Shown here piece after piece: positions 1-63,164 of a stretch of 63,164 bases of DNA. The translations under genes and the position numbers were made by a program. Source of the DNA: Candidatus Gastranaerophilales bacterium (GTDB lineage: Bacteria > Cyanobacteriota > Vampirovibrionia > Gastranaerophilales > Gastranaerophilaceae); contig CALUTJ010000017.1 in NCBI GenBank assembly GCA_944323685.1, positions 1 through 63,164 on the forward strand. The letters are read 5' to 3'. How positions within the stretch are numbered: the stretch's first letter is position 1; each line of letters begins with the position of its first letter. Under the pieces are notes generated by a model. It searched no databases. It had not been told where the DNA came from and saw only the letters and a list, made by a program, of their open reading frames with translations.

Positions 1-174
1 TTCGCTCACTTCGTTCGACACCACAGCCGCTCAAAATCCGCTCTTGGATTATTGACGTTCACAAGGTTTAGTATTCCGTTTCGAATTTTTATTCTAAAAA
101 TTCTTCACTGCATTAACCTTGTTCACATGGCTGTTCGCTCACTTCGTTCGACACCACAGCCGCTCAAAATCCGC
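1..174. repeat. 41-bp direct repeat pair flanking two hairpins
   Basis: An identical 41-bp sequence occurs at 1-41 and 134-174. It contains the phrase CACTTCGTTCG and ends in CAAAATCCGC. Between the copies lie an inverted pair ACAAGGTT (61-68) and AACCTTGT (115-122), and inside it a stem GAATTTTTA (83-91) with TAAAAATTC (95-103). Read on the minus strand, the unit gives GAACGAAGTGAGCGAA. This resembles the insertion inside the right attachment site at 62601-62719, which has GAACAAAGTGAGCGAA. I infer a dispersed non-coding repeat family. A 68-residue frame across it has no protein-like character. Confidence 0.8.
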
Positions 175-210
175 AAAAAAAAACGGCTTAATCTTAATGA
201 TCAAGCCGTT
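175..210 (-). terminator. Hairpin with U-tract on the minus strand
   Basis: AACGGCTT (182-189) pairs with AAGCCGTT (203-210). An A-run at 175-183 becomes a U-tract on the minus strand, so this reads as an intrinsic terminator for leftward transcription. No minus-strand gene ends here, so it may belong to the adjacent repeat unit. A second small stem, GGAATG with CATTCC, follows at 211-235. Confidence 0.55.
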
Positions 211-235
211 GGAATGAAAATTTCTTTTGCATTCC

Positions 236-563
236 TCGCCATTGTGTGGATTTTGTGAAGTGTGTAGTGTGAAGTGAAGTGTGAAGTAAATTAAGTAAGT
301 AGTAAGTTTTTAAATATTTTTTGTTTCTCTAATGTTTAATTAATATCTCTAATGTGTTTATGTGGTGTTTAACCGATGTGGTTTCTTTTCTCTGTCTCTT
401 TATATCTCTCGTACTTATATAAACAATTTTTCTTCACGAAAATTGCCATATTAAAGTCATAAAAAGTATATACTTGTAACATATCTTAACACATATACCG
501 AAAATCCTGTTAGCACAAAGCTTTTAAATTTTTAAACAAAATAGTTTATTATACTTTCAAGTA
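236..563. other. Intergenic, no gene seen; low-complexity tract
   Basis: This stretch has no plausible coding frame. Around 256-305 it carries a degenerate tract built from GTGAAGT/GTGTAGT words, followed by AT-rich sequence with repeated TAATGTTTAA- and CTCTAATGTG-like words. It may be decayed sequence attached to the repeat cluster on its left. Confidence 0.5.
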
Positions 564-619
564 TTGATTAATTATTTTAAAGTGTTTTAATTAACATGCA
601 AATGCAAATCATTTGCATT
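564..619 (+). promoter_or_regulatory. Promoter overlapped by a 19-bp Fur-like palindrome
   Basis: A possible -35 TTGATT (564-569) and -10 TTTAAT (586-591) are separated by 16 bp. The perfect 9-1-9 palindrome AATGCAAATCATTTGCATT (601-619) follows directly, where transcription would start. Its layout matches the Fur-family consensus (AATGATAAT-C-ATTATCATT) at all but two positions per half. Repression of the gene at 656 by a Fur or Zur-type regulator is an inference from this layout. Confidence 0.5.
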
Positions 620-655
620 AATGTTGTTTTATTATGTTTTATAAGGATATGCATC

Positions 656-1738
656 ATGCCAGTATTACCTGTATCATCTTTTAAATCCGGCGCAAAAGTA
701 TTCGGAAAATACCTTGACCAGCCGGCGCTTGTTGAAAAGTTATATAACGTCATGCCCGCTGTGTTAACGGGTACGGCTGCGGGTTACGGAATATATGACA
801 CAATGCATTCTCCAAAAGAACAACGTAAAAAACGCGCCGTAAAAAATGCCTCGGTGTTAGGTTTTACGGTTGCTTCGGCATTGCTTGCAACAAGAGGTTT
901 AAAAATAAAGGGCAAAGAAATTTTTGAAGGGATAATAGAGCTTCCGGAGTCTGATAAAGAAGGCATTGCCAGAGTTTTAACCAGACCTTTAAGCCAAAAA
1001 GCAAGACAGCTTGTTGAAAAAGTTAAAGAAGAAAAAGTACTTAAATTCGGCGAAGTAAAAGAGCTTATGAATGAGTTTAAAGAAAAATTCAAAGACGACA
1101 AACTTATCTCAAAAGTTATTCCCGATGCCGAAAGCGAAGCCCCTTTTGCCGACCTTTTAAAACTTTCATGGCTCGGGCTTATACCGGTTTTAGGCGGTAT
1201 AGCAGGCGGTGTTGTCGGTGATAAACTGACAAAAGATGATTGGAAAAAACAATTTCCGGACAAAGTAAAAGAAGGAACTTACCAGTATTTGAATAATATT
1301 GCTCTGTGTAACGTTGGTGCCGGATTAGGTGCTTTGACGATGAATGCGTTCAATGTAAAATCCAAAACAGCGCGATTTGTTGCAATGATGAGCGGTGTTC
1401 TTGGTGTGGGGCTTGTTGCAGGCAGTGCTATTGCTAACTTTATCGGTAAAAATTATATCAACCCGCTGTTTGAAAAAGACAAAAAGCATGAACACAAACC
1501 GTTTAAAGAAATGATTAAAAATCTCAATTCCGAAAGACACCCCGAAGCTCTTGATGTGAGCCTGCATCTTGACGATGTGGCTTCTGTCGGCTTTGTATCC
1601 GGCTTAAAATGGATAGGCCCCGTATTGCCGATGTTATATTCTGTATCGGCTTATCGTGCCGGTATAGGCTACAGAAACGGTCATGAAAAGCAACTGCACG
1701 GCGCACAAAAAACAGATTCCGCTAAAACTGTTGTATAG
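656..1738 (+). CDS. Predicted multi-pass membrane protein, unknown function
   Basis: The product is 360 residues. The ATG at 656 is preferred over an in-frame ATG at 596 because TAAGGA lies upstream of it and because the palindrome at 601-619 would otherwise be coding. Hydrophobic, Gly/Ala-rich segments recur along the protein: VMPAVLTGTAAGYG near the start, a LIPVLGGIAGG segment in the middle, a GVLGVGLVAGSAIA segment, and a final IGPVLPMLYSVSAY. A charged Lys/Glu-rich stretch separates the first pair from the rest. The N-terminus has VSSFKSG, similar to the SF-motifs of other unknown proteins in this window. Its style recalls the membrane proteins at 37354 and 38374. I do not recognise a family. 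Confidence 0.75.
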   Translation: MPVLPVSSFKSGAKVFGKYLDQPALVEKLYNVMPAVLTGTAAGYGIYDTMHSPKEQRKKRAVKNASVLGFTVASALLATRGLKIKGKEIFEGIIELPESDKEGIARVLTRPLSQKARQLVEKVKEEKVLKFGEVKELMNEFKEKFKDDKLISKVIPDAESEAPFADLLKLSWLGLIPVLGGIAGGVVGDKLTKDDWKKQFPDKVKEGTYQYLNNIALCNVGAGLGALTMNAFNVKSKTARFVAMMSGVLGVGLVAGSAIANFIGKNYINPLFEKDKKHEHKPFKEMIKNLNSERHPEALDVSLHLDDVASVGFVSGLKWIGPVLPMLYSVSAYRAGIGYRNGHEKQLHGAQKTDSAKTVV

Positions 1739-1857
1739 TTTGATAGTTATAAAAGTATTAAGTTTTTTAAACAAAAGTATAAATTTTTGCATTTTGCTAT
1801 AAAGTTTTTGCTCTGTCATGCCGATAATAATTATACGGAAGTTAATAGGATTAAGCC

Positions 1858-3114
1858 ATGACAAAAGAGAACTTTAACAAATCAGAAGAAAACGGAGTAT
1901 CAGTCTTTTCAAGAAGTGCAGAACTATTGGGTGATGATCCGTTAGAGGAAATTTTTGCGCTTAATTTGGGAGATTTTTTGACGGAGCACTTAATATCAGA
2001 TGAGCTCGCACAAAAAATTAAACAACATGATACAAGGGATAAATCAGAGAGTCTGAAAAAACAGTTAAAAGAACTCATTTCAATTTATTCCATAAATAAT
2101 ACCCTCAGTGTGCTCGGTTTCACTAATAAAGAGGATTATGTCATTTACAATTCCATTGCAAAAACAATTGTGCAAATGATTGATGCAAAAGAGTGTCATA
2201 TCTTCCTTGCCAATGAGTATGCAACGGGCATGGAAAATGATTCAACGGGTATAGTGCTCGTAGGTTCATCAATCAGTCCTGATGAGATTATAGATTGCGA
2301 CAACCCTGAACTTATCCATATTGCTATGCATTACGGTGCGGAAAATGCAGGCGTAATTATGCTGCTTCCAAGGGAAGGGAAAAAAATATCCGATGAATTT
2401 ATAAAATTAATACAGGTTACGTCAAGACTTTTTGCGATATCAATGATTTTGCAAAAACTTACTGATGAAACATCAAAAGTAATGGAAGATCCGGACGTAA
2501 CAAGTACGGAATTGCAGCATTACCGTGCGGAATTGACTGCCGTAATAGGCGACCTCGGCGCGGAACAACAAAACTTTGTAGAAATGCTCGCAAAAGCCGT
2601 TGACGCCAAGAGCGAATATCACAACAACCATTCTGGACATGTTGCAGATATGGCAAAAATGCTTTGTGAGTATCTCGGCTTAAACGAAAAAACAAAAGAT
2701 TTGATATATTATGCGGGACTTTTGCAAAATATCGGCAAAATTACCCTGCCTGAAGAATTGTTTAACAAAAAAGAAAAACTTTCCAAAGAAGATTGGGATG
2801 CTTTACAAAACCACCCCAATGTCGGAGTTAGTCTGTTAATGAGTATTAACTTCTTATCAGAAGTTATTCCTTATATCCATTACCACAAAGAACGCTGGGA
2901 CGGCAGAGGCGAACCTGAAGGTTTGAGCGGAAACAGTATTCCTCTCGGTTCAAGAATCATTGCTCTTGCTGATGCTTATTGCGCGTTAAGAGAAGACAGA
3001 CCTTACAGAAAAGCAATGAGCGAAGAACAGGCTTTGAATATTATCAAAGAAGAATCTGAAAGCAAATGGGATCCGACGCTTGTTAATGCCTTAGAGTGTC
3101 TGTTATCCAAATAG
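1858..3114 (+). CDS. GAF-like plus degenerate HD-GYP domain protein
   Basis: The product is 418 residues. The first 210 or so look like a linker plus a GAF-type sensor. The remainder aligns by eye with HD-GYP c-di-GMP phosphodiesterases: HSGHVADMAK, NHPNVG, ERWDGRG, IPLGSRIIALADAYCAL and RPYRKAM are all in order. Two signatures are altered. The family's HDIGK metal motif reads QNIGK here (Q290, N291), and the GYP triplet reads GEP. Loss of the HD pair argues against c-di-GMP hydrolysis, so a binding or sensor role is more likely. A GGDEF cyclase is encoded at 28526-30010. The start has GTTAATAGGATTAAGCC upstream. Confidence 0.85.
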   Translation: MTKENFNKSEENGVSVFSRSAELLGDDPLEEIFALNLGDFLTEHLISDELAQKIKQHDTRDKSESLKKQLKELISIYSINNTLSVLGFTNKEDYVIYNSIAKTIVQMIDAKECHIFLANEYATGMENDSTGIVLVGSSISPDEIIDCDNPELIHIAMHYGAENAGVIMLLPREGKKISDEFIKLIQVTSRLFAISMILQKLTDETSKVMEDPDVTSTELQHYRAELTAVIGDLGAEQQNFVEMLAKAVDAKSEYHNNHSGHVADMAKMLCEYLGLNEKTKDLIYYAGLLQNIGKITLPEELFNKKEKLSKEDWDALQNHPNVGVSLLMSINFLSEVIPYIHYHKERWDGRGEPEGLSGNSIPLGSRIIALADAYCALREDRPYRKAMSEEQALNIIKEESESKWDPTLVNALECLLSK

Positions 3115-3151
3115 TTCCGGTGTGCAAAGAAGAGAGCTGTAAAAATTAATT

Positions 3152-3919
3152 ATGATTAAAAAAATTCTGGTTATACTATTTGTTCTGGTGATGTTTACAC
3201 CTCTAATCTCTTTCGCTGCCTCAAAAAAGAAAGTGGGTTACGTAAACATTACTTATGAAACGGATGACAATTTTGTTATAAAATCAAAACTTTATTATCC
3301 TAAACAAAAAGCCGCCGTGTATCCGGTGGTCGTATTTTTGCACTCAATAGGGTATTCAAGCGAGTACTGGGATAATCTTGTTAAAGATTTTGTGGATGCT
3401 GGCACTGCCGCGCTTGTTATTGATTTAAGAGGCCACGGCCAGAGTGTCTATGACTCCGATTTCAGAATCCGTTCCTGGAGATATTACTCCGACAAAGATT
3501 TTGCAATATATCCTAAAGATGTTAAGGATATTTTAAAATATATTGCAAGCAATTATAAAGACATTTCTACAACAAAATATGCTATTGTCGGAGCGGATAT
3601 AGGCGCAAATACGGCAGTTCTTGTCAGTGAAAAAATGGTTAACAAGCCTAAAGCGCTTGTGCTTATGTCACCTACCAGTACTTTTAAGGGGCTTTATATC
3701 CCCATATCAATGACCAATTTGGGTAATATACCTATAATGTCCATAGCCAGCAATAGGGATAATTATTCTAAAAAAGAAGCAAATACTTTGAAAAAATTTG
3801 CTCAGGCCGAATACAATCTAAAAATTTATCCGCAGGGCGGAATGGGAATGCTTATGCTAAAAGCAAACCCGACAATGAGTAAAGATATTGTCAACTGGGT
3901 TATGCCAAAATTAAAATAA
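3152..3919 (+). CDS. Secreted alpha/beta hydrolase-fold protein
   Basis: The product is 255 residues with a signal peptide: MIKK, a hydrophobic core ILVILFVLVMFTPLISF, and an Ala-rich cleavage area near residue 23. The alpha/beta hydrolase landmarks are VVFLHSIG (oxyanion strand), DLRGHGQS, and a nucleophile elbow GADIG at 147-151. The usual GxSxG serine is Asp149. An aspartate nucleophile is known in haloalkane dehalogenases and epoxide hydrolases, although the overall shape resembles dienelactone-hydrolase or esterase-type proteins. The substrate is unknown. It lies 37 bp after the HD-GYP gene and could be cotranscribed with it. Confidence 0.75.
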   Translation: MIKKILVILFVLVMFTPLISFAASKKKVGYVNITYETDDNFVIKSKLYYPKQKAAVYPVVVFLHSIGYSSEYWDNLVKDFVDAGTAALVIDLRGHGQSVYDSDFRIRSWRYYSDKDFAIYPKDVKDILKYIASNYKDISTTKYAIVGADIGANTAVLVSEKMVNKPKALVLMSPTSTFKGLYIPISMTNLGNIPIMSIASNRDNYSKKEANTLKKFAQAEYNLKIYPQGGMGMLMLKANPTMSKDIVNWVMPKLK

Positions 3920-3962
3920 CGGAAGATGGCAATTTTATTTTTTTACATGTTTTAGCCGAGGT

Positions 3963-5135
3963 ATGGCTACTAACATTAATAATACAACCGGCTGCAATTT
4001 TTCAAGGCCCGAATATCTACAAAAAATATCGTTTAAAGGTTATGATGCAAGACCGTTAAGCGCTGTCGTTATGACGATTAATGACGAGCCGGATTCGATA
4101 AATATAATAAAACAAATGTCCGACATAGGAGCAAAAGAAGGTTTTAGAGTATATTTTACAAACCAGACAAACAAATTGTACGCAAATTTGGATACTATAA
4201 AGAAATTTTTTAAGATATGCACTTCCGGATTTTCTAAATGGGCGCAGGATATGGCTGTTTTAACACCGGAAAACAGAGTTTTACAGGATTCTATAAGAAT
4301 AGATGCCGATTTTGCAAGAAGGGTGGCAAGTCTTACAAAAGGAAAATATACGGACTGTGATAACTATATAGAAGGCGGCAATTTATTCTTTGTTAAAAAC
4401 GGAGACAAAGAAGAGCTCTTTGTCGGCGAAAACGAATTGTTGAAAAACAGTGCCGATTGTTTAAAACAAAAATACGGGGTATCAAAGGTTATACCTTTAC
4501 CTCAGGCTGATTTCCATCTGGATTTATTTATCAGACCTCTGGACAACAAAAGAGTTCTTGTGGCCGATGACAGGTTAACGATTAAAGCAATTAAAAAAGC
4601 TATTGAAAATATTGCTAAATATCAAATTTCCAAAACTTGTACAAAAGCCGAGATAAAAGAGCTTGATGACGTAAAAAAAGGTTTAAAAACCATGTTAAAG
4701 GATTTTGAGCGCGATGTAAAACATACAAAAAATCCTAAAGCGGATGAAATTGCCGGCGTATTGAAAGATAACGGTTATACCCCGATTATGGTTCCGGGGC
4801 GGTTTTATTATGCAATACCCGACAAAAATAAAGACGATTTAGTCCATTCTCTCAATTATATGAATGCGGTTGTGCACAAAAAAAACGATGGCTCGCTTGT
4901 GTTTGTAACCAACAAATCAAATTTAAACAAGGATTACGGGTTAACTTCAGAGATTTCCGAAAAGATAGACTTTGATTTTGAAAAAATGTTTATAAAAAGT
5001 GTTCAACCTTATATAAAACAAGAAAACATCTATTTTGTGGAAGGAACAAATAATAAAATAGCAAGGCTGCTTGAAACAGAAGGCGGCGGTATCCATTGTT
5101 TGTGCAATGAAATTCCTGCGCAAATCGGTCAATAA
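3963..5135 (+). CDS. Agmatine-deiminase / PAD-fold guanidino-modifying enzyme-like protein
   Basis: The product is 390 residues. Four signatures of the guanidino-modifying superfamily appear in the correct order: KWAQD (W93, D96), EGGN (137-140), DFHLD (H185, D187) and GGGIHC (C379 as the catalytic cysteine). In agmatine deiminases the last motif is GGGGIHC near the C-terminus, which matches. A Lys-rich helical insertion at about 210-260 is atypical. The N-terminus has ISFKG, a motif shared with other unknown proteins here. No signal peptide is obvious. It probably hydrolyses a guanidinium substrate such as agmatine or peptidyl-arginine, but the substrate cannot be read from sequence. Confidence 0.7.
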   Translation: MATNINNTTGCNFSRPEYLQKISFKGYDARPLSAVVMTINDEPDSINIIKQMSDIGAKEGFRVYFTNQTNKLYANLDTIKKFFKICTSGFSKWAQDMAVLTPENRVLQDSIRIDADFARRVASLTKGKYTDCDNYIEGGNLFFVKNGDKEELFVGENELLKNSADCLKQKYGVSKVIPLPQADFHLDLFIRPLDNKRVLVADDRLTIKAIKKAIENIAKYQISKTCTKAEIKELDDVKKGLKTMLKDFERDVKHTKNPKADEIAGVLKDNGYTPIMVPGRFYYAIPDKNKDDLVHSLNYMNAVVHKKNDGSLVFVTNKSNLNKDYGLTSEISEKIDFDFEKMFIKSVQPYIKQENIYFVEGTNNKIARLLETEGGGIHCLCNEIPAQIGQ

Positions 5136-5161
5136 CATGACTTTTGAAAAAAAATCATTAA

Positions 5162-5189
5162 TTTAGAGGAGTAGATTTTATCCTCTAAA
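5162..5189. terminator. Hairpin between the deiminase-like gene and fliF
   Basis: TTTAGAGGA (5162-5170) pairs with TCCTCTAAA (5181-5189). There is no U-run on the plus strand, but an A8 run just upstream would be a U-run for leftward reading. It is a possible transcript boundary before the flagellar operon. Confidence 0.4.
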
Positions 5190-5279
5190 TGTATGAAAAT
5201 TATGTGAAATCGTGCATCAGAAGTTAACTTCTACCGTAATTGATAGTATAATCTAAAATGAGGCAGGAAAAAACTATAG

Positions 5280-6908
5280 ATGGATTTTCAGAAAATACTC
5301 GCAAATAAGCCATTACTGTATGGGATAATAGGGGGACTTGTAGTCGTTCTTGCACTGTTTATCACAGTGGGAATTGTTGTGTCCTCAAACAATTCAGGTG
5401 CGCCTAAAGCGGTAAAAGAAAAAGTTATTGACCAGCCTCTTGACCTTTTAACTACGGATAATCTCGGTAAAGCTATAGAAATACAGGCTCTTCTTGCCAG
5501 AGAAGGCATTACGGCCGACAGACGTATGGACGGTCAAAAATCTGTATTGTATTTGAAAAAATATACAATGACTCAAAGGGACAGAGCGCTTTTGGCCATT
5601 GTAAAAAGCGGTCTTGTTGACCAGAATATCGGTCTTGAAATTTTTGATAAAGGCGATTTCACTTCAACAAAAGAAGATAAAAGAATCCGTCTTACCCGTG
5701 CAATTAACGGTGAGTTATCACGTTTAATAAGAAAAATTCCGCCTATAGAAAATGCCTCGGTATTTGTTTCCATTCCCGAACAGGTAATGTTTGAACAGGA
5801 TCAAAAACCAATCACCGCAACTGTCCAAATAGTTATGCCAAGCGGCGAAAAACTTGATAACATGAAGGTTAAAGCAATAAGAAACCTTCTTTTGGGCTCC
5901 GTTAACGGACTGGAAGCGGAAAATATCTCTATTACGGATACAAACGGTAACGTATATGATTCTATAGCATCGGCTGACGATGATATGCTCGCAAAGCTGG
6001 AAGAAAACGACCAGTACATGCAGGCTAAGGTTAAAACACAACTTGATAAATTGATAGGCAAGGGCAACTACGCCGTTACTGTCAGCACATATTTAAGACA
6101 ATCCCCTATGCAAAAAGATGCCATAGATTTTGACCCGACAAAGAAAACTTCTCTGACCGAGCAAACCTTCTCCGAAGGTTTGGGCGACCAAACAAGAGAT
6201 ACAAATAAAGGTATCAGCGCTGTCAGCGTTTACCTGCCTAACGGTTTACCCGCTAATAATGCTGATTCAGCCCAAAACAGAAGCTATTCAAGAACGGCAA
6301 GAGAATCACAATACGGCGTGCCTAAAGTTCAAACAAGCGAACTTGTTAAACCCGGTACAATAGAAGATATCTCTATTGCCGTAACACTTGAAGAAAGTGC
6401 AATTCCTGCCAATATGACGCTGGAGGAATTAAAAGAACTTATTGCAAGAGCAGCTTCTCCGAAAGCTAAAGCCGAAAACGTCGAAATTGCATTTTCAGAT
6501 TCTGTTGACCCGTTCCTCGCAGGTGACAAACCTGAATCTCTGCCAAAACCGGATTCTACAGGCAACCCGTGGTGGATTGCTATAGCAATGATACTAATCG
6601 GCCTCGGTGTCGGGCTTAAATTCCTCTCTGACAGAGTAAAAGCTGCTCAGGAAAAACAGAAAGAAGAAATCGAAATGCTCAGAGAAAAAACCAAAGATCA
6701 AGAAAAACAAATCAGAGATGTAAATCTCAAAGCGGCTGAACTTATCGAAAGACAAACTCAGCTTGCACAGGGTATGCTTGAACAAAAACAACAGGCAAGA
6801 ACCATACCCGAACTCAACTCAACTCTTGCGGATATAGCTGCGGAACTCGAAGGACTTGAAAACGATGATGTAGCTGACCACGTAAAAAGCTGGATTGAGA
6901 AAGCGTAA
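5280..6908 (+). CDS. fliF: Flagellar M-ring protein FliF
   Basis: FliF forms the MS ring in the inner membrane, the base of the flagellar motor. The 542-residue product has the expected layout: an N-terminal transmembrane helix (about 14-35), a YscJ/FliF ring domain including EIQALLAREGI and ENASVFVSIPE, a second transmembrane helix near 424-446 (WWIAIAMILIGLGVGL), and a Lys/Glu-rich coiled C-terminal tail that would bind FliG. The upstream AGGCAGGAAAAAACTATAG supplies a weak ribosome binding site. It is first in an operon with the fliG-position gene, fliH, flhA and fliI. Confidence 0.95.
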   Translation: MDFQKILANKPLLYGIIGGLVVVLALFITVGIVVSSNNSGAPKAVKEKVIDQPLDLLTTDNLGKAIEIQALLAREGITADRRMDGQKSVLYLKKYTMTQRDRALLAIVKSGLVDQNIGLEIFDKGDFTSTKEDKRIRLTRAINGELSRLIRKIPPIENASVFVSIPEQVMFEQDQKPITATVQIVMPSGEKLDNMKVKAIRNLLLGSVNGLEAENISITDTNGNVYDSIASADDDMLAKLEENDQYMQAKVKTQLDKLIGKGNYAVTVSTYLRQSPMQKDAIDFDPTKKTSLTEQTFSEGLGDQTRDTNKGISAVSVYLPNGLPANNADSAQNRSYSRTARESQYGVPKVQTSELVKPGTIEDISIAVTLEESAIPANMTLEELKELIARAASPKAKAENVEIAFSDSVDPFLAGDKPESLPKPDSTGNPWWIAIAMILIGLGVGLKFLSDRVKAAQEKQKEEIEMLREKTKDQEKQIRDVNLKAAELIERQTQLAQGMLEQKQQARTIPELNSTLADIAAELEGLENDDVADHVKSWIEKA

Positions 6909-7027
6909 GCCGGTGTGAAGCTTTGCAGGGCTTTCAGAAGTGAAAGACCGAAAAAGCGAAACAAGTCATAAAAGCAATAATATAAGAGTATTATCAGCTT
7001 AAGAACAACAAACAGGGGGAGAATAAA

Positions 7028-8047
7028 TTGCCAATAGACGGTTTTGATTATAAAGCATTTGCCAAAAACCTTTCCGATCAGGTAGGGCCTGCTTTGCCTC
7101 CGGATTTGGCTGATGCCGATAAACAATATATTGTAAATATTGTGCATAACTTTTGCTATATGGCAGGTGAGGCTCTTGCCAACGATACTACAGTGACTTT
7201 GAACGCTGATCAGGCATGTATCATCACCCAGTTTATAGGCGAGTGGTCTTTCCACAAGGCCATTGATATTATAAGGAGCAATATTGACCCTCAATTCAGG
7301 GACGGTATTTTGCAAAAAATAGCTTTTACGATATTTGAAATTGCAAAAACCGCAATTATGAAAAATATGCCCCAGCCTGATATGATTGCAGTTGTCGAAT
7401 TTCAGGTAAAAAAGGCCTATACGGAAGCATTGGAAGAATTAAAAAACAGGGGTATCCTGACAGATGCACAGGTTGCTGAGGCATTAAATCATTCAAATAT
7501 AGATGAGATGGCTCAACAGGCGGCAGAACAGGAGGCCCAGCAACAGGCACAACAGCAGGCACAGGCTTCCGCGGGTAATCCTCAGTCTACGGCTGTAGCT
7601 GCAAACAATGATTATGCAAACAGCATAAGTGATGTAAAAATCCTTAAACTTGCCACATTTGCCATTGTTTTAAGATATCTTCCGCCCGATAAACAGGCAG
7701 GATTGCTTGAAAGGTTTGACGAAAACGATGCGGCTATCCTCAGAGATTATGCGGCAATGGACGATTTGGAGCATAAGCTTGACCCTAATGTCGTTGCAAA
7801 GGGATTGAAAGAGATTAGAAATTCACTGCCAAAATCTAAAAAAATTAATCCCGCAAGAGTTAACCAAAAATTATATAATATTGTAAAAAATTCGGATATT
7901 TCCAAAATTTCTAATATTATTGGTAAAGAACGAAAAGCAATAAAAGACTATGTTGCCAACGCATCATCGGGTAACAAAAATTCGCGTATAACACCTCGTA
8001 TTGCGGATATAATCTGTAATCACCTTGAAGAAAAGTTAACACGTTAA
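7028..8047 (+). CDS. Divergent protein in the fliG position
   Basis: The product is 339 residues and starts at TTG, behind a strong AGGGGGAG ribosome binding site. The position between fliF and fliH is where FliG, the rotor and switch protein, is expected. Two helical regions are joined by a Gln/Ala-rich linker (about 160-185, EQEAQQQAQQQAQ). The segment after the linker, IVLRYLPPDKQAGLLERFDE, resembles the ILxxLPxxxAAxIL repeat of FliG middle domains. The charged C-terminal torque helix is not clear to me. FliG is inferred mostly from gene order. Confidence 0.5.
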   Translation: MPIDGFDYKAFAKNLSDQVGPALPPDLADADKQYIVNIVHNFCYMAGEALANDTTVTLNADQACIITQFIGEWSFHKAIDIIRSNIDPQFRDGILQKIAFTIFEIAKTAIMKNMPQPDMIAVVEFQVKKAYTEALEELKNRGILTDAQVAEALNHSNIDEMAQQAAEQEAQQQAQQQAQASAGNPQSTAVAANNDYANSISDVKILKLATFAIVLRYLPPDKQAGLLERFDENDAAILRDYAAMDDLEHKLDPNVVAKGLKEIRNSLPKSKKINPARVNQKLYNIVKNSDISKISNIIGKERKAIKDYVANASSGNKNSRITPRIADIICNHLEEKLTR

Positions 8048-8071
8048 TAAACCCGCAGGAAAAATTAACGG

Positions 8072-8854
8072 ATGATAATAAAAAAATACAACCAGAAAAA
8101 AATAGTAAAAGCGCAAATAAAACAGCCGGCACCGCCTCCCGCTCAGGAGATTGAGCAGGAGATTGCCGAGCAGCCTCAAACGGAAGAGGCGTCATTACAA
8201 AGTCAAGAACCTGAAGCAGCGCCTGAGCCTAAAGAGGATAAAACAGATATTTTTGCGGGGTTTAATTTTGATGAAATTGAATTCAGTCAGCGCGCAGAAC
8301 GCCGCCGCGGCGACAGAAGACGCGGATATCGCCGTATAGATGACCGTAATTTGATTTCAAGAGCGCAGCAGGAAGCCATTATGATTAAAGAACAGGCTTC
8401 TAAAGAAGGTTACGAAAAAGGTCTTATCGAAGCTCACTCATCTGTAAAAACACTTAAACATGCTATAGAAGAGTTTTTTACATATAAAGATGAGGTTTAT
8501 AAAAAAGTTTCGGAAGATATTTTGGATATATCATTAAAAGTTGCGGAAAAGATTATAAAAAAAGAGGTAGCAAGCGACAGAACGATACTTGATGCAATTG
8601 TTAATGATGCGTTGAAAAGTCTTGCTAAAGACGAAAATAAAATTATACTTAAAGTAAATCCGACAGATGTTGAATATACCAAAGATATTGTGCCTAATCT
8701 TTTGTCTTCGGGACAATTCGAGGCAAAAATCTATGTGTCGGGCGATAAAGATGTAGAAGAAGGTTCGGCAATTATAGAAACATCAAACGGCATTATTGAC
8801 GCAAATATAAAAACACAGCTTGAATTAATCAAGGAGGCATTTAAACAAATCTAA
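8072..8854 (+). CDS. fliH: Flagellar export ATPase regulator FliH
   Basis: FliH binds and restrains the FliI ATPase at the flagellar export gate. The 260-residue product has a disordered Pro/Glu/Gln-rich N-terminus, a strongly basic patch RRRGDRRRGYRR near 81-93, and then the FliH/HrpE-like C-terminal domain, with YEKGLIEA, ILDISLKVAEKIIKKEV and ILKVNPTDVEYTKD recognisable. The basic patch is unusual for the family. The stop codon overlaps the start of flhA (TAATG), indicating translational coupling. Confidence 0.88.
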   Translation: MIIKKYNQKKIVKAQIKQPAPPPAQEIEQEIAEQPQTEEASLQSQEPEAAPEPKEDKTDIFAGFNFDEIEFSQRAERRRGDRRRGYRRIDDRNLISRAQQEAIMIKEQASKEGYEKGLIEAHSSVKTLKHAIEEFFTYKDEVYKKVSEDILDISLKVAEKIIKKEVASDRTILDAIVNDALKSLAKDENKIILKVNPTDVEYTKDIVPNLLSSGQFEAKIYVSGDKDVEEGSAIIETSNGIIDANIKTQLELIKEAFKQI

Positions 8855-10950
8855 TGGCAGGTGCACAGGGTTCAAATACAATAAGTGAATTATCATTGGC
8901 GGTATTCGTTGTAGCGCTGATACTTATTTTGCTTATAGAAGTACCTACCTGGATTATAAACTTTTCAATTTCATTGAATATTACACTCGGTATCGTGCTT
9001 TTAATGATATCGTTGTATATTCAAAAGCCCTTGGAATTAGCGGCATTTCCGTCTATTATCCTTATCGGTACAATGTTCAGGCTTGTACTGGGTATTGCTT
9101 CAACAAGACTTATTCTTGCCAAAGGTGAGGCGGGTGAAGTTATCCACGCGTTCGGAACGTTCGTCACAGGCGGTAACATGGTCGTTGGCGGTGTAATCTT
9201 TATCATTATTACGATTGTTCAGTTTATGGTAATCACAAAAGGTGCCGAACGTATCGCTGAGGTTTCGGCAAGGTTTGCATTGGATGCTATGCCCGGTAAA
9301 CAGATGACAATCGATGCGGATTTTAACGCAGGCTTAATTTCACCTGATGAAGCGGTAAAAAGACGTGAAGATTTACAAAGAGAATCAGCTCTGTTCGGTT
9401 CAATGGACGGTGCCATGAAGTTTGTAAAAGGTGATACGATGGCAGGTATTATCATCGTAATCATCAACATTATCGGCGGTTTGTGTATCGGGGTTTTACA
9501 GCAGGGACTGCCTGTAGGCGATGCTGTTTCTAAATATACAATCCTGACAATAGGTGACGGTTTGTCCTCTCAGGTTCCGTCATTGTTAATGGCTATTTCA
9601 GCCGGTATCGTTATGACCCGTGCGTCAGCTGCCAGCCCGAGCTTGGCAACAGATGTTGCCGGTCAGATTTTGAGCAAACCGATGAGTTTGTTCTGTGCTG
9701 TCGGCTTCTTGCTTTTGATTGCGGTAACAAGCCACTGGACAGGTTTGCCGTGGCTGCCTTTTACAATATTTGCAATAATTATCACAATTGCTGCATTTTC
9801 TGTCCTTGTTAATCAGGATGTACAGGCTCAACTCGGACAATTGGAGAATGTTAAGCAGAACATGCAGGATCTTGTTAACCCTAACAAAATGTACGAACGT
9901 TTGGGGGTTGATGTATTGAGTTTGCAGGTTGGTTCCGGCTTGCTGCCTATTGCAGACCCCGATCAGGAAGGTCAGCTTCTTGCTAAAATTGCGGCATTGC
10001 GTCAACGTGTAACTGATGAGCTGGGTTATATTATTCCAAACATAAGAATTATGGATTCGTCTGCATTAGATGCAAACGAGTATTTGATTTCAATTCGCGG
10101 TAACAAAGTTGCCAACGGTTTTGTATACCCCGGCAAACTTATGGTTATTGCCGACCAGTGGGATTCTACGGGCAAACCGCCGCCGGCTGATACAATCGTA
10201 AATATTGATCCTACATATCAGGCTAATGCTTACTGGGTGGATCCTTCTCAAATTGATGAGAATGATCACCTCACGGCTGTTGACTCCGTTGACGTAATTG
10301 TTACCCACCTGCAAGAGTGTGTAAGAAAATACGTTGATGAGGTTATGACAAAAACTGATGTCCTTAAACTTATGGAGCTTGTTAAGTCGCAAGACCCGAC
10401 ACTTGTTAACGACCTTGTGCCGGCAATTATTTCCACAAGCGATTTGAGGAAAATCTTTGTTAACTTAATCAGAGAAAAAGTTTCTATCAAAGATATCATA
10501 TTTATTTTTGAAAGACTTTGCGATTATGCAAGGTTTTCCAAAGAACCTGATATTTTGTCAGAACGTATAAGAGCAGCTTTAGGCCGTCAGATATGTTTGT
10601 CTAACTGTACGGAAGACAAAGTGCTTTATGCTCTTACACTTTCAAGTGAATGGGAAAAAACACTCGATGACAGCTGTCAGAGAACAGAGCTCGGGACAAT
10701 GTTTTTGCTGAACCCGATGCAGGTGCAGGAACTTATCGAAACAACTGCTTCTACTCTTATGAGAGCGCACCAGACAGTCGGCAGACAGCCTGTTATTCTC
10801 TGTTCACCAAGAATCAGACTGCCTTTGTATCAGCTGCTTGAAAGACATATTCCGACAATTGTTGTTATTTCTTACAGTGAACTTATTACGGATATCAGGG
10901 TTGAAGCCGTTGATACAATCGGTGAAATGTATTCTCCCGATTACCAGTAA
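8854..10950 (+). CDS. flhA: Flagellar export gate protein FlhA
   Basis: FlhA is the large export-gate protein of the flagellar type III secretion apparatus. The 698-residue length is normal. The N-terminal half has about eight transmembrane helices. The FHIPEP signature region is clear: TKGAERIAEVSARFALDAMP followed by GKQMTIDADFNAGLI. The C-terminal cytosolic domain starts near 340 and ends in a typical VISYSEL segment. Placement between fliH and fliI is uncommon, because many bacteria keep flhA in a separate flhB-flhA locus. Confidence 0.96.
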   Translation: MAGAQGSNTISELSLAVFVVALILILLIEVPTWIINFSISLNITLGIVLLMISLYIQKPLELAAFPSIILIGTMFRLVLGIASTRLILAKGEAGEVIHAFGTFVTGGNMVVGGVIFIIITIVQFMVITKGAERIAEVSARFALDAMPGKQMTIDADFNAGLISPDEAVKRREDLQRESALFGSMDGAMKFVKGDTMAGIIIVIINIIGGLCIGVLQQGLPVGDAVSKYTILTIGDGLSSQVPSLLMAISAGIVMTRASAASPSLATDVAGQILSKPMSLFCAVGFLLLIAVTSHWTGLPWLPFTIFAIIITIAAFSVLVNQDVQAQLGQLENVKQNMQDLVNPNKMYERLGVDVLSLQVGSGLLPIADPDQEGQLLAKIAALRQRVTDELGYIIPNIRIMDSSALDANEYLISIRGNKVANGFVYPGKLMVIADQWDSTGKPPPADTIVNIDPTYQANAYWVDPSQIDENDHLTAVDSVDVIVTHLQECVRKYVDEVMTKTDVLKLMELVKSQDPTLVNDLVPAIISTSDLRKIFVNLIREKVSIKDIIFIFERLCDYARFSKEPDILSERIRAALGRQICLSNCTEDKVLYALTLSSEWEKTLDDSCQRTELGTMFLLNPMQVQELIETTASTLMRAHQTVGRQPVILCSPRIRLPLYQLLERHIPTIVVISYSELITDIRVEAVDTIGEMYSPDYQ

Positions 10951-10959
10951 GGATGAAAT

Positions 10960-12309
10960 ATGCTTGAGCAATCAACAGAACGTTCAATTGAATATATGAA
11001 AAAAAGAGCCTATGAAATAATAGACTCTACACCGATGTACCAGTACAAAGGTTCCGTATCAAAACTGCTGGGCCTGACCGTAGAAGTTAAACTCCCCGGA
11101 TTAAAAATAGGTGATTTGTGTTTTATAGAAACCTATAACGGTGAAAAAAAGCCCGCGGAAGTTGTTGCTTTTAAAGGTGATACGGCCCAGCTGCTTTTGT
11201 TATATGACGGCGCCGGTATCGGACAGGGCAGTCTTGTACAGACAGTCGGTACACCTATTATGCTGCCTGTCGGCGATTTTTTACTGGGACGTTTGATAAG
11301 TCCTATGGGCGAACCCATAGACGGCAAACCGCTGGATACGTCTAATGCAAATTTTGTTTCAATAGACGGGCCTGCACCCAGTCCTTTTGACAGGCCGATT
11401 ATCAATACAATGTTTTCAACAGGTGTAAGAGCCATAGATGCAACCTTAACAATGGGGGCAGGACAGCGTATGGGGCTGTTTGCAGGTTCGGGAGTAGGTA
11501 AAAGTACAATGCTCGGTATGATTGCCAGAAACTCCGATGCGGATGTTAACGTTGTTGCACTGATAGGAGAACGCGGCAGAGAGGTAAAAGAGTTTATTGA
11601 AGATTCTCTCGGCGAAGAAGGGATGAAAAAATCCGTGCTTGTATGTTCAACAGGCGACCAGCCGCCGTTAATTCGTCAAAAATGTTTGCAGGCTGCAACT
11701 TCTGTATGTGAATATTTCAGAGATCAAGGCAAAAAAGTTTTCTTAATGACTGATACCGTAACCCGTTGTGCGATGGCAGGGCGTGAGGTAGGCCTGTCTA
11801 TCGGCGAACCGCCCACTATGAAAGGTTATCCGCCTTCAATTTTCTCATGGCTTCAAAAAGTTCTCGAGCGTGCAGGAAACAGCCCTAAAGGTTCTATCAC
11901 CGCTCTTTATACGGTACTTATGGAAGGTGATGATATTAATGACCCGATTGTAGATACAGTGCGCGGTATTACGGACGGTCACATTTTCTTGAGCAGAAAA
12001 GTTGCGGAGATGAACCATTATCCGGCTATTGATATTTTAGGAAGTATTTCACGTCTTATGTCGGCTATTGCAACACCGGAACATAAGGAAGCCGCGGCAA
12101 AAATGCGCCGTGCAATGGCTCTGTATCGTGAAAACAAAGACTTAATCGATGTAGGTATGTATGTGGCAGGCTCTAACCCCAAACTTGATATTGCAATAGA
12201 GATGATGCCGCAGATTAATGCATTTTTGCAGCAGAGAGTTTCTGATTCTGTTTCTATGGAAACAACTATCAGCACGCTTATTCAGATGATGTCACCCGTG
12301 GATATTTAA
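10960..12309 (+). CDS. fliI: Flagellum-specific export ATPase FliI
   Basis: FliI is the hexameric F1-beta-like ATPase that energises substrate loading for flagellar export. The 449-residue product has Walker A GSGVGKST (176-183), GERGREVKEFI, a Walker B region KVFLMTDTVTRCAMAGREVG, and PPTMKGYPPSIFSWLQKVLER, all diagnostic for FliI/YscN. It starts 9 bp after flhA behind AAGGATGAAAT. FliJ is not seen next, and the operon appears to end here. A convergent HAD gene ends 14 bp downstream without a visible terminator. Confidence 0.95.
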   Translation: MLEQSTERSIEYMKKRAYEIIDSTPMYQYKGSVSKLLGLTVEVKLPGLKIGDLCFIETYNGEKKPAEVVAFKGDTAQLLLLYDGAGIGQGSLVQTVGTPIMLPVGDFLLGRLISPMGEPIDGKPLDTSNANFVSIDGPAPSPFDRPIINTMFSTGVRAIDATLTMGAGQRMGLFAGSGVGKSTMLGMIARNSDADVNVVALIGERGREVKEFIEDSLGEEGMKKSVLVCSTGDQPPLIRQKCLQAATSVCEYFRDQGKKVFLMTDTVTRCAMAGREVGLSIGEPPTMKGYPPSIFSWLQKVLERAGNSPKGSITALYTVLMEGDDINDPIVDTVRGITDGHIFLSRKVAEMNHYPAIDILGSISRLMSAIATPEHKEAAAKMRRAMALYRENKDLIDVGMYVAGSNPKLDIAIEMMPQINAFLQQRVSDSVSMETTISTLIQMMSPVDI

Positions 12310-12323
12310 TATAGATATTATAC

Positions 12324-12653
12324 TTATTTTTTCCAATAAGGTTTAAAGAATTTTATTTTTTTTATTGTATCCTGATAATTTCCGTTAAAAACTATACACC
12401 TGTCATCTATGTGTACAAATGCAGGAACTTTTGTATTAGTCACACGATTTATATATTTATCCAGATTATTTTCTTTTAGCCATAATTCAACAAGTTCTTC
12501 TTTTCTTGTAGAAAAGATTACAACAATATACTCAGCCGCAAGTTGTTGCAAAAATTCTTCTGCCCCTGTTTTGAGAGGTGGAATAATATTTTCTTCATAT
12601 TTTCCGTTATAAGTATTTAATACACCGTCAAGGTCTAACAAAATAGTTTTCAT
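12324..12653 (-). CDS. Small HAD-family hydrolase
   Basis: The product is 109 residues from the ATG at 12653. A longer reading begins at an implausible TTG at 12701, inside the putative operator. Motif I is LLDLDGVLNTYNG, with both HAD aspartates. Motif II is IFSTRK, and the C-terminal acidic motif is HIDDRCIVF. The cap is minimal, as in small 5'-nucleotidase or polynucleotide-phosphatase-like HAD proteins. The substrate is unknown. It is divergent from an XRE regulator, with paired operator-like sequences between them. Confidence 0.75.
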   Translation of the reverse strand: MKTILLDLDGVLNTYNGKYEENIIPPLKTGAEEFLQQLAAEYIVVIFSTRKEELVELWLKENNLDKYINRVTNTKVPAFVHIDDRCIVFNGNYQDTIKKIKFFKPYWKK

Positions 12654-12684
12654 ATCTTTCACATAGAAATAATAAACATTATGG

Positions 12685-12741
12685 GTTCTATATATAGACA
12701 ACCTTAGTTTTATAATACATCTAAAATTCTATATATGGAAC
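12685..12741. promoter_or_regulatory. Divergent intergenic operator pair and TATAAT box
   Basis: GTTCTATATATAGAC (12685-12699) and, facing it, ATTCTATATATGGAAC (12726-12741, reverse GTTCCATATATAGAAT) share the core TTCYATATATAGA. A consensus -10 TATAAT sits between them at 12711-12716 on the plus strand. The second copy overlaps the start codon of the XRE gene. Autoregulation by that protein is an inference. Confidence 0.55.
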
Positions 12742-13007
12742 GCACAAATGTTGATAAAGTAAAAATATTAATCCAATCTATCGCAGAAGTTGTAAAAGAA
12801 CAAAGAGAACTAAATGCAAAATCACAACGACTTCTTGCTGATGAATTTGAGATACAAAAATCTTTATTAAGCAGATTGGAAAATGCAAATAATGAACCTA
12901 AAATCGGTTCGTTATGGATTGTTGCGGAGGCATTTGGGCTTAAAGCTTCTGATTTTTTCAAATTGGTTGAAGAAAAATTGCCAAAAGATTTTAAAATTTT
13001 AGATTAA
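12735..13007 (+). CDS. XRE-type helix-turn-helix regulator
   Basis: The product is 90 residues with a Cro/C1-type helix-turn-helix: SQRLLADEFEIQKSLLSRLENANNEPKI is split by the recognition helix IQKSLLSRLE, and WIVAEAFGLKASDFF completes the fold. The first 20 residues are an extra helix. The ATG lies only about 12 nt after the apparent transcription start, so the mRNA may be nearly leaderless. It probably controls itself and the divergent HAD gene. Confidence 0.8.
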   Translation: MERTNVDKVKILIQSIAEVVKEQRELNAKSQRLLADEFEIQKSLLSRLENANNEPKIGSLWIVAEAFGLKASDFFKLVEEKLPKDFKILD

Positions 13008-13008
13008 T

Positions 13009-13425
13009 TTAGCAGATTATCTGCACATAGATATTTCTTGCACGGGGTTTGTTGTCAAAATCTATTAAAACAATCTGCTGCCAAGTACCGAGCAGCAACG
13101 CCCCTTCTATTAACGGTACTGTTATTGAGCTTCCGAACATAGCTGCTCTTATATGCGCGTAGCCATTGCCATCGTGCCAGGTGTCATCGTGGTGATAGTC
13201 TTTGTCCATCGGCGCAATTTCATCCAGCACCTCCGGCAAATCTTTTACAAGTCCGGGTTCATATTCTATAGTCGTGATTGAGGCTGTGCTTCCTGCAAGT
13301 GCCACAACCACGTTACCCTCTTTTATATTGTGCTGATACACGGCAGATTTTACTTTCTCCGTGATATCGATTATATCCGTAAAACCACGCGTGTTTATCA
13401 AAAAATGTTCGGTATAAACTGCCAT
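13009..13425 (-). CDS. YjbQ/UPF0047 family protein
   Basis: The product is 138 residues, the normal family length. UPF0047 signatures are HHDDTWHDGNGYAHIRAAMFG, whose His/Asp cluster forms a metal site, followed by LGTWQQIVLIDFD near the C-terminus. E. coli YjbQ has been linked to weak thiamine-phosphate synthase activity, and the physiological role is unclear. It is 8 bp downstream of a secreted-protein gene on the same strand. Confidence 0.9.
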   Translation of the reverse strand: MAVYTEHFLINTRGFTDIIDITEKVKSAVYQHNIKEGNVVVALAGSTASITTIEYEPGLVKDLPEVLDEIAPMDKDYHHDDTWHDGNGYAHIRAAMFGSSITVPLIEGALLLGTWQQIVLIDFDNKPRARNIYVQIIC

Positions 13426-13433
13426 TTTATTAC

Positions 13434-14477
13434 CTACTTTATTTCTCCCTTATATTTGTAATCGGACATACTTTTTACCCTGAGTGCAAAATAAGGTGTT
13501 TGTTTGTCTTTTTCTTTCATAAACAGAACAAATGTGTTGTTAAAGAAGAAATTTCTTCCGTTTTCGGCGGTCATTATAGGCATAGACATTGTCATTATGC
13601 TCATTACGGCTTCGCTTTTGAGTTTTACACCTGCATTGTTCATGCTGAATTGCACTGTTTGCAAAGCTTTGTCGATATAAAGGCGGTCTGTATTTTCAAT
13701 AAGTTTTCCGCACAATACATCGTAAGAAGCATTCTGTTTTATGCTCATATACGGTACTTTAAGCTGGTCGCCTGCAACAAATTCTTTGTTGCCTTTAAAC
13801 TTTTGTGATTTTTTATTTAAAACAGAATACAAATCAGAGAAATTTTTGCGCGAATTTGTTCTGTATAAAATAACTTCGTCTTTATCGGAATTTAACGCAA
13901 CTGCATAATCCCACGGATTGTTGTAGAAAAGTACTCTTACGTTTTTATACAAACGTTCGCTGCTTTTTTTATCGATCCCGAAATAAGAAACTGGTTCTTC
14001 GTCTTTGCCGAATTTTTCTTTTGCCAGTACATCAAATTTAGGCGAAAAATCAAAGTTTTTAATCAGCATTGCATACAAAAGATAGGCTCTGTTTTTGCTT
14101 GTCCAGTTGATTTTGTCCAGAAGTTCGCTTTTTTCGTTGAACTTTTGCATAATTGCATCTTCGATTTGTTTTTTTAAAGCGAGGTCTGTTTTACCCCAGG
14201 CAACATAGTAGGAATCCTGCGATATCATATCTTTTGTAAATTCCTGTTTATTCAAAAGATTTGCAAGTTTTGATTTGTAATTTTTAAATTTAATCGGGCC
14301 TTTTACAATGTTGTCGGAAAATTCATTCCATACCATCTGGAAAGTACCGACCCATAAAACGTTTTGAGATTCAGGCTTTTGTGAAAACGCTGCAAGCATT
14401 TGAACCTGTGATGCCTGAGCCGCACAAAAACTGCCTAACAGTATGATTGCAAACAATGCGGTAAGTAATTTTTTCAT
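13434..14477 (-). CDS. Secreted or periplasmic protein, unknown function
   Basis: The product is 347 residues with a classical signal peptide (MKKLL, LFAIILLGSFCAA, cleavage after AQA near 22). The mature part is Lys-rich, with repeated aromatic patches (YKSKLANLLNKQEF, VRVLFYNNPWDYAVAL). The C-terminus FVLFMKEKDKQTPYFALRVKS looks like a beta-rich module. I see no catalytic motif. GGGGAGCAAAAAT upstream is a clear ribosome binding site. Confidence 0.75.
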   Translation of the reverse strand: MKKLLTALFAIILLGSFCAAQASQVQMLAAFSQKPESQNVLWVGTFQMVWNEFSDNIVKGPIKFKNYKSKLANLLNKQEFTKDMISQDSYYVAWGKTDLALKKQIEDAIMQKFNEKSELLDKINWTSKNRAYLLYAMLIKNFDFSPKFDVLAKEKFGKDEEPVSYFGIDKKSSERLYKNVRVLFYNNPWDYAVALNSDKDEVILYRTNSRKNFSDLYSVLNKKSQKFKGNKEFVAGDQLKVPYMSIKQNASYDVLCGKLIENTDRLYIDKALQTVQFSMNNAGVKLKSEAVMSIMTMSMPIMTAENGRNFFFNNTFVLFMKEKDKQTPYFALRVKSMSDYKYKGEIK

Positions 14478-14626
14478 ATTTTTGCTCCCCTTAAACGATT
14501 TGTTTATTAGTATAAACCAAATATAAAAAACTTACAGATGCTGTTGTGTAAAAAATTAAAAAATGTGTCAATTTTTTTTAATAAAAATACTTTATAAATA
14601 TAAGGTTAGATTAATAGGATAGGTTT

Positions 14627-15640
14627 ATGATTAGTATTGCAAAAACAGCTATGACTTTGGGCAGAACGCTCTACACTACCAAAACGACAGGAGCAAGAGC
14701 CACTACTCTTTTTGATGAATTTTGTAAAACAATGAGCAATCCTAAAATTGTAAATAAACATGCTGCAAGAATAGAAGAGGATATAATCCAAAAACAAGAA
14801 GATTTAAAAAATATTGTTGATGAAATACTAAAAAAATCGGGTGTAGATGCACTTGCCCCCGACAGGGTAAAAGGTGCAGGTTCGACTGCAAGTAAAATTC
14901 AAAAAAAGTTTAACAGCTTTAAAAACAAAGACTATGATTCGGTAAGAGAACAAATTCAAGATGTTATTTTAGGCAACGGCCCGAGAGAACTTGTTGGTGA
15001 TTCCTACGGGTTCAGATTTATAATAAACAGCGAAAAAACGGGAGCTAAAAGAAGCTCGACAAAGTTATATGAAAGTATTCTGGATTGTCAAAAACAACAT
15101 AAAGATACCTTTAGCTTAACAAGTTTTGAAGATTATTACGGACAGGGGATAAAACCGTACGGCAGCGAAGCAATAGCGGATAAGTTTGCTCAATTGCAAT
15201 ACTCCACTCCGTCAGGAAAAATAAAAGAAACTGTTGCCGCCTTTACGGAAAAACCGTCAGGTTATACCAGAACAAACATTAACGGGCGTATAAACGGAGT
15301 TAATGTAGAGATTCAGGTGGGTGGTAAATATACAACAAAATGGGGAGATGTTGAACATATTCTCTACGACATGCGTCAGGGAAAACCGCTCGACATGTCA
15401 CACTATACACCGGAGCAAAAAGAACTTGCGCTAAATATTCAAAAAGCTTATCAAGAGGTACTTGCAAGAAAATCCGGAAATACCGCAGCAAAATTTTCTG
15501 AAGTTTACTTAAATAAAGTTTGGGAAACATTCAGAAAAGCGGAAATTCAAGGTCTTCAAGAACCTATATATCCTCCGTTTCCCGATGGATATCCTCAAAT
15601 TTTAAAAGTTGAAAATATTTTAAAATTGGCACATGTTTAA
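14627..15640 (+). CDS. RelA/SpoT nucleotidyltransferase-fold protein
   Basis: The product is 337 residues. The order of motifs matches the (p)ppGpp synthetase domain: RVKGAGSTASKIQKKF (80-95; compare the R-x-K-S/xxxKxxRK motif), ELVGDSYGFRFII (121-133; compare DLxGIRI), GYTRTNI (212-218; compare GYRSLH), VEIQV (227-231; compare VEIQIRT) and WGDVEHILY (239-247). No HD hydrolase or TGS domain is present, so it resembles a small alarmone synthetase with an extra N-terminal helix. Several positions differ from canonical synthetases, so the activity could be altered or toxin-like. Its neighbour at 15717 is on the same strand. Confidence 0.65.
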   Translation: MISIAKTAMTLGRTLYTTKTTGARATTLFDEFCKTMSNPKIVNKHAARIEEDIIQKQEDLKNIVDEILKKSGVDALAPDRVKGAGSTASKIQKKFNSFKNKDYDSVREQIQDVILGNGPRELVGDSYGFRFIINSEKTGAKRSSTKLYESILDCQKQHKDTFSLTSFEDYYGQGIKPYGSEAIADKFAQLQYSTPSGKIKETVAAFTEKPSGYTRTNINGRINGVNVEIQVGGKYTTKWGDVEHILYDMRQGKPLDMSHYTPEQKELALNIQKAYQEVLARKSGNTAAKFSEVYLNKVWETFRKAEIQGLQEPIYPPFPDGYPQILKVENILKLAHV

Positions 15641-15716
15641 TATTTGTTACAATTTGCAAGTTAAGTGGAAAAAATTATATTTACAGGTATTAAAATAAAC
15701 AAAAAGGATTCTTTGT

Positions 15717-16094
15717 ATGAATAACTTACAACTGAACGACAATCATATTAATTTCAAAGCAACACCGGAAGAAATAAAAAGTATACAAAAAGCATGCTTT
15801 AATCTGGCAAACAAGTCAGTAAAAAAAATATCTAAAGAACCTGTCGATGTTGCAGAAATAGGTAATAAAGCTTATATTTCGAGAATGGAAAAAGGCGGAC
15901 AGTCAATTGTAAAAATTGAACTTGATAACAATAACGGCGCCAGGGCTTATACTTTAATTAAAACAGGAACTCCGGAAGCTACAGAAAGCTTTTTGGCTCT
16001 GCCAAAAAATGTGGAAAAAATAGCGGATGTTATTGACTCTTTAAAAGAAACCATTAAAAAGACAACTGCTAAAGAATCATATACTGATATTTAG
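15717..16094 (+). CDS. Small protein with INFKA motif, unknown function
   Basis: The product is 125 residues, starting after AAAAAGGATTCTTTGT. The N-terminus NDNHINFKATPEE carries the short motif seen in other unknown proteins in this window. The body is predicted alpha plus beta, with EIGNKAYISRMEKGG and SIVKIELDNNNGARAYTLI strands, then a Lys-rich tail. There are no membrane segments. It follows the RelA/SpoT-fold gene by 76 bp and could be its partner, but there is no direct evidence for that. Confidence 0.7.
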   Translation: MNNLQLNDNHINFKATPEEIKSIQKACFNLANKSVKKISKEPVDVAEIGNKAYISRMEKGGQSIVKIELDNNNGARAYTLIKTGTPEATESFLALPKNVEKIADVIDSLKETIKKTTAKESYTDI

Positions 16095-16095
16095 T

Positions 16096-18114
16096 TTATT
16101 TTTCTTCTCCTGCTGTGTTAGCCAGCTTAGGAGTCGGAACGTAAGAAGCGTTTACTGAGAGTTCTTCTTTTTTGTTAAACCAGAGGAACTTTTTCTTCTT
16201 TTTTTGTTCTATTTTTTCTTGTTTAGCGGGAGTACTTTCCTTTGAAAGTGTTGTCTGTGAAGGTGTAGACGGGGTAAAAGCGTTGGTTAAAAGTACATCT
16301 ACATATTTTTTATCCATATGAGCAAAATCAAACAAGATTACACCCGCTGTTTTCAGTTTTCTGCTTTCGTGAATCTGCCTTAGCAAATCGTCGGGGTTTC
16401 CGTTCATAAAGGTTACAAACAATCCCGGATATATTTTCGTTTTAGGCTTGGAATTGATTCTTATGTCGTTTATAAGATAGATAGCCGTATCTTTATCGCA
16501 GGTTAATATTAAGGGGGTAAAACCGTCCACATAGTTGTAATCAGACCAGGTTTTCCAATCTTGCATTTTTACTTCCATGCTTTTATATCTGTCAGGGAAA
16601 ATTACGGCAGTCAAAGGAATATTATATTTTGAAGTTAACTGTTTTGCTTTAAATACAAAGCTTGTAATTTTATTCTGGCGATATTTTGCCCAGGCATCCC
16701 ACAGCGGTGTACCGTATTTTATGTCGACAGGGTCAACATTCATTGCCTGTTTAAATTCGTTTCGGGCATATTCCGTATACCCCCAGTTAGAAAGCTCGTA
16801 ACCGGAAAATTTTGCACTGATACTTTGCGGGTATCTTATGTAATCCAGATTTATTCCGTCGGGTTTGTAGCGGGTAATAATTTCTTCAAGCAAAGTCAAA
16901 AGATATGTTTGTACTTCCGGATTAGCGGGGTCGATAAAATAGCCGTTGTGCTCGGATAAAGAGGCTACAGGTGTGGGCGAATCGTACTTCATTTTTGTTC
17001 TGTTTGCCCATTTCGGGTAAACAGAAATTACGTTCATTGGATTATTCATAGGGTTTTCTGGCCCTGCGTAGTATGTTTGGAACCATACATATATTTTTAA
17101 TCCTCTTTTATGGGCTTCTTCTATCCAGATACCAAGCGGGTCAAAACCTATAAACTCTGGTCTTTGCGGTTGGACGCCGTATTTTGCAAGGGTTTCTGAG
17201 GGGAATATTGTTTTGCCCTGATAATAAGTTTCTAAAAATACGGTTTCAATTCCGTATTTTTTTACTTTATCCAGAGTTTTTCCTATTTCTGCGGGAGTTT
17301 TTTCAGTCGGTCTGAGCCAGACTCCTTTAAACTCGTTTTTGTAGTAAGGCAGTGCGTATTGCATTGCTTTGTTAGCCGCATTAATAGCCATCGATGAATA
17401 TTTTTGGGTGTCATCAGGATGTCTGTTAGCGCGTTTAAGATTGTCCAGAGCTTTTGTTATGTAGCTGTGAGCAACCGAATCGTCGTAGTAGATGTCGTTA
17501 TCTTTGTAATAACGCATCATCTGGTCAATTTCTTTAATTTTTTCTTTTGTTGCAAATATAAAACTGTCATTAGTTAAATATGCGTTAATCATTTTGTGTC
17601 TGTAATCGACATAAATTTTTGTACCGACAGTAAGGTTTAAATTCATCCAGGTTTTTGCTTTGCCGTGGCCGCTGATTACAAAACCGCCTTTTGGAATAAT
17701 TGAGTCAGCACCGCTTATTCTTACAACTGTTCCGTTTAAAACAATTGCCTCTGCGCCGAACTCATTAGTACCTGTTCGGGGGCCTACTCTGTGCGTATAT
17801 ATAACAAGCTGGTTTGCACCTCTGCCCCCCGGATAAAAGCCGCCGTTTTTTGCAACTCCGGATATCGGGTCAATAGCACTGATACGGAAAGATGACTGAG
17901 ACAATATTCCTTCAGGTATGGGGACGGCTGTTGAAAATTTTTCTTCTGCGTCCTCCGTTTTTGTTTCAGTTTTTGGTTTTTCTTTTTGTATGTTGTTAGC
18001 TGCCGGTTTAGGCTCCGGCTTTTTCCCCCATAGTTTAGCTTCAACACCTGTCCCGCCGGACAGCAGACAGGCAATAATTACAACTATTGAAAATTTTGTA
18101 AGGAAATTTTTCAT
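16096..18114 (-). CDS. Secreted GHL10/DUF187-type glycosidase
   Basis: The product is 672 residues with an N-terminal export signal (about 1-27, IVVIIACLLSGGTGVEA). A Pro/Lys/Glu linker follows, then a beta-rich region, then a TIM-barrel-like domain of the glycosyl-hydrolase-like 10 family: FKGVWLRPTEK, IETVFLETYYQG, GLKIYVWFQTYYAG, and EIITRYKPDGINLDYIRYP in order. Family members act on polysaccharides and are often lipid- or wall-associated. The C-terminus is low-complexity and Lys-rich. It converges with the gene at 15717, with stops 1 bp apart. Confidence 0.85.
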   Translation of the reverse strand: MKNFLTKFSIVVIIACLLSGGTGVEAKLWGKKPEPKPAANNIQKEKPKTETKTEDAEEKFSTAVPIPEGILSQSSFRISAIDPISGVAKNGGFYPGGRGANQLVIYTHRVGPRTGTNEFGAEAIVLNGTVVRISGADSIIPKGGFVISGHGKAKTWMNLNLTVGTKIYVDYRHKMINAYLTNDSFIFATKEKIKEIDQMMRYYKDNDIYYDDSVAHSYITKALDNLKRANRHPDDTQKYSSMAINAANKAMQYALPYYKNEFKGVWLRPTEKTPAEIGKTLDKVKKYGIETVFLETYYQGKTIFPSETLAKYGVQPQRPEFIGFDPLGIWIEEAHKRGLKIYVWFQTYYAGPENPMNNPMNVISVYPKWANRTKMKYDSPTPVASLSEHNGYFIDPANPEVQTYLLTLLEEIITRYKPDGINLDYIRYPQSISAKFSGYELSNWGYTEYARNEFKQAMNVDPVDIKYGTPLWDAWAKYRQNKITSFVFKAKQLTSKYNIPLTAVIFPDRYKSMEVKMQDWKTWSDYNYVDGFTPLILTCDKDTAIYLINDIRINSKPKTKIYPGLFVTFMNGNPDDLLRQIHESRKLKTAGVILFDFAHMDKKYVDVLLTNAFTPSTPSQTTLSKESTPAKQEKIEQKKKKKFLWFNKKEELSVNASYVPTPKLANTAGEEK

Positions 18115-18274
18115 AAGCTTATTAAAAAAATAACGTAGTCTACAATTATATTATCGGCCATTTTTAGCATAACTTTATTAATAAATAATTAAAATCAACT
18201 AATTAGAGCATATTTTGTATTATCATGAGAATGTATGAGAAAAACAATTTGCATAACGGAGATGTTAACGCAAC

Positions 18275-19330
18275 ATGGAATATAAAGATTACTATGAAAT
18301 ATTAGGTGTAAAACGGGATGCCACACAGTCTGAAATAAAATCTGCCTACAGAAAACTGGCAAAAAAATATCACCCTGACGTAAACAAAACTCCGGAAGCT
18401 TCTGCTAAATTTAAAGATATTAACGAAGCTTTTGAAGTTTTGTCCGATAAAGATAAAAGAGCCCGTTATGACAGCCTTGGTTCAAACTGGCAGGCAGGGG
18501 CAAACTATACACCTCCTCCGGGGTTTGAAAACTTTGGTTTTGGCGGAAACGGCGGCTACAGTTACAGCAGCTCGGGTATAAACTTTGAAGATTTAGGCGG
18601 TTTCTCCGATTTCTTTAACAGTTTATTCGGCGGCGGATTCAGCTCTGCGTCTTCGCGTTCAAGAGGCGGTACAAATTCTTTTTATGAAGATTTAGGCGGC
18701 TTCAGCTCCCGTGCCGGCAGAGCTTCTGCTAAACAACCCCAGAAGGCATCTGTTGATTTGAATATCACTCAGGAGATTAGAGTCAGCGCTAAAGACATCT
18801 TTAACCAGAAACCTGTCAGCGTAAGAATAAATAATCTTGAAAAATGCACAAACTGTTCGGGTGTAGGCTCAATGTGCAGCCAGTGCCACGGCACGGGGTT
18901 TGTTACTTTTTCAAAAACGTTGAATGTAAAAATACCTCCGGAAGTTAAAGAAGGTCAAAAAATAAGACTCAAAGGCGAGGGCAAGTCTGCTTCCAACGGA
19001 ATGAAGGGTGATTTATTCCTTGTGGTAAAATTTGCGGATAAAGACTATACCATAAACGGCTGTGATTTAACAAAAACCATAGAAGTTACACCTGCACAGG
19101 CTGTTATAGGAACAAAAAAAGAAATTCAAACCCTTCACGGGAATATAAATATAAAAATTCCGCCGAGAACTTCCTGCGGGGCAGTCTTGAGATTAAAAGG
19201 ACTCGGCTTGCCTAAAAAGTCAGGCGGATACGGCAACTTGAACGTAAAGATAAATCTGGCTGTTCCTAAAGATTTAACTGATGAGCAGATTAAATTATAC
19301 GAGCAGCTATTAAAAACAGAATCCGTATAA
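18275..19330 (+). CDS. DnaJ-family co-chaperone with half zinc finger
   Basis: The product is 351 residues: a J domain (1-70, HPD at 33-35), a long Gly/Phe/Ser-rich region (about 80-155), a short Cys cluster C191, C194, C201, C204, and a C-terminal substrate-binding domain ([37 protein letters not shown]). Canonical DnaJ has four CxxCxGxG repeats (eight Cys, two zinc sites). Here only one set of four Cys remains, intermediate between DnaJ and CbpA types. It should recruit DnaK. Upstream AACGGAGATGTTAACGCAAC supplies a distant ribosome binding site. Confidence 0.9.
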
Positions 19331-19337
19331 TAAATTA

Positions 19338-19367
19338 AAAAACGGCTTTATTTAAAAGCCGTTTTTT
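19338..19367. terminator. Bidirectional intrinsic terminator
   Basis: The stem AAACGGCTTT with AAAGCCGTTT is flanked by an A-run on the left and a T-run on the right. It serves dnaJ on the plus strand and the convergent TPR-like gene on the minus strand. Confidence 0.85.
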
Positions 19368-19378
19368 GTTTTAATCTT

Positions 19379-19924
19379 TTATTCAGCAGTGGCGACAGGG
19401 GTTTCACTGCTTTGTGCGGGTGCTGATTCCGTAATTTCAGCACTTATATCAGCCGCCTGACCTGTTGTCATACCCTCTTCTTCTGTTTCTTCTTGTGCTG
19501 CGGGGTTAACTATTTCTACCCCGAGATTTTTTAAAGCCTGAGTCGCTTTAGGAGCAAGAGCCGTGTCGGGGAAATTTTCTAAAATTGTTTGATAACATTC
19601 AATTGCCTCTTTTTTGTATTCGCGTGAGAGATACAAATTGCCGGCTTTGTAATATAAAGGTGCAAGGGTTAAATCAGGTGAAACCAGCATCTGGTTATCA
19701 AGTTTTATTTTAACTTCAATCATTTTGGCGTTATCTTCCGGCGAAAATAAAGAGTTGGAATAAACTTTGCGTGTTAAATTGTCAATTGTTGTTGTCATAG
19801 CATTTATATCATCTTGAGTGATAGAAGCAGCTGATTTTTTTGACTTTCTTGCAGCCTGAGAATCTTTTGCCGCCATTGAAAATACAAGCATACCTATTAT
19901 CAACAATACTAACGTCTTTTTCAT
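19379..19924 (-). CDS. Secreted TPR-like protein
   Basis: The product is 181 residues with a signal peptide (MKKTLVLLIIGMLVFSMAA). The middle, LAPLYYKAGNLYLSREYKKEAIECYQTILENFPDTALAPKATQALKNLG, is two TPR-like helix pairs similar to YbgF/BamD-type repeats. The C-terminal 45 residues are acidic and Ala/Thr-rich and probably disordered. It is probably a periplasmic or envelope-associated adaptor. No partner is indicated by neighbouring genes. Confidence 0.75.
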   Translation of the reverse strand: MKKTLVLLIIGMLVFSMAAKDSQAARKSKKSAASITQDDINAMTTTIDNLTRKVYSNSLFSPEDNAKMIEVKIKLDNQMLVSPDLTLAPLYYKAGNLYLSREYKKEAIECYQTILENFPDTALAPKATQALKNLGVEIVNPAAQEETEEEGMTTGQAADISAEITESAPAQSSETPVATAE

Positions 19925-20088
19925 AATTTATTCCTGATAGTTATATACTCCCCTGATTATATTTTATTATAAATAATTTTTTTGTACTCGACCATATGGT
20001 CAATTATTGTTAATTATTGGAAAAAAATAAAATAATAATCTATAATAAACTGTAATGCATCTTTTAGTTATCGGGTCGGGGAAATTAA

Positions 20089-21792
20089 ATGAAAAAAACA
20101 GAGTCGGCTGTCTCAGAAAATTCGGACAAAATTTACAGAAATATTCTTTTGTTTTTGCAAAATAAAACACAAAATTATGAAAACCGTGTTGCACTCGGAA
20201 TAAAAACGAATAAAGGCTGGAGCGAATTTACTTATAAAGATACAGGGTTGTTGTCACGCAAAATTGCCTGTTATCTTATTAAAAACATAGGTGTCAAAAA
20301 AGGCGACCGCCTTGCCTTATTATCGGAATCCCGTCCGGAGTTCGGGGCAGGGGTTTTTGCGTCAGTACTTTCCGGCATGATAACGGTTCCCCTTGACATA
20401 AAACTTACAAAATACGAACTCAAATCAATATTGGATGACTGCAAACCGGCTGTTATTATTGCCTCTGGACAGTTTTTGCAAACAGCAAAAGAGCTTGCAG
20501 ACGAAATTGATTCTCTAAAATATATTATTTGCCTCGATGAAGCAGATAATAATGTCTTGTCTGTAAACAATCTGCCCTGCGAATATGAGGCAAAATGGCG
20601 TCAACGAAGTTCAAAATCCACAGCTTTAATCATTTATACATCAGGTACTACAGGTTCACCTAAAGGGGTCGAAATAAGTTTTAACAATATGCTGACCCAG
20701 CTGAGCGATTTATCCGATTTGTATAAAAAATTTTTTGGCAACAAGCAGATAACCTCTCTGCTTTCGATTTTGCCGATGAATCATCTGTTTGAGCTTACTG
20801 TAGGCTTTTCAATGATTTTGAGCTGGGGGCTTTCAATATACTATACAAAAAGTCTCAAGCCTAAAGATATACTTACCGTTATGCAGGAAAAAAATATTAA
20901 TTTCATGATTGTTGTGCCCGCATTTTTAAAACTTTTAAAAACCGGTATTGAGTCAGAAATCAAAGCATCACCTAAATATGCACAAATCCTGTTTAAAATA
21001 ATGTATGCATCAACAAAATTTATCCCTTCATACAGTATAAGAAAATTGATGTTTTATAAGGTGCACAAAAAATTCGGCGGAAAATTTTACGGATGTATTT
21101 CAGGCGGGGCCCCGCTCGATGTTGCCGTGGGTGAATTTTTTGAAAGAATAGGGATAAGAGTTTTTCAGGGGTACGGGTTAACGGAAACCAGCCCTGTTGT
21201 CAGCGTTAATTATGATAAATGCAGGGACATTGCCTCTGTTGGAAGACCGCTAAACAGTGTCAGGGCCAAAATTGACTCTAACTCCGGTGAACTGTTAATA
21301 AAAGGTGCCTCTGTAATGAAAGGATATTACAACCGTCCTGATTTAACAGAAGAAGCCTTTACTCCTGACGGGTGGCTGCATACCGGTGATATAGCGGACA
21401 TTGACGAGGACGGACATATCCATATAACAGGCAGAATTAAAAACATGATTGTTTTATCCGGCGGAAAAAAAGTTTTCCCAGAAGAGGTGGAATCCGTGCT
21501 GGAAAAAAGCGACAAATTTGCAGAGGTATGTGTGCTCGGTTCTTCTAAAAAATCAGGAACAAAAGAAGGATGCGAAGAAATCGTTGCCGTAATTGTTCCG
21601 AAAGAAACATTGCTTGACAAATATTCCGATGAGCAGCTTCAAGCAATAATAAGACAGGAAGTAAAAATTTTGTCTTTACGGCTTGCTCCGTATAAAAGGC
21701 CTGTTAATATTGTCATAAGACGGGAGTCTTTGCCCAAAACCACTACAAGAAAGATTAAACGTAAAGAAGTAAAAGCTCTGGTTAATGCATAA
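20089..21792 (+). CDS. AMP-forming acyl-CoA synthetase
   Basis: The product is 567 residues. Adenylate-forming signatures are IIYTSGTTGSPKGVE (P-loop), GYGLTETSPV, WLHTGDIADIDEDG, and GRIKNMIVLSGGKKVFPEEVE, with a final Lys in KTTTRKIKRKE. It activates a carboxylate, probably a medium or long-chain fatty acid, to acyl-AMP and then a thioester. There is no membrane anchor. CGGGGAAATTAA lies upstream of the ATG. It ends 45 bp from the convergent ileS gene and shares a bidirectional terminator with it. Confidence 0.9.
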   Translation: MKKTESAVSENSDKIYRNILLFLQNKTQNYENRVALGIKTNKGWSEFTYKDTGLLSRKIACYLIKNIGVKKGDRLALLSESRPEFGAGVFASVLSGMITVPLDIKLTKYELKSILDDCKPAVIIASGQFLQTAKELADEIDSLKYIICLDEADNNVLSVNNLPCEYEAKWRQRSSKSTALIIYTSGTTGSPKGVEISFNNMLTQLSDLSDLYKKFFGNKQITSLLSILPMNHLFELTVGFSMILSWGLSIYYTKSLKPKDILTVMQEKNINFMIVVPAFLKLLKTGIESEIKASPKYAQILFKIMYASTKFIPSYSIRKLMFYKVHKKFGGKFYGCISGGAPLDVAVGEFFERIGIRVFQGYGLTETSPVVSVNYDKCRDIASVGRPLNSVRAKIDSNSGELLIKGASVMKGYYNRPDLTEEAFTPDGWLHTGDIADIDEDGHIHITGRIKNMIVLSGGKKVFPEEVESVLEKSDKFAEVCVLGSSKKSGTKEGCEEIVAVIVPKETLLDKYSDEQLQAIIRQEVKILSLRLAPYKRPVNIVIRRESLPKTTTRKIKRKEVKALVNA

Positions 21793-21822
21793 AAAAGGTG
21801 AAGCTTAAGCTTCACCTTTTTA
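21791..21822. terminator. Bidirectional intrinsic terminator
   Basis: AAAAGGTGAAGCTT is followed directly by its exact reverse complement (21793-21820), flanked by A and T runs. It lies between the convergent acyl-CoA synthetase and ileS genes and can stop transcription in both directions. Confidence 0.88.
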
Positions 21823-21836
21823 TATGTATTTTGGAA

Positions 21837-24656
21837 TTAGTCTTCACCGTTTATTGCACTTATACAATCCGGACAAATGCTGCCCTGAGGGCCGATGTTG
21901 ATGAGTTTTCTGTATTTCCAGCATCTGTCGCATTTTTCTCCGTGAGCATGGGTTACATAGATGGTGTAACCGTCTTCTTCAAGTTTATTGAGCACTTTTT
22001 CAGGTGCGCTGTCAGCAAGTTCTGCCTGTGAAGTGATAAAGATATTAGCAAGTTCGGGTGCGTATTTGCCAAGAAGTTCTTTATCTCCGCCTTGAACATA
22101 TACTGCAACCTCAAGAGAACTTCCTATAACTTTATCTGCTCTCAACGGTTCGATTGCTTTTGTTACGATTTCTCTGAGTTTTAATATTTTGGTAAACTCT
22201 TCTTCTAACTTGGCATTTACCCATTTTACGTTTGTATTTGGCCAATCCGTTAAAAGTACGCTTTTGATGCCGTTTCTTTGGCTTTCAGGCATGTTTTGCC
22301 AGATGTCTTCGGCCTGATGCGGCATTACTGGAGCAAGCATTCTTGTCAAAGCCTGTGATATTTCATACAAAACAGTCTGGCAGGCGCGTCTTGATAACGA
22401 TTTTTTACCTGCTGTATATAATCTGTCTTTTACAATATCAAGATAGAAGGAGCTTAAATCCGCAGCTGCAAAGTTTTGCAGGTGCTGGAAGTATTTGTAA
22501 AATTCATACTTTTCAAAAGCTTCCGTTACGTTTTTGATTAAAATATTCAATTTATGCAAAGCAAATTTGTCTATTGCTTTTAAATCTTTGTAATAGACGT
22601 AATCAGCCTCAGGGTCAAAATCATATAGGTTGCCGAGTAAGAATCTTGAAGTATTTCTCATCTTTTTAAAGATTTCAACCATCTGTCTGATAGCTGTTTC
22701 GCCGATTCTTACATCGTTTCTGTAATCAACTGAAGCTGCCCAGAGTCTGAGTACATCAGCGCCGAATACTTTAATAATATCCTGCGGAGCAATTGTGTTG
22801 CCTAAAGATTTACTCATCTTTCTGCCTTCACCGTCAAGTACAAAACCGTGAGTTAAAACGGTTTGATACGGAGCTTTGCCGCTTGTGGCAACAGCTGTCA
22901 AAAGTGATGACTGGAACCAGCCTCTGTGCTGGTCGGAACCTTCCAGATAAAGTTCTACGGGCAGATGTCCGAGTTCTTTTGAACGTTTTTCAACAACTGC
23001 ACGGTGCGTAATACCCGAGTCAAACCAGACATCCATAATGTCTTTTTCTTTGGTGAAGTTTCTGCTGCCGCAGTTTGGACATTTAAACGCTGTCGGCATG
23101 AGGTATTTTGTACCTTCTTTAAGCCATATGTCGGAAGAATTTTCTTCAAACAATTTTGCCAGTTTTTCTATTGTGGCTTTTGTTACTATGGGTTCTCCGC
23201 AGTCTTTGCAGTAGAATACAGGAATCGGTACCCCCCAGATTCTCTGTCTTGAGATACACCAGTCAGAACGGGACTCTACCATATTGGCGATTCTCTGTTC
23301 TCCTGATGCCGGAATCCATTCTACATTGTGGATTTCGCTAAGAGCTTTATCTCTGAATCTGTCGACTTTTACAAACCATTGCGGAGTTGCTCTGTATATA
23401 ACAGGGTGTTTGCATCTCCAGCAGTGAGGATAGCTGTGAGTGATTTGTTTGTGAGAAAGCAATGCTCCTGCTTTATCAAGTTTTTGGATAACTATATCGT
23501 TACCTTCTTCATAATATACACCCTGCATGTCAGGAACTTCATCCGTCCAATAACCTTTTGCGTCAAGAGGTGAAAGGACTCCGATATTGTATTTCTGGCA
23601 GACTTCCCAGTCTTCAAGACCGTGCCCCGGAGCAGTGTGTACACAACCGGTACCTGCGTCTAACGTAACGTGGTCACCCAGCAGTATTGGAGAATATCTT
23701 TCATAAAGCGGATGGATTGTCCTCATGTTTTCAAGGTCGCTGCCTTTTATTGAGCCGAGGATTTTTATGTCTTTTTCTTCAAATTCGTTGTCTTTAATAA
23801 ACGCGTCAACAAGGTCTGAAGCAATAACAAAAATATCACCGAAATAATTGACAAGTGAGTATTCAAATCTTGAGTTAAGACATATAGCAAGGTTTGAAGG
23901 AATTGTCCATGGAGTAGTTGTCCAGATTACCGCATATATAGGGTCTTGCGATTGTATTCCGGAAATTTCTCTGATTTTATTTTGCGCTTTTTCTTCAAAT
24001 TCAAATTTTACATAAATAGCTGTTGAGGTATGATCAGCGTATTCAACTTCTGCTTCTGCAAGAGCTGTTTCGCATTTAGGACACCAGTATACAGGTTTTA
24101 GGCCTTTTTCTATATAGCCTTTTTCGTACATTTCTCCGAAAATTCTTACCTGTTCGGCTTCAATTTCGGGAGAAATAGTAACATACGGGTTATCCCAGTT
24201 GCCCCAGACACCAAGACGGCGAAAGTCTTCTTCCTGACCTTTAAGGTTATTCATGGCGAATTCTCTGCACATTTGTCTGAGTTGAAATTTTGTGATATCG
24301 CTTTTGTCTTTGATATTTTTGAGCACGGCATTTTCAATAGGTAGTCCGTGTCCGTCATAACCGGGGACATACGGTGCATAATATCCGCTTTGTGCTTTAT
24401 ATTTTGTGACAATGTCTTTAAGAATTTTGTTTAAAGCCGTACCGATGTGGATTTTAGGCGAGCTCAAATACGGCGGCCCGTCGTGTAAAACAAATTTGTT
24501 TTCAATATCCCTTTGAGCAAGGTTTTTTTCATAAATTTTTTCTATATCCCAAAAATCCTGAATTTCCAGTTCTCTTACAGGTGCGTTAGCGCGCATTGCA
24601 AGTGTTGTTCTCGGCAAATTCAGTGTGTCTTTAAACTCAAATTCTTTCTCTGGCAT
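21837..24656 (-). CDS. ileS: Isoleucyl-tRNA synthetase
   Basis: The product is 939 residues, normal for bacterial IleRS. Visible landmarks are the class-I motif region at 70-73, KMSKS at 613-617 (GRKMSKSLGN), the editing-domain segment VIWTTTPWTIPSNLA, and a C-terminal zinc finger with CDRCW and CPDC pairs. The class-I motif reads HIGT (KIHIGTALNKILKD) instead of HIGH. Zinc-site cysteines are also present in the middle insert (CPKC, CKDC and others). No T-box leader is seen upstream. Confidence 0.97.
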   Translation of the reverse strand: MPEKEFEFKDTLNLPRTTLAMRANAPVRELEIQDFWDIEKIYEKNLAQRDIENKFVLHDGPPYLSSPKIHIGTALNKILKDIVTKYKAQSGYYAPYVPGYDGHGLPIENAVLKNIKDKSDITKFQLRQMCREFAMNNLKGQEEDFRRLGVWGNWDNPYVTISPEIEAEQVRIFGEMYEKGYIEKGLKPVYWCPKCETALAEAEVEYADHTSTAIYVKFEFEEKAQNKIREISGIQSQDPIYAVIWTTTPWTIPSNLAICLNSRFEYSLVNYFGDIFVIASDLVDAFIKDNEFEEKDIKILGSIKGSDLENMRTIHPLYERYSPILLGDHVTLDAGTGCVHTAPGHGLEDWEVCQKYNIGVLSPLDAKGYWTDEVPDMQGVYYEEGNDIVIQKLDKAGALLSHKQITHSYPHCWRCKHPVIYRATPQWFVKVDRFRDKALSEIHNVEWIPASGEQRIANMVESRSDWCISRQRIWGVPIPVFYCKDCGEPIVTKATIEKLAKLFEENSSDIWLKEGTKYLMPTAFKCPNCGSRNFTKEKDIMDVWFDSGITHRAVVEKRSKELGHLPVELYLEGSDQHRGWFQSSLLTAVATSGKAPYQTVLTHGFVLDGEGRKMSKSLGNTIAPQDIIKVFGADVLRLWAASVDYRNDVRIGETAIRQMVEIFKKMRNTSRFLLGNLYDFDPEADYVYYKDLKAIDKFALHKLNILIKNVTEAFEKYEFYKYFQHLQNFAAADLSSFYLDIVKDRLYTAGKKSLSRRACQTVLYEISQALTRMLAPVMPHQAEDIWQNMPESQRNGIKSVLLTDWPNTNVKWVNAKLEEEFTKILKLREIVTKAIEPLRADKVIGSSLEVAVYVQGGDKELLGKYAPELANIFITSQAELADSAPEKVLNKLEEDGYTIYVTHAHGEKCDRCWKYRKLINIGPQGSICPDCISAINGED

Positions 24657-24793
24657 TTCATATCCTCAATTCTTAAATAATTTATAGTAATAATTCTATA
24701 CAAAAAAGATTTAATAATCAAAGTTAATGTGCAACCAATTTTTTCGTTAATGTTATAATAAAACTAAATCCAATAGAATTGAGAGGAAGTTAT

Positions 24794-26074
24794 ATGAAAA
24801 TTTACATCGAAGACATTGCAAAGTACGAAGGACAGACAATTACACTGCAAGCGTGGCTTTATAACAAGCGTTCCAGCGGCAAACTCCATTTTTTGCAGCT
24901 GCGTGACGGTACGGGAGAAATTCAGGCAGTTGTGTTTAAAGGCAATGTTTCCGATGAAGTTTTTGAGCTTTCCGATAAAATTACTCAGGAATCAAGTGTT
25001 GAAGTAACAGGAACCGTAAAAAAACATGACCGTTCAAGAATCGGTTATGAAATCGATGCAACAGATGTCAAAGTAATCGGCGAATCTGTCGACTATCCGA
25101 TTACACCTAAAGAACACGGCACCCACTTTTTAATGGAACACAGACATCTGTGGCTGCGTTCTTTAAGACAAAAAGCTATCTTGAGAATCCGTCACAGAAT
25201 TATCAAATCCGTACGTGATTTCTTTGATAATAAAGGTTTTACTCTTGTTGACGCGCCGATATTTACGCCCAACGCCTGTGAAGGTACAACAAACCTGTTT
25301 AAAGTTGATTACTTTGATGAAAACGCATACCTTACACAAAGCGGACAACTTTATATGGAAGCTGCTGCAATGGCTGTAGGCAAGGCTTACTGCTTCGGCC
25401 CTACTTTCCGTGCAGAAAAATCAAAAACAAGACGTCACTTAACAGAATTCTGGATGGTTGAACCTGAAGTTGCGTTCTTTGATATTTATGATGATATGGA
25501 TTTGGCCGAAGAATTTGTTGAATACATTGTTCAAGAGGTTGTAAAGCACAACAGAGAAGATTTGGAAGTTCTTGAAAGAGATATTTCAAAACTCGAAAAT
25601 ATCAAACGTCCGTTCCCGAGAATTTCTTATGACGAGGCCATTGAAATCCTCAAGAAAAAAGGCAATGATACAGAGTGGGGTGCTGATTTTGGCGGGGATG
25701 AAGAAACTCTTATCTCAGAAGAATTTGACAAACCTGTTATGATTCACCACTATCCTATGGCAATTAAAGCTTTTTATATGAAACAGGAAGGCGACAAAGC
25801 AGCCTGTGTTGATATGATTGCTCCTGAAGGATACGGCGAAATTATCGGCGGCGGTCAAAGAGAAGAAGATATTGAAAAATTGAAAGCCAAAATTAAAGAA
25901 CAGGGCTTGCCGGAAGAAGTGTTCAACTGGTATCTCGATGTAAGAAGATACGGCAGCTGCAAACATGCCGGCTTTGGCCTCGGTATAGAAAGAACGGTCG
26001 CATGGATTTGCGGATTGCACCACGTAAGAGAAACAATCCCGTTCCCGAGATTGATGGACAGATTAAGACCGTAA
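24794..26074 (+). CDS. asnS: Asparaginyl-tRNA synthetase
   Basis: The product is 426 residues. The ATG at 24794 follows GAGAGGAAGTTAT; a TTG 15 nt upstream lies before this ribosome binding site and is rejected. An OB-fold anticodon domain ([20 protein letters not shown]) precedes the class-II core: motif 2 [22 protein letters not shown] and motif 3 [13 protein letters not shown]. The middle signature [16 protein letters not shown] and absence of an AspRS insertion fit AsnRS. It is divergent from ileS. Confidence 0.95.
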
Positions 26075-26118
26075 GAAATCTGTTTACAGACTGCATAAGC
26101 ATTATAAAACATATTTTA

Positions 26119-26146
26119 GCCCGACAGTGTTATTGTTCTGTCGGGC
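26119..26146 (+). terminator. GC-rich hairpin after asnS
   Basis: GCCCGACAG (26119-26127) pairs with CTGTCGGGC (26138-26146). It is followed by AATTTAAT, a weak U-tract. It is the likely 3' end of the asnS transcript. Confidence 0.65.
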
Positions 26147-26207
26147 AATTTAATGCGTAAAATTCTTTTCTAAAATGGCGTTACTGTACTCAAACGGAGA
26201 TATTGTC

Positions 26208-26519
26208 ATGCCACAGTTCAATAATTCCTGCAATGTTCAACATTGCAGCAAAAAACTCACGAAAGACGAATTAATACGGGGTATCCGCTTTAATATTGCT
26301 GCGGAATACGAAGCTATTCAGCTGTATGAACAAATTAAAGAATCCACAGATAACGAACTTGTTAAAGAAGTTTTGACAGATATTGCAAATGAAGAAAAAG
26401 AACACGCGGGTGAACTCTTTAAACTGCTGATTACTCTCGCCCCTGACGAAGCAAAATACTACGCACAGGGTGCCCACGAAGTAGAAGATATGATGAAAAA
26501 CGAAAAAAATCCGGAATGA
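26208..26519 (+). CDS. Ferritin-like diiron protein (rubrerythrin-type)
   Basis: The product is 103 residues from the ATG at 26208, which has ACGGAGATATTGTC before it. An earlier ATG (26175) lacks a ribosome binding site. The helical pair has diiron ligand patterns NIAAEYEAIQLYEQI (E-x6-Y/E type) and DIANEEKEHAGEL (E-x2-H). No rubredoxin domain follows. It could handle iron or peroxide in an anaerobe. The N-terminus has two Cys (NSCNVQHCSKK). The stop overlaps the next gene region, and both genes probably form one transcript. Confidence 0.82.
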   Translation: MPQFNNSCNVQHCSKKLTKDELIRGIRFNIAAEYEAIQLYEQIKESTDNELVKEVLTDIANEEKEHAGELFKLLITLAPDEAKYYAQGAHEVEDMMKNEKNPE

Positions 26520-26533
26520 AAAAGGAGATTAAA

Positions 26534-26812
26534 ATGAGTCAGGTAGAAAAAACAAAAGAAAATTTAGAAATGTGTAATTGTCTAAAGTGCCCTTCTTATA
26601 CAACTTCTTGCAAAATCAAAGAAGTTCCGCACAATTTTGTCGATATGATAAAAGGCATAGAAAATGTTGACGGCCTTGAAAACCTGTTTTGTGCTTACAC
26701 AAAGAGCAGATGCATTGAAGAAGACAAAGGCTGCCTTTGCAATGTATGCAGAGTACATGACAAATACGACCTTGAAGAAGGTCATTACTGTATAACAGAG
26801 GGCGGTTACTAA
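26534..26812 (+). CDS. DUF2769-like cysteine-rich protein
   Basis: The product is 92 residues from the ATG at 26534, after AAAGGAGATTAAA. Cysteines are spaced MCNCLKCPSYTTSCK, then LFCAYTKSRC, then CLCNVCRVHDKY, which is the DUF2769 pattern and suggests a metal or Fe-S site. The function is unknown. It sits 14 bp after the ferritin-like gene, so a shared redox or iron role is inferred from context only. Confidence 0.75.
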   Translation: MSQVEKTKENLEMCNCLKCPSYTTSCKIKEVPHNFVDMIKGIENVDGLENLFCAYTKSRCIEEDKGCLCNVCRVHDKYDLEEGHYCITEGGY

Positions 26813-26936
26813 AAACAATTGTAAAAATTTTATCAATCCCCCGGTTTATTCTACGCCATAAGGGGGATTGATATTGCGGGGTTTGGGAAAAGACTTTATA
26901 ATTGAATAAGTTATTAAAATGTTTTATGAGGTTCTG

Positions 26937-27377
26937 ATGGAAGTATTTAATGCCTGGCAGCTGTGGTGTATAGCCGGTGTAGTGTTTTTTATTATAGAAA
27001 TGTTTACACCTGTTTTGTTCTTTTTTAATCTTGCTCTTGCCTGTTTTATCGCGGCAATATGTGCGGCTTTTGGGCTTATGCCTGTTGTACAGGTTATAAT
27101 TTTTGCCGTTTTCAGCGTAATATTTTTAATCTGGCTCAGGCCGGTGCTTATTCAGCGTAAAAATGCCGCTGAAAATGAAACAGAAAATATGTATATTGGC
27201 AAAACCGCAAAAGTTATCAAAACAGTAACAAAAGACGGCGGAAGAATTTACATTTTTGATGAAGAATGGCCGGCAGTATCCGTTAACGCTGATGATGTTT
27301 TTAACGAAGGTGAAAACGTTAAAATTATTAAAACAGAGAATATGCTCATGTATGTTGACGGAAACGATGAGGATTAG
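26937..27377 (+). CDS. NfeD-like membrane protein
   Basis: The product is 146 residues from the ATG at 26937; an ATG 18 nt earlier is also possible. Two or three transmembrane helices (WCIAGVVFFIIEMFTPVLFF, VVQVIIFAVFSVIFLIW) precede a C-terminal OB-fold NfeD domain (MYIGKTAKVIK, GRIYIFDEEWPAVS). NfeD proteins pair with SPFH/stomatin proteins, and the next gene is one. The pair is expected to organise membrane microdomains. Confidence 0.9.
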   Translation: MEVFNAWQLWCIAGVVFFIIEMFTPVLFFFNLALACFIAAICAAFGLMPVVQVIIFAVFSVIFLIWLRPVLIQRKNAAENETENMYIGKTAKVIKTVTKDGGRIYIFDEEWPAVSVNADDVFNEGENVKIIKTENMLMYVDGNDED

Positions 27378-27435
27378 TTTATTTTTTAAGTTTTAAGGAA
27401 AATTTTATCGATTATAACAAAGAAAAGGAGAGAAA

Positions 27436-28452
27436 ATGTTATCAATTTTGTTAATTGTACTGCTGGTACTGGTTGTATGCTATTTTCTGGCAGGTATTAA
27501 AATCATTCAGCAGGAAGAGGCAATGATTATTGAACGTCTCGGTGCTTTTGAAAAAGTATTATATGCAGGTTTCCACCTGATTATCCCGTTTTTTGAATAC
27601 CCCAGAAAAATCCAGTGGAAAGATACTCAAAAAACTATTGACGGAAGAGCATACTCTTATTACTCGGAAAAAACAATTATCGACCTTCGTGAATCCGTTA
27701 TGGATATCCCCAGACAAAACGTAATCACAAAAGATAACGTATCAATTTCAATCAATGCTTTGATTTATTTCCAGATTATGGATGCCAAAAGTGTTGTTTA
27801 CCGTATCCAGAACCTTCCGGAAGCAATAGAAAAGCTTACACTCACTACAATGAGAAACGTAATCGGGGATATGGTGCTTGATGAAACACTTTCTTCCCGC
27901 GACACAATCAACGCAAAATTGAGAGAAACTCTTGACGAAGCTTCAAACAAATGGGGCGTAAAAGTTAACAGAATAGAATTGCAGGAAATCACTCCTCCTG
28001 CTGATGTTCAAGCTTCTATGGAAAAACAGGTTAAAGCTGAAAGAGAAAAACGTGCTGCTATCTATGAAGCAGAAGGTTTAAAACAGGCTGCCATTTTAAA
28101 AGCAGAAGGTGAAAAAACAGCCGCAATCAATAAAGCCGAAGGTCAAAAACAATCCGCAATTCTTGAAGCGGAAGGTGAAAAAGAGGCCGCAAGACTTATC
28201 GCAGAAGGTCAGGCAGCTGCAAGGGTAAAACAGGCAGAAGCTGAAGCAACAGCTATCAACAAAACAATAGAAGCTATTCAAAATCACGGACAGCCTGATA
28301 AATACCTTATTGCCGTAAGATATCTGGATACTCTTAAACAAATGGTAGAAGGCGAAAACAACAAAGTTGTTTATATGCCTTACGAAGCTACAGGTATTTT
28401 GAGTTCTGTAGACGGAATCAAACAAATGCTTGACGGAACAAAAGTTCAGTAA
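27436..28452 (+). CDS. SPFH/stomatin family protein
   Basis: The product is 338 residues: an N-terminal membrane anchor (LSILLIVLLVLVVCYFLAG), the SPFH/band 7 domain (IIERLGAFEKVLYAGFHLIIPF, IDLRESVMDIPRQNVITKDN), and a coiled coil of Ala/Glu/Gly repeats of the type AEGEKxAAI (about 200-265). This matches the QmcA/paraslipin group. It follows nfeD by 58 bp behind AAAGGAGAGAAA. Confidence 0.93.
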   Translation: MLSILLIVLLVLVVCYFLAGIKIIQQEEAMIIERLGAFEKVLYAGFHLIIPFFEYPRKIQWKDTQKTIDGRAYSYYSEKTIIDLRESVMDIPRQNVITKDNVSISINALIYFQIMDAKSVVYRIQNLPEAIEKLTLTTMRNVIGDMVLDETLSSRDTINAKLRETLDEASNKWGVKVNRIELQEITPPADVQASMEKQVKAEREKRAAIYEAEGLKQAAILKAEGEKTAAINKAEGQKQSAILEAEGEKEAARLIAEGQAAARVKQAEAEATAINKTIEAIQNHGQPDKYLIAVRYLDTLKQMVEGENNKVVYMPYEATGILSSVDGIKQMLDGTKVQ

Positions 28453-28472
28453 TATCTGTTTATCTAAATAAA

Positions 28473-28507
28473 AACGACCCGTAACTTTTATGTACGGGTC
28501 GTTTTTT
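28473..28507 (+). terminator. Intrinsic terminator after the SPFH gene
   Basis: AACGACCCGTA (28473-28483) pairs with TACGGGTCGTT (28493-28503) followed by TTTT. An A-run on the left makes it usable for the convergent diguanylate cyclase gene too. Confidence 0.85.
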
Positions 28508-28525
28508 ATATCTGCAATTTTAATT

Positions 28526-30010
28526 CTATTCTAAGCTTTCATCATACACGACAACACGGTTTCTGCCCCTGCGTTTGGCTTCGTACAGTGCGATATCGGC
28601 ACACTGATGCAGTCGTTGAGGTGTGTCAAAGTTTTCATCAAATTCACTAACACCGACACTTATTGTTACGTTTAAAACTTCACCGGCAAGCCCTTCGTCA
28701 GAAATATTTATATCTGATTTTTCAACCGCTTTTCTAAGTCTCTGGGCTACAAAAGCAGCTTCTTTTATTTTTGTGTCAGGCAGCAAAATACAGAATTCTT
28801 CTCCTCCGTAGCGGGAAGCAATATCGTATTCACGAAGTTCTTGAGAAATAATCTTTGCAACACTTTTAAGAACACAATCACCTGCGCTGTGCCCCCACGT
28901 ATCGTTTACGTGTTTAAAATAGTCTATATCAAGCATAATGCAGCATAATGGTTTTTTGTTTCTTAGTGCGTTAGATACTTCCTGCTTAAGACGGACTTCA
29001 AACTGACGTCTGTTATTTAATCCTGTTAAAGCATCAAGCGTGGCATATTTTAAAACCTGAGCGTACGAGTTTGCCCTTTGTGTTGTAACTGAAGCTTGAA
29101 GGCTCAGTTGCAAGAGATAATCTATATCTGTTTTGGATAATTTGTCTATGTTGCTGCTTGCAGCAACTACACCCGTGATTTTGTCCTCATTTTTTAAAGC
29201 AAAAAGTCCTGTTTTTCCGTCTTTTGAAATTACATAAGTTTTTTTCTTATTGATTTTAGGCAATAACGACAGTATGGCAGAATCCTGACAATCTAAAGGC
29301 CAGAAGAGTTTGAAATTGTCATTTTCGTCTTTTGTAAATATATAAATCAAATGTTCCTGTACAAAACCGTCAATTAACTCCCCGATTATGGGCAAAATAT
29401 AGTTAAGCTCAAACTGATTTTCTATCAGTTTTGCGATGCTTCGCATCACCTTTTGGAATTTTATCTGTACGCATAATTTTTGATTGAGTATTTTATTAAC
29501 TATTGTCGTATTAATCTGAGAAGCCGCAATTCTTAGCGCTGTCAAAAAACGTTTTAAATCGATGTCTTTTGTCAGTTTGTTAAAGTTAATTTCAATAACA
29601 CCTATAATATTTTTTTCGTTATAAACAGGGAAATACAAAAGATTTTGTTCTGTTTTAATATTTTGCAAAAACAATTTGTCTTTTTTGTCCGTGTATTTAA
29701 TAAGTTTGTTATTTAGAACAAAACCCGTATCATTAATGTTTTTAAGTCTTTGAAAAATGTTTTCAACAAGCTCTTGCTGCGGGTTTTTGCCTACTGTTAT
29801 CCAGTTTTTAACAAAATCCTTAAGCGTATTTGAGGATTCATCTTTAATAAAAATCCGAAAATTACTTACACTCAGATATTTTTCAAATACAGCTTGCAAA
29901 TTATTTAAAAGCAGTTGTGAATCCTCACTGCAAGCGAGTGTAAGAGAAATTTCGCGCAAAAACTGCAATTCGTCAAAACTGTCTTTAGAAGCTTTTATCG
30001 TATCTGCCAT
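28526..30010 (-). CDS. GAF-GGDEF diguanylate cyclase
   Basis: The product is 494 residues from the ATG at 30010, which has AAGAGGATTTGTTATACA before it; a TTG 24 nt upstream is rejected. N-terminal GAF-like sensor regions span about 20-310. The C-terminal GGDEF domain has LTGLNNRRQFE, MLDIDYFKHVNDTWGHSAGD, and the active-site loop GGEEF. The inhibitory I-site REYD lies exactly five residues before GGEEF, so product inhibition is expected. It makes c-di-GMP. The start overlaps the upstream TPR gene by 26 bp. Confidence 0.93.
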   Translation of the reverse strand: MADTIKASKDSFDELQFLREISLTLACSEDSQLLLNNLQAVFEKYLSVSNFRIFIKDESSNTLKDFVKNWITVGKNPQQELVENIFQRLKNINDTGFVLNNKLIKYTDKKDKLFLQNIKTEQNLLYFPVYNEKNIIGVIEINFNKLTKDIDLKRFLTALRIAASQINTTIVNKILNQKLCVQIKFQKVMRSIAKLIENQFELNYILPIIGELIDGFVQEHLIYIFTKDENDNFKLFWPLDCQDSAILSLLPKINKKKTYVISKDGKTGLFALKNEDKITGVVAASSNIDKLSKTDIDYLLQLSLQASVTTQRANSYAQVLKYATLDALTGLNNRRQFEVRLKQEVSNALRNKKPLCCIMLDIDYFKHVNDTWGHSAGDCVLKSVAKIISQELREYDIASRYGGEEFCILLPDTKIKEAAFVAQRLRKAVEKSDINISDEGLAGEVLNVTISVGVSEFDENFDTPQRLHQCADIALYEAKRRGRNRVVVYDESLE

Positions 30011-31160
30011 TGTATAACAAATCCTCTTCTTCAAAGTCTTCGAACAATTTTTTAGACGTACACTTGCTGAATGTTTTTTTCATATACTTATCCGCTTCTT
30101 CAGAATCAGTAACGACTTTGCCGTTGACATAGGTAATGTGCGTAACCCCCAGCGGGTCGTCTTCGTTCTCGATTTCATCAGAAACTATATGAGGAGTCCT
30201 CATACCTTCTTTAACCTGCGTTTCCGGCGCGGTGGCTCTTTGTGTTGTCTTGTATTCTTTTTGAGCTGTGGATTTTTCTACGGATTCTGCGTACACATCA
30301 AAGATATACCTTGCAATATGAGGGTTTTGTTCCGTATTTACAATCAAGAGTGCTTTTTCCAGCTCTTCCTGTGCTTCTTTCGGGCGTTTAAGCTTTCTTA
30401 AAAGCAATGCCAGGTTGTAATGTGCATCAAAAGCCAGCGGTTCGGTTTCTATTGCTTTACAGTAGCTTAAACCGGCCTCTTTGTAATTGCCGAGAAGATG
30501 ATTGGTCAAAGCGTAGTTATAAAGTATGTTATAGCTTTTTTTCTTGCGTTTTAAGGCTTTTTTGTAGCACTCGGCAGCTTTTTCAAGATAGTCGTTTGCC
30601 GCATGGGTTTTTTCTCCGGTAAGGATAGACTTGCCTCTATATGCAACCCCCATATTGTACAGAGCAATTGTTCGATTTTCTCTTGTACTTTTAACGCTGT
30701 CAAAAATCAGAGGTATATGAAAAGTTACACGTTTGGTATCGTAGGCTATTTGATATTCACGTATTGCTTTGTCGAAATCCGCAAGTTTTTCGGCTGAAAT
30801 TATACCGAGATTTATGCGGCATACCATAAATTTAGGGTCATATTTTAAGGCTGTTTCGTATTGCTCGGCTGCTGCAAAGTAATCTTCGTATTTTACGTAA
30901 ATATTCCCGAGGTTACAGCGTGCCTGTGAGTGTTCCGGATATTTTTCAAGCCCTTTTTTGTAGAGTCGTATTGCCTTTTCTAGTTTGTGTGCTTTATAGG
31001 CTTTGTCCCCCTGATGTACATAATACATTCCGATGCATTTGTTCACCTGTTTTTCGTACCAGCCCCAAAAAACAAATCCTGACAGCAGAAACAACAGCAC
31101 AAATATGCCTGTGATAACTTTAGGTACTGTTTTTTTAAAAAGTCTTTTTAAAAATCTCAT
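29985..31160 (-). CDS. Membrane-anchored TPR protein
   Basis: The product is 391 residues: one N-terminal transmembrane helix (about 15-35, ITGIFVLLFLLSGFVFWGW), then TPR repeats (for example AIRLYKKGLEKYPEHSQARCNLGNIY and AAEQYETALKYDP), continuing to about 285, and a charged tail with VTHITYVNGKVVTD. It probably is a scaffold for an envelope complex. Translational coupling to the downstream diguanylate cyclase suggests a signalling link. Confidence 0.85.
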   Translation of the reverse strand: MRFLKRLFKKTVPKVITGIFVLLFLLSGFVFWGWYEKQVNKCIGMYYVHQGDKAYKAHKLEKAIRLYKKGLEKYPEHSQARCNLGNIYVKYEDYFAAAEQYETALKYDPKFMVCRINLGIISAEKLADFDKAIREYQIAYDTKRVTFHIPLIFDSVKSTRENRTIALYNMGVAYRGKSILTGEKTHAANDYLEKAAECYKKALKRKKKSYNILYNYALTNHLLGNYKEAGLSYCKAIETEPLAFDAHYNLALLLRKLKRPKEAQEELEKALLIVNTEQNPHIARYIFDVYAESVEKSTAQKEYKTTQRATAPETQVKEGMRTPHIVSDEIENEDDPLGVTHITYVNGKVVTDSEEADKYMKKTFSKCTSKKLFEDFEEEDLLYNGRYDKSF

Positions 31161-31227
31161 TTTTTAAACAAATTGCCTGCGTTACTGCTTATATTATTCT
31201 ATACTTGTTTTATTGCAATAGGCAAGT

Positions 31228-32661
31228 TTATTTTTCAAACCTTATCAGTGCGTTGTCAAACTCATCTGCAAATATTTCGGGATTTTTTTGTGTCATAGCA
31301 TATTTTTTTAGACTCTCGAACTCAAGTTTTTTGTCGCCCGAATGTGTAAATAATACGTAATAAGAGCCGGAGGGCAGTGTGTCATAAACCTTTTTGACTC
31401 TGTCGTATTCGTAAAGTTCCGGGTTTATAACAATTGCATTCCAGACAGGCAGCAGAGCCTTTTTAGCGTAATATTCATAATTTATTGCCGTCAAATGCGG
31501 TATAACAAGAATACCGGAGTTTTGGGCTTCTTTTTTATACAATTCCAAAAGCTGTGGCGTGGTTTCTCTGTAGTATTTTTTTTGCAAAATTTGAGTAAAA
31601 TCGGTTTTGAAAGTGTATGCGGTAAAAAATAATATAAAAATTCCCGCAATAATTTTGCCTTCTTTTTTATAGAAAAAGCTGGGTTCAAAGGTCTTTGCCA
31701 TAATCAAAAACACAACCGGCAAAAGATACAGAGCTGTCCTTGTATAAAGCGGGTAAGTATGCAGATAAGACAGCAAAACCGCAATAATAACCGGAGTAAA
31801 AAGAATAATATTCTCGCTGTATTTTATAAATTTTAATGTATAAATCACCCCTGCACCAAATATCAGCACAACAAAAATTCTCCAGCTGAAATCCGGAAAA
31901 TAAAAGATAATGTTGTTAAATATAAGCTGCTGTAAGTTAGAAAAATTTAATGCGATAAATCCGTTGTCCCAAAAATTGTGTAAGGCTCCGTCTGTTGCAT
32001 AATTTTTGATGTAAAATAAAAAAACACCAAAGGATATTGCAGGTATGCCAAAGACGGCGAGGGCATTTTGTTTTCTTATAAAGCACAATACAAATACAAC
32101 AAATATTGCAAACAATGACGTATAAGAAAACCACATTGAAACGGCATAGAACAGACCGATAATCACAAATGATTTTCTGTCGAATTTTTTTCTGTCAATA
32201 TAAAAATATGAAATCAAAATCCCCAAAAACAGTAAAACGTCGCAAGAATACTGTTTTAACTCCTGAGAATAGTATATCAGCTGGTAATTAAGAGCAAAAA
32301 GTGCAATTGCAAAGATTTTGCCTATTTTATTGTTTAGTACTTTTTCTGCAAAAGCCCAAAACAGCGGTAATGATGCAATGCCGCAAATTAATGCAGGCAG
32401 CCTGTATGCGTATTCTTTTTTTTCAATAAACAAGCCGAAAAACTTGCACAAAACGGCATACAATGGCGGAGTGACCTGTTCATGAACAAGAGGAAGGAAC
32501 AGTTCCCAAAAGCTTTTGTCAGTAAGGTTTATTGCAAGCGCTGATTCGTCATTCCAAAAAGGACGGCCGTATGTGTAAAACAGTATCCGCAGCAATATAC
32601 CTGCCGCAAGCAGCAGTGCCGCCGTAACATAATAAATATTTGTTCTGGTTTTTTCAAGCAT
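31228..32661 (-). CDS. GT39-like polytopic glycosyltransferase
   Basis: The product is 477 residues with about ten transmembrane helices. The first periplasmic loop has FWNDESALAINL, the Asp-Glu pair typical of GT-C/PMT-type transferases using lipid-linked sugars. Paired aromatic motifs (ALNYQLIYYSQELKQYSCD) match bacterial DUF2723/PMT_2-type proteins. It probably glycosylates cell-envelope lipids or proteins. The C-terminal 130 residues are soluble. Confidence 0.8.
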   Translation of the reverse strand: MLEKTRTNIYYVTAALLLAAGILLRILFYTYGRPFWNDESALAINLTDKSFWELFLPLVHEQVTPPLYAVLCKFFGLFIEKKEYAYRLPALICGIASLPLFWAFAEKVLNNKIGKIFAIALFALNYQLIYYSQELKQYSCDVLLFLGILISYFYIDRKKFDRKSFVIIGLFYAVSMWFSYTSLFAIFVVFVLCFIRKQNALAVFGIPAISFGVFLFYIKNYATDGALHNFWDNGFIALNFSNLQQLIFNNIIFYFPDFSWRIFVVLIFGAGVIYTLKFIKYSENIILFTPVIIAVLLSYLHTYPLYTRTALYLLPVVFLIMAKTFEPSFFYKKEGKIIAGIFILFFTAYTFKTDFTQILQKKYYRETTPQLLELYKKEAQNSGILVIPHLTAINYEYYAKKALLPVWNAIVINPELYEYDRVKKVYDTLPSGSYYVLFTHSGDKKLEFESLKKYAMTQKNPEIFADEFDNALIRFEK

Positions 32662-32718
32662 AAGATAATTATATGCTATGATTATTTTAATAAGAAATTA
32701 TTTAAGGGTTTTTAACAG

Positions 32719-33306
32719 ATGATAAACACAGTATGCGTATTTGCATCTTCCTGCAATTATTTGGACGAAACATATTATACAGCGGCAAGAGAACTCGGTA
32801 AACTTATAGGTCAAGCCGATATGGATATGGTATACGGCGGGAGCTGTCTGGGGCTGATGTGGGCTTGTGCTGAGAATGTTAAGAAAAACGGCGGCAGAAT
32901 TATCGGTGTAATGCCGGAGAAATTGCATGAAATGGACGTTTATTCCGGTTATTGTGATGAATTTTTTCTGACCCCTTGTATGCGCAGCAGAAAAGCCAAA
33001 ATGGACGAATTATCTGATGCCTTGATTGCGCTGCCTGGCGGGTTTGGTACTCTTGAAGAATTAAGCGAAATGATTGTACAAAAACAGCTTGGCTACAATC
33101 AAAAAGCAGTTGTCATATTGAATACCAGCGGATTTTATAACAGACTTTTAGACTTTTTTGACGAAATTATTGAGCAAAAATTTGCAAACCGTAACGCGCA
33201 AAATCTTTATTTTGTGGCAGATACGCCTCAGCAGGCGGTTGAATATCTAAAAAACTATATACCCTCTGACAATTCTGTAAAAAAAGAAGATATTTACGCA
33301 AGATAA
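32719..33306 (+). CDS. LOG-family nucleoside 5'-monophosphate phosphoribohydrolase
   Basis: The product is 195 residues. The LOG signature PGGFGTLEELSE with the upstream MRSRKAKM segment is intact, as is the nucleotide-binding N-terminus VCVFASSC. These proteins hydrolyse NMPs, including cytokinin nucleotides, and were formerly annotated as lysine decarboxylases. The start has AAGGGTTTTTAACAG before it. It converges with deoC, with a 2-bp gap. Confidence 0.9.
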   Translation: MINTVCVFASSCNYLDETYYTAARELGKLIGQADMDMVYGGSCLGLMWACAENVKKNGGRIIGVMPEKLHEMDVYSGYCDEFFLTPCMRSRKAKMDELSDALIALPGGFGTLEELSEMIVQKQLGYNQKAVVILNTSGFYNRLLDFFDEIIEQKFANRNAQNLYFVADTPQQAVEYLKNYIPSDNSVKKEDIYAR

Positions 33307-33308
33307 AC

Positions 33309-33956
33309 TTATGATACGATTGCAACGCCCGAACTTGTACCGAGTCTGTCTGCTCCGGCTTCTACAAGAGCAACTGCTTTTTGTTTATCTCTTATTCCGC
33401 CTGAAGCTTTAACCCCCAGCCCGTATGGCTTTACGGTTTCTGCCATAAGTTTTACGTCTTCGACTTTAGCTCCGATGCCGTTTTTTACAAAACCCGTTGA
33501 AGTTTTTACAAAATCAGCTTTTGCTTCCACACAAAGCTCACATGCTTTTTTAATTTCATCTCCGGTAAGCAAATCGGTTTCCAGAATAACTTTTAATGCA
33601 GTATCGCCGCAGGCCTTTTTAACCGCTTCAATATCTTTTTTCACAAAGTCATAATCTTTGTCTTTAAGCTTTGATACATTTATAACCATATCGATTTCAT
33701 CTGCGCCGTCTTGAATTGCTCTTTGAGTTTCAAAAGCTTTTACCTCAGAAATATTTGCTCCCAGCGGAAATCCTACAACCGTAACTACTTTTACATCAGT
33801 ATCTTTAAGATACTTTTTAGCAGTTTCAACATTTACAGGGTTAACACACACTCCTTTAAAGTTGTATTTTTTTGCTTCTTCAAAAAGTTTTAACAACTCA
33901 TCTTTTGCCGCATCTTGTTTTAAAAGCGTATGTTCAATATATTTATTCAACTCCAT
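33309..33956 (-). CDS. deoC: Deoxyribose-phosphate aldolase
   Basis: The product is 215 residues, normal for DeoC. It cleaves 2-deoxyribose-5-phosphate to glyceraldehyde-3-phosphate and acetaldehyde. Landmarks are [12 protein letters not shown], the Schiff-base lysine segment [10 protein letters not shown], and [13 protein letters not shown]. It lies 12 bp after recO on the same strand. Confidence 0.96.
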
Positions 33957-33968
33957 AATTATTTATCC

Positions 33969-34730
33969 TTATTTTATAACTTCAAGCATTTGCGTTGATT
34001 TTATCTTTTTGGGTGCAAACTGTTCTACGTGTTTGCTCATCAATTTAAAGCAAAAATCGCATATTTTTTCTGTTGCAAGTTCGTCATACTTTGTTTTTGC
34101 ATCAAAATCCATCTGCAAAAGCGTGTTTAAAAAATCTCTCAGCTTATAATGCAATTTAACTGATTTTACGGAATGTTTTTTGCATTCTTCACAAATTGTT
34201 CCGCCATTTTCAGCAGAAAACCATATATTTTCTTTATCAAGCATACCGCCGCAGCAGGCGCAGGTTTCCAATTCCAGAGAATATCCTGCAATATGGGTTA
34301 TTTTCAGTTGAAATTTTAAAACGGCAAGCAGAAGCGAAACTTTGTCTTTTGCTTTTGACACGGCATCTAATGTTTTGTACAAAAGCTCGTATATTTCTTC
34401 ACTGTTCGGGTCATTTTCTATACCGAAACTGTGTACAATTTCGCTACAGTATATGGAATAAAAGAGTTTATCCATATCATTGCGGGTATTTTTAAAGGTG
34501 TTTATTGCTTCCGCCTGACAGATTGTATCAAGATTTTTGCCCTTATGGAGCATTAATCTGTTTGCTATAAGCAAATCCATTCTGCCGCCGAGTTTGCTGG
34601 TGGTTTTTTTTGCACCTTTTGCAACACCTCTTATAATCCCCCGGTCTTTTGAATACATGACAACAATCTTGTCTGTTTCTGACAGGTTGTAAGACTTTAA
34701 GTTTATTGCATTTGTTGTAAAGTTTTGCAT
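33969..34730 (-). CDS. recO: DNA repair protein RecO
   Basis: The product is 253 residues. The N-terminal OB fold has LKSYNLSETDKIVVMYSKDRG and KGAKKTTSKLGGRMD; the helical middle follows; a C-terminal zinc-type Cys cluster (CACCGG, CEECKKH) is intact. RecO loads RecA onto SSB-coated DNA in RecFOR repair. A 26-bp gap separates it from the upstream pilT-like gene. Confidence 0.9.
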   Translation of the reverse strand: MQNFTTNAINLKSYNLSETDKIVVMYSKDRGIIRGVAKGAKKTTSKLGGRMDLLIANRLMLHKGKNLDTICQAEAINTFKNTRNDMDKLFYSIYCSEIVHSFGIENDPNSEEIYELLYKTLDAVSKAKDKVSLLLAVLKFQLKITHIAGYSLELETCACCGGMLDKENIWFSAENGGTICEECKKHSVKSVKLHYKLRDFLNTLLQMDFDAKTKYDELATEKICDFCFKLMSKHVEQFAPKKIKSTQMLEVIK

Positions 34731-34756
34731 GGCACGCTAAAAACCGTTATCAAAAA

Positions 34757-35872
34757 TTAGAACTGTATATCAAATTTATCCACGGTTCCGTGGTAAGCTC
34801 CTCTCAGCATTTGTTCAATCTCAACTTTGTTGTCACTAGCTTCTATGGCTATGTCTTTTGAGATTAAATCTTCTTTTATAAGCTGGAACAAAGACATGTT
34901 CATCGTAATCATGTCGTTATAAGAACCTTTTTTGACAAGGTCGTAGATTTGTTCAAGCTCATCTTTAATAATAAAGTCTTTAATAGTCGGTGTAACGACC
35001 ATGATTTCACATGCCGGAATACGTCCATGCCCGCTTTTGAGGGGGATAAGTTTTTGTGCAACGCAGGCTTTAAGTGTTTCTGCAAGCTGTTTTCTGACCC
35101 CGTCACGGTCTTTTAGTTCAAACATGCCGACAATTCTGTTAACGGTTTGGATTGCATCGTTTGTGTGCAAAGAAGCAATAACAAGGTGGCCTGTTTCTGC
35201 GGCTTTCATCGCACTGGAGAGAGTTTCCAAATCTCTTATTTCACCGATGAGTATAACATCCGGATCTTGTCTTAGCGCATATTTTACACCGTCAGGGAAA
35301 GAGAGAGTATCAATTTCTACCTGTCTTTGAGTGATAATACAATTTTTATTTGAATAAATAAATTCGATAGGGTCTTCGATTGTAATAATATGTTTGCGCT
35401 CGTTTTTGTTAATCAAGTCAATCAAAGAGGCAATGGTTGTTGATTTACCGCTTCCTGTAGGCCCTGTAACAAGGACAATACCGCTGTTAAATTTTGAAAA
35501 CATATTTAATGCCGGCGGCAATTTCAACTGTTGGAATGTCGGTATTTCATATGGAATAATTCTGAAAACAAGTGATGTATTACCCATCTGGCGGGCAAGG
35601 TTGATTCTGAATCTCGAAATACCCTTAATCTCGTAAGAAAAATCAAGGTCAAATGCCGATTGAACCTTTGTTCTCAGATATTTAGGCAAAACTATGTTCA
35701 ATACATGAGAGATATCTTTCTCATTTATGACAGGGTAATTTGTTTTAACAATTTTGCCGTCTTTTCTTACAACAGGCACCTCATCTATACGCAAATGTAC
35801 GTCAGAAACCTGTTCTGCTACAGCTTTTTTTAAGAATCCGTTTATATCAAAAATTACTTCAGGTTTATCCAC
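34757..35872 (-). CDS. pilT: PilT-type twitching motility ATPase
   Basis: The product is 371 residues. Walker A is GPTGSGKST (137-144), and the Asp-box, Walker B and His-box regions are DPDVILIGEIRDLETLS and HLVIASLHTNDAI. It is a hexameric retraction ATPase for type IV pili. A PilU or PilT2 paralog is also possible. No pilin or PilB gene is visible nearby. The gene has an AAAAGGAGGAGATTTATCGTGG ribosome binding region (read at 35872-35890). Confidence 0.93.
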   Translation of the reverse strand: MDKPEVIFDINGFLKKAVAEQVSDVHLRIDEVPVVRKDGKIVKTNYPVINEKDISHVLNIVLPKYLRTKVQSAFDLDFSYEIKGISRFRINLARQMGNTSLVFRIIPYEIPTFQQLKLPPALNMFSKFNSGIVLVTGPTGSGKSTTIASLIDLINKNERKHIITIEDPIEFIYSNKNCIITQRQVEIDTLSFPDGVKYALRQDPDVILIGEIRDLETLSSAMKAAETGHLVIASLHTNDAIQTVNRIVGMFELKDRDGVRKQLAETLKACVAQKLIPLKSGHGRIPACEIMVVTPTIKDFIIKDELEQIYDLVKKGSYNDMITMNMSLFQLIKEDLISKDIAIEASDNKVEIEQMLRGAYHGTVDKFDIQF

Positions 35873-36045
35873 GATAAATCTCCTCCTTTTATATTGTATT
35901 ATGTTTTGTAAAGAAAAGAAACAATTTTATAAACCTTTACATATTTTTACTAAAGTTTTGAAAAAAAATGCCGTAATACAAAATATGAACCGAAGGGATG
36001 AAAATTTTAAGGTTCATAGTTTATTACATAACTGGAGGCGTATTC

Positions 36046-36204
36046 GTGATTTCAAAGAACATGTACCTGGAAATGGACGCAGACTTGGCTTTAGAAGAAC
36101 TTCAAGAAGAACTCGAAGGGATAAAGCTAATGTTCAATGAAAAGAAATGTATCAAACCAAGAAGGAAGGAGAAAAAATTCAAAAATAAACTCTGCTGGGA
36201 ATAA
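36046..36204 (+). CDS. 52-residue small protein, GTG start
   Basis: A GTG at 36046 follows CTGGAGGCGTATTC, a strong ribosome binding site, and is preferred to the ATG at 35998. The product has an acidic helix (MDADLALEELQEELEGI) and a basic tail (PRRKEKKFKNKLCW). It is followed by an intrinsic terminator, which supports real expression. No homologue is recognised. Confidence 0.6.
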   Translation: MISKNMYLEMDADLALEELQEELEGIKLMFNEKKCIKPRRKEKKFKNKLCWE

Positions 36205-36242
36205 CCCAAGCTTTTAATAAAAACTGAATATTCTAAAATCTC

Positions 36243-36270
36243 AAACCGGCTTATTTTAAGCCGGTTTTTA
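36243..36270 (+). terminator. Intrinsic terminator
   Basis: AAACCGGCTTA (36243-36253) pairs with TAAGCCGGTTT (36257-36267) and ends in a short T-run. It closes the small gene at 36046-36204. Confidence 0.82.
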
Positions 36271-36701
36271 CAATGTCTGTGAAATTTTGTGATAAGACTC
36301 TGCCGGACAAGACAATCCTGTGAAATCTTTTGAGAGAGAAATAACAAGAATGACTTTTTTGACAAAGCAAACACGCACAACCGCGGCAGCGGATTAGATT
36401 AACATTGACAAAAACCGCAAAAAAAACGACAATACTATAAAGATATTGTCCGAGAAAAATTCGAGATAAGGAGCAAAGCGACGTGAACGAATTTTTGGAG
36501 TGACACATTGAAAAGGTGAGCAGTGACGGCTCGAAGGCTCGAGGCGGCAACTGCGATACTAGATTAAATTTTGAGCATATTAACCTTGGTAACAAATTGT
36601 TAAGAGCATGCTTGAAAAAAGTAAATTTAATTTTTGAGCAAACTTTATATTTGTGTGATGTGTCAAAATTAAAGAATTATTAATTAATAGGGCTAATAGT
36701 T
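36271..36701. repeat. Intergenic repeat unit, copy 1
   Basis: No gene is supported here. Block A (36446-36510, begins TTGTCCGAGAAAAATTCG) matches 43396-43460 at 61 of 65 positions. Block B (36517-36566, begins TGAGCAGTGACGGCTCGAAG) matches 43522-43571 at 48 of 50. Only 6 bp separate the blocks in this copy, against 61 bp in the other. A related fragment GCGGCAGCGGATTAGATTAA occurs at about 36379-36398. The unit is a dispersed non-coding element. Confidence 0.85.
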
Positions 36702-37013
36702 ATGTTTAATTTAAAAAATTTAAAAATTGTAAAACACATTAAGTCAATTAAACCAAGACTAAAATGGCTTATGTTTTCACAGATGCAAGACTACAAAGTC
36801 AATGCAAAATACATTGATATGATTTGCTCTGATAATGATACACAAACTGCAAATGACAAATTGGAAGAAATAGTTAGAGCTTCTTTAATCCGTGAGTTTA
36901 CACCGGAAATTACAAAAATGAAATCTTATGACTTGCTGGTAGATGCGGTGGTTCACAATTTGAAGAAAAAACAGCTTGAAGCTTATGATGCCGCTATTGA
37001 AGAAGAAAATTAG
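36702..37013 (+). CDS. 103-residue protein, unknown function
   Basis: The product begins with a basic amphipathic segment (FNLKNLKIVKHIKSIKPRLKW), followed by a helical acidic region. ATAGGGCTAATAGTT precedes the ATG weakly. An intrinsic terminator follows directly. It may be a small cytosolic or membrane-peripheral protein. I do not recognise a family. Confidence 0.65.
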   Translation: MFNLKNLKIVKHIKSIKPRLKWLMFSQMQDYKVNAKYIDMICSDNDTQTANDKLEEIVRASLIREFTPEITKMKSYDLLVDAVVHNLKKKQLEAYDAAIEEEN

Positions 37014-37031
37014 TTAACATAGTTTATAAAA

Positions 37032-37068
37032 AATGCTGCTTACAGACAATGTAAGCGGCATTTTTTTT
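37032..37068 (+). terminator. Intrinsic terminator
   Basis: AATGCTGCTTACA (37032-37044) pairs with TGTAAGCGGCATT (37050-37062), with one mismatch, and ends in T8. Confidence 0.88.
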
Positions 37069-37115
37069 ATTCAAAATTTATACATAAACAATATTACATA
37101 AACAAAGGACTGACT

Positions 37116-37361
37116 ATGACCACTATTATCGGCATAAAAATAAATAACCGTTTGGAAACCGCTGTTGCGGTGCAGGAAATTTTGACAAAATACGGCTGCA
37201 TAATAAAAACAAGGATAGGCCTGCACGAAGAAATCAACGGCCGGTGTTCCCCCAAAGGACTCATACTGTTAGAAATTATTAACGATAAAACCGGCACAGA
37301 TATTGCAAATGAGCTGTGCGATATTGAAAATATCGAAATACAACAAATGCGATTTACTTAG
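37116..37361 (+). CDS. ACT-like small regulator (TM1266/iron-hydrogenase regulator type)
   Basis: The product is 81 residues with the beta-alpha-beta layout of the TM1266 group: IGIKINNRLETAVAVQEILTKYG, a basic-hydrophobic strand IIKTRIGLHE, and a final NIEIQQMRF. Related proteins are annotated as iron-only hydrogenase system regulators. No hydrogenase gene is in this window, and the assignment is from overall pattern. It overlaps the 3' end of the convergent gene by 8 bp. Confidence 0.65.
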   Translation: MTTIIGIKINNRLETAVAVQEILTKYGCIIKTRIGLHEEINGRCSPKGLILLEIINDKTGTDIANELCDIENIEIQQMRFT

Positions 37362-38373
37362 CCTGCGGTTGCGAAATTTCAGAAGCTTCAACCATGCTCA
37401 AAAGATTTTTGAATGTCTTTTGGGCAGATGATCTGTGGAAACTTAATACACCAGATGAAACTCTAAATACAGGAGAGGTTCTTTGCATTCTTATATCAAA
37501 ATCCTGCTGCGAAATTTTGCCTTCATCTAATTTTTTCTGATATTTCTTCTTAGTCGTGATGATATTCAAGTGAGGGAGGAAATATCCTAAAGTAGCCGCC
37601 ATAAATGCAATGCCGCCGAGTTTTACGTAGGCATGGGCTTTTTTAGCAAATTTAAGAAGGTTGTTGTCGTTAGGAACAGCTTTCAATGCCTGTTCTAAGT
37701 TTTTAAATGCCTCGGAACCGTTTGCCTTGCCTTCTTTTATAGCGTCTAAAATACCTTTGTTGTCTTTTTTATCCGTAACAGCCGTTAACAAATCTGTTAA
37801 ACCTAATTTTTTGAATACTTTGTCTAGTTTACCGCCGTGTTTGTTGACTGTTTCAGAAAAATTAACCAGTGCATCATCCATATTCTCAAGGCCTGAATAC
37901 CAGTCTATAATTTGTTTTTGAGAAGCAAATGAAGAGCTGAAAACTTTGCCCTGTTTGCCTAAAGCAAATTTAGGTTTTCCGTTTTTATCTTTACCGATTG
38001 AAATTATCGGATCATTCGGGTTGCCCATTGTTAAAATAGGAACACCTGATTTTTTAGTTACTGCGTAAGCAACAGCTTTGTTTATCAGCGGGGCGCCTGC
38101 AACGGAAAGAGCAACCGCAGGTACGTCACGCGTAACAACTTCTCTTTTTTCATCATTGCTTCTTGATTCAAAAAATCTTCCGCCGAGCATGAACAATGTT
38201 GCAACAGTAAAGAACATTGCCCTTGTCAATGAGCCGTTAGGTTCAATATCACAAGCTTTGCCTAAAGTTTCAAAAGCACGGCTTGCAAATCTGTTGCCAA
38301 AAGACGGCTGGTTGTTTGTATTTTGTTTGTAATCAGCACGAGGTGCTGCCGATGTATAACCGTTAATTCTCAT
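37354..38373 (-). CDS. PSFGN-motif membrane protein, unknown function
   Basis: The product is 339 residues. An Asn/Gln-rich N-terminus ends in NNQPSFGNRF (about 22-31), followed by hydrophobic segments (AMFFTVATLFMLGG, AVALSVAGAPLI, a later MAATLGYFLPHL) and Lys-rich soluble stretches. Its start abuts the stop of the upstream gene (TAGATG), so the two are translationally coupled. It shares the N-terminal SFGN motif with that gene, which suggests a common family or sorting feature. Confidence 0.72.
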   Translation of the reverse strand: MRINGYTSAAPRADYKQNTNNQPSFGNRFASRAFETLGKACDIEPNGSLTRAMFFTVATLFMLGGRFFESRSNDEKREVVTRDVPAVALSVAGAPLINKAVAYAVTKKSGVPILTMGNPNDPIISIGKDKNGKPKFALGKQGKVFSSSFASQKQIIDWYSGLENMDDALVNFSETVNKHGGKLDKVFKKLGLTDLLTAVTDKKDNKGILDAIKEGKANGSEAFKNLEQALKAVPNDNNLLKFAKKAHAYVKLGGIAFMAATLGYFLPHLNIITTKKKYQKKLDEGKISQQDFDIRMQRTSPVFRVSSGVLSFHRSSAQKTFKNLLSMVEASEISQPQAK

Positions 38374-39330
38374 CTACGCAGCCCCCTTTACTTCGTTTTT
38401 TTCGTCTTGTTTGGTGGAAGCACCGGCATTTGCTGCGGATTTATCCTCGCCTGTGTTAAGCCCGTCAACACCCGGGAATTTATCACCGGTTTGATAGAGC
38501 TTTGGTATTATACATAAGAAAGCTGATAAAGCGCCGACTGCAAGGATATTTGTTGCATAGCGCAGTTGTTTTGCTTTTTTATGGAATTTATCAATAAATG
38601 TTTCTTTTTCTTCCGTGGTTTTTTCTGCTTTTTTAGTGAAATCATCAAGATAATTGCGCATATCTTTGAACAAAGAATTTACGTCATGTTCTTTTCCGCC
38701 TGCCTTGATAGTGGCTGCATTATCAAGATATTTTCCGTTTGCTTTGTTGAGTTTTGTTATAACTTCAGTAGCTTTGGCTCTGATTTTTTTAGCAGGTTCG
38801 GCTTTTTCAATATTTTTTAACATCAAATCAGAAAGCTCATCAACAAGGCCTTTTTCTTTATCAAAACCTTTAAAAGCTTCTGCTGTTAAGTTTTTAACAA
38901 AATCTTTTTTAACCGCTGCACTGTCTTTGATAGAAGCAGTTGTTTTTTGCATAATCGGCTTAAAGCTGTCAAGTACGCTTGCCTGTACTTTGGCGACTTT
39001 ACCTCTCGCAAGACCTACGGCAGTCATAACTGCAAGCGGTACATAGAAAAACGCGGGGCCTGAGAGTAATTCTCTGACCAGCTCTTCTCTTCCGGCTTTA
39101 TAGTTCAAGTGACCTAATTCTTCACGGTTTCTTAAATATCCCTGTCCTGTTCTCGGTGCCATCATACCGAAAGTATCAATACTGAGGAACTCTCCCAAAA
39201 AACCGTTATTTTCAATAAACGTAGCAAAACCAACGGCAAGATTTCCAAAAGAAGGGTTTTTCCTTCTGGAATTTCCATGCTCCGTATTAACGTTTTGTTG
39301 TCTAGTATAATTTAGTGATTGTAACTTCAT
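38374..39330 (-). CDS. PSFGN-motif membrane protein, unknown function
   Basis: The product is 318 residues. The N-terminus RKNPSFGNLAVGF (about 23-35) shares the motif of the downstream gene. Transmembrane candidates are FFYVPLAVMTAVGLA and NILAVGALSAFLCIIP, separated by a Lys/Glu-rich helical region (about 120-245). The C-terminal 40 residues are disordered. It heads a two-gene operon. No known domain is seen. Confidence 0.72.
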   Translation of the reverse strand: MKLQSLNYTRQQNVNTEHGNSRRKNPSFGNLAVGFATFIENNGFLGEFLSIDTFGMMAPRTGQGYLRNREELGHLNYKAGREELVRELLSGPAFFYVPLAVMTAVGLARGKVAKVQASVLDSFKPIMQKTTASIKDSAAVKKDFVKNLTAEAFKGFDKEKGLVDELSDLMLKNIEKAEPAKKIRAKATEVITKLNKANGKYLDNAATIKAGGKEHDVNSLFKDMRNYLDDFTKKAEKTTEEKETFIDKFHKKAKQLRYATNILAVGALSAFLCIIPKLYQTGDKFPGVDGLNTGEDKSAANAGASTKQDEKNEVKGAA

Positions 39331-39635
39331 TTAATCCTGCCAAAGCCTTCACACATGAATTTTTAATGCAAAACATATTTAAAAATTGCTATTTTGTAAC
39401 GAACATATTAACATATATTTACAAATATGTGTACCCTTTACACTTATTTTTTGTCCATTTATTAAGTAATGTTAAAAATGTAGCAGTAGCCGAACACGTC
39501 TTAAACTGCTATCGGTGTAGTGTTTTAAGGGGGATAAAAATTTTTTTATAATTTTATAAAAAAGAGCAATTCAAACAAAAATTTTTTTTGATTTATAATA
39601 ATTCTGTATAGGATAAGTCACAGAAGGAAAATTAG
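39331..39635 (+). promoter_or_regulatory. AT-rich intergenic region with promoter for the DUF2229 gene
   Basis: No gene is supported. A candidate promoter TTCAAA (39570-39575) and TATAAT (39594-39599), 18 bp apart, lies upstream of AGAAGGAAAATTAG and the ATG at 39636. The rest is AT-rich without repeats I can define. Confidence 0.5.
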
Positions 39636-40700
39636 ATGTCCGAAGCAATGCAAATAGGTATTCCCAGAGCCATGTCATACTACAATTACTTTCCGTTTTG
39701 GTACGGATTTTTTGAAGGGCTCGGTATAAAGGTTGTACTGTCCGACAAAACAACAAAACAGACCATGTCTGACGGTTCGGCACTTGTTGTATCGGAAACC
39801 TGCCTGCCTATTAAAGTATATGTCGGACACATTTTGAATCTTTTGGACAAAGGCATAGACAAAATATTTATACCTTCTATTCAATCTATTGACCATAAAA
39901 TATACAACTGCTCAAAAATCAGAGGGCTGCCTGATTTGATAAAAAATGTTGTTAAAAGAAAATTCACTATCATTGACGCAACCCTGGACAAATCAGAGAA
40001 AAACCGCGGTCTTTACTCTTTCTTAAAAGAAGCTGTTGCTCCGTTTGGTATTACCGATGAAAAAAGGATAAAAGAAGCGTCTAAAGAAGGCTGGAAAGTT
40101 TTAAACAATTTCAAAATCATGCTTAATTCCGGTATTCCTTTTGAAAAAGCTTTGAATTATGCCAAAAAAGGTCAGGTTGTAATTGTTAACAACCAGAAAT
40201 CTTATCCGATAAGTGTGGCGGTTCTTGCGCACAGCTACAATTTATTTGACGATCGTATTTCCATGAAAATTTTTGACAAGCTTGAAAAACTTGACGTAAA
40301 GTCGTTTACCGCAGAACAGCTTTCGATTGAACAGTTAAAAGAAGGCATCTGTGCGATGGATTCTAAATTATACTGGGCAAACGAGTATGAAATGACTGGG
40401 GCTGCCGGTCATTATCTTCAGGATAACAACATTGACGGTATTATTACAATCAATGCTTTTGGCTGCGGGCCGGACTCTATAATGATTGAAAGAATTTCCA
40501 GAGCTGCAAGAAAATTTAACAAACCTATTTTAAATCTTTCTGTTGACGAACAAACAGGCGAAGCCGGTTTTATAACCAGAATTGAAGCCTTTACGGACAT
40601 GCTCTTCCGTAAAAAACGCGCAAGCATCGTCAATAAAATTCATATCAATGATGTTGCGAAAGAAACTACAGATTCCGAAATTAAGTTTTCTAAAAAATAA
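39636..40700 (+). CDS. DUF2229 acyl-CoA-dehydratase-activase-related protein
   Basis: The product is 354 residues. IGIPRAMSYYNYFPFWYGFFEGLG, ETCLPIKVYVGHI, and IFIPSIQSIDHKIYNCSKIRGLPD follow the DUF2229 pattern, and the C-terminal NAFGCGPDSIMIERISRAA resembles HgdB/BcrC-type subunits. In other bacteria this domain is fused to an ASKHA ATPase that activates radical 2-hydroxyacyl-CoA dehydratases; here it stands alone. Cysteines in ETCLP, NCSK and GCGP could hold an Fe-S cluster. It is cotranscribed with two WYL regulators. Confidence 0.78.
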   Translation: MSEAMQIGIPRAMSYYNYFPFWYGFFEGLGIKVVLSDKTTKQTMSDGSALVVSETCLPIKVYVGHILNLLDKGIDKIFIPSIQSIDHKIYNCSKIRGLPDLIKNVVKRKFTIIDATLDKSEKNRGLYSFLKEAVAPFGITDEKRIKEASKEGWKVLNNFKIMLNSGIPFEKALNYAKKGQVVIVNNQKSYPISVAVLAHSYNLFDDRISMKIFDKLEKLDVKSFTAEQLSIEQLKEGICAMDSKLYWANEYEMTGAAGHYLQDNNIDGIITINAFGCGPDSIMIERISRAARKFNKPILNLSVDEQTGEAGFITRIEAFTDMLFRKKRASIVNKIHINDVAKETTDSEIKFSKK

Positions 40701-40712
40701 AGAATAACAAGA

Positions 40713-41672
40713 ATGGATTTTGTCTATAATCAGGCGCTTCAGGAAAAGAAAAATATAACAAAAACAGGTTACAGAGCTCTGTTTTTGCTTATGCAATTGA
40801 TACAACAGCCGCTTTCCAGAGATGAGCTGCTTGCAATTTTTGAACAGCATCCGATTATTAACAAAGATTTTTCTAAAGACACGATAACAAATACAATCAA
40901 CACTTTAAGAAAAGCCGGTTGTATCATAAGCAGACCTTCTTTAAAGACAGATCACAAATATGTATTAAAATCACATCCTTTTCATATTTTGCTTGATAAA
41001 AAACACATAGACGCTTTGCAAACTTTTCGCGAAGGAGTCATTTCGGATGGCAGCTGGCAGCAGGTCTTGCATTTGAACAATTTATATGCAAAGTTGGCAA
41101 AGCTGGCCGGAGATGAAATTTCTGCGGATATACTTAAAAACAATCATCCCTTTAACAAGATTAATATTGACATACTTAATGAAATAATAATTTTTATAAA
41201 AACCCGTAAAAAAGCTAAGTTTTTGTATTTGTCACCTGAAAACGGAGAAGAAGAGCTTGATTTTTCTCCGGAAAAAATAACTTTTGAAAACCAAAAGCTG
41301 TATGTGTGGGGACACAATTTAAAATATGATGATTTTGGTTATTTAAGGATAGACAAAATTAAGAAAATACTGACCCCTGTATATAACGCTTTGAGCGCAG
41401 ATGACTACAAAAATTCAAAACAAATTATAGAGGTTGAATATTTGCTGAAAGGGTATAGCGCCCAGACTTTTATTTGCAATGATGATGAAGAAATTATTAA
41501 AACAACTGAATCAGAATTGCTTGTAAAAGCCCGTGTGAGAAATAAATTTTATTTTTATCAAAGGATTTTGGCTTTTGGTACGGAATGCAGGTTGATGTCT
41601 CCTCAATCTGTTCGGGAAGAATTTTTAAGGATACTTAAAGATATAAAAGCAGGGTACAAAGATGCAGGATAA
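40713..41672 (+). CDS. WYL-domain transcriptional regulator
   Basis: The product is 319 residues: a winged helix-turn-helix (TGYRALFLLMQLIQQPLSRDEL, TNTINTLRKAGCII) then a WYL-like domain (KAKFLYLSPENGEEELDFSPEKI, KLYVWGHNLKYDDFGYLRIDKI) and a WCX tail (VREEFLRILKDI). It probably senses a ligand and controls its operon. It is 12 bp after the DUF2229 gene and overlaps the next, paralogous, gene by 11 bp. Confidence 0.8.
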   Translation: MDFVYNQALQEKKNITKTGYRALFLLMQLIQQPLSRDELLAIFEQHPIINKDFSKDTITNTINTLRKAGCIISRPSLKTDHKYVLKSHPFHILLDKKHIDALQTFREGVISDGSWQQVLHLNNLYAKLAKLAGDEISADILKNNHPFNKINIDILNEIIIFIKTRKKAKFLYLSPENGEEELDFSPEKITFENQKLYVWGHNLKYDDFGYLRIDKIKKILTPVYNALSADDYKNSKQIIEVEYLLKGYSAQTFICNDDEEIIKTTESELLVKARVRNKFYFYQRILAFGTECRLMSPQSVREEFLRILKDIKAGYKDAG

Positions 41673-42570
41673 TAAGATAAATAATGCAGGTTACAGACTG
41701 CTTCAGGTGTTAAAAGTATTGATACAAAAACCTTTATCGGTTGACGAATTGCTCTCAATTGCTGAAGAAACTTCTGAAAACAGCTACCGCAAAGAGCTGG
41801 TTAACAAATATATAAATACTTTAAGACTGTTAAATATCCCCGTAATAAAAGAAAAATCGAAGTATTATATTCTGCGCGGTATTGATAACATAGACTTTAA
41901 CGAGTCTGAACTATCCATGATAGAAATGATAAAAAATTCGCTTCCTCAAATTCAAAGTATAGATTTAAAACACAATCTTGAAGAAGCTCTGCAAATTATT
42001 GAAAGAAATTTTTCGCAAAAAACCGATAATATAATAAAGCTAAAACAAATAGAAGCCGCAGCTTCTAAGACAAACGGAAGGGCTTTATGCGATGAAAGCA
42101 TTAAAAAGTTTGAAAAGTACTGCAAGGAAAAATTAAAATTAAGTTTAAAGTATAAAAATACATTATTGAACCAAATCGAATGTTACAGTATTGCGCCTGT
42201 AAAAATTATTTATAAAAACCAAAAAGCTTTTTTGATAGGTTATCATTATGAAACAAATTCATACAAAGAATTTTTATTGAGTAATATTGTTGAAGCACAT
42301 CAGCTGCCTCAAATTTCCACTGTAAATATTTCAGGTTCAGTGACTTTTAAGCTAAAAAATCGTCTTGCCGCATCTTATAAATTAAAAGAAGGTGAAACAA
42401 TAATTGAACGCGGCGATAATTTTATCATCGTATCAAACAGCCTCGAAGATAAAGATTTAATACTTAAAAGACTTATCAGATATTATGGCAATTGTGAGAT
42501 TTTGTATCCCCGTACAATGAAAGAAAAAATGCTCAAACTTATAGAAGAAATGGAGCATATTTATGACTGA
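41662..42570 (+). CDS. WYL-domain regulator, paralog of the preceding gene
   Basis: The product is 302 residues. The N-terminus NAGYRLLQVLKVLIQKPLSVDEL aligns with the start of the upstream protein. WYL-like segments (KLSLKYKNTLLNQIECYSI, KAFLIGYHYETNSYKEFLLSNI) and a WCX tail (RTMKEKMLKLIEEM) follow. Tandem WYL paralogs such as PafB/PafC can act as heterodimers, which is a reasonable model here. The gene overlaps yraN by 8 bp. Confidence 0.78.
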   Translation: MQDNKINNAGYRLLQVLKVLIQKPLSVDELLSIAEETSENSYRKELVNKYINTLRLLNIPVIKEKSKYYILRGIDNIDFNESELSMIEMIKNSLPQIQSIDLKHNLEEALQIIERNFSQKTDNIIKLKQIEAAASKTNGRALCDESIKKFEKYCKEKLKLSLKYKNTLLNQIECYSIAPVKIIYKNQKAFLIGYHYETNSYKEFLLSNIVEAHQLPQISTVNISGSVTFKLKNRLAASYKLKEGETIIERGDNFIIVSNSLEDKDLILKRLIRYYGNCEILYPRTMKEKMLKLIEEMEHIYD

Positions 42571-42931
42571 CTCTCGCAATAACAAAATCATCGGACAACA
42601 AGGCGAAGACACTGCCTGCCGGTACTTGCGCAAAAAAGGATATAAAATAATTGAGCGCAATTTCAGATATTCAAGAGTTGCAGAAATAGACATAATAGCA
42701 AAAGATAAAGATTGTCTTGTTTTTATCGAGGTGAAATCAAGAACAACACAAAATTTCGGGCATCCTTTTGAGGCGGTTAATCGAAGAAAACTGGAGCATA
42801 TTTTTAAGGCATGTCTGGCTTATTTACAAACAACAGAGGAAGAGTTTAAAAAATACCGCATAGACATAATATCTGTTTTAGGTGATGAAAATCCTAAAAT
42901 AGAACATTTAAAAGATGTGAGCTTAAACTAA
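42563..42931 (+). CDS. YraN/UPF0102 family putative nuclease
   Basis: The product is 122 residues. QGEDTACRYLRKKGYKIIERN, AEIDIIAKDKDCLVFIEVKSR and VNRRKLEHIFKA are the UPF0102 signature. The fold is restriction-endonuclease-like with D and ExK catalytic residues. Its role in DNA repair or transformation is suggested for the family. It is the last gene of the DUF2229-WYL-WYL operon. Confidence 0.9.
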   Translation: MTDSRNNKIIGQQGEDTACRYLRKKGYKIIERNFRYSRVAEIDIIAKDKDCLVFIEVKSRTTQNFGHPFEAVNRRKLEHIFKACLAYLQTTEEEFKKYRIDIISVLGDENPKIEHLKDVSLN

Positions 42932-42944
42932 AAGTTAAAAAATA

Positions 42945-43205
42945 CTACTTAGCAACGGCTTTGTATTTTGCAGCCAGCTGATTGTATTGTTCAGCCTGAG
43001 CACAAGCCATGCGGCAGGCTAAATCATATTTGGCATTGAGCTTTTCATATTTAGCGTTTAAATCATCATATTCTTTTCTTGAAACAGTATTACCGGCTGC
43101 GAATGCAGGATTAGACGGGGTATTTTTCTGAGGCTGTTCAGCTGCTTTTCCAAAACTTCTTAAAGGTTGGCATGACATGTTGTTTGTAGCTAAGCTGACG
43201 CGCAT
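42945..43205 (-). CDS. Small coiled-coil protein with N-terminal SFGK motif
   Basis: The product is 86 residues from the ATG at 43205 (upstream AAAGGAGATTCAA), rather than an ATG six codons upstream. LRSFGKAAEQ lies near the N-terminus, then a Pro/Asn-rich stretch, then a heptad-like coiled coil (YDDLNAKYEKLNAKYDLACRMACAQAEQY is one helix with repeated NAKY units). It converges with yraN. The function is unknown. Confidence 0.72.
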   Translation of the reverse strand: MRVSLATNNMSCQPLRSFGKAAEQPQKNTPSNPAFAAGNTVSRKEYDDLNAKYEKLNAKYDLACRMACAQAEQYNQLAAKYKAVAK

Positions 43206-43618
43206 TTGAATCTCCTTTCTCATTCCCGTAATACTTTCTTCGGCTCAATTATTATACCTCTATATTTTGATTATTTCAATATGTAAAGTTTGTAAATTCA
43301 GGATGAAATTTTAAAGATTAGATTTTACTTTCGGATAATGCAGTTTAATACAATTTTACCCCGCATATGTATTAAAAAGATATTACCTGCTAAAGTTGTC
43401 CGAGAAAAATTCGTGATAAGGAGCAAAGCGATGTGAACAAATTTTTGGAGTGTCACATTGTTCACATAGTGAAGCCATTTTTCAGGCTTCACCACAGTTC
43501 AGCCGAAAAAGAAGGCAAAGATGAGCAGTGACGGCTCGAAGGCTCGAGGCGGCAACTGCGGCACTAGATTAGATAATGCAAAATATACAAAACCTGTAAT
43601 AGAATCAAAAGCTTTATA
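43206..43618. repeat. Intergenic repeat unit, copy 2
   Basis: The unit at 43396-43571 matches 36446-36566 in two blocks (see that entry). Here the blocks are separated by 61 bp (43461-43521), which carries a hairpin GTGAAGCC (43469-43476) with GGCTTCAC (43485-43492) and the words TTCACAT and CCACAG also seen in the left-edge repeat. The modular layout suggests mobile or recombining sub-blocks. No gene is supported here. Confidence 0.85.
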
Positions 43619-45282
43619 TTATGCCATGTTTTCACTTATTTCAGATACCAGAAATCCTGCTAAAGACTTTTCATCAGCAGCAAGAAAGATTTCTTTGCCA
43701 AAACTGTTTTTAATTGAAAAATGGCCGTTACCTGTTTTTGAGACAAACAACCTGCCTAATTTTGTTTTAACTTTCGGGCTTAAATCCATTATGCTATTTT
43801 GTTCTAACGATTCCAAAAAAGAAGAATCACTTATTAGATTTTCAAACAATGTATCCGCAGAAGTTTCAGCAGCTGCCCCCATTGTCTGGCTGACGATATT
43901 AGATAATCTGCCAGGTGTCTTTGATAAATATCTTTCTACGGTTGAACCTAAAGGGCCTGCGACATATGAACCGAAGGCTCCGTAAATAACGGCATCTTTC
44001 CCTTGAGATTTTAATTCTTCAATTGATTCCGCGGTAAAACCTTTTTCGCTTGTTGCTGTACTTGCTGCGGAAAAACCTACGTGCATTAAATCCGGCCCGA
44101 ATGTTTTGCCTATATATCCTATTGCTTTTCCCGCTCCTTTCCCCACTCCTTTCTTTATGACTGTTGTGCCGAGGAATAACATCGTTGTAGCTACGGTTAA
44201 ACCAAGCTCAACATATGCCGATTGAGTTTTTGCGTTTTCAACAAAATCGGCGGCTGTTTTTTGATAATTTTGGGTTCCCATTACCTTTTTACATGCTGTT
44301 TCATATTCCAGTTTGTATTGTGAGTATGTTTTATCCCCCAGAGCTTCTTTTTCCTGTGCTTCGCATTTTGCAATCAATTCATCCATAATCTGAGGAAGTT
44401 TTTCACGTATTTCTTTTTTACTTCCGCAAGAAACAGAAAGGCTGTCCATATATTGTGCAAACAGTTCCGAGTCAAAATTGCAAAATTGAAACATTACCTC
44501 TGCAAACTTTTCATCAGAAGATGTCTCAAGTTCTTTCAATGAGCCTGCTGCTTGCGGGGAAATTTGTTTTGTCATTTCTCGTGACTGTTCAATTTTCATT
44601 ATCCTTTTGACTTCCTCAAAACCGGCTTTAAGGTTTTCTGTTTTTTCATGATAGGCTGTTACTCTTATATATTCATCCGAAGACTTTTTTAAGTTTTCAA
44701 TATTTTCATACGAATAAGGAACCCCGTATTTTTTTCAATCTCTTTCTCAAATGCACTAAGATTTTTTGTAGAAAATTTCAATTTTTGGGCGGCTAATTGT
44801 TCTTGGAACATTTCCCTTTCCAATTCAATACGTCCTTTATTACCGGCGAAAATATTGGCACCGCTGGCCACTCTGGCGGGGATATCCGCCCACCCGACAG
44901 AATCATTGTAATCTGCTATTATTTCATAGCCTTCAAGAGCGGAATTATAAATAAAATTCCCCAAAAAATCATTTAATTCTTGTTTCTGCTTATTCGAGTA
45001 TTCTTTCTGGATTTCAGGTTCGGACTTGTCGGAAAATGATATTAAAGAAGTATTATTACCGGCTTGTGAAGAAAAAATATTGTCTTTAAATTTTTGCATA
45101 CCGGGGTTTAAAAATTGAAAACTTCCCACATCTGTCTGGTTGTACTCCTGTATATTGGCAATAATCATACTCAACTCTTTATCAGTGAGTTGATTTAGTT
45201 TTATTCTGGCTCTTTCGGCCTCTTGTCCGCTAAGACCCATCGAGGATATTATTTTAGATATTATTACCGAATAATCAGACAT
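43619..45282 (-). pseudogene. Frameshifted gene, about 554-residue reconstructed protein
   Basis: Two open frames (45282-44689 and 44599-43619) are joined by an open, protein-like stretch in the second frame. At an A7 run (minus strand; T7 at 44729-44735) the first frame runs into a short tail and a stop, while the second frame reads KYGVPYSYENIENLKKSSDEY and continues without a stop into the downstream part. One added A, or a -1 ribosomal slip at A-AAA-AAT, joins them. The N-terminal part is helical and acidic. The C-terminal part has a hydrophobic Gly-rich centre (LGLTVATTMLFLGTTVIKKGVGKGAGKAIGY). The cause may be real decay, programmed slippage or an assembly error. The family is unknown. 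Confidence 0.7.
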
Positions 45283-45370
45283 TATTTCCCTGTTAAGTTA
45301 ACTTCACTTAGAAGTTATCGGCATCTGAGAGCTGTATCTTTAAGTTTTAGTCTGTTTTATTAAGTTATAT

Positions 45371-45403
45371 TAAAAAAAAGCAAAACCCGAAAATGGATTT
45401 TGC
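45371..45403 (-). terminator. Intrinsic terminator of the sigma factor gene
   Basis: GCAAAACCC (45380-45388) pairs with GGATTTTGC (45395-45403), with one mismatch, and A8 at 45372-45379 is a U-tract on the minus strand. It lies about 95 bp downstream of the sigma gene stop. Confidence 0.75.
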
Positions 45404-45430
45404 TAAAATAGCGTCACTAAGGAGTTTAAG

Positions 45431-45487
45431 ATGTCCAAAGAAGAACCGGAGATTTGCCCTTGCGGACAAATTCTCAGTGCCCTTTGA
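45431..45487 (+). CDS. Possible 18-residue small ORF MSKEEPEICPCGQILSAL
   Basis: An ATG at 45431 follows CTAAGGAGTTTAAG, an excellent ribosome binding site. The frame ends at TGA 45485-45487. The peptide has a CPCG pair. It lies antisense-adjacent to the 3' end of the sigma gene, just after that gene's terminator. A conserved site or a leader remnant are alternatives. Confidence 0.35.
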   Translation: MSKEEPEICPCGQILSAL

Positions 45488-45496
45488 AAATTGTTG

Positions 45497-46501
45497 TCAG
45501 TTTAAATACTCTTTCATATGGGATATTTCCTGTCTTGCTTTAAGTTTTTGCAGTGCAATATTTTCTATCTGACGAATACGTTCTTTAGAAAAACCCATTA
45601 TTTTTCCGATTTCTTCCAGAGTTAATTTGCTGTTGCCGTCAAGGCCGAACCGGTTTATTAATATAGCTTTTTCCCTCCGGTTTAAAAAATTCAGCATGGA
45701 CATAACGTCTTTGTAAAGAAATAATGATTGTGCTGTTGCATCGGGTGTGCGGTAGCTGTCATCGGCAACGTAATCCTCAAGTACCAGATCTTCGGCAATC
45801 GGGGTATCAAGACTTACCGGATCTTTAAAAATAGCGTTTTTAATGTTTTCTAATTTTTTTTCTGATATTCCGAGCTTTTCGCTCATTTCTGAATCCGTTG
45901 GCTCTCTTCCGAGCCTGCTGTTAAGAGTTACATATACTTTTTTATAAAGCCTTATTTTGTCTGTCATGTGAACGGGGATTCTTATTGTTCTTGAATGATT
46001 TGATATCGCTCTTACTATAGACTGTTTTATCCACCATGTTGCATAGGTGCTGAATTTAAAGCCACGTTTGTAATCAAACTTTTCCGCCGCTTTAATAAGT
46101 CCCATTGAACCTTCCTGCACAAGATCCATAAACAAGACACCCTGTCCTATATATTTTTTAGCAATACTTACCACAAGCCTCAAATTTGCCTGTATCAGCT
46201 TTTTCTTAGCAAGCTCAGCCTCTTTTGCATTCCCCTCTTTGATTTGCCTGCCGAGTTTCCTCTCGTCTTCGGTTTTTAAAAGTTTTATGCGCCCTATGTC
46301 TTTTAAATAATTTTGTAAAATGTCATTCTTTTTTACGATTGTGCTGAAAGTTTCTACGTTTTCATTTTCTAAATCAAAGGCATTATCTTGTATATTTTGT
46401 TCTTGAGCTTTGTTAAGCAGCTCTTTTTCATAATCTTGCGCAGCAAAATTTTCGACAGAAAAATTATTTGCCGGATTATTTAACATGTCCAAATTCCTCA
46501 A
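45497..46501 (-). CDS. RpoD-type primary-like sigma factor
   Basis: The product is 334 residues. Region 1.2 ([19 protein letters not shown]), region 2 ([44 protein letters not shown]), region 3 and region 4 ([31 protein letters not shown]) are intact. Region 1.1 is short and no long non-conserved insert is present, as in cyanobacterial SigA/group 2 factors. Whether it is the only housekeeping sigma cannot be judged here. Confidence 0.93.
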
Positions 46502-46616
46502 TCAAAAAATTATAAATCTCTCGTGTTGTTTTCCATGACGACGGATTAAAAAAAAAGTTTCCTTTTTGGCTAAAGTATATTATCATTTATATAAGGTAGG
46601 GTTGTTGAGGTCTTTT

Positions 46617-47318
46617 ATGTTTAATAAAGAAAAAATTATTGAAATCTTAAACAGCGAAGATTTGTTTATAGACAATTTTATACTGGAGGCGTTTATAAAA
46701 AATTGGAAAATCGAACCGATTTATGAGGACGCAAACGGGGTAGAATTTTTCGATGAAATGGCTGTGGAGAAAATCCGCAGCGGTATAAAGCAAAAAGAAC
46801 CTAAACATGAAATAAACATAATGAACAAAGATGATATCAAACCTGTTGAAATGACGGTTGAAATACCGCAAGAACCATTAGCGCAAGAATCGTTTGAACA
46901 GCAGGAGAAAGATATACAAGAAGGCGAAATTATTCATCACGAAGAAGATACTAAAACAACAAATGACCTTAATGAGCCGCAAGAACTTCCGGTAGCGGTA
47001 ATAAATGAAGTTAATCGGGAAGTGGAAAACGAACTGAAAAACGTTACCCTTGATATTTCTAACCAGACTCTTGCCGTACTTGCCGAATCAATTGCAAGAA
47101 AAATAACAAGCGATGTTGCAGATTATATAAAGCAGACTGACTTTATTGAAGATGCGCTACAGCTTGGCGAATACAAAAAAGACAATCAAATACTGGTCGG
47201 AAAAACAGAAGAACTTTTAGCCGATAATAAGATTCTTGTTAAAAGAATTGAAGAACTTGAAAAAGAGCGCAATTCTTTTGTAAAATTATTCGGTAATATT
47301 TACGTAAAAAATCAATAG
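46617..47318 (+). CDS. Protein with MerR-like N-terminus and coiled-coil tail
   Basis: The product is 233 residues from the ATG at 46617, after TTGAGGTCTTTT; a TTG upstream is unlikely. The first 60 residues (LFIDNFILEAFIKNWKIEPIYED, VEFFDEMAVEKIRSG) resemble a winged-helix/MerR-like DNA-binding module. An acidic disordered linker follows, then a long coiled coil (about 165-225, EELLADNKILVKRIEELEKER). It is 3 bp upstream of the CCA-adding enzyme gene. The function is not known. Confidence 0.65.
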   Translation: MFNKEKIIEILNSEDLFIDNFILEAFIKNWKIEPIYEDANGVEFFDEMAVEKIRSGIKQKEPKHEINIMNKDDIKPVEMTVEIPQEPLAQESFEQQEKDIQEGEIIHHEEDTKTTNDLNEPQELPVAVINEVNREVENELKNVTLDISNQTLAVLAESIARKITSDVADYIKQTDFIEDALQLGEYKKDNQILVGKTEELLADNKILVKRIEELEKERNSFVKLFGNIYVKNQ

Positions 47319-47321
47319 ATT

Positions 47322-48533
47322 ATGCTTTTGAATATAGAAAAACAAATGAAAGCACAGCTTTCTGACGATATATTAGATGCACTTAAGTTGTGTTCCCAAA
47401 CAGCAGACGAACACAACTTTAAAATCTATTTGATAGGCGGCATAGTAAGGGATTTAATCTTAAAGCGAAAATCCGTTGATATCGATGTTACGGTTGAGGG
47501 TGATGCCGTAAAATTTTGTCATCTTCTTGCCCAAAAGGATTACTGCAAAATTTTGCAGGTACAAAACGAACTAAAAACAGCAAAAGCTTTATTTGACGGT
47601 GATGTAGAAATAGATTTTGCCTCGACAAGACAGGAATTCTATCCCCACAGAGGGCAGCTGCCTGTTGTCGTCAAAATAGGCTGTTCTCTGGAAGAAGATG
47701 TGTACAGAAGAGATTTTACGATAAATTCGCTGGCTATGTCTTTAAACAAGAAAAATTACGGCGAGGTTATAGATTACGTTGGCGGCCTCAAAGATTTGAG
47801 CAACAAAAAATTAAGAGTTTTGCATGACAACAGTTTTAACGAAGATCCGTCAAGAATTTTGAGAGCGCTAAAATTTGCAGCAAGGTTTAATTTTCATAGA
47901 GATGACCACACGAAAGAATTGCAGGCAAAGTACATAAATACTCAAATGCATGATGATATCTCATGGACGCGTATAAAATCTGAATTAAAGCAGTGTTTTT
48001 CACTAAACAGTGCCAAAATTTATGATATGTTTCTGGTTAATGAAAACTATAAATTAGTATACGGTCAAAAACCGGAGATAAAAGGGCTTGAGATAAAAAC
48101 ACTGATTGACAAGTACAATCCGTATTATGTTTGGCTTGTTTATCTGGGAACTGTTTTGACCGATGATAAAATTATTGAGCAGTTTTGTTTTACAAGAAGT
48201 GAAAAGAAAATTTTTACCGATATCGAATATTTGATGAACAATCATTTAAGCATGATGAATTCAAATTATGATATTTATAAGTTTTTTGTAAAAAGAACAA
48301 CAGAATCGATTCTTGTATATTACCTTTTGACGCAGCGCAAAGAAGCACTGAAATATCTCGAAAATTTATCTTTAATACGTGTAGAACTAAACGGCGATGA
48401 AATCAAAGCAATGGGGATAGAAAACGGCAGAGAAATAGGCGAGATTTTAGACGAGTTATTGAAGAAGAAACTAAACGGAACCATTGTCAAAAAAGGCGAT
48501 GAGATTGAATTTGTAAAAAACAAAATAAAATAG
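47322..48533 (+). CDS. cca: CCA-adding tRNA nucleotidyltransferase
   Basis: The product is 403 residues. Class II NTase motifs are IGGIVRDLILKRKSVDIDVTVEG, DVYRRDFTINSLAM, and EDPSRILRALKFAARF. It adds or repairs the CCA end of tRNAs. The poly(A) polymerase alternative of the same family cannot be fully excluded, and specialised A- or CC-adding versions occur in cyanobacteria. It ends 42 bp before tRNA-Gly. Confidence 0.88.
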   Translation: MLLNIEKQMKAQLSDDILDALKLCSQTADEHNFKIYLIGGIVRDLILKRKSVDIDVTVEGDAVKFCHLLAQKDYCKILQVQNELKTAKALFDGDVEIDFASTRQEFYPHRGQLPVVVKIGCSLEEDVYRRDFTINSLAMSLNKKNYGEVIDYVGGLKDLSNKKLRVLHDNSFNEDPSRILRALKFAARFNFHRDDHTKELQAKYINTQMHDDISWTRIKSELKQCFSLNSAKIYDMFLVNENYKLVYGQKPEIKGLEIKTLIDKYNPYYVWLVYLGTVLTDDKIIEQFCFTRSEKKIFTDIEYLMNNHLSMMNSNYDIYKFFVKRTTESILVYYLLTQRKEALKYLENLSLIRVELNGDEIKAMGIENGREIGEILDELLKKKLNGTIVKKGDEIEFVKNKIK

Positions 48534-48575
48534 TTGAAAAATAAAATTTGCCATGTATAATAATAATTACCGAAT

Positions 48576-48650
48576 GCGAGAGTAGTTCAGTGGTAGAACA
48601 CTTCCTTGCCAAGGAAGGGGTCGCGAGTTCGAGCCTCGTCTCTCGCTCCA
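48576..48650 (+). tRNA. tRNA-Gly(GCC), CCA encoded
   Basis: The acceptor stem GCGAGAG (48576-48582) pairs with CTCTCGC (48640-48646), followed by T and CCA. The anticodon stem CTTCC/GGAAG holds the loop TTGCCAA, anticodon GCC at 48608-48610. The T arm is GCGAG-TTCGAGC-CTCGT. The 3' half from 48606 is repeated at the right end of the integrated element. Confidence 0.97.
48606..48650 (+). other. attL: tRNA 3' half, left end of the integrated element
   Basis: The 45 bp from the anticodon loop (TTGCCAAGG) to the CCA end are repeated at 62572-62600 plus 62720-62735. This is the usual target of tyrosine integrases in tRNA genes. The copy here lies in the intact tRNA and next to the integrase, so it is the left junction. 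Confidence 0.9.
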
Positions 48651-48656
48651 TTAAAC

Positions 48657-48680
48657 AGAGGGGTTCAGCCCTCTTTTTTA
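48657..48680 (+). terminator. Terminator of tRNA-Gly
   Basis: AGAGGG (48657-48662) pairs with CCCTCT (48669-48674) and is followed by T5. In this junction copy the terminator belongs to the element side. Confidence 0.82.
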
Positions 48681-48693
48681 ATGCTTATTTTTT

Positions 48694-48715
48694 CCTTCGA
48701 CTATATTTCGACGAC
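48694..48715. promoter_or_regulatory. Left copy of the end-proximal 20-bp repeat (putative arm-type site)
   Basis: TTCGACTATATTTCGACGAC (48696-48715) recurs with one mismatch at 62446-62465, just inside the other end of the element. TTCGAC occurs twice within it. Direct repeats inside both att sites fit arm-type binding sites for the integrase or Xis. This is an inference. Confidence 0.6.
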
Positions 48716-48771
48716 TACATCAGGATTACAATTCTGTATAGATTTATCTATATAAATAAAAATCAACGTAA

Positions 48772-49800
48772 TTAATCACTGTAATTTTCAAGTGCTTCAA
48801 TTGCTTTTAATTTCCTTTCAGGTACAGGATGAGCATATCGTTGAGTAGTTTTTAAATCAGCGTGTCCTAAAATTTCTTTTACAACTACAAGGTCAATACC
48901 AGCTGCAACCATTCTTGTGGCACTGGTGTGTCGTAATCCATGAAAAGTCAAATTCTTAATTTCAGCTTTTTTACATACATTACGAAAGGCTTTAGACAGA
49001 TATTTATAACCTGTTTGAGTAATAGGATTGGTGAAAACATAATCAGATATGGCGTTTTGTTTGAGTTCCTTAAAAATTGCCATTAGCTCATTACATATAG
49101 GTATCTTACGAATTTTATTATTTTTAGTTTTTAAAAGATTGATACACCTGTTTTTTAAATCTACATTCAAGCTCCACCGTAACTCCATAATCTCACCCCG
49201 TCTCATACCTGTAAGTAAGGCACATTTAATAATCGGTCTGAGATAAGTAAAATCACCAGTACAGTTTTCAAGTAATCTTTCTTCTTCTTTTTTTGTTAAA
49301 AATCGCTCTTTTATGTTATCTACTTTTAAAGGTGTCAAATTGACTGCTAAACAGGGATTTTCTTTGACCATATTTTCTTTAATCGCAAGAGCAAACATTC
49401 TTCTTAAAATCCCGACTTCTCTATTAATAGTCGCAGGTTTTACACCGTTTTCATCTTTTCTAAATTTTCTGTACTGTTCTATTTTCTTCGGTGTTATATC
49501 TTTTAACGGCGTATTTTTAAAGAAATTTTTTAAAATATTCACCTCTGACATATCATTTTTCCAGCCTGTTCTATTGTTTTTTGCGTATTCTATAAACATA
49601 TCAACAATCACAGAAAAAGGCTGTGTACCTTTATTTTCAACAAGGTCATATTTACCCTGTAACAGGTCTGATTTTATTCTAACTTCCGCCATTTCGGCAG
49701 TTTTTTTATCAACAGCTTCAGGAATTGCTTTGTGATACTGTTGACCTTTAATAACAAATTTATAATACCAGCGACCGTTTTTATGTTTATAGACTGACAT
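48772..49800 (-). CDS. int: Tyrosine site-specific integrase
   Basis: The product is 342 residues from the ATG at 49800, which has AAAGGAGCAGATAAAA before it. The N-terminus GRWYYKFVIKGQQYHKAI is an arm-binding domain, followed by a SAM-like core-binding domain. Catalytic residues lie in TGMRRGEIMELRW, TKNNKIRKIPI, FHGLRHTSATRM and LGHADLKTTQRYAHP: Arg, Lys, His-x-x-Arg, His and Tyr are all present. It integrates the element at the tRNA-Gly 3' half. Confidence 0.95.
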   Translation of the reverse strand: MSVYKHKNGRWYYKFVIKGQQYHKAIPEAVDKKTAEMAEVRIKSDLLQGKYDLVENKGTQPFSVIVDMFIEYAKNNRTGWKNDMSEVNILKNFFKNTPLKDITPKKIEQYRKFRKDENGVKPATINREVGILRRMFALAIKENMVKENPCLAVNLTPLKVDNIKERFLTKKEEERLLENCTGDFTYLRPIIKCALLTGMRRGEIMELRWSLNVDLKNRCINLLKTKNNKIRKIPICNELMAIFKELKQNAISDYVFTNPITQTGYKYLSKAFRNVCKKAEIKNLTFHGLRHTSATRMVAAGIDLVVVKEILGHADLKTTQRYAHPVPERKLKAIEALENYSD

Positions 49801-49982
49801 TTTTATCTGCTCCTTTTGATTAATTATCACGTCGTAAGAAGCTTAAAGTCAACGCACGCAACACTTTCACCCATATAGATTTATTGAAATCAAACCAAAA
49901 TAATAAAAATTAATTTATTTCCATACAAATCTATGAGTAAAATTTAAAATTTACAGATTTTTACATATTTTATGGACCATTT
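49801..49982. other. AT-rich gap between int and the winged-helix gene
   Basis: The 180 bp hold no gene I can support. The int ribosome binding site is at the left end. Confidence 0.5.
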
Positions 49983-50528
49983 TTATTCATCTGTGTTAGT
50001 TTTTAATTCTTCCACCAACCTTTGAAACAGAGGGTTATTACCTAAATTTTTTATAGTTATTCTTTTCCATTCATCTTCGGTTAATTCAGGTTCAGAAGAA
50101 TTTGAAGAAGAAGTATTTTCTTTATTTATTAATATATTATTATCATAAGATACTTCGGGAATATTCCCTAAGCAGGTTTGGGAACTTCCATAAGTAACTT
50201 TGGGGACAAGGTTTAGATACCCTAAGCAGGTTAAAGTAAATTTGTAATGTATTCTTTTATTTATTTTTTCTTTTTTTAATATATTTTTAGTTTCTAACTC
50301 CTTTACAGCTTGAAATACTGATACTTCACTTAAACCCGTACAATCAGCAATCGTCTTTTGTGTCGGATACGCATAACCTAAATTCGGATTCCAAAAGTCA
50401 ACAATACACCTTAACACCAATCTTGAAGACATCATCAGGTTTATCTTTGAAAACATTCTGCTTGTTGTAATGAGTTTGTTTAATTCAAAACTGCTCTTGT
50501 TTATCTTAAATTCTGATTTCCTCATCAA
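49983..50528 (-). CDS. Winged-helix DNA-binding protein of the element
   Basis: The product is 181 residues. The core, YAYPTQKTIADCTGLSEVSVFQAVKELETKNILKK, is a winged helix-turn-helix like those of RepA/DnaD-type proteins. The C-terminal part is Ser/Asn/Glu-rich. Its start overlaps the methylase-like gene by 23 bp. It may be a replication or control protein. Confidence 0.7.
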   Translation of the reverse strand: MMRKSEFKINKSSFELNKLITTSRMFSKINLMMSSRLVLRCIVDFWNPNLGYAYPTQKTIADCTGLSEVSVFQAVKELETKNILKKEKINKRIHYKFTLTCLGYLNLVPKVTYGSSQTCLGNIPEVSYDNNILINKENTSSSNSSEPELTEDEWKRITIKNLGNNPLFQRLVEELKTNTDE

Positions 50529-51246
50529 TTAGCCTTAATTGTACAGGTTCACCACTTTGTACTTCTTCAATTTCTTTAAATTCTTTGAGTCGTCTGTAAA
50601 ACCCATTGATAAAAAACATCGGTGTGTATAATGTTTCTTTTACCTTCAGTGATAAACTGTCTCCAAGTTGGACTTTTGCGGCTATTCCTAACAAAGACAG
50701 CTGTAAATAAGCCATTTTATAACATATTTCTTCAATATCCATTGCCTCTACATATAATTTCTGTTGAAAATTTATTCCTTCCTCTTTCATACAATCCGCA
50801 AAGGCAATAATTATACCGCCACTACCACAACACGGTTCACACATTGTGATAAAATCTTTGTTTTCAATATCTACCTTTAGATTTATGCAGTGTAGTCTCC
50901 CCATTAGTTTACTGGCATGGTATGGTGTGAAAAATTGACCTTTTCTGTGTTCTCCAAGACCGTTCATATTAAACATTTCACCTAAAAAATCTTTCATTCC
51001 CAGATCAAGTGAAATCAAAGTGTAAGCGTTCATTGCAGCAAAGTAATCAAGCTGTTTTCTGGAATATTTTTTAGCCGTGTTTAAATATTTTTCTTCAATA
51101 ATTTGTGACCTGTAAAAAGGTTGGGCTATTGAGTAAATTGATAACGTCAAAAAATCATTAAAAATTTCTGACACTGATTTTGAGGTATCAACCTCATGTA
51201 ATAACCTGTTAAATTCCTTTGGTATGTTAACCCGTTTGTCTTTCAT
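50506..51246 (-). CDS. N6-DNA-methylase-like protein lacking NPP(Y/F)
   Basis: The product is 246 residues. GKFFTPYHASKLMG-like sequence (QFFTPYHASKLMGRL) and the SAM-binding motif I EPCCGSGG identify an HsdM/N6-methylase fold, and AMDIEEICYKMAYLQLSLLG follows as motif II. The catalytic (N/D)PP(Y/F) motif is missing: the expected position reads LGDSLSLKVKETLYTPMFFING. The protein may be inactive or a remodelled family found on mobile elements. No partner specificity or restriction subunit is nearby. Confidence 0.72.
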   Translation of the reverse strand: MKDKRVNIPKEFNRLLHEVDTSKSVSEIFNDFLTLSIYSIAQPFYRSQIIEEKYLNTAKKYSRKQLDYFAAMNAYTLISLDLGMKDFLGEMFNMNGLGEHRKGQFFTPYHASKLMGRLHCINLKVDIENKDFITMCEPCCGSGGIIIAFADCMKEEGINFQQKLYVEAMDIEEICYKMAYLQLSLLGIAAKVQLGDSLSLKVKETLYTPMFFINGFYRRLKEFKEIEEVQSGEPVQLRLIDEEIRI

Positions 51247-51402
51247 CGCTCTTATCCTATTTTTATACCTTTAAAGATATATTCACCCGACAGGAAAGGA
51301 ATATCACCGATGAAACCAAAACTCTTTAACCCATAAAGATTCAGGTAATAGTGCTATTTTGGTTTGTTATGTCTACAAAAGTATTTAAGGTAAAATATGT
51401 TT

Positions 51403-51816
51403 ATGAAAAAACTGTTTCTAATATTCATATCTTTAATATTTTTATCCTGCTGTTACTCAACCGCACAGACAACTCTGCACCCTATTGATAAAGCAGAACA
51501 AGACTGTATATCAAAAACTTCTGATACACAGGTGATGAATCAATGTAGTATAATTGCTCAAAAAGAATGGGAAAAGGAAATAAAAAAGACTTTGTCAGAG
51601 TTAAAATCTGTTTTGGACAAAGAAAGCTATAAAAGTTTAATTAATTCTCAAAATTCTTGGGAAAAATACAAAATTGATGAATTTCGTTCTATCGACAAAA
51701 TGCTTGAAAATAAGCAGGGTACAATGTATTTGAATGTAAATAAAGGTTTAAAAGTTGATATAGTTAAACAAAGAGCTTTGAAACTTCAAGAATATTTAAA
51801 CACAGTAAACGATTAA
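51403..51816 (+). CDS. LprI/DUF1311-like secreted protein
   Basis: The product is 137 residues from MKKLF; a start two codons earlier is possible. A signal peptide (LFLIFISLIFLSCCYSTAQ) has a Cys pair near 15-16 that could be a lipobox. The mature part shows the DUF1311/LprI pattern: DCISKTSDTQVMNQCSIIAQKEWEKEI, then LINSQNSWEKYK. LprI of Mycobacterium inhibits lysozyme. The gene is separate from its neighbours. Confidence 0.75.
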   Translation: MKKLFLIFISLIFLSCCYSTAQTTLHPIDKAEQDCISKTSDTQVMNQCSIIAQKEWEKEIKKTLSELKSVLDKESYKSLINSQNSWEKYKIDEFRSIDKMLENKQGTMYLNVNKGLKVDIVKQRALKLQEYLNTVND

Positions 51817-52074
51817 TTCCAAAAGCGTAAGCATTTAAGACCATTTAATTATCACAAATGTTGATTATTCAGAAAAAATAGTACATAATATATTTGGCAG
51901 GTAATGCTTTTTAACAGGTTTGTTCAAATTGGAGCACGCCCACGTTATCAAAATTTAGGCATAGCTGTGTTTATTTTTAGGCAACGTATTACTTATCGTT
52001 GTCTTTTTTCGCATAAAAATTTTTAGGAGGTGAATTGTTATGTAAATAATAAAAAATAGGGTACAATTAAATCT
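51817..52074 (+). other. Gene-poor stretch with start-stop mini-ORF
   Basis: AGGAGGTGAATTGTT followed by ATG-TAA at about 52027-52046 is a strong ribosome binding site with no coding frame. It could be a remnant of a truncated gene, or a translation-stalling or reinitiation site upstream of the gene at 52075. Confidence 0.4.
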
Positions 52075-52689
52075 ATGAAAAAACTGTTTTCTACATTTCT
52101 TATATTTTTTCTGCTGTCAAACAGTACTTTTGCTCTAGATTATTCAAAATACAATCTGTCTGATATAAATGCAATCAGAGAAGCAACAAAAGCTTATCAA
52201 AATGAATTTAAAGACAAAAAAGGCACAAAAGAAGCAGAAACTGAGTTTTTGAAATTCAGGGATTTTTATTATGAAGCTGTAGAAAAACAGAATATAAGAA
52301 TTAAACTAAAGGAACCGGTAAAACTATATAGAAACTCATATTACTGGCAAGCAAGAAAATATACAAAAGACTACGCCGACAAAGGATTAAGAGTGGATTT
52401 TAATGGAGAGTTTTATATAACCGAAAATAATAAATACTTATACAAAAATTTCTGTTCTTATTTAAATGCGGATTGGTGTGAATTATTAAAGTTTTTGTCA
52501 AAACAAGATACAAAAAGAATCTTTTGGGATTCGGTTTATGTAATATCAAAAGACGAACTTGTAAAAATAATAAATTTTTATAAAAACTTTGATAAGAAAT
52601 ACCCTAATTTTGTATTAAATGATTCTATAAAATCTATAATAAAAGATTATGAAAAAGATTTAAAACGTTACCCTTATCTAACTGATTAA
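52075..52689 (+). CDS. Secreted protein, unknown function
   Basis: The product is 204 residues with a signal peptide (MKKLFSTFLIFFLLSNSTFA). The mature protein is Lys/Tyr-rich (KYNLSDINAIREATKAYQNEF; later YLYKNFCSYLNADWCELL). There is one Cys pair that could form a disulfide. No domain is recognised. It is on the cargo part of the element. Confidence 0.7.
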   Translation: MKKLFSTFLIFFLLSNSTFALDYSKYNLSDINAIREATKAYQNEFKDKKGTKEAETEFLKFRDFYYEAVEKQNIRIKLKEPVKLYRNSYYWQARKYTKDYADKGLRVDFNGEFYITENNKYLYKNFCSYLNADWCELLKFLSKQDTKRIFWDSVYVISKDELVKIINFYKNFDKKYPNFVLNDSIKSIIKDYEKDLKRYPYLTD

Positions 52690-52756
52690 TTTAAATCTTA
52701 ATTAATCTTGCACGCTAATTGAATCATCAATTAGCGTTATTGTCGTACAAAAATTT

Positions 52757-52851
52757 AAGGAGAAAACAAAATGCCTTTACGCTGTCACAGCCCACCTAAT
52801 TTAATAAAGGAAAATAAATTCAACAATAATATTCAAAATAAAAAGTATTAA
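52757..52851 (+). CDS. Possible 26-residue ORF, antisense-overlapping
   Basis: AAGGAGAAAACAAA precedes an ATG at 52771. The frame reads MPLRCHSPPNLIKENKF and stops at 52849-52851, overlapping the 3' end of the minus-strand membrane gene. It resembles the start of a gene interrupted by sequence change. Confidence 0.3.
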
Positions 52852-53217
52852 CAGAATAACAGGAATTAAAGCAAAGACTATTCCTGTATAGAATAATATT
52901 GTATGAATTTCTTTAATTTTATCGGGTATATTATTAAAAAATTTGTCATATAAAACTTGGTTACACTTATAAATTTTTGATTCTATAAATGTTAAAACCA
53001 AAAGTGTTGCTTCAATTGTTAAAAAATATTTAATGATGTTTATAAGCCACAAAAAAAGACCGACTGTAATTTCAAAATTATCTGTCGGACCGTTTTTTAG
53101 ACTTTCTTTTAAAGCTTGAGGATAAAAATAAAAAATTATTAATAAAAAACATATGGCAAGAATGTAACCTGATAACGACAATAAATTTAGTGAAAAATAT
53201 TGCTTAATTTTTTTCAT
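52801..53217 (-). CDS. Small integral membrane protein
   Basis: The product is 138 residues with three hydrophobic stretches (SGYILAICFLLIIFYF, VGLFLWLINIIKYFLTIEATLLVLTF, IVFALIPVILLILFILNIIVEFIFLY). It is divergent from the DUF6973-like gene, 37 bp apart. A role as an immunity or export partner is speculative. Confidence 0.65.
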   Translation of the reverse strand: MKKIKQYFSLNLLSLSGYILAICFLLIIFYFYPQALKESLKNGPTDNFEITVGLFLWLINIIKYFLTIEATLLVLTFIESKIYKCNQVLYDKFFNNIPDKIKEIHTILFYTGIVFALIPVILLILFILNIIVEFIFLY

Positions 53218-53254
53218 AAAAAAATTTTAGCATAAAACAGAAAGGGATAAAAAA

Positions 53255-53866
53255 ATGAGTAACACAAAATACAATTTTAAAGAATATAACAATGAAATTT
53301 ATGCGAAAACAAAAAAATATCAGAAGATATATGGATTTGAAATAGGTACAGGAGCACACGATGCCTGGAATAACGAAGCTGACGCTTTTAAACATACTTT
53401 TATGCAAGCAGATCTGGCATTAAAATCAACTGTTGGATTAAGTAAGCTTGCTGGTGATATACATGAATGGCAGGGGGACAAGAATAATCATCAACCAGAA
53501 GGTGAAAAGAATATGGACTTGTGGAATAACGAGGTCGGAAGAGAAATTTCTAAAGAGATAAGAAGAGAATACAATCCTATTGAAGTTATTAAACATATTA
53601 ATTCAGGTAAAATGGACGACATTATTGCTGATAAGATTATGAAAAGAATGAGAAAAGGAGAACTTATTACACATCCGTCAGATTCAAGAAAATATAGAAC
53701 ACCTACCCAAAAGTTTTCTGATGATATAAAATCCAGATATCGCCAAATGCAAGAAGAAAGAAAAAGACGATATCCTGTTTTTAGAAAAAGTAATGCTTCT
53801 CAAAATAATTCATCAGGTAATGGTCGGTGGGTCACAATAAACGGGAATCATGTTTATATTTCCTGA
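53255..53866 (+). CDS. DUF6973-like protein with GRWVTINGNHVYI tail
   Basis: The product is 203 residues. AHDAWNNEADAFKHTFMQADLAL, DIHEWQGDKN and MDLWNNEVGREIS match my recollection of DUF6973-type domains, found in proteins with polymorphic-toxin or phage-type architectures. The C-terminal tail (GNGRWVTINGNHVYIS, with TPTQKFSDDIKSRY before it) recurs in the truncated gene at 62844. AAAGGGATAAAAAA precedes the ATG. No signal peptide is present. Confidence 0.7.
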   Translation: MSNTKYNFKEYNNEIYAKTKKYQKIYGFEIGTGAHDAWNNEADAFKHTFMQADLALKSTVGLSKLAGDIHEWQGDKNNHQPEGEKNMDLWNNEVGREISKEIRREYNPIEVIKHINSGKMDDIIADKIMKRMRKGELITHPSDSRKYRTPTQKFSDDIKSRYRQMQEERKRRYPVFRKSNASQNNSSGNGRWVTINGNHVYIS

Positions 53867-53915
53867 TTTTAGTTAACAATAATAGGGCGGTGAAGAAACT
53901 TTCATCGCCTTATTA

Positions 53916-54512
53916 CTATGTTTTATTTTTAAGATAACTGTACAAATTACCTACCGTAGTATCACACTCCCTCGCAATAACTGTTTTAGGTACGTTCAAC
54001 CTCACTAAATACAGTATCTTCTCCCTGTGTACATCAAGCTTTGACTTTCCTTTCTTACCCTTTGGACGACCCAACTTCACACCGCTTGCTTTCTTCGCCT
54101 GTAAAGCTTCTTTCGTTCTTAAGCTAATTAAATCCCTCTCAAGCTGGGCGACAAGCGCAAATATTGTTGAAGTAATGACAGCAGTTATACTTTTGTCATT
54201 ACTTGCAAAATTTTCTTTCAATGAATACAAAACAAAATCTTTTTCTTTCGATAAGTTCAATATTTCCAAAATCTGTGTAATTGACCTCGCAAGCCTCGAT
54301 AACTCGGGTACAATCAATACATCACCCACGCCTATTTTCTCAATCAACACCCCCAATTCACGCTTACGGAAATGTAATTTGCCAGTAATTTTCTCCTCAA
54401 TAAACTCAACATTCCCTAACCGTCTGTCATTAGCGAACTTCAAAATCTCAAGCTTGTTCTTTTCTGTGTCCTGCTCTAAAGTACTGACACGAAGATAAGC
54501 ATAAACGGTCAT
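53916..54512 (-). CDS. Serine recombinase (resolvase/invertase)
   Basis: The product is 198 residues from the ATG at 54512, after AAAGGACAGCCT. The catalytic Ser10 lies in YAYLRVSTLEQD. PELSRLARS and VAQLERDLISLRTKEAL are typical, and the C-terminus GVKLGRPKGKKGK plus a helix-turn-helix completes a small Pin/Tn3-like resolvase. It could resolve multimers, invert a segment, or be a relic. Confidence 0.93.
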   Translation of the reverse strand: MTVYAYLRVSTLEQDTEKNKLEILKFANDRRLGNVEFIEEKITGKLHFRKRELGVLIEKIGVGDVLIVPELSRLARSITQILEILNLSKEKDFVLYSLKENFASNDKSITAVITSTIFALVAQLERDLISLRTKEALQAKKASGVKLGRPKGKKGKSKLDVHREKILYLVRLNVPKTVIARECDTTVGNLYSYLKNKT

Positions 54513-54705
54513 AGGCTGTCCTTTCATTTTTTTTGACGTGTAAAAACAAGGCAATTAAAAAATTAACTGCCTGTAAACGAAAAATATATATTATCCTATA
54601 AATACGTATAAATCTTATTTTTATTATATAAATCCATACACTAAAACTCACTCGTTTTTACTGTAGGAATTCATACAATGTAAACGAACGGTTTAAATTT
54701 AAATA

Positions 54706-55392
54706 TTATTTCAAAATTTTGTTATATGAAGCAAATTCTTCTTTCACCTCATCATCAATAAATAATTGGAAAATTTTTCTTTCAAAACTAGAATTGGTTG
54801 TTATCAGCTGAGACTTAAGAAACTCTTCGAAATCATCATTATTAGACGCAATATTTAAATTTTGAACATTTATAAAATTTTTAGCAATATATTCTTTTAA
54901 ATTAGATAAACCTATACTAATATTTTTTTGCCAATAATTATAAATTTCTTCAGGTGGATTCAATAAATCTGATATTTTTTGATAATCATCTTCAACGTAT
55001 ATCATTCTAACATTATTAGAATCGTAATAAACTTGAATCAATCCATAATTTTGAAGATTAGTTAATACCGAACGTTGTTTATGAGCAGATAATCCAAAAT
55101 TATTTAATAAATGCTCAATAGACAAATTAAAATAAGGCTTATTATTTATTAATTCATAATTTCCAGATTTTAAAGATTCAATCTGTATAGATAATAATTC
55201 AGAATATATGCAAGCTGTTTCAATACCCAATTTTGCAATTAATTTTTTATTTATTTTTAATGGCTTGACATCATCATTAGCTAATCTGCGACTGATAAAT
55301 TTATGCTCTGAAATATTTAATATAGAATTCATTGATTCCAAAGAAGAATTAACCATATTAGAAAACCCTAAAGTTGCATTATATTTTTTCAT
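54706..55392 (-). CDS. Winged-helix replication-type protein
   Basis: The product is 228 residues. An N-terminal region is followed by a winged helix (LSIEHLLNNFGLSAHKQRSVLTNLQNYGLIQVYYD), then an acidic helical tail. The layout, and LGIETACIYSELLSI in the first domain, resemble phage or plasmid replication proteins or regulators. It stands alone on the minus strand. Confidence 0.6.
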   Translation of the reverse strand: MKKYNATLGFSNMVNSSLESMNSILNISEHKFISRRLANDDVKPLKINKKLIAKLGIETACIYSELLSIQIESLKSGNYELINNKPYFNLSIEHLLNNFGLSAHKQRSVLTNLQNYGLIQVYYDSNNVRMIYVEDDYQKISDLLNPPEEIYNYWQKNISIGLSNLKEYIAKNFINVQNLNIASNNDDFEEFLKSQLITTNSSFERKIFQLFIDDEVKEEFASYNKILK

Positions 55393-55561
55393 AGAAAGAT
55401 ATACCTCAACAATACATTAATTATAAATATTTATATGTCCGTGAGTAAATTTACACATGCTGGCATTAATTTTTTTTATGCAGCTTAATGTATAAATCAT
55501 TATATTATGCTGACATAGAAAAGAAATAAAAAACAATATTTTTTGTTAATTTTTGTTAAGA

Positions 55562-55860
55562 GACTTGACTTTTAAAAAGTCATGCAATTACGATTATATA
55601 TAGAAAAAGGGCTGGCAAAACAATTGTCCTACCAGCGTAAATTATATCTTCAACACTAATTTACCACACCGGAACTATTTAAGTCAATTGTTTTGTCCGT
55701 GCTCTCATAGATAAAGAACACGGAGGATAGGTAATGAAAACACACAATTAGAGAGAGTCATGGGAGAAATGAATAGGAGAAGTATGCCTAGTAACGACTC
55801 TCAAGGCTTATTTGTCTTGTTCAATTTTGTACAACAAAACAAAAGGAGAAAATAAAATTA
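55562..55860 (+). ncRNA. Structured leader upstream of the HNH gene, with mini-ORF MKTHN
   Basis: Pairings are GCTGG (55611-55615) with CCAGC (55632-55636); GTAAATTA (55637-55644) with TAATTTAC (55657-55664); CAAAACAATTG (55616-55626) with CAATTGTTTTG (55685-55695); TCCGTG (55696-55701) with CACGGA (55719-55724); GAGAGTC (55753-55759) with GACTCTC (55796-55802). The first and third pairs are mutually exclusive in part. A GGAGG in the fourth stem serves ATG 55734, MKTHN, ending at 55751. A palindrome TGACTTTTAAAAAGTCA lies upstream at about 55567. This looks like a regulated leader or a functional RNA. Confidence 0.55.
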
Positions 55861-56180
55861 TGTCCAAATATTTTAATTCAGAAACAATTGATGCAGTATG
55901 GAAAAAAGGTAATGTAGTTTATGTGGCAGACCCTAATGTATGGCGCAAAGACAAATCAGGGGCTTGGATAAACTATAACCAATACGGAAATAGAGATTCA
56001 GACTATGGCTGGGAAATAGATCATATAGTCCCTGAAAGTCAAGGCGGTTCTGATTATCTAGGGAATCTTCAACCGCTACAATGGGAAAATAATTGTACAA
56101 AAGGTGATGATTATCCACATTACTGCACATCTGTTTCTTCAGAAGGTAACAAAAACATAAAAAAAAGAATTTGTTACTAA
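55860..56180 (+). CDS. HNH endonuclease-family protein
   Basis: The product is 106 residues from the ATG at 55860, after AAAGGAGAAAATAAAATT. The HNH motif is WEIDHIVPESQGGSDYLGNLQPLQWENN, with D54, H55 and N78. C-terminal Cys residues in YPHYCT and KRICY may bind metal or form a disulfide. There is no RuvC or intein region. It may be a small nuclease, toxin or anti-phage effector. The leader is described separately. Confidence 0.85.
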   Translation: MSKYFNSETIDAVWKKGNVVYVADPNVWRKDKSGAWINYNQYGNRDSDYGWEIDHIVPESQGGSDYLGNLQPLQWENNCTKGDDYPHYCTSVSSEGNKNIKKRICY

Positions 56181-56217
56181 TGAAGAATAAGCCCTGTGTT
56201 TTTACAGGGCTTATTTT

Positions 56218-56538
56218 TTACTTCAAATACCCGAAAATAAGCTTGTGTATTCTTTGAACATCTTTTTCTGATGAGGTTGAAAGTTCTGTGTTGATTTCTT
56301 TTATCAATTCTTCTTTTGTCTTTAAGTGTCCGAAGTTAAATAAATCAGCCATTGTGACATCAAGAGCGTTTGCCAGTTTTTCAAGGTTTTCAAAACTCGT
56401 GAAGTAATATCCTGTTTCTATACGACTTATTGTTTGTAAATCCAGTCCTACTTTTTCAGCTAGTTTTTCCTGTGTAAGTTTTTTCCTCTCCCTGAGTTCT
56501 TTTATACGTTTTCCGAATACTTTGTTGCCCGATGACAT
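56218..56538 (-). CDS. XRE-type repressor
   Basis: The product is 106 residues. The Cro/C1 helix-turn-helix (RIKELRERKKLTQEKLAEKVGLDLQTISRIETG) is intact, then a C-terminal helical tail. AAAGGAGCAGTT precedes the ATG. It lies between the HNH gene (convergent) and the secreted-protein gene (divergent). It is a candidate master repressor of the element. Confidence 0.88.
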   Translation of the reverse strand: MSSGNKVFGKRIKELRERKKLTQEKLAEKVGLDLQTISRIETGYYFTSFENLEKLANALDVTMADLFNFGHLKTKEELIKEINTELSTSSEKDVQRIHKLIFGYLK

Positions 56539-56698
56539 AACTGCTCCTTTTCTCTCATGCTATCGGACAAACTGTTACACAAGAATATAGTCTACTGTAT
56601 AAATATGATGTTTTATTATGCGTTATATGTATAATAAAATAGTAAAACGTATAAAATATTATTTGTTTTTGTTGTTTCCCTAATAAAAAGGTTGATAA

Positions 56699-57187
56699 AT
56701 GAAAAAAATACTTATCCTGTTATTTATAACTCTACTGCTTCAAAAGGCTGTATTTGCTTACTATGAAGTTGAGATAGAGGGCTTGAATATGCCTTTGAGA
56801 AATTACAACACAGAATATCAGGAACATACTCGACCTCAAAAAACAATAGAACCAAAATCCCAAAAACAGGCATGCTTTGATGAATTAAAATTGTTAAAGG
56901 TTATTCTTTCTTATGATGATTTTTCCGCTCAAAAATCTAAACAGGCATGTGACCATATATGCGGGAATATTAGACCCTGTTACATTATATTTCAACGAGT
57001 ACAAAAAGGTCTAACAATTTCTGATATTGGCTCAGATATTGAAAAATGTTATTACCGAACTATGGGGTATGACCAAAATACTGCATACAAACAACATCTC
57101 GAACGGGTGAAATGGAAAAAAGAAAATTTAAAAAACAGCGGTTATTATGAACAACAAAAACAGGTTTGTGAAAGTATGAGAGAGTAA
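56699..57187 (+). CDS. Secreted cysteine-containing protein
   Basis: The product is 162 residues with a signal peptide (MKKILILLFITLLLQKAVFA). The mature protein has Cys in KQACFDELK, KQACDHICGNIRPC and IEKCYYRTMG that could form disulfides. No family is recognised. It is 9 bp upstream of a possible reading frame and 42 bp upstream of the start chosen for the WG-repeat gene. Confidence 0.7.
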   Translation: MKKILILLFITLLLQKAVFAYYEVEIEGLNMPLRNYNTEYQEHTRPQKTIEPKSQKQACFDELKLLKVILSYDDFSAQKSKQACDHICGNIRPCYIIFQRVQKGLTISDIGSDIEKCYYRTMGYDQNTAYKQHLERVKWKKENLKNSGYYEQQKQVCESMRE

Positions 57188-57229
57188 TTAATCCATATGA
57201 TAATTAAATTATGTAAAGGAAATAATAAT

Positions 57230-58213
57230 ATGATCCCAAAAGATATACATAAAAATTTTTTTAGTTCTAAAAGCTACATCTGTATTATTTTAGTTACACT
57301 TATATTCTGTTGTACGGGTGCCTTTGCATATATAAATAATTCTTCTACATATGAAGAAAATAAAAAAGAGCCAGTGTATAAACAAATAAAAGAAAGTAAA
57401 CTTTATCCTGTATATAAAATGAAAAAAGATAAGGTTGTCTTTATAAATAAACACGGAACACCTATATTTGAAATTGATAATAAAGAATACGGGGTAATCG
57501 GAGAATTTAACGAAGGTTATATTTTTCTTGGCAAAGTAATAAAAAGTATTCATACTGGATATGAAGATTTCCCAAACATTCCAATTATAGTCAGATATTC
57601 AATTTTCGACTCAACTGGTTCATATATCACAACCGTTAAACCAGATATATTTATGTATCATCCATTAGAAGGTAAAGCTATTCCGTTTTTTTATAGAGGC
57701 AGAGCTCGAATTGTAGTGGCTGAACAAATGGATAACGATGAAATAGCAGAAGAAATCGCAGAAACATATGATATAAATATAAGAGGAGAACGATTACCTG
57801 ATACATATTATGTTAGCATTAACAAAGATCGCAAATATTTTGAAGATGTCAAAATATACTATAATCAAGATGCAACAAAATATGGATACATACATTATGA
57901 TGGAATAGAAATAACACCGCCTATCTATGATGTACCTCCTGCGGGCTATGATTATTGGAATCCTAATTTTGCTAATGGTGTAGCTCTTGTAAAATTGAAC
58001 GGAAAGTTCGGTTACATAAATAAAAAAGGAGAATATATTATTAAACCAACTCTTGAGTATGCACAAAGCTTTTCAAATCAAAGTGTAGATTATTCAAGCT
58101 ATGGATTCGCATATCTTGTACATGACCTAGCCTACATTGTTTCTGATACTCGTGAAGGATATATAAATACAAAAGGCGAGTTTGTTTGGTCAATACCCAA
58201 ACAACAATACTAA
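57230..58213 (+). CDS. WG-repeat (KWG) secreted or membrane-anchored protein
   Basis: The product is 327 residues from the ATG at 57230, after AAAGGAAATAAT. An N-terminal membrane segment (ICIILVTLIFCCTGAFA) is followed by WG-like repeats (KVVFINKHGTPIFEIDNKEYG, KYGYIHYDGIEITPPIYD, KFGYINKKGEYIIKP, REGYINTKGEFVWSI). WG repeats are beta-rich binding modules. The stop overlaps the next minus-strand gene by 4 bp. Confidence 0.82.
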   Translation: MIPKDIHKNFFSSKSYICIILVTLIFCCTGAFAYINNSSTYEENKKEPVYKQIKESKLYPVYKMKKDKVVFINKHGTPIFEIDNKEYGVIGEFNEGYIFLGKVIKSIHTGYEDFPNIPIIVRYSIFDSTGSYITTVKPDIFMYHPLEGKAIPFFYRGRARIVVAEQMDNDEIAEEIAETYDINIRGERLPDTYYVSINKDRKYFEDVKIYYNQDATKYGYIHYDGIEITPPIYDVPPAGYDYWNPNFANGVALVKLNGKFGYINKKGEYIIKPTLEYAQSFSNQSVDYSSYGFAYLVHDLAYIVSDTREGYINTKGEFVWSIPKQQY

Positions 58214-58437
58214 TGCCTATACTCACTCATAAGAATATCAAGACAACGGATGATTTGGCTTATTGTCATACCTTGCTTATCAAATTTTTCGTACATTTTT
58301 CTGTATAGTGAAACTGTTTCGTTCGCCTGCCTTGCGTTTTCAAGACTTTTCCTTAGTGCTTGCATGCGATTACGGTGACGGGTTTGTTCTTGATCTATCT
58401 GATTTTGTATATTTACAACCTGTTGTGAATTATCCAC
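58210..58437 (-). CDS. 75-residue coiled-coil protein, GTG start
   Basis: A GTG at 58437 follows AAGGAGGAAATCAA, a strong ribosome binding site. The protein is one long basic-acidic coiled coil (QNQIDQEQTRHRNRMQALRKSLENARQ) and a C-terminal helix. It might be an element control protein, but no homologue is recognised. Confidence 0.7.
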   Translation of the reverse strand: MDNSQQVVNIQNQIDQEQTRHRNRMQALRKSLENARQANETVSLYRKMYEKFDKQGMTISQIIRCLDILMSEYRH

Positions 58438-58653
58438 TTGATTTCCTCCTTTATTTTAATATAAAAACAGTCATAAACATCGATAACAAGCGAGTTATGA
58501 AGAGTTTTATGCTCTGTGTACAGGGTAACTATACCCTCTGACATTTTCGTTTGTTAAAACCGCGTATAAAGAAACCCTGTCGTTTTAGACGGGGAGGAGA
58601 TTTTCAAGAAAAATCTTTTTAAACTGTGTGAAATATCGAAAATTTATGAAATT
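58438..58653 (-). terminator. Gap with intrinsic terminator of the replication operon
   Basis: CCCTGTC (58575-58581) pairs with GACGGGG (58588-58594). On the minus strand GACAGGG is followed by TTTCTTT, a U-tract, just past the DUF3987 gene stop. A second small hairpin, AGGGTA with TACCCT near 58530-58545, may be regulatory. No gene is seen in between. Confidence 0.6.
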
Positions 58654-60072
58654 TCAACTCACACAAGCATTTTCAGTGTTATCAACAGGGGAAATATGAG
58701 AAATTTTACAGTTTTCAACAGGTTGAACCTTATCCTTTAATGTTATTTTCTGTCCTATGTTATTATGGAAAAAATTTGATGTGACTGTAAAACCGTTCAT
58801 ATCAGCTATTTCTTTGACTACTGATACAATTTCGTCAAAGTCCTTTCTTAATATTTTTCGACTAAAACCTGTTTCTGAATAATATTTTGTGATGAGTTCT
58901 GTTTTGGCAAAAGCTTTATTTTTATTCCGTTTCAGAAACTCAAAGAACTGTTGATACGTGTCGTATTTTTGAGGCGTGTAATTAATAAATTTTTCAAGGT
59001 CTGTGCTTAAATACTCAACTGTTTCAATAGCCTGTTTTAAGTCTGTTTCTGTAACAATATTTTCTGTCGGATGATTTAAAACCGCATAGAGGGAAGCTAT
59101 ATTTAACGCCTTTAAAGGTCTGTCTTTAATCTCTTTTTGCAGGTGAGAATTTTCCATTTTTTCTGATTTTTGTAAACAGTCCTGTTTGTATTGAACAAAA
59201 ATGTTATCGTAAGCAGTATTGGTAACATTAAAAATTCCCTCGTACGGTAACTTGTCGATAATATCTTTGACTTCCTTTGAAAGCCTTTTAGCCTTGTCTT
59301 GTGCGTGTTTTATTAAATTTCTTTCAGCTTTGAAAAACTGATTTTTGGGTAGTGTTGGTTGAAAAATTAGAAAAGTTCTTCTTGCAAGTCCCGTCGCTAA
59401 CAATGCATTGAAATTGACGTTTGTGTTGTTGAAAAAACGTTCCGGGTCAGAGAAACCTAAAAAACTGATTGAGATGTTTTTAACGGCTTCACCTTGATTG
59501 TCAGCCTTAATAGACTTCCCTGCAATTTTTCCGTCGTAACATCCTAAAAGATAATACAAAAGCTCAACCCCTTTACTGCCTGAAAAAATATATGCTAATT
59601 CAGAAACAAACAGAAATATACCGCCGAAGTCTTTGGTATTCAGAAAATCTGCAATTTTCTTAAGACCTTCAGGTGTTGCGTTTTGTGACTCCAATGCGAT
59701 GGGAAATATTTTGTTCAGCTCTGATTTTGGTATTTTTTTGCCCATGTACATCTGCTGTAGCTTGTCGTAGTCCTTTTTATATTCAGCTTTTGATTTTTCG
59801 CTGAACTCTTCAAAAACTGTGTTAAGAATAAAATTTTCAAGATTTTTGCAGGCGAGGTCTTTTCCCCCACCGCTCGGGAGAAAAACAAGTGCGAAAATGT
59901 TTGTTATTCTTGTCCCAAAGCAGGTGTTAAACCTTAAACGTTTATAGCTTAGAGCCTGCATAAATTTGACAATCGTTAATAACAATGCTGCTTTTGGATA
60001 CAGACTTGGCTGTAATGTCAACAGAAAATTTGTGATTTTTTCAATGATAATAGGTGTTTTTGGCATGTTCAT
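58654..60072 (-). CDS. DUF3987-type primase/helicase-like ATPase
   Basis: The product is 472 residues from the ATG at 60072, after GGAGAATAAAA. A P-loop PSGGGKD (66-72) and the following hydrophobic stretch IFLFVSELAYIFSG suggest an ATPase of the DUF3987/YfjI group, which occurs in prophages and mobile elements near replication genes. A C-terminal region (360-430) has a helical DNA-binding look (FSRKILRKDFDEIVSVVKEI). It is the last gene of the Xis-Rep operon. Confidence 0.78.
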   Translation of the reverse strand: MNMPKTPIIIEKITNFLLTLQPSLYPKAALLLTIVKFMQALSYKRLRFNTCFGTRITNIFALVFLPSGGGKDLACKNLENFILNTVFEEFSEKSKAEYKKDYDKLQQMYMGKKIPKSELNKIFPIALESQNATPEGLKKIADFLNTKDFGGIFLFVSELAYIFSGSKGVELLYYLLGCYDGKIAGKSIKADNQGEAVKNISISFLGFSDPERFFNNTNVNFNALLATGLARRTFLIFQPTLPKNQFFKAERNLIKHAQDKAKRLSKEVKDIIDKLPYEGIFNVTNTAYDNIFVQYKQDCLQKSEKMENSHLQKEIKDRPLKALNIASLYAVLNHPTENIVTETDLKQAIETVEYLSTDLEKFINYTPQKYDTYQQFFEFLKRNKNKAFAKTELITKYYSETGFSRKILRKDFDEIVSVVKEIADMNGFTVTSNFFHNNIGQKITLKDKVQPVENCKISHISPVDNTENACVS

Positions 60073-60074
60073 TT

Positions 60075-60314
60075 TTATTCTCCAATCTTTTTTATTAAAT
60101 CCTGTACTATTTTTTGATATCTGAAAAAGTTTCTATTTTCAGATATTTTTTCTTTCAGTTCCTCTTTAAATGTGGCTATTACGGTATTAAGGGTACTGGG
60201 CGAGGAAAATTCGCACTCGATTTTTAACATTTTTCTGATGACCTTAACATCATCGTCAAAATTGGTCAAAATAGCCCTCATTCCAACTTTTTTCAAAAAT
60301 TTTTGGATTTTCAT
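60075..60314 (-). CDS. 79-residue protein between rep and DUF3987
   Basis: The start overlaps the rep stop (TGATG) and its stop is 2 bp before the DUF3987 start, so it is translationally coupled. It is helical and basic at the N-terminus. The function is unknown, perhaps a replication accessory. Confidence 0.7.
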   Translation of the reverse strand: MKIQKFLKKVGMRAILTNFDDDVKVIRKMLKIECEFSSPSTLNTVIATFKEELKEKISENRNFFRYQKIVQDLIKKIGE

Positions 60315-61072
60315 CAGAATACCTCTTTCCCAACTGTAAACCAGTCATACTCATTGCTTGAGGTTATTTCACAAAATTTGTCTTTAACAGGATTTTTTTT
60401 TGAGTGAAGAATTTCTTTCAATCTAATTTTTTTACTGTTAGTTTTGAAAGCCTTTCTTATATCTTTAAAAGTTCCTAAATGACGCTCCAAACGAACAGTC
60501 TTTTTAATCTTTTCAATCGTTTCAATACCTATTTTTTCAATATATAGCCGGTTTTTCGGTGACTTGTTTTGGATTATTTCTTTGTATTTCAGGTATATAG
60601 CCAAGCTGTCTGACACGCTTTTTGCATGAGGCTTAATTATGAGACCCGAATTTTTGTAATCTAAAATTTTATTTTTGTGTTTTCTTTGAGTGGCTAAAAG
60701 TTCAATTGCTGTAAGGGTTTCAAGAGGATTTTCAACCTCAACATCTTTTGTCACGTCAAGGTAAAGAACCTGAGAAGCTTCAACAGGTGAACTGTTAAAC
60801 CTTAAAATTCCCGTGTCGTCTATCTTTTCAAAAACCTCTTTTACATTATTTTTATGGATTAAACCTAAATTTCCCTTGTCAGCGGTGATTTTTCCGCTAA
60901 CATCTAAAAGGAATGAATTGTTTATATATGTGATTTCACGCACACCGACTATATTTTTTAAAATTTCTTTTTTTACAGTGATTTTATTACTGAAAGTGTC
61001 AAAGTCATTTTCATTTACCTCTGGGACCTTATTTTCAGGCACCAGTAAACGAACTCTATCCAGAGTAATCAT
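60314..61072 (-). CDS. Putative replication initiator (phage/plasmid Rep-like)
   Basis: The product is 252 residues, starting after AAGGAGAAAAATA. The layout (ITLDRVRLLVP at the N-terminus; LRFNSSPVEASQVLYLDVTKDV; VRLERHLGTFKDIRKAF) recalls gene-II/CRI-type replication proteins of ssDNA phages and their plasmids. The His-x-His metal motif and catalytic Tyr cannot be assigned by eye. Its position in the replication operon supports the role. Confidence 0.5.
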   Translation of the reverse strand: MITLDRVRLLVPENKVPEVNENDFDTFSNKITVKKEILKNIVGVREITYINNSFLLDVSGKITADKGNLGLIHKNNVKEVFEKIDDTGILRFNSSPVEASQVLYLDVTKDVEVENPLETLTAIELLATQRKHKNKILDYKNSGLIIKPHAKSVSDSLAIYLKYKEIIQNKSPKNRLYIEKIGIETIEKIKKTVRLERHLGTFKDIRKAFKTNSKKIRLKEILHSKKNPVKDKFCEITSSNEYDWFTVGKEVF

Positions 61073-61200
61073 TATTTTTCTCCTTATCTTACCTTATTCT
61101 TTGATTGTTTTTTGAATGATTGATTAGAATAGATATATAAAGCGGCGCAGTACTTTATACCCTAATATCAATAGTGTTTTTTATATCGTTTTTTTGTTGT

Positions 61201-61389
61201 TTACACAAATCTACAGCCCTTAACAACCCATTTATCAAGTTCTGTCTTTAAAAAAATGGTTCTCCTGCCTAATTTTCTGTAAATTTGCGTTGGTAAAACC
61301 TTTTTGCTTATCCAGGTATAAAGAGTATTCGTCTTTATTTTTAGATATTCTGCCGCCTCTGCGACACTTAAAAAATCTGAATTTGTCAT
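61201..61389 (-). CDS. xis: Excisionase-type helix-turn-helix protein
   Basis: The product is 62 residues, starting after AAGGAGGTTAA. FLSVAEAAEYLKIKTNTLYTWISKK and GRRTIFLKTELDKWV form the MerR/HTH_17 module typical of excisionases. It should direct excision with the integrase. It lies 128 bp upstream of rep on the same strand. Confidence 0.88.
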   Translation of the reverse strand: MTNSDFLSVAEAAEYLKIKTNTLYTWISKKVLPTQIYRKLGRRTIFLKTELDKWVVKGCRFV

Positions 61390-61478
61390 TTAACCTCCTT
61401 GTCTAATTTTCCTTATTAAAGCAGCAAAGGAAATTCACAAGAAGAGAGTTTACACCTCAATTTGCACCCCAAAAATTT

Positions 61479-62438
61479 TTAATTAATTACAATACGCGTT
61501 TTTAAAGCTTTTACAACATCTTTGAATCTTACTTGTTCTTCAATATTCAAAACAGCCTTAATTTTAGGTGCTAGTCTATTTTTGTAATTTTCGACAGATT
61601 TGACAGTAATCGCCATTTCTTTTGCAATTTCTTCATTTGAAAGGTCTTGTAAAGACAATTGCAACGTTTCTCTTTCTCGTTTGGTAAGAGATGAACTTCG
61701 ACAAAGTTCTTCAAAAGTAATTTTTTGTGGTTTATATTCTTCGCTTTTATATTCCAAAAATTTAGTTAAATTTTCACAGATTTCTTTTATTGCGGTTGAT
61801 ATAAAAATTTTCTTTAAACCCGACCACTCTGATGTTGAAAAAATAAACCTCTTAAATACATAAAAACAAAAACAACCATAGGTTAAATCTTCCAAATATA
61901 AAAGACTGAACTTACAATTCTGATATGCTCTTTTCGAAATCTTTTTTCCGTATATTGAATTCAAAATACCTGATATATTAGCAAGGTTTTGAAGAAGTTG
62001 TGTACCCTTGAAGAATTTTTTAATTAAAGTCTTTTGCAATAATTTATGAGATTTTTTGAAGTTTCCAAACTCTTTATAAAGAATTTTTGTCAATAATTCA
62101 ACTATGTTGAGTTTATCAATTCTCACCCACATAATATTAATGCCTGTAATACGTGAAATATCTGTATAGTAATCTTCTATGTTTTTTCGATGTATTTCAA
62201 ATTCTTTTGTTTCAAAAAACTTCTCACAAATTTCGATTCTTCTTGTCATTTCTCCCTTGAGTAAATTATTTGAAAGAATAAAATCAGAAAATTCTTCAAA
62301 AACACTATCAAATTTAGATATATCCAAGTTTGAATTTTCTACAAAATCGGAAAAAATATCATCACTAAGAGTTTCTATTTTTCTATTGTATTTTTTTATT
62401 TTTAAAGCAAGTGTATCGATATCTAAAAAATTATTCAT
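61479..62438 (-). CDS. LuxR-type regulator of the element
   Basis: The product is 319 residues. A large helical N-terminal domain has no recognised family. The C-terminal LuxR/GerE helix-turn-helix is LTKRERETLQLSLQDLSNEEIAKEMAITVKSVENY. It is first in the leftward operon and would sense a signal through the N-terminal domain. The right copy of the end repeat (62446-62465) lies just upstream and overlaps its probable promoter, so regulation and recombination may be linked. Confidence 0.85.
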   Translation of the reverse strand: MNNFLDIDTLALKIKKYNRKIETLSDDIFSDFVENSNLDISKFDSVFEEFSDFILSNNLLKGEMTRRIEICEKFFETKEFEIHRKNIEDYYTDISRITGINIMWVRIDKLNIVELLTKILYKEFGNFKKSHKLLQKTLIKKFFKGTQLLQNLANISGILNSIYGKKISKRAYQNCKFSLLYLEDLTYGCFCFYVFKRFIFSTSEWSGLKKIFISTAIKEICENLTKFLEYKSEEYKPQKITFEELCRSSSLTKRERETLQLSLQDLSNEEIAKEMAITVKSVENYKNRLAPKIKAVLNIEEQVRFKDVVKALKTRIVIN

Positions 62439-62443
62439 GCATA

Positions 62444-62465
62444 CCTTCGACTATATTTTGACGAC
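62444..62465. promoter_or_regulatory. Right copy of the end-proximal 20-bp repeat
   Basis: TTCGACTATATTTTGACGAC (62446-62465) differs at one base from the copy at 48696-48715. It lies between the LuxR gene start and the right attachment site. A role as an arm-type site is an inference. Confidence 0.6.
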
Positions 62466-62571
62466 CCCCGTCAAATTTTATTGATTTTGATTAATTTACA
62501 TGAAGCATAAAAGTACCAAAAAATAAAGAAAAATAGAAATCAATCGAAATAAAAAAAGTGTTCTAAAGCCG

Positions 62572-62735
62572 TTGCCAAGGAAGGGGTCGCGAGTTCGAGC
62601 GGATTTGCGGACGGATGGAGTGAACAAAGTGAGCGAATCCGAGGAGCGAACAGATAAAGCCGGCTTGTGCGAAGCACAAAAGGCGAAACTCTGTGAGCGT
62701 GAAGCAAATCCAAGACAGCCTCGTCTCTCGCTCCA
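62572..62735 (+). other. attR: second copy of tRNA-Gly 3' half, split by an insertion
   Basis: TTGCCAAGG...GAGC (62572-62600) and CTCGTCTCTCGCTCCA (62720-62735) together equal the 45 bp at 48606-48650. Between them lies a 116-bp insertion plus a 3-bp AGC duplication. This marks the right end of the element. Confidence 0.88.
62601..62716. mobile_element. Palindrome-ended 116-bp insertion in attR
   Basis: GGATTTGC (62601-62608) is the reverse complement of GCAAATCC (62704-62711). AGC occurs on both sides (62598-62600 and 62717-62719). The interior has GAACAAAGTGAGCGAA, as in the left-edge repeats. It carries no gene and may be a miniature non-autonomous element. Confidence 0.75.
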
Positions 62736-62744
62736 TAAAAAATA

Positions 62745-62770
62745 AGCACCCGACAGGGTGCTGTTTTTTT
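62745..62770 (+). terminator. Intrinsic terminator past attR
   Basis: AGCACCC (62745-62751) pairs with GGGTGCT (62756-62762) and is followed by G and T7. It probably was the original terminator of the tRNA-Gly transcript. Confidence 0.8.
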
Positions 62771-62801
62771 ATAATACTTTTATTGAACTTGCGGTAAACG
62801 C

Positions 62802-62835
62802 CAAAAGAGCAGGTATAAAAAACACCTGCTCTTTT
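62802..62835 (-). terminator. Bidirectional hairpin after the truncated tail gene
   Basis: AAAAGAGCAGGT (62803-62814) pairs with ACCTGCTCTTTT (62824-62835). It lies just downstream of the gene that enters from the right edge. Confidence 0.8.
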
Positions 62836-62843
62836 AGTAGAAA

Positions 62844-63164
62844 CTAATCCTCTATAAATACATGATTGCCGTTAATAGTTACCCAGCGACCTTTACCTGA
62901 TAAACCGCTTGATTTACCAAACACTCTTTGAAGTCTTTGGTTTTTCATGCGTTTATATTTTTCTCTGATTTCATCATCGAGTCTTTGACTGGGGGTTCGT
63001 GTATCAATTTTATAGACATTTTGTTCAATACCAAGTTTAAATAAACGACTGCTATTTGTTTCAGTCGAATCACTGTTTGTCGAAGTTGAAGAAAATGTTT
63101 TATCTGAAAAGTTTTTTAATTCAGTAACACGATTATTCCAACCCTGTAAATATCGTTTTTGACT
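62844..63164 (-). CDS. Partial gene with GRWVTINGNHVFI C-terminal tail
   Basis: The last 106 codons of a minus-strand gene cut by the window edge. The end, TPSQRLDDEIREKYKRM, then GKGRWVTINGNHVFIED, matches the C-terminus of the DUF6973-like protein at 53255. The preceding part is Ser/Thr/Asn-rich. Its N-terminus lies outside the window. It may be a phage-type or polymorphic toxin protein. Confidence 0.85.
   Translation of the reverse strand, partial: SQKRYLQGWNNRVTELKNFSDKTFSSTSTNSDSTETNSSRLFKLGIEQNVYKIDTRTPSQRLDDEIREKYKRMKNQRLQRVFGKSSGLSGKGRWVTINGNHVFIED

Follow-up and report, generated by a model that had tools for sequence, protein, structure and literature searches.

The closest counterparts of the locus analyzed here are giant ORFs of other Gastranaerophilales (for example on MAG contigs CALUQS010000039.1, CALUQS010000098.1 and CALUQO010000002.1), which share an N-terminal module of ~575 aa with the copy found in the window, the whole 63,164-nucleotide stretch of DNA under analysis. 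These ORFs are read in a single frame of 1235 to 2662 aa and carry C-terminal domains, whereas the window copy consists of the module only and contains a frame break. One of them, on CALUQS010000039.1 (genome G010), also shares the neighborhood of the window copy beside a sigma-factor gene. With a constant front module, seen by BLAST and in a profile survey, followed by differing C-terminal enzymatic domains, for which several of the Pfam matches are weak, these giant proteins are reminiscent of polymorphic toxins or modular effectors. A search of the literature on giant genes or polymorphic toxins in Gastranaerophilales found nothing relevant.

A second point of comparison is provided by genes that use programmed −1 frameshifting at heptamers of the A_AAA_AAG or A_AAA_AAC type, since the run of A residues at which the window copy changes frame likewise forms a slippery-type heptamer in the right phase. 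Unlike in those genes, the window site is not conserved, is not accompanied by a stimulatory structure, and has relatives that read straight through it. With a one-base break in its reading frame and its whole C-terminal part missing, the split gene is most likely the outcome of ordinary decay rather than a programmed trick. We consider it probable that the window copy is what remains of a giant modular gene after truncation and a recent frameshift, and that it is decaying.

Two frames of one module and the A7 run

Analysis of the minus strand of the window revealed a first open frame (45282..44689) encoding 197 aa, which the ORF listing and tblastn identified as the N-terminal part of the module, and a second open frame (44734..43619) of 371 codons from stop to stop, which contains the remainder of the conserved module. 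The two frames are successive parts of one protein and stand in a −1 relation at a run of seven A (44729..44735 on the minus strand; seven T on the plus strand). The same genus holds four intact copies, two in G010 (2662 and 2473 aa), one in G002 (1573 aa) and one in G022 (1235 aa), all of them in a single frame. Used as tblastn queries, these copies matched frame −3 as far as 44722 and then, with the query residues continuing in order, frame −2 starting at 44734, indicating that the frame changes in the run itself or no more than a few bases away from it. For example, residues 5-187 of the first G010 protein (G010a) were followed by residues 184-566, and the joined matches gave an E value of ~1e-138; judged from such alignments, the join of the two frames is far beyond chance. 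Homology to the relatives in the first frame extends to ~44722, the final ~11 residues being out-of-frame read-on to the stop, and the stop of the second frame (43619-43621) falls just beyond the end of the conserved module in the alignment with relatives. As assembled, the gene would be translated for only 197 residues, owing to a difference of one base in the length of the A-run; otherwise it is open over 552 codons up to its terminal stop.

These results bear out the original prediction that the two frames join as one protein, as both are homologous to a single frame in all four same-genus copies (tblastn), and the coordinates that it gave for the frames and for the seven-A run were correct. 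The two frames were indeed formerly one reading frame, but the proposed size of about 554 residues describes only the N-terminal module of proteins that reach 1235-2662 aa in the relatives. Similarly, the frame break at the A7 run was correctly noted but is accompanied by a second lesion, the loss of ~650-2100 C-terminal codons. Decay was among the explanations that the prediction listed; programmed slippage, which it also listed, found no comparative support.

The first ATG of the second frame, at 44599, is preceded by a weak AGGA and gives an ORF of 326 aa (44599..43619, minus strand), as might be expected if the two frames had always been separate genes joined in appearance only. This is extremely unlikely, because the relatives with a full module are all single-frame and because homology continues without gaps over the junction, including ~45 codons before the ATG at 44599. 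Related copies carry both stretches in one uninterrupted frame and never as two genes, and the homologues thereby rule out two separate genes.

Programmed −1 ribosomal (or transcriptional) slippage at A_AAA_AAT, yielding products of 197 aa and ~554 aa, would require only one lesion, and it accords both with the zero-frame phase of the heptamer, which is right for −1 slippage, and with the continuation of the homologous protein in the −1 frame. Nevertheless, we judge it very unlikely, since the run is not conserved: at this position, the unbroken frame of the relatives has AAAAAAAA, AAAAGAAA, CGCAAA and CGTAAA in the alignment. In addition, the RNA downstream of the run is no more stable than shuffled sequences (MFE −14.5 versus −15.9 ± 2.9, z = +0.48), so no stimulatory structure above the shuffled background was found there, and the 34 intact ORFs of the window contain 54 in-frame A_AAA_AAN heptamers with no break in the frame. 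A conserved slippery site was ruled out by the alignment of relatives.

The main alternative explanation of the break is a sequence or assembly error, or an A-run length that is a minority or phase-variable state, such that most cells would carry an unbroken, short, module-only gene. A lone lesion in a homopolymer with 552 further codons free of stops, together with the retained codon-position asymmetry described below, speaks for this explanation, which we regard as unlikely but worth weighing. Against it, 45 A/T runs of at least 7 lie without a break inside the 34 intact ORFs of the window, indicating that homopolymers of this kind are not a general source of faults in the assembly. The loss of the C terminus and the decayed state of this locus in G013 provide independent evidence of decay.

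The locus across the genus

Comparison of the site among genomes of the genus used two synteny anchors, an RNA polymerase sigma factor gene (45497..46501, minus strand), with the giant gene lying just downstream of its terminator, and a genus-conserved 92-aa ORF (42945..43223, minus strand). Eight genomes (G002, G018, G017, G016, G006, G009, G021 and G022) have an empty site with only ~300 bp of intergenic DNA between the anchors, and relative to the empty site of the first three of these, the window contains an extra segment at 43333..45371. At the orthologous site, G010 has an intact gene of 2473 aa immediately after the sigma gene, on a contig that ends before the 92-aa ORF is reached, and G013 has a stub of ~50 codons with its own stop. 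The window genome shares the left leader that follows the sigma gene terminator with both G010 and G013, and shares the right edge of the extra segment with G013, indicating one insertion that has decayed in different ways.

When the syntenic G010 protein was compared by tblastn, no trace of its last ~1900 residues was detected at the window locus. Set against the single frame of 1235-2662 aa in the relatives, the frame break and the missing C-terminal part are lesions of the kind expected in a pseudogene. Decay is supported by the intact, stub and empty states at one site, by the loss of the C terminus and by homology. The occurrence of an intact gene, a module-only remnant, a stub and an empty site within one genus makes this locus a helpful natural example of the loss of such genes.

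A copy of a dispersed repeat of ~183 bp lies at 43393..43577, 41 bp downstream of the stop of the remnant. The genome of the window holds at least 36-40 near-full copies of this repeat at 92-98% identity, and copies or half-length modular variants (approximately positions 3-66 and 123-181 joined) are present in 22 of the 23 genomes of the genus. A second copy in the window (36446-36569) is without the middle part.

We propose that an ancestor in the genus had, in the interval bounded by the two anchors, a gene for a very large protein that would have combined a conserved, mainly helical N-terminal module of ~575 aa with a variable C-terminal part. In the genome of the window, the whole C-terminal part would then have been lost, probably through a deletion at or near the dispersed repeat, in which the repeat itself may have been involved. 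Later, an A-run in the remaining module would have changed in length by one base, introducing the stop after 197 residues. This order, with the deletion preceding the frameshift, is the one that we infer; the frameshift is presumably real in cells, and its product is presumably non-functional.

Divergence and age of the frameshift

The tree placed the window copy among the copies of its genus (97/98), but its terminal branch measured 0.89, compared to 0.04-0.19 for G010a, G010b, G002 and G022. Unique changes at second codon positions amounted to 0.13-0.15 in the window copy and 0.00-0.07 in the others, which, together with the long branch, suggests that constraint has weakened. Asymmetry among the codon positions nevertheless remains in the window copy (0.23/0.15/0.29 and 0.28/0.13/0.42), with the second position lower than the first and the first lower than the third. 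Every measurable dN/dS value, obtained from pairwise counts, was below 1, with dS saturated in many pairs, and the larger gaps relative to the relatives in the alignment comprised whole codons. In a neutral simulation, the probability of finding no stop fell below 0.05 beyond ~4% substitutions per site, and the window copy has diverged far more than this.

The stop-free 552 codons, the codon asymmetry, the dN/dS values below 1 and the whole-codon gaps together indicate that most of the divergence occurred while the frame was still translated. Retention of the frame through most of the divergence implies in turn that the break either arose recently, has not become fixed or does not exist in the cells. 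The frameshift looks recent, as the other 552 codons have remained without a stop despite divergence several times faster than that of the sister copies. The module alone may therefore have been useful until recently, or may still be. A stronger form of this idea, which we consider distinctly unlikely, is that the freed front module is a short protein with a fast-evolving role of its own, whose level is set by slippage on the A-run or which is switched on and off by changes in run length.

A giant modular protein family and other features of the window

Beyond the decaying remnant itself, the analysis uncovered giant modular proteins of gut Gastranaerophilales that form an unnamed family (loci L018, L019, L020, L021 and L124-L143), and we find this family more interesting than the frameshift. 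A family-wide search matched the module in 86 of 383 genomes of the family, with open frames of up to ~4000 aa. Near-whole-module matches had an open frame of at least 688 aa in every case except the window copy (371). The copies that were fully examined ranged from 681 aa, in a copy truncated by the end of its contig, to 4040 aa, had the module near the start, and were open throughout except for the copy in G106, which has one internal stop. That copy, at L138 (G106:C3), is a giant gene of the family broken by a single in-frame TAA inside the module.

The conserved N-terminal module of these ORFs comprises about 554-575 aa, and the similarity between the two G010 proteins ends after residue ~580. 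Pfam searches of the C-terminal parts found GNAT and RelA/SpoT-like domains in G010 and G107, HD-like domains in G096, G400, G391, G171, G087 and G266, a calpain-like domain in G023 and a phosphoribosyltransferase-like domain in G020, with several of these matches falling below the curated cut-off of Pfam. For the N-terminal module, no Pfam family covered it, and neither half of it in the window gave a credible Pfam family. A PDB sequence search with the intact module of a relative found no match; an AlphaFold model of such a module was mostly helical at low confidence (mean pLDDT 59), and Foldseek with this model returned nothing significant. PADLOC likewise gave no credible match.

Elsewhere in the window, a stand-alone ORF of 337 aa (14627-15640) had no Pfam match at 0.001 but showed similarity by tblastn (E = 3e-9) to the C terminus of the giant protein of G010, which is RelA/SpoT-like. 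Rfam matched no family over the window except a tRNA. A tRNA gene (48576-48647), a phage-type integrase (48772-49830) and an ORF resembling N6 DNA methylases (50506-51246) lie in succession, and the region 48576-51246 is probably an integrated element. Finally, the ORF at 8854-10950 encodes a protein of the FHIPEP family, similar to FlhA of flagellar or type III export.
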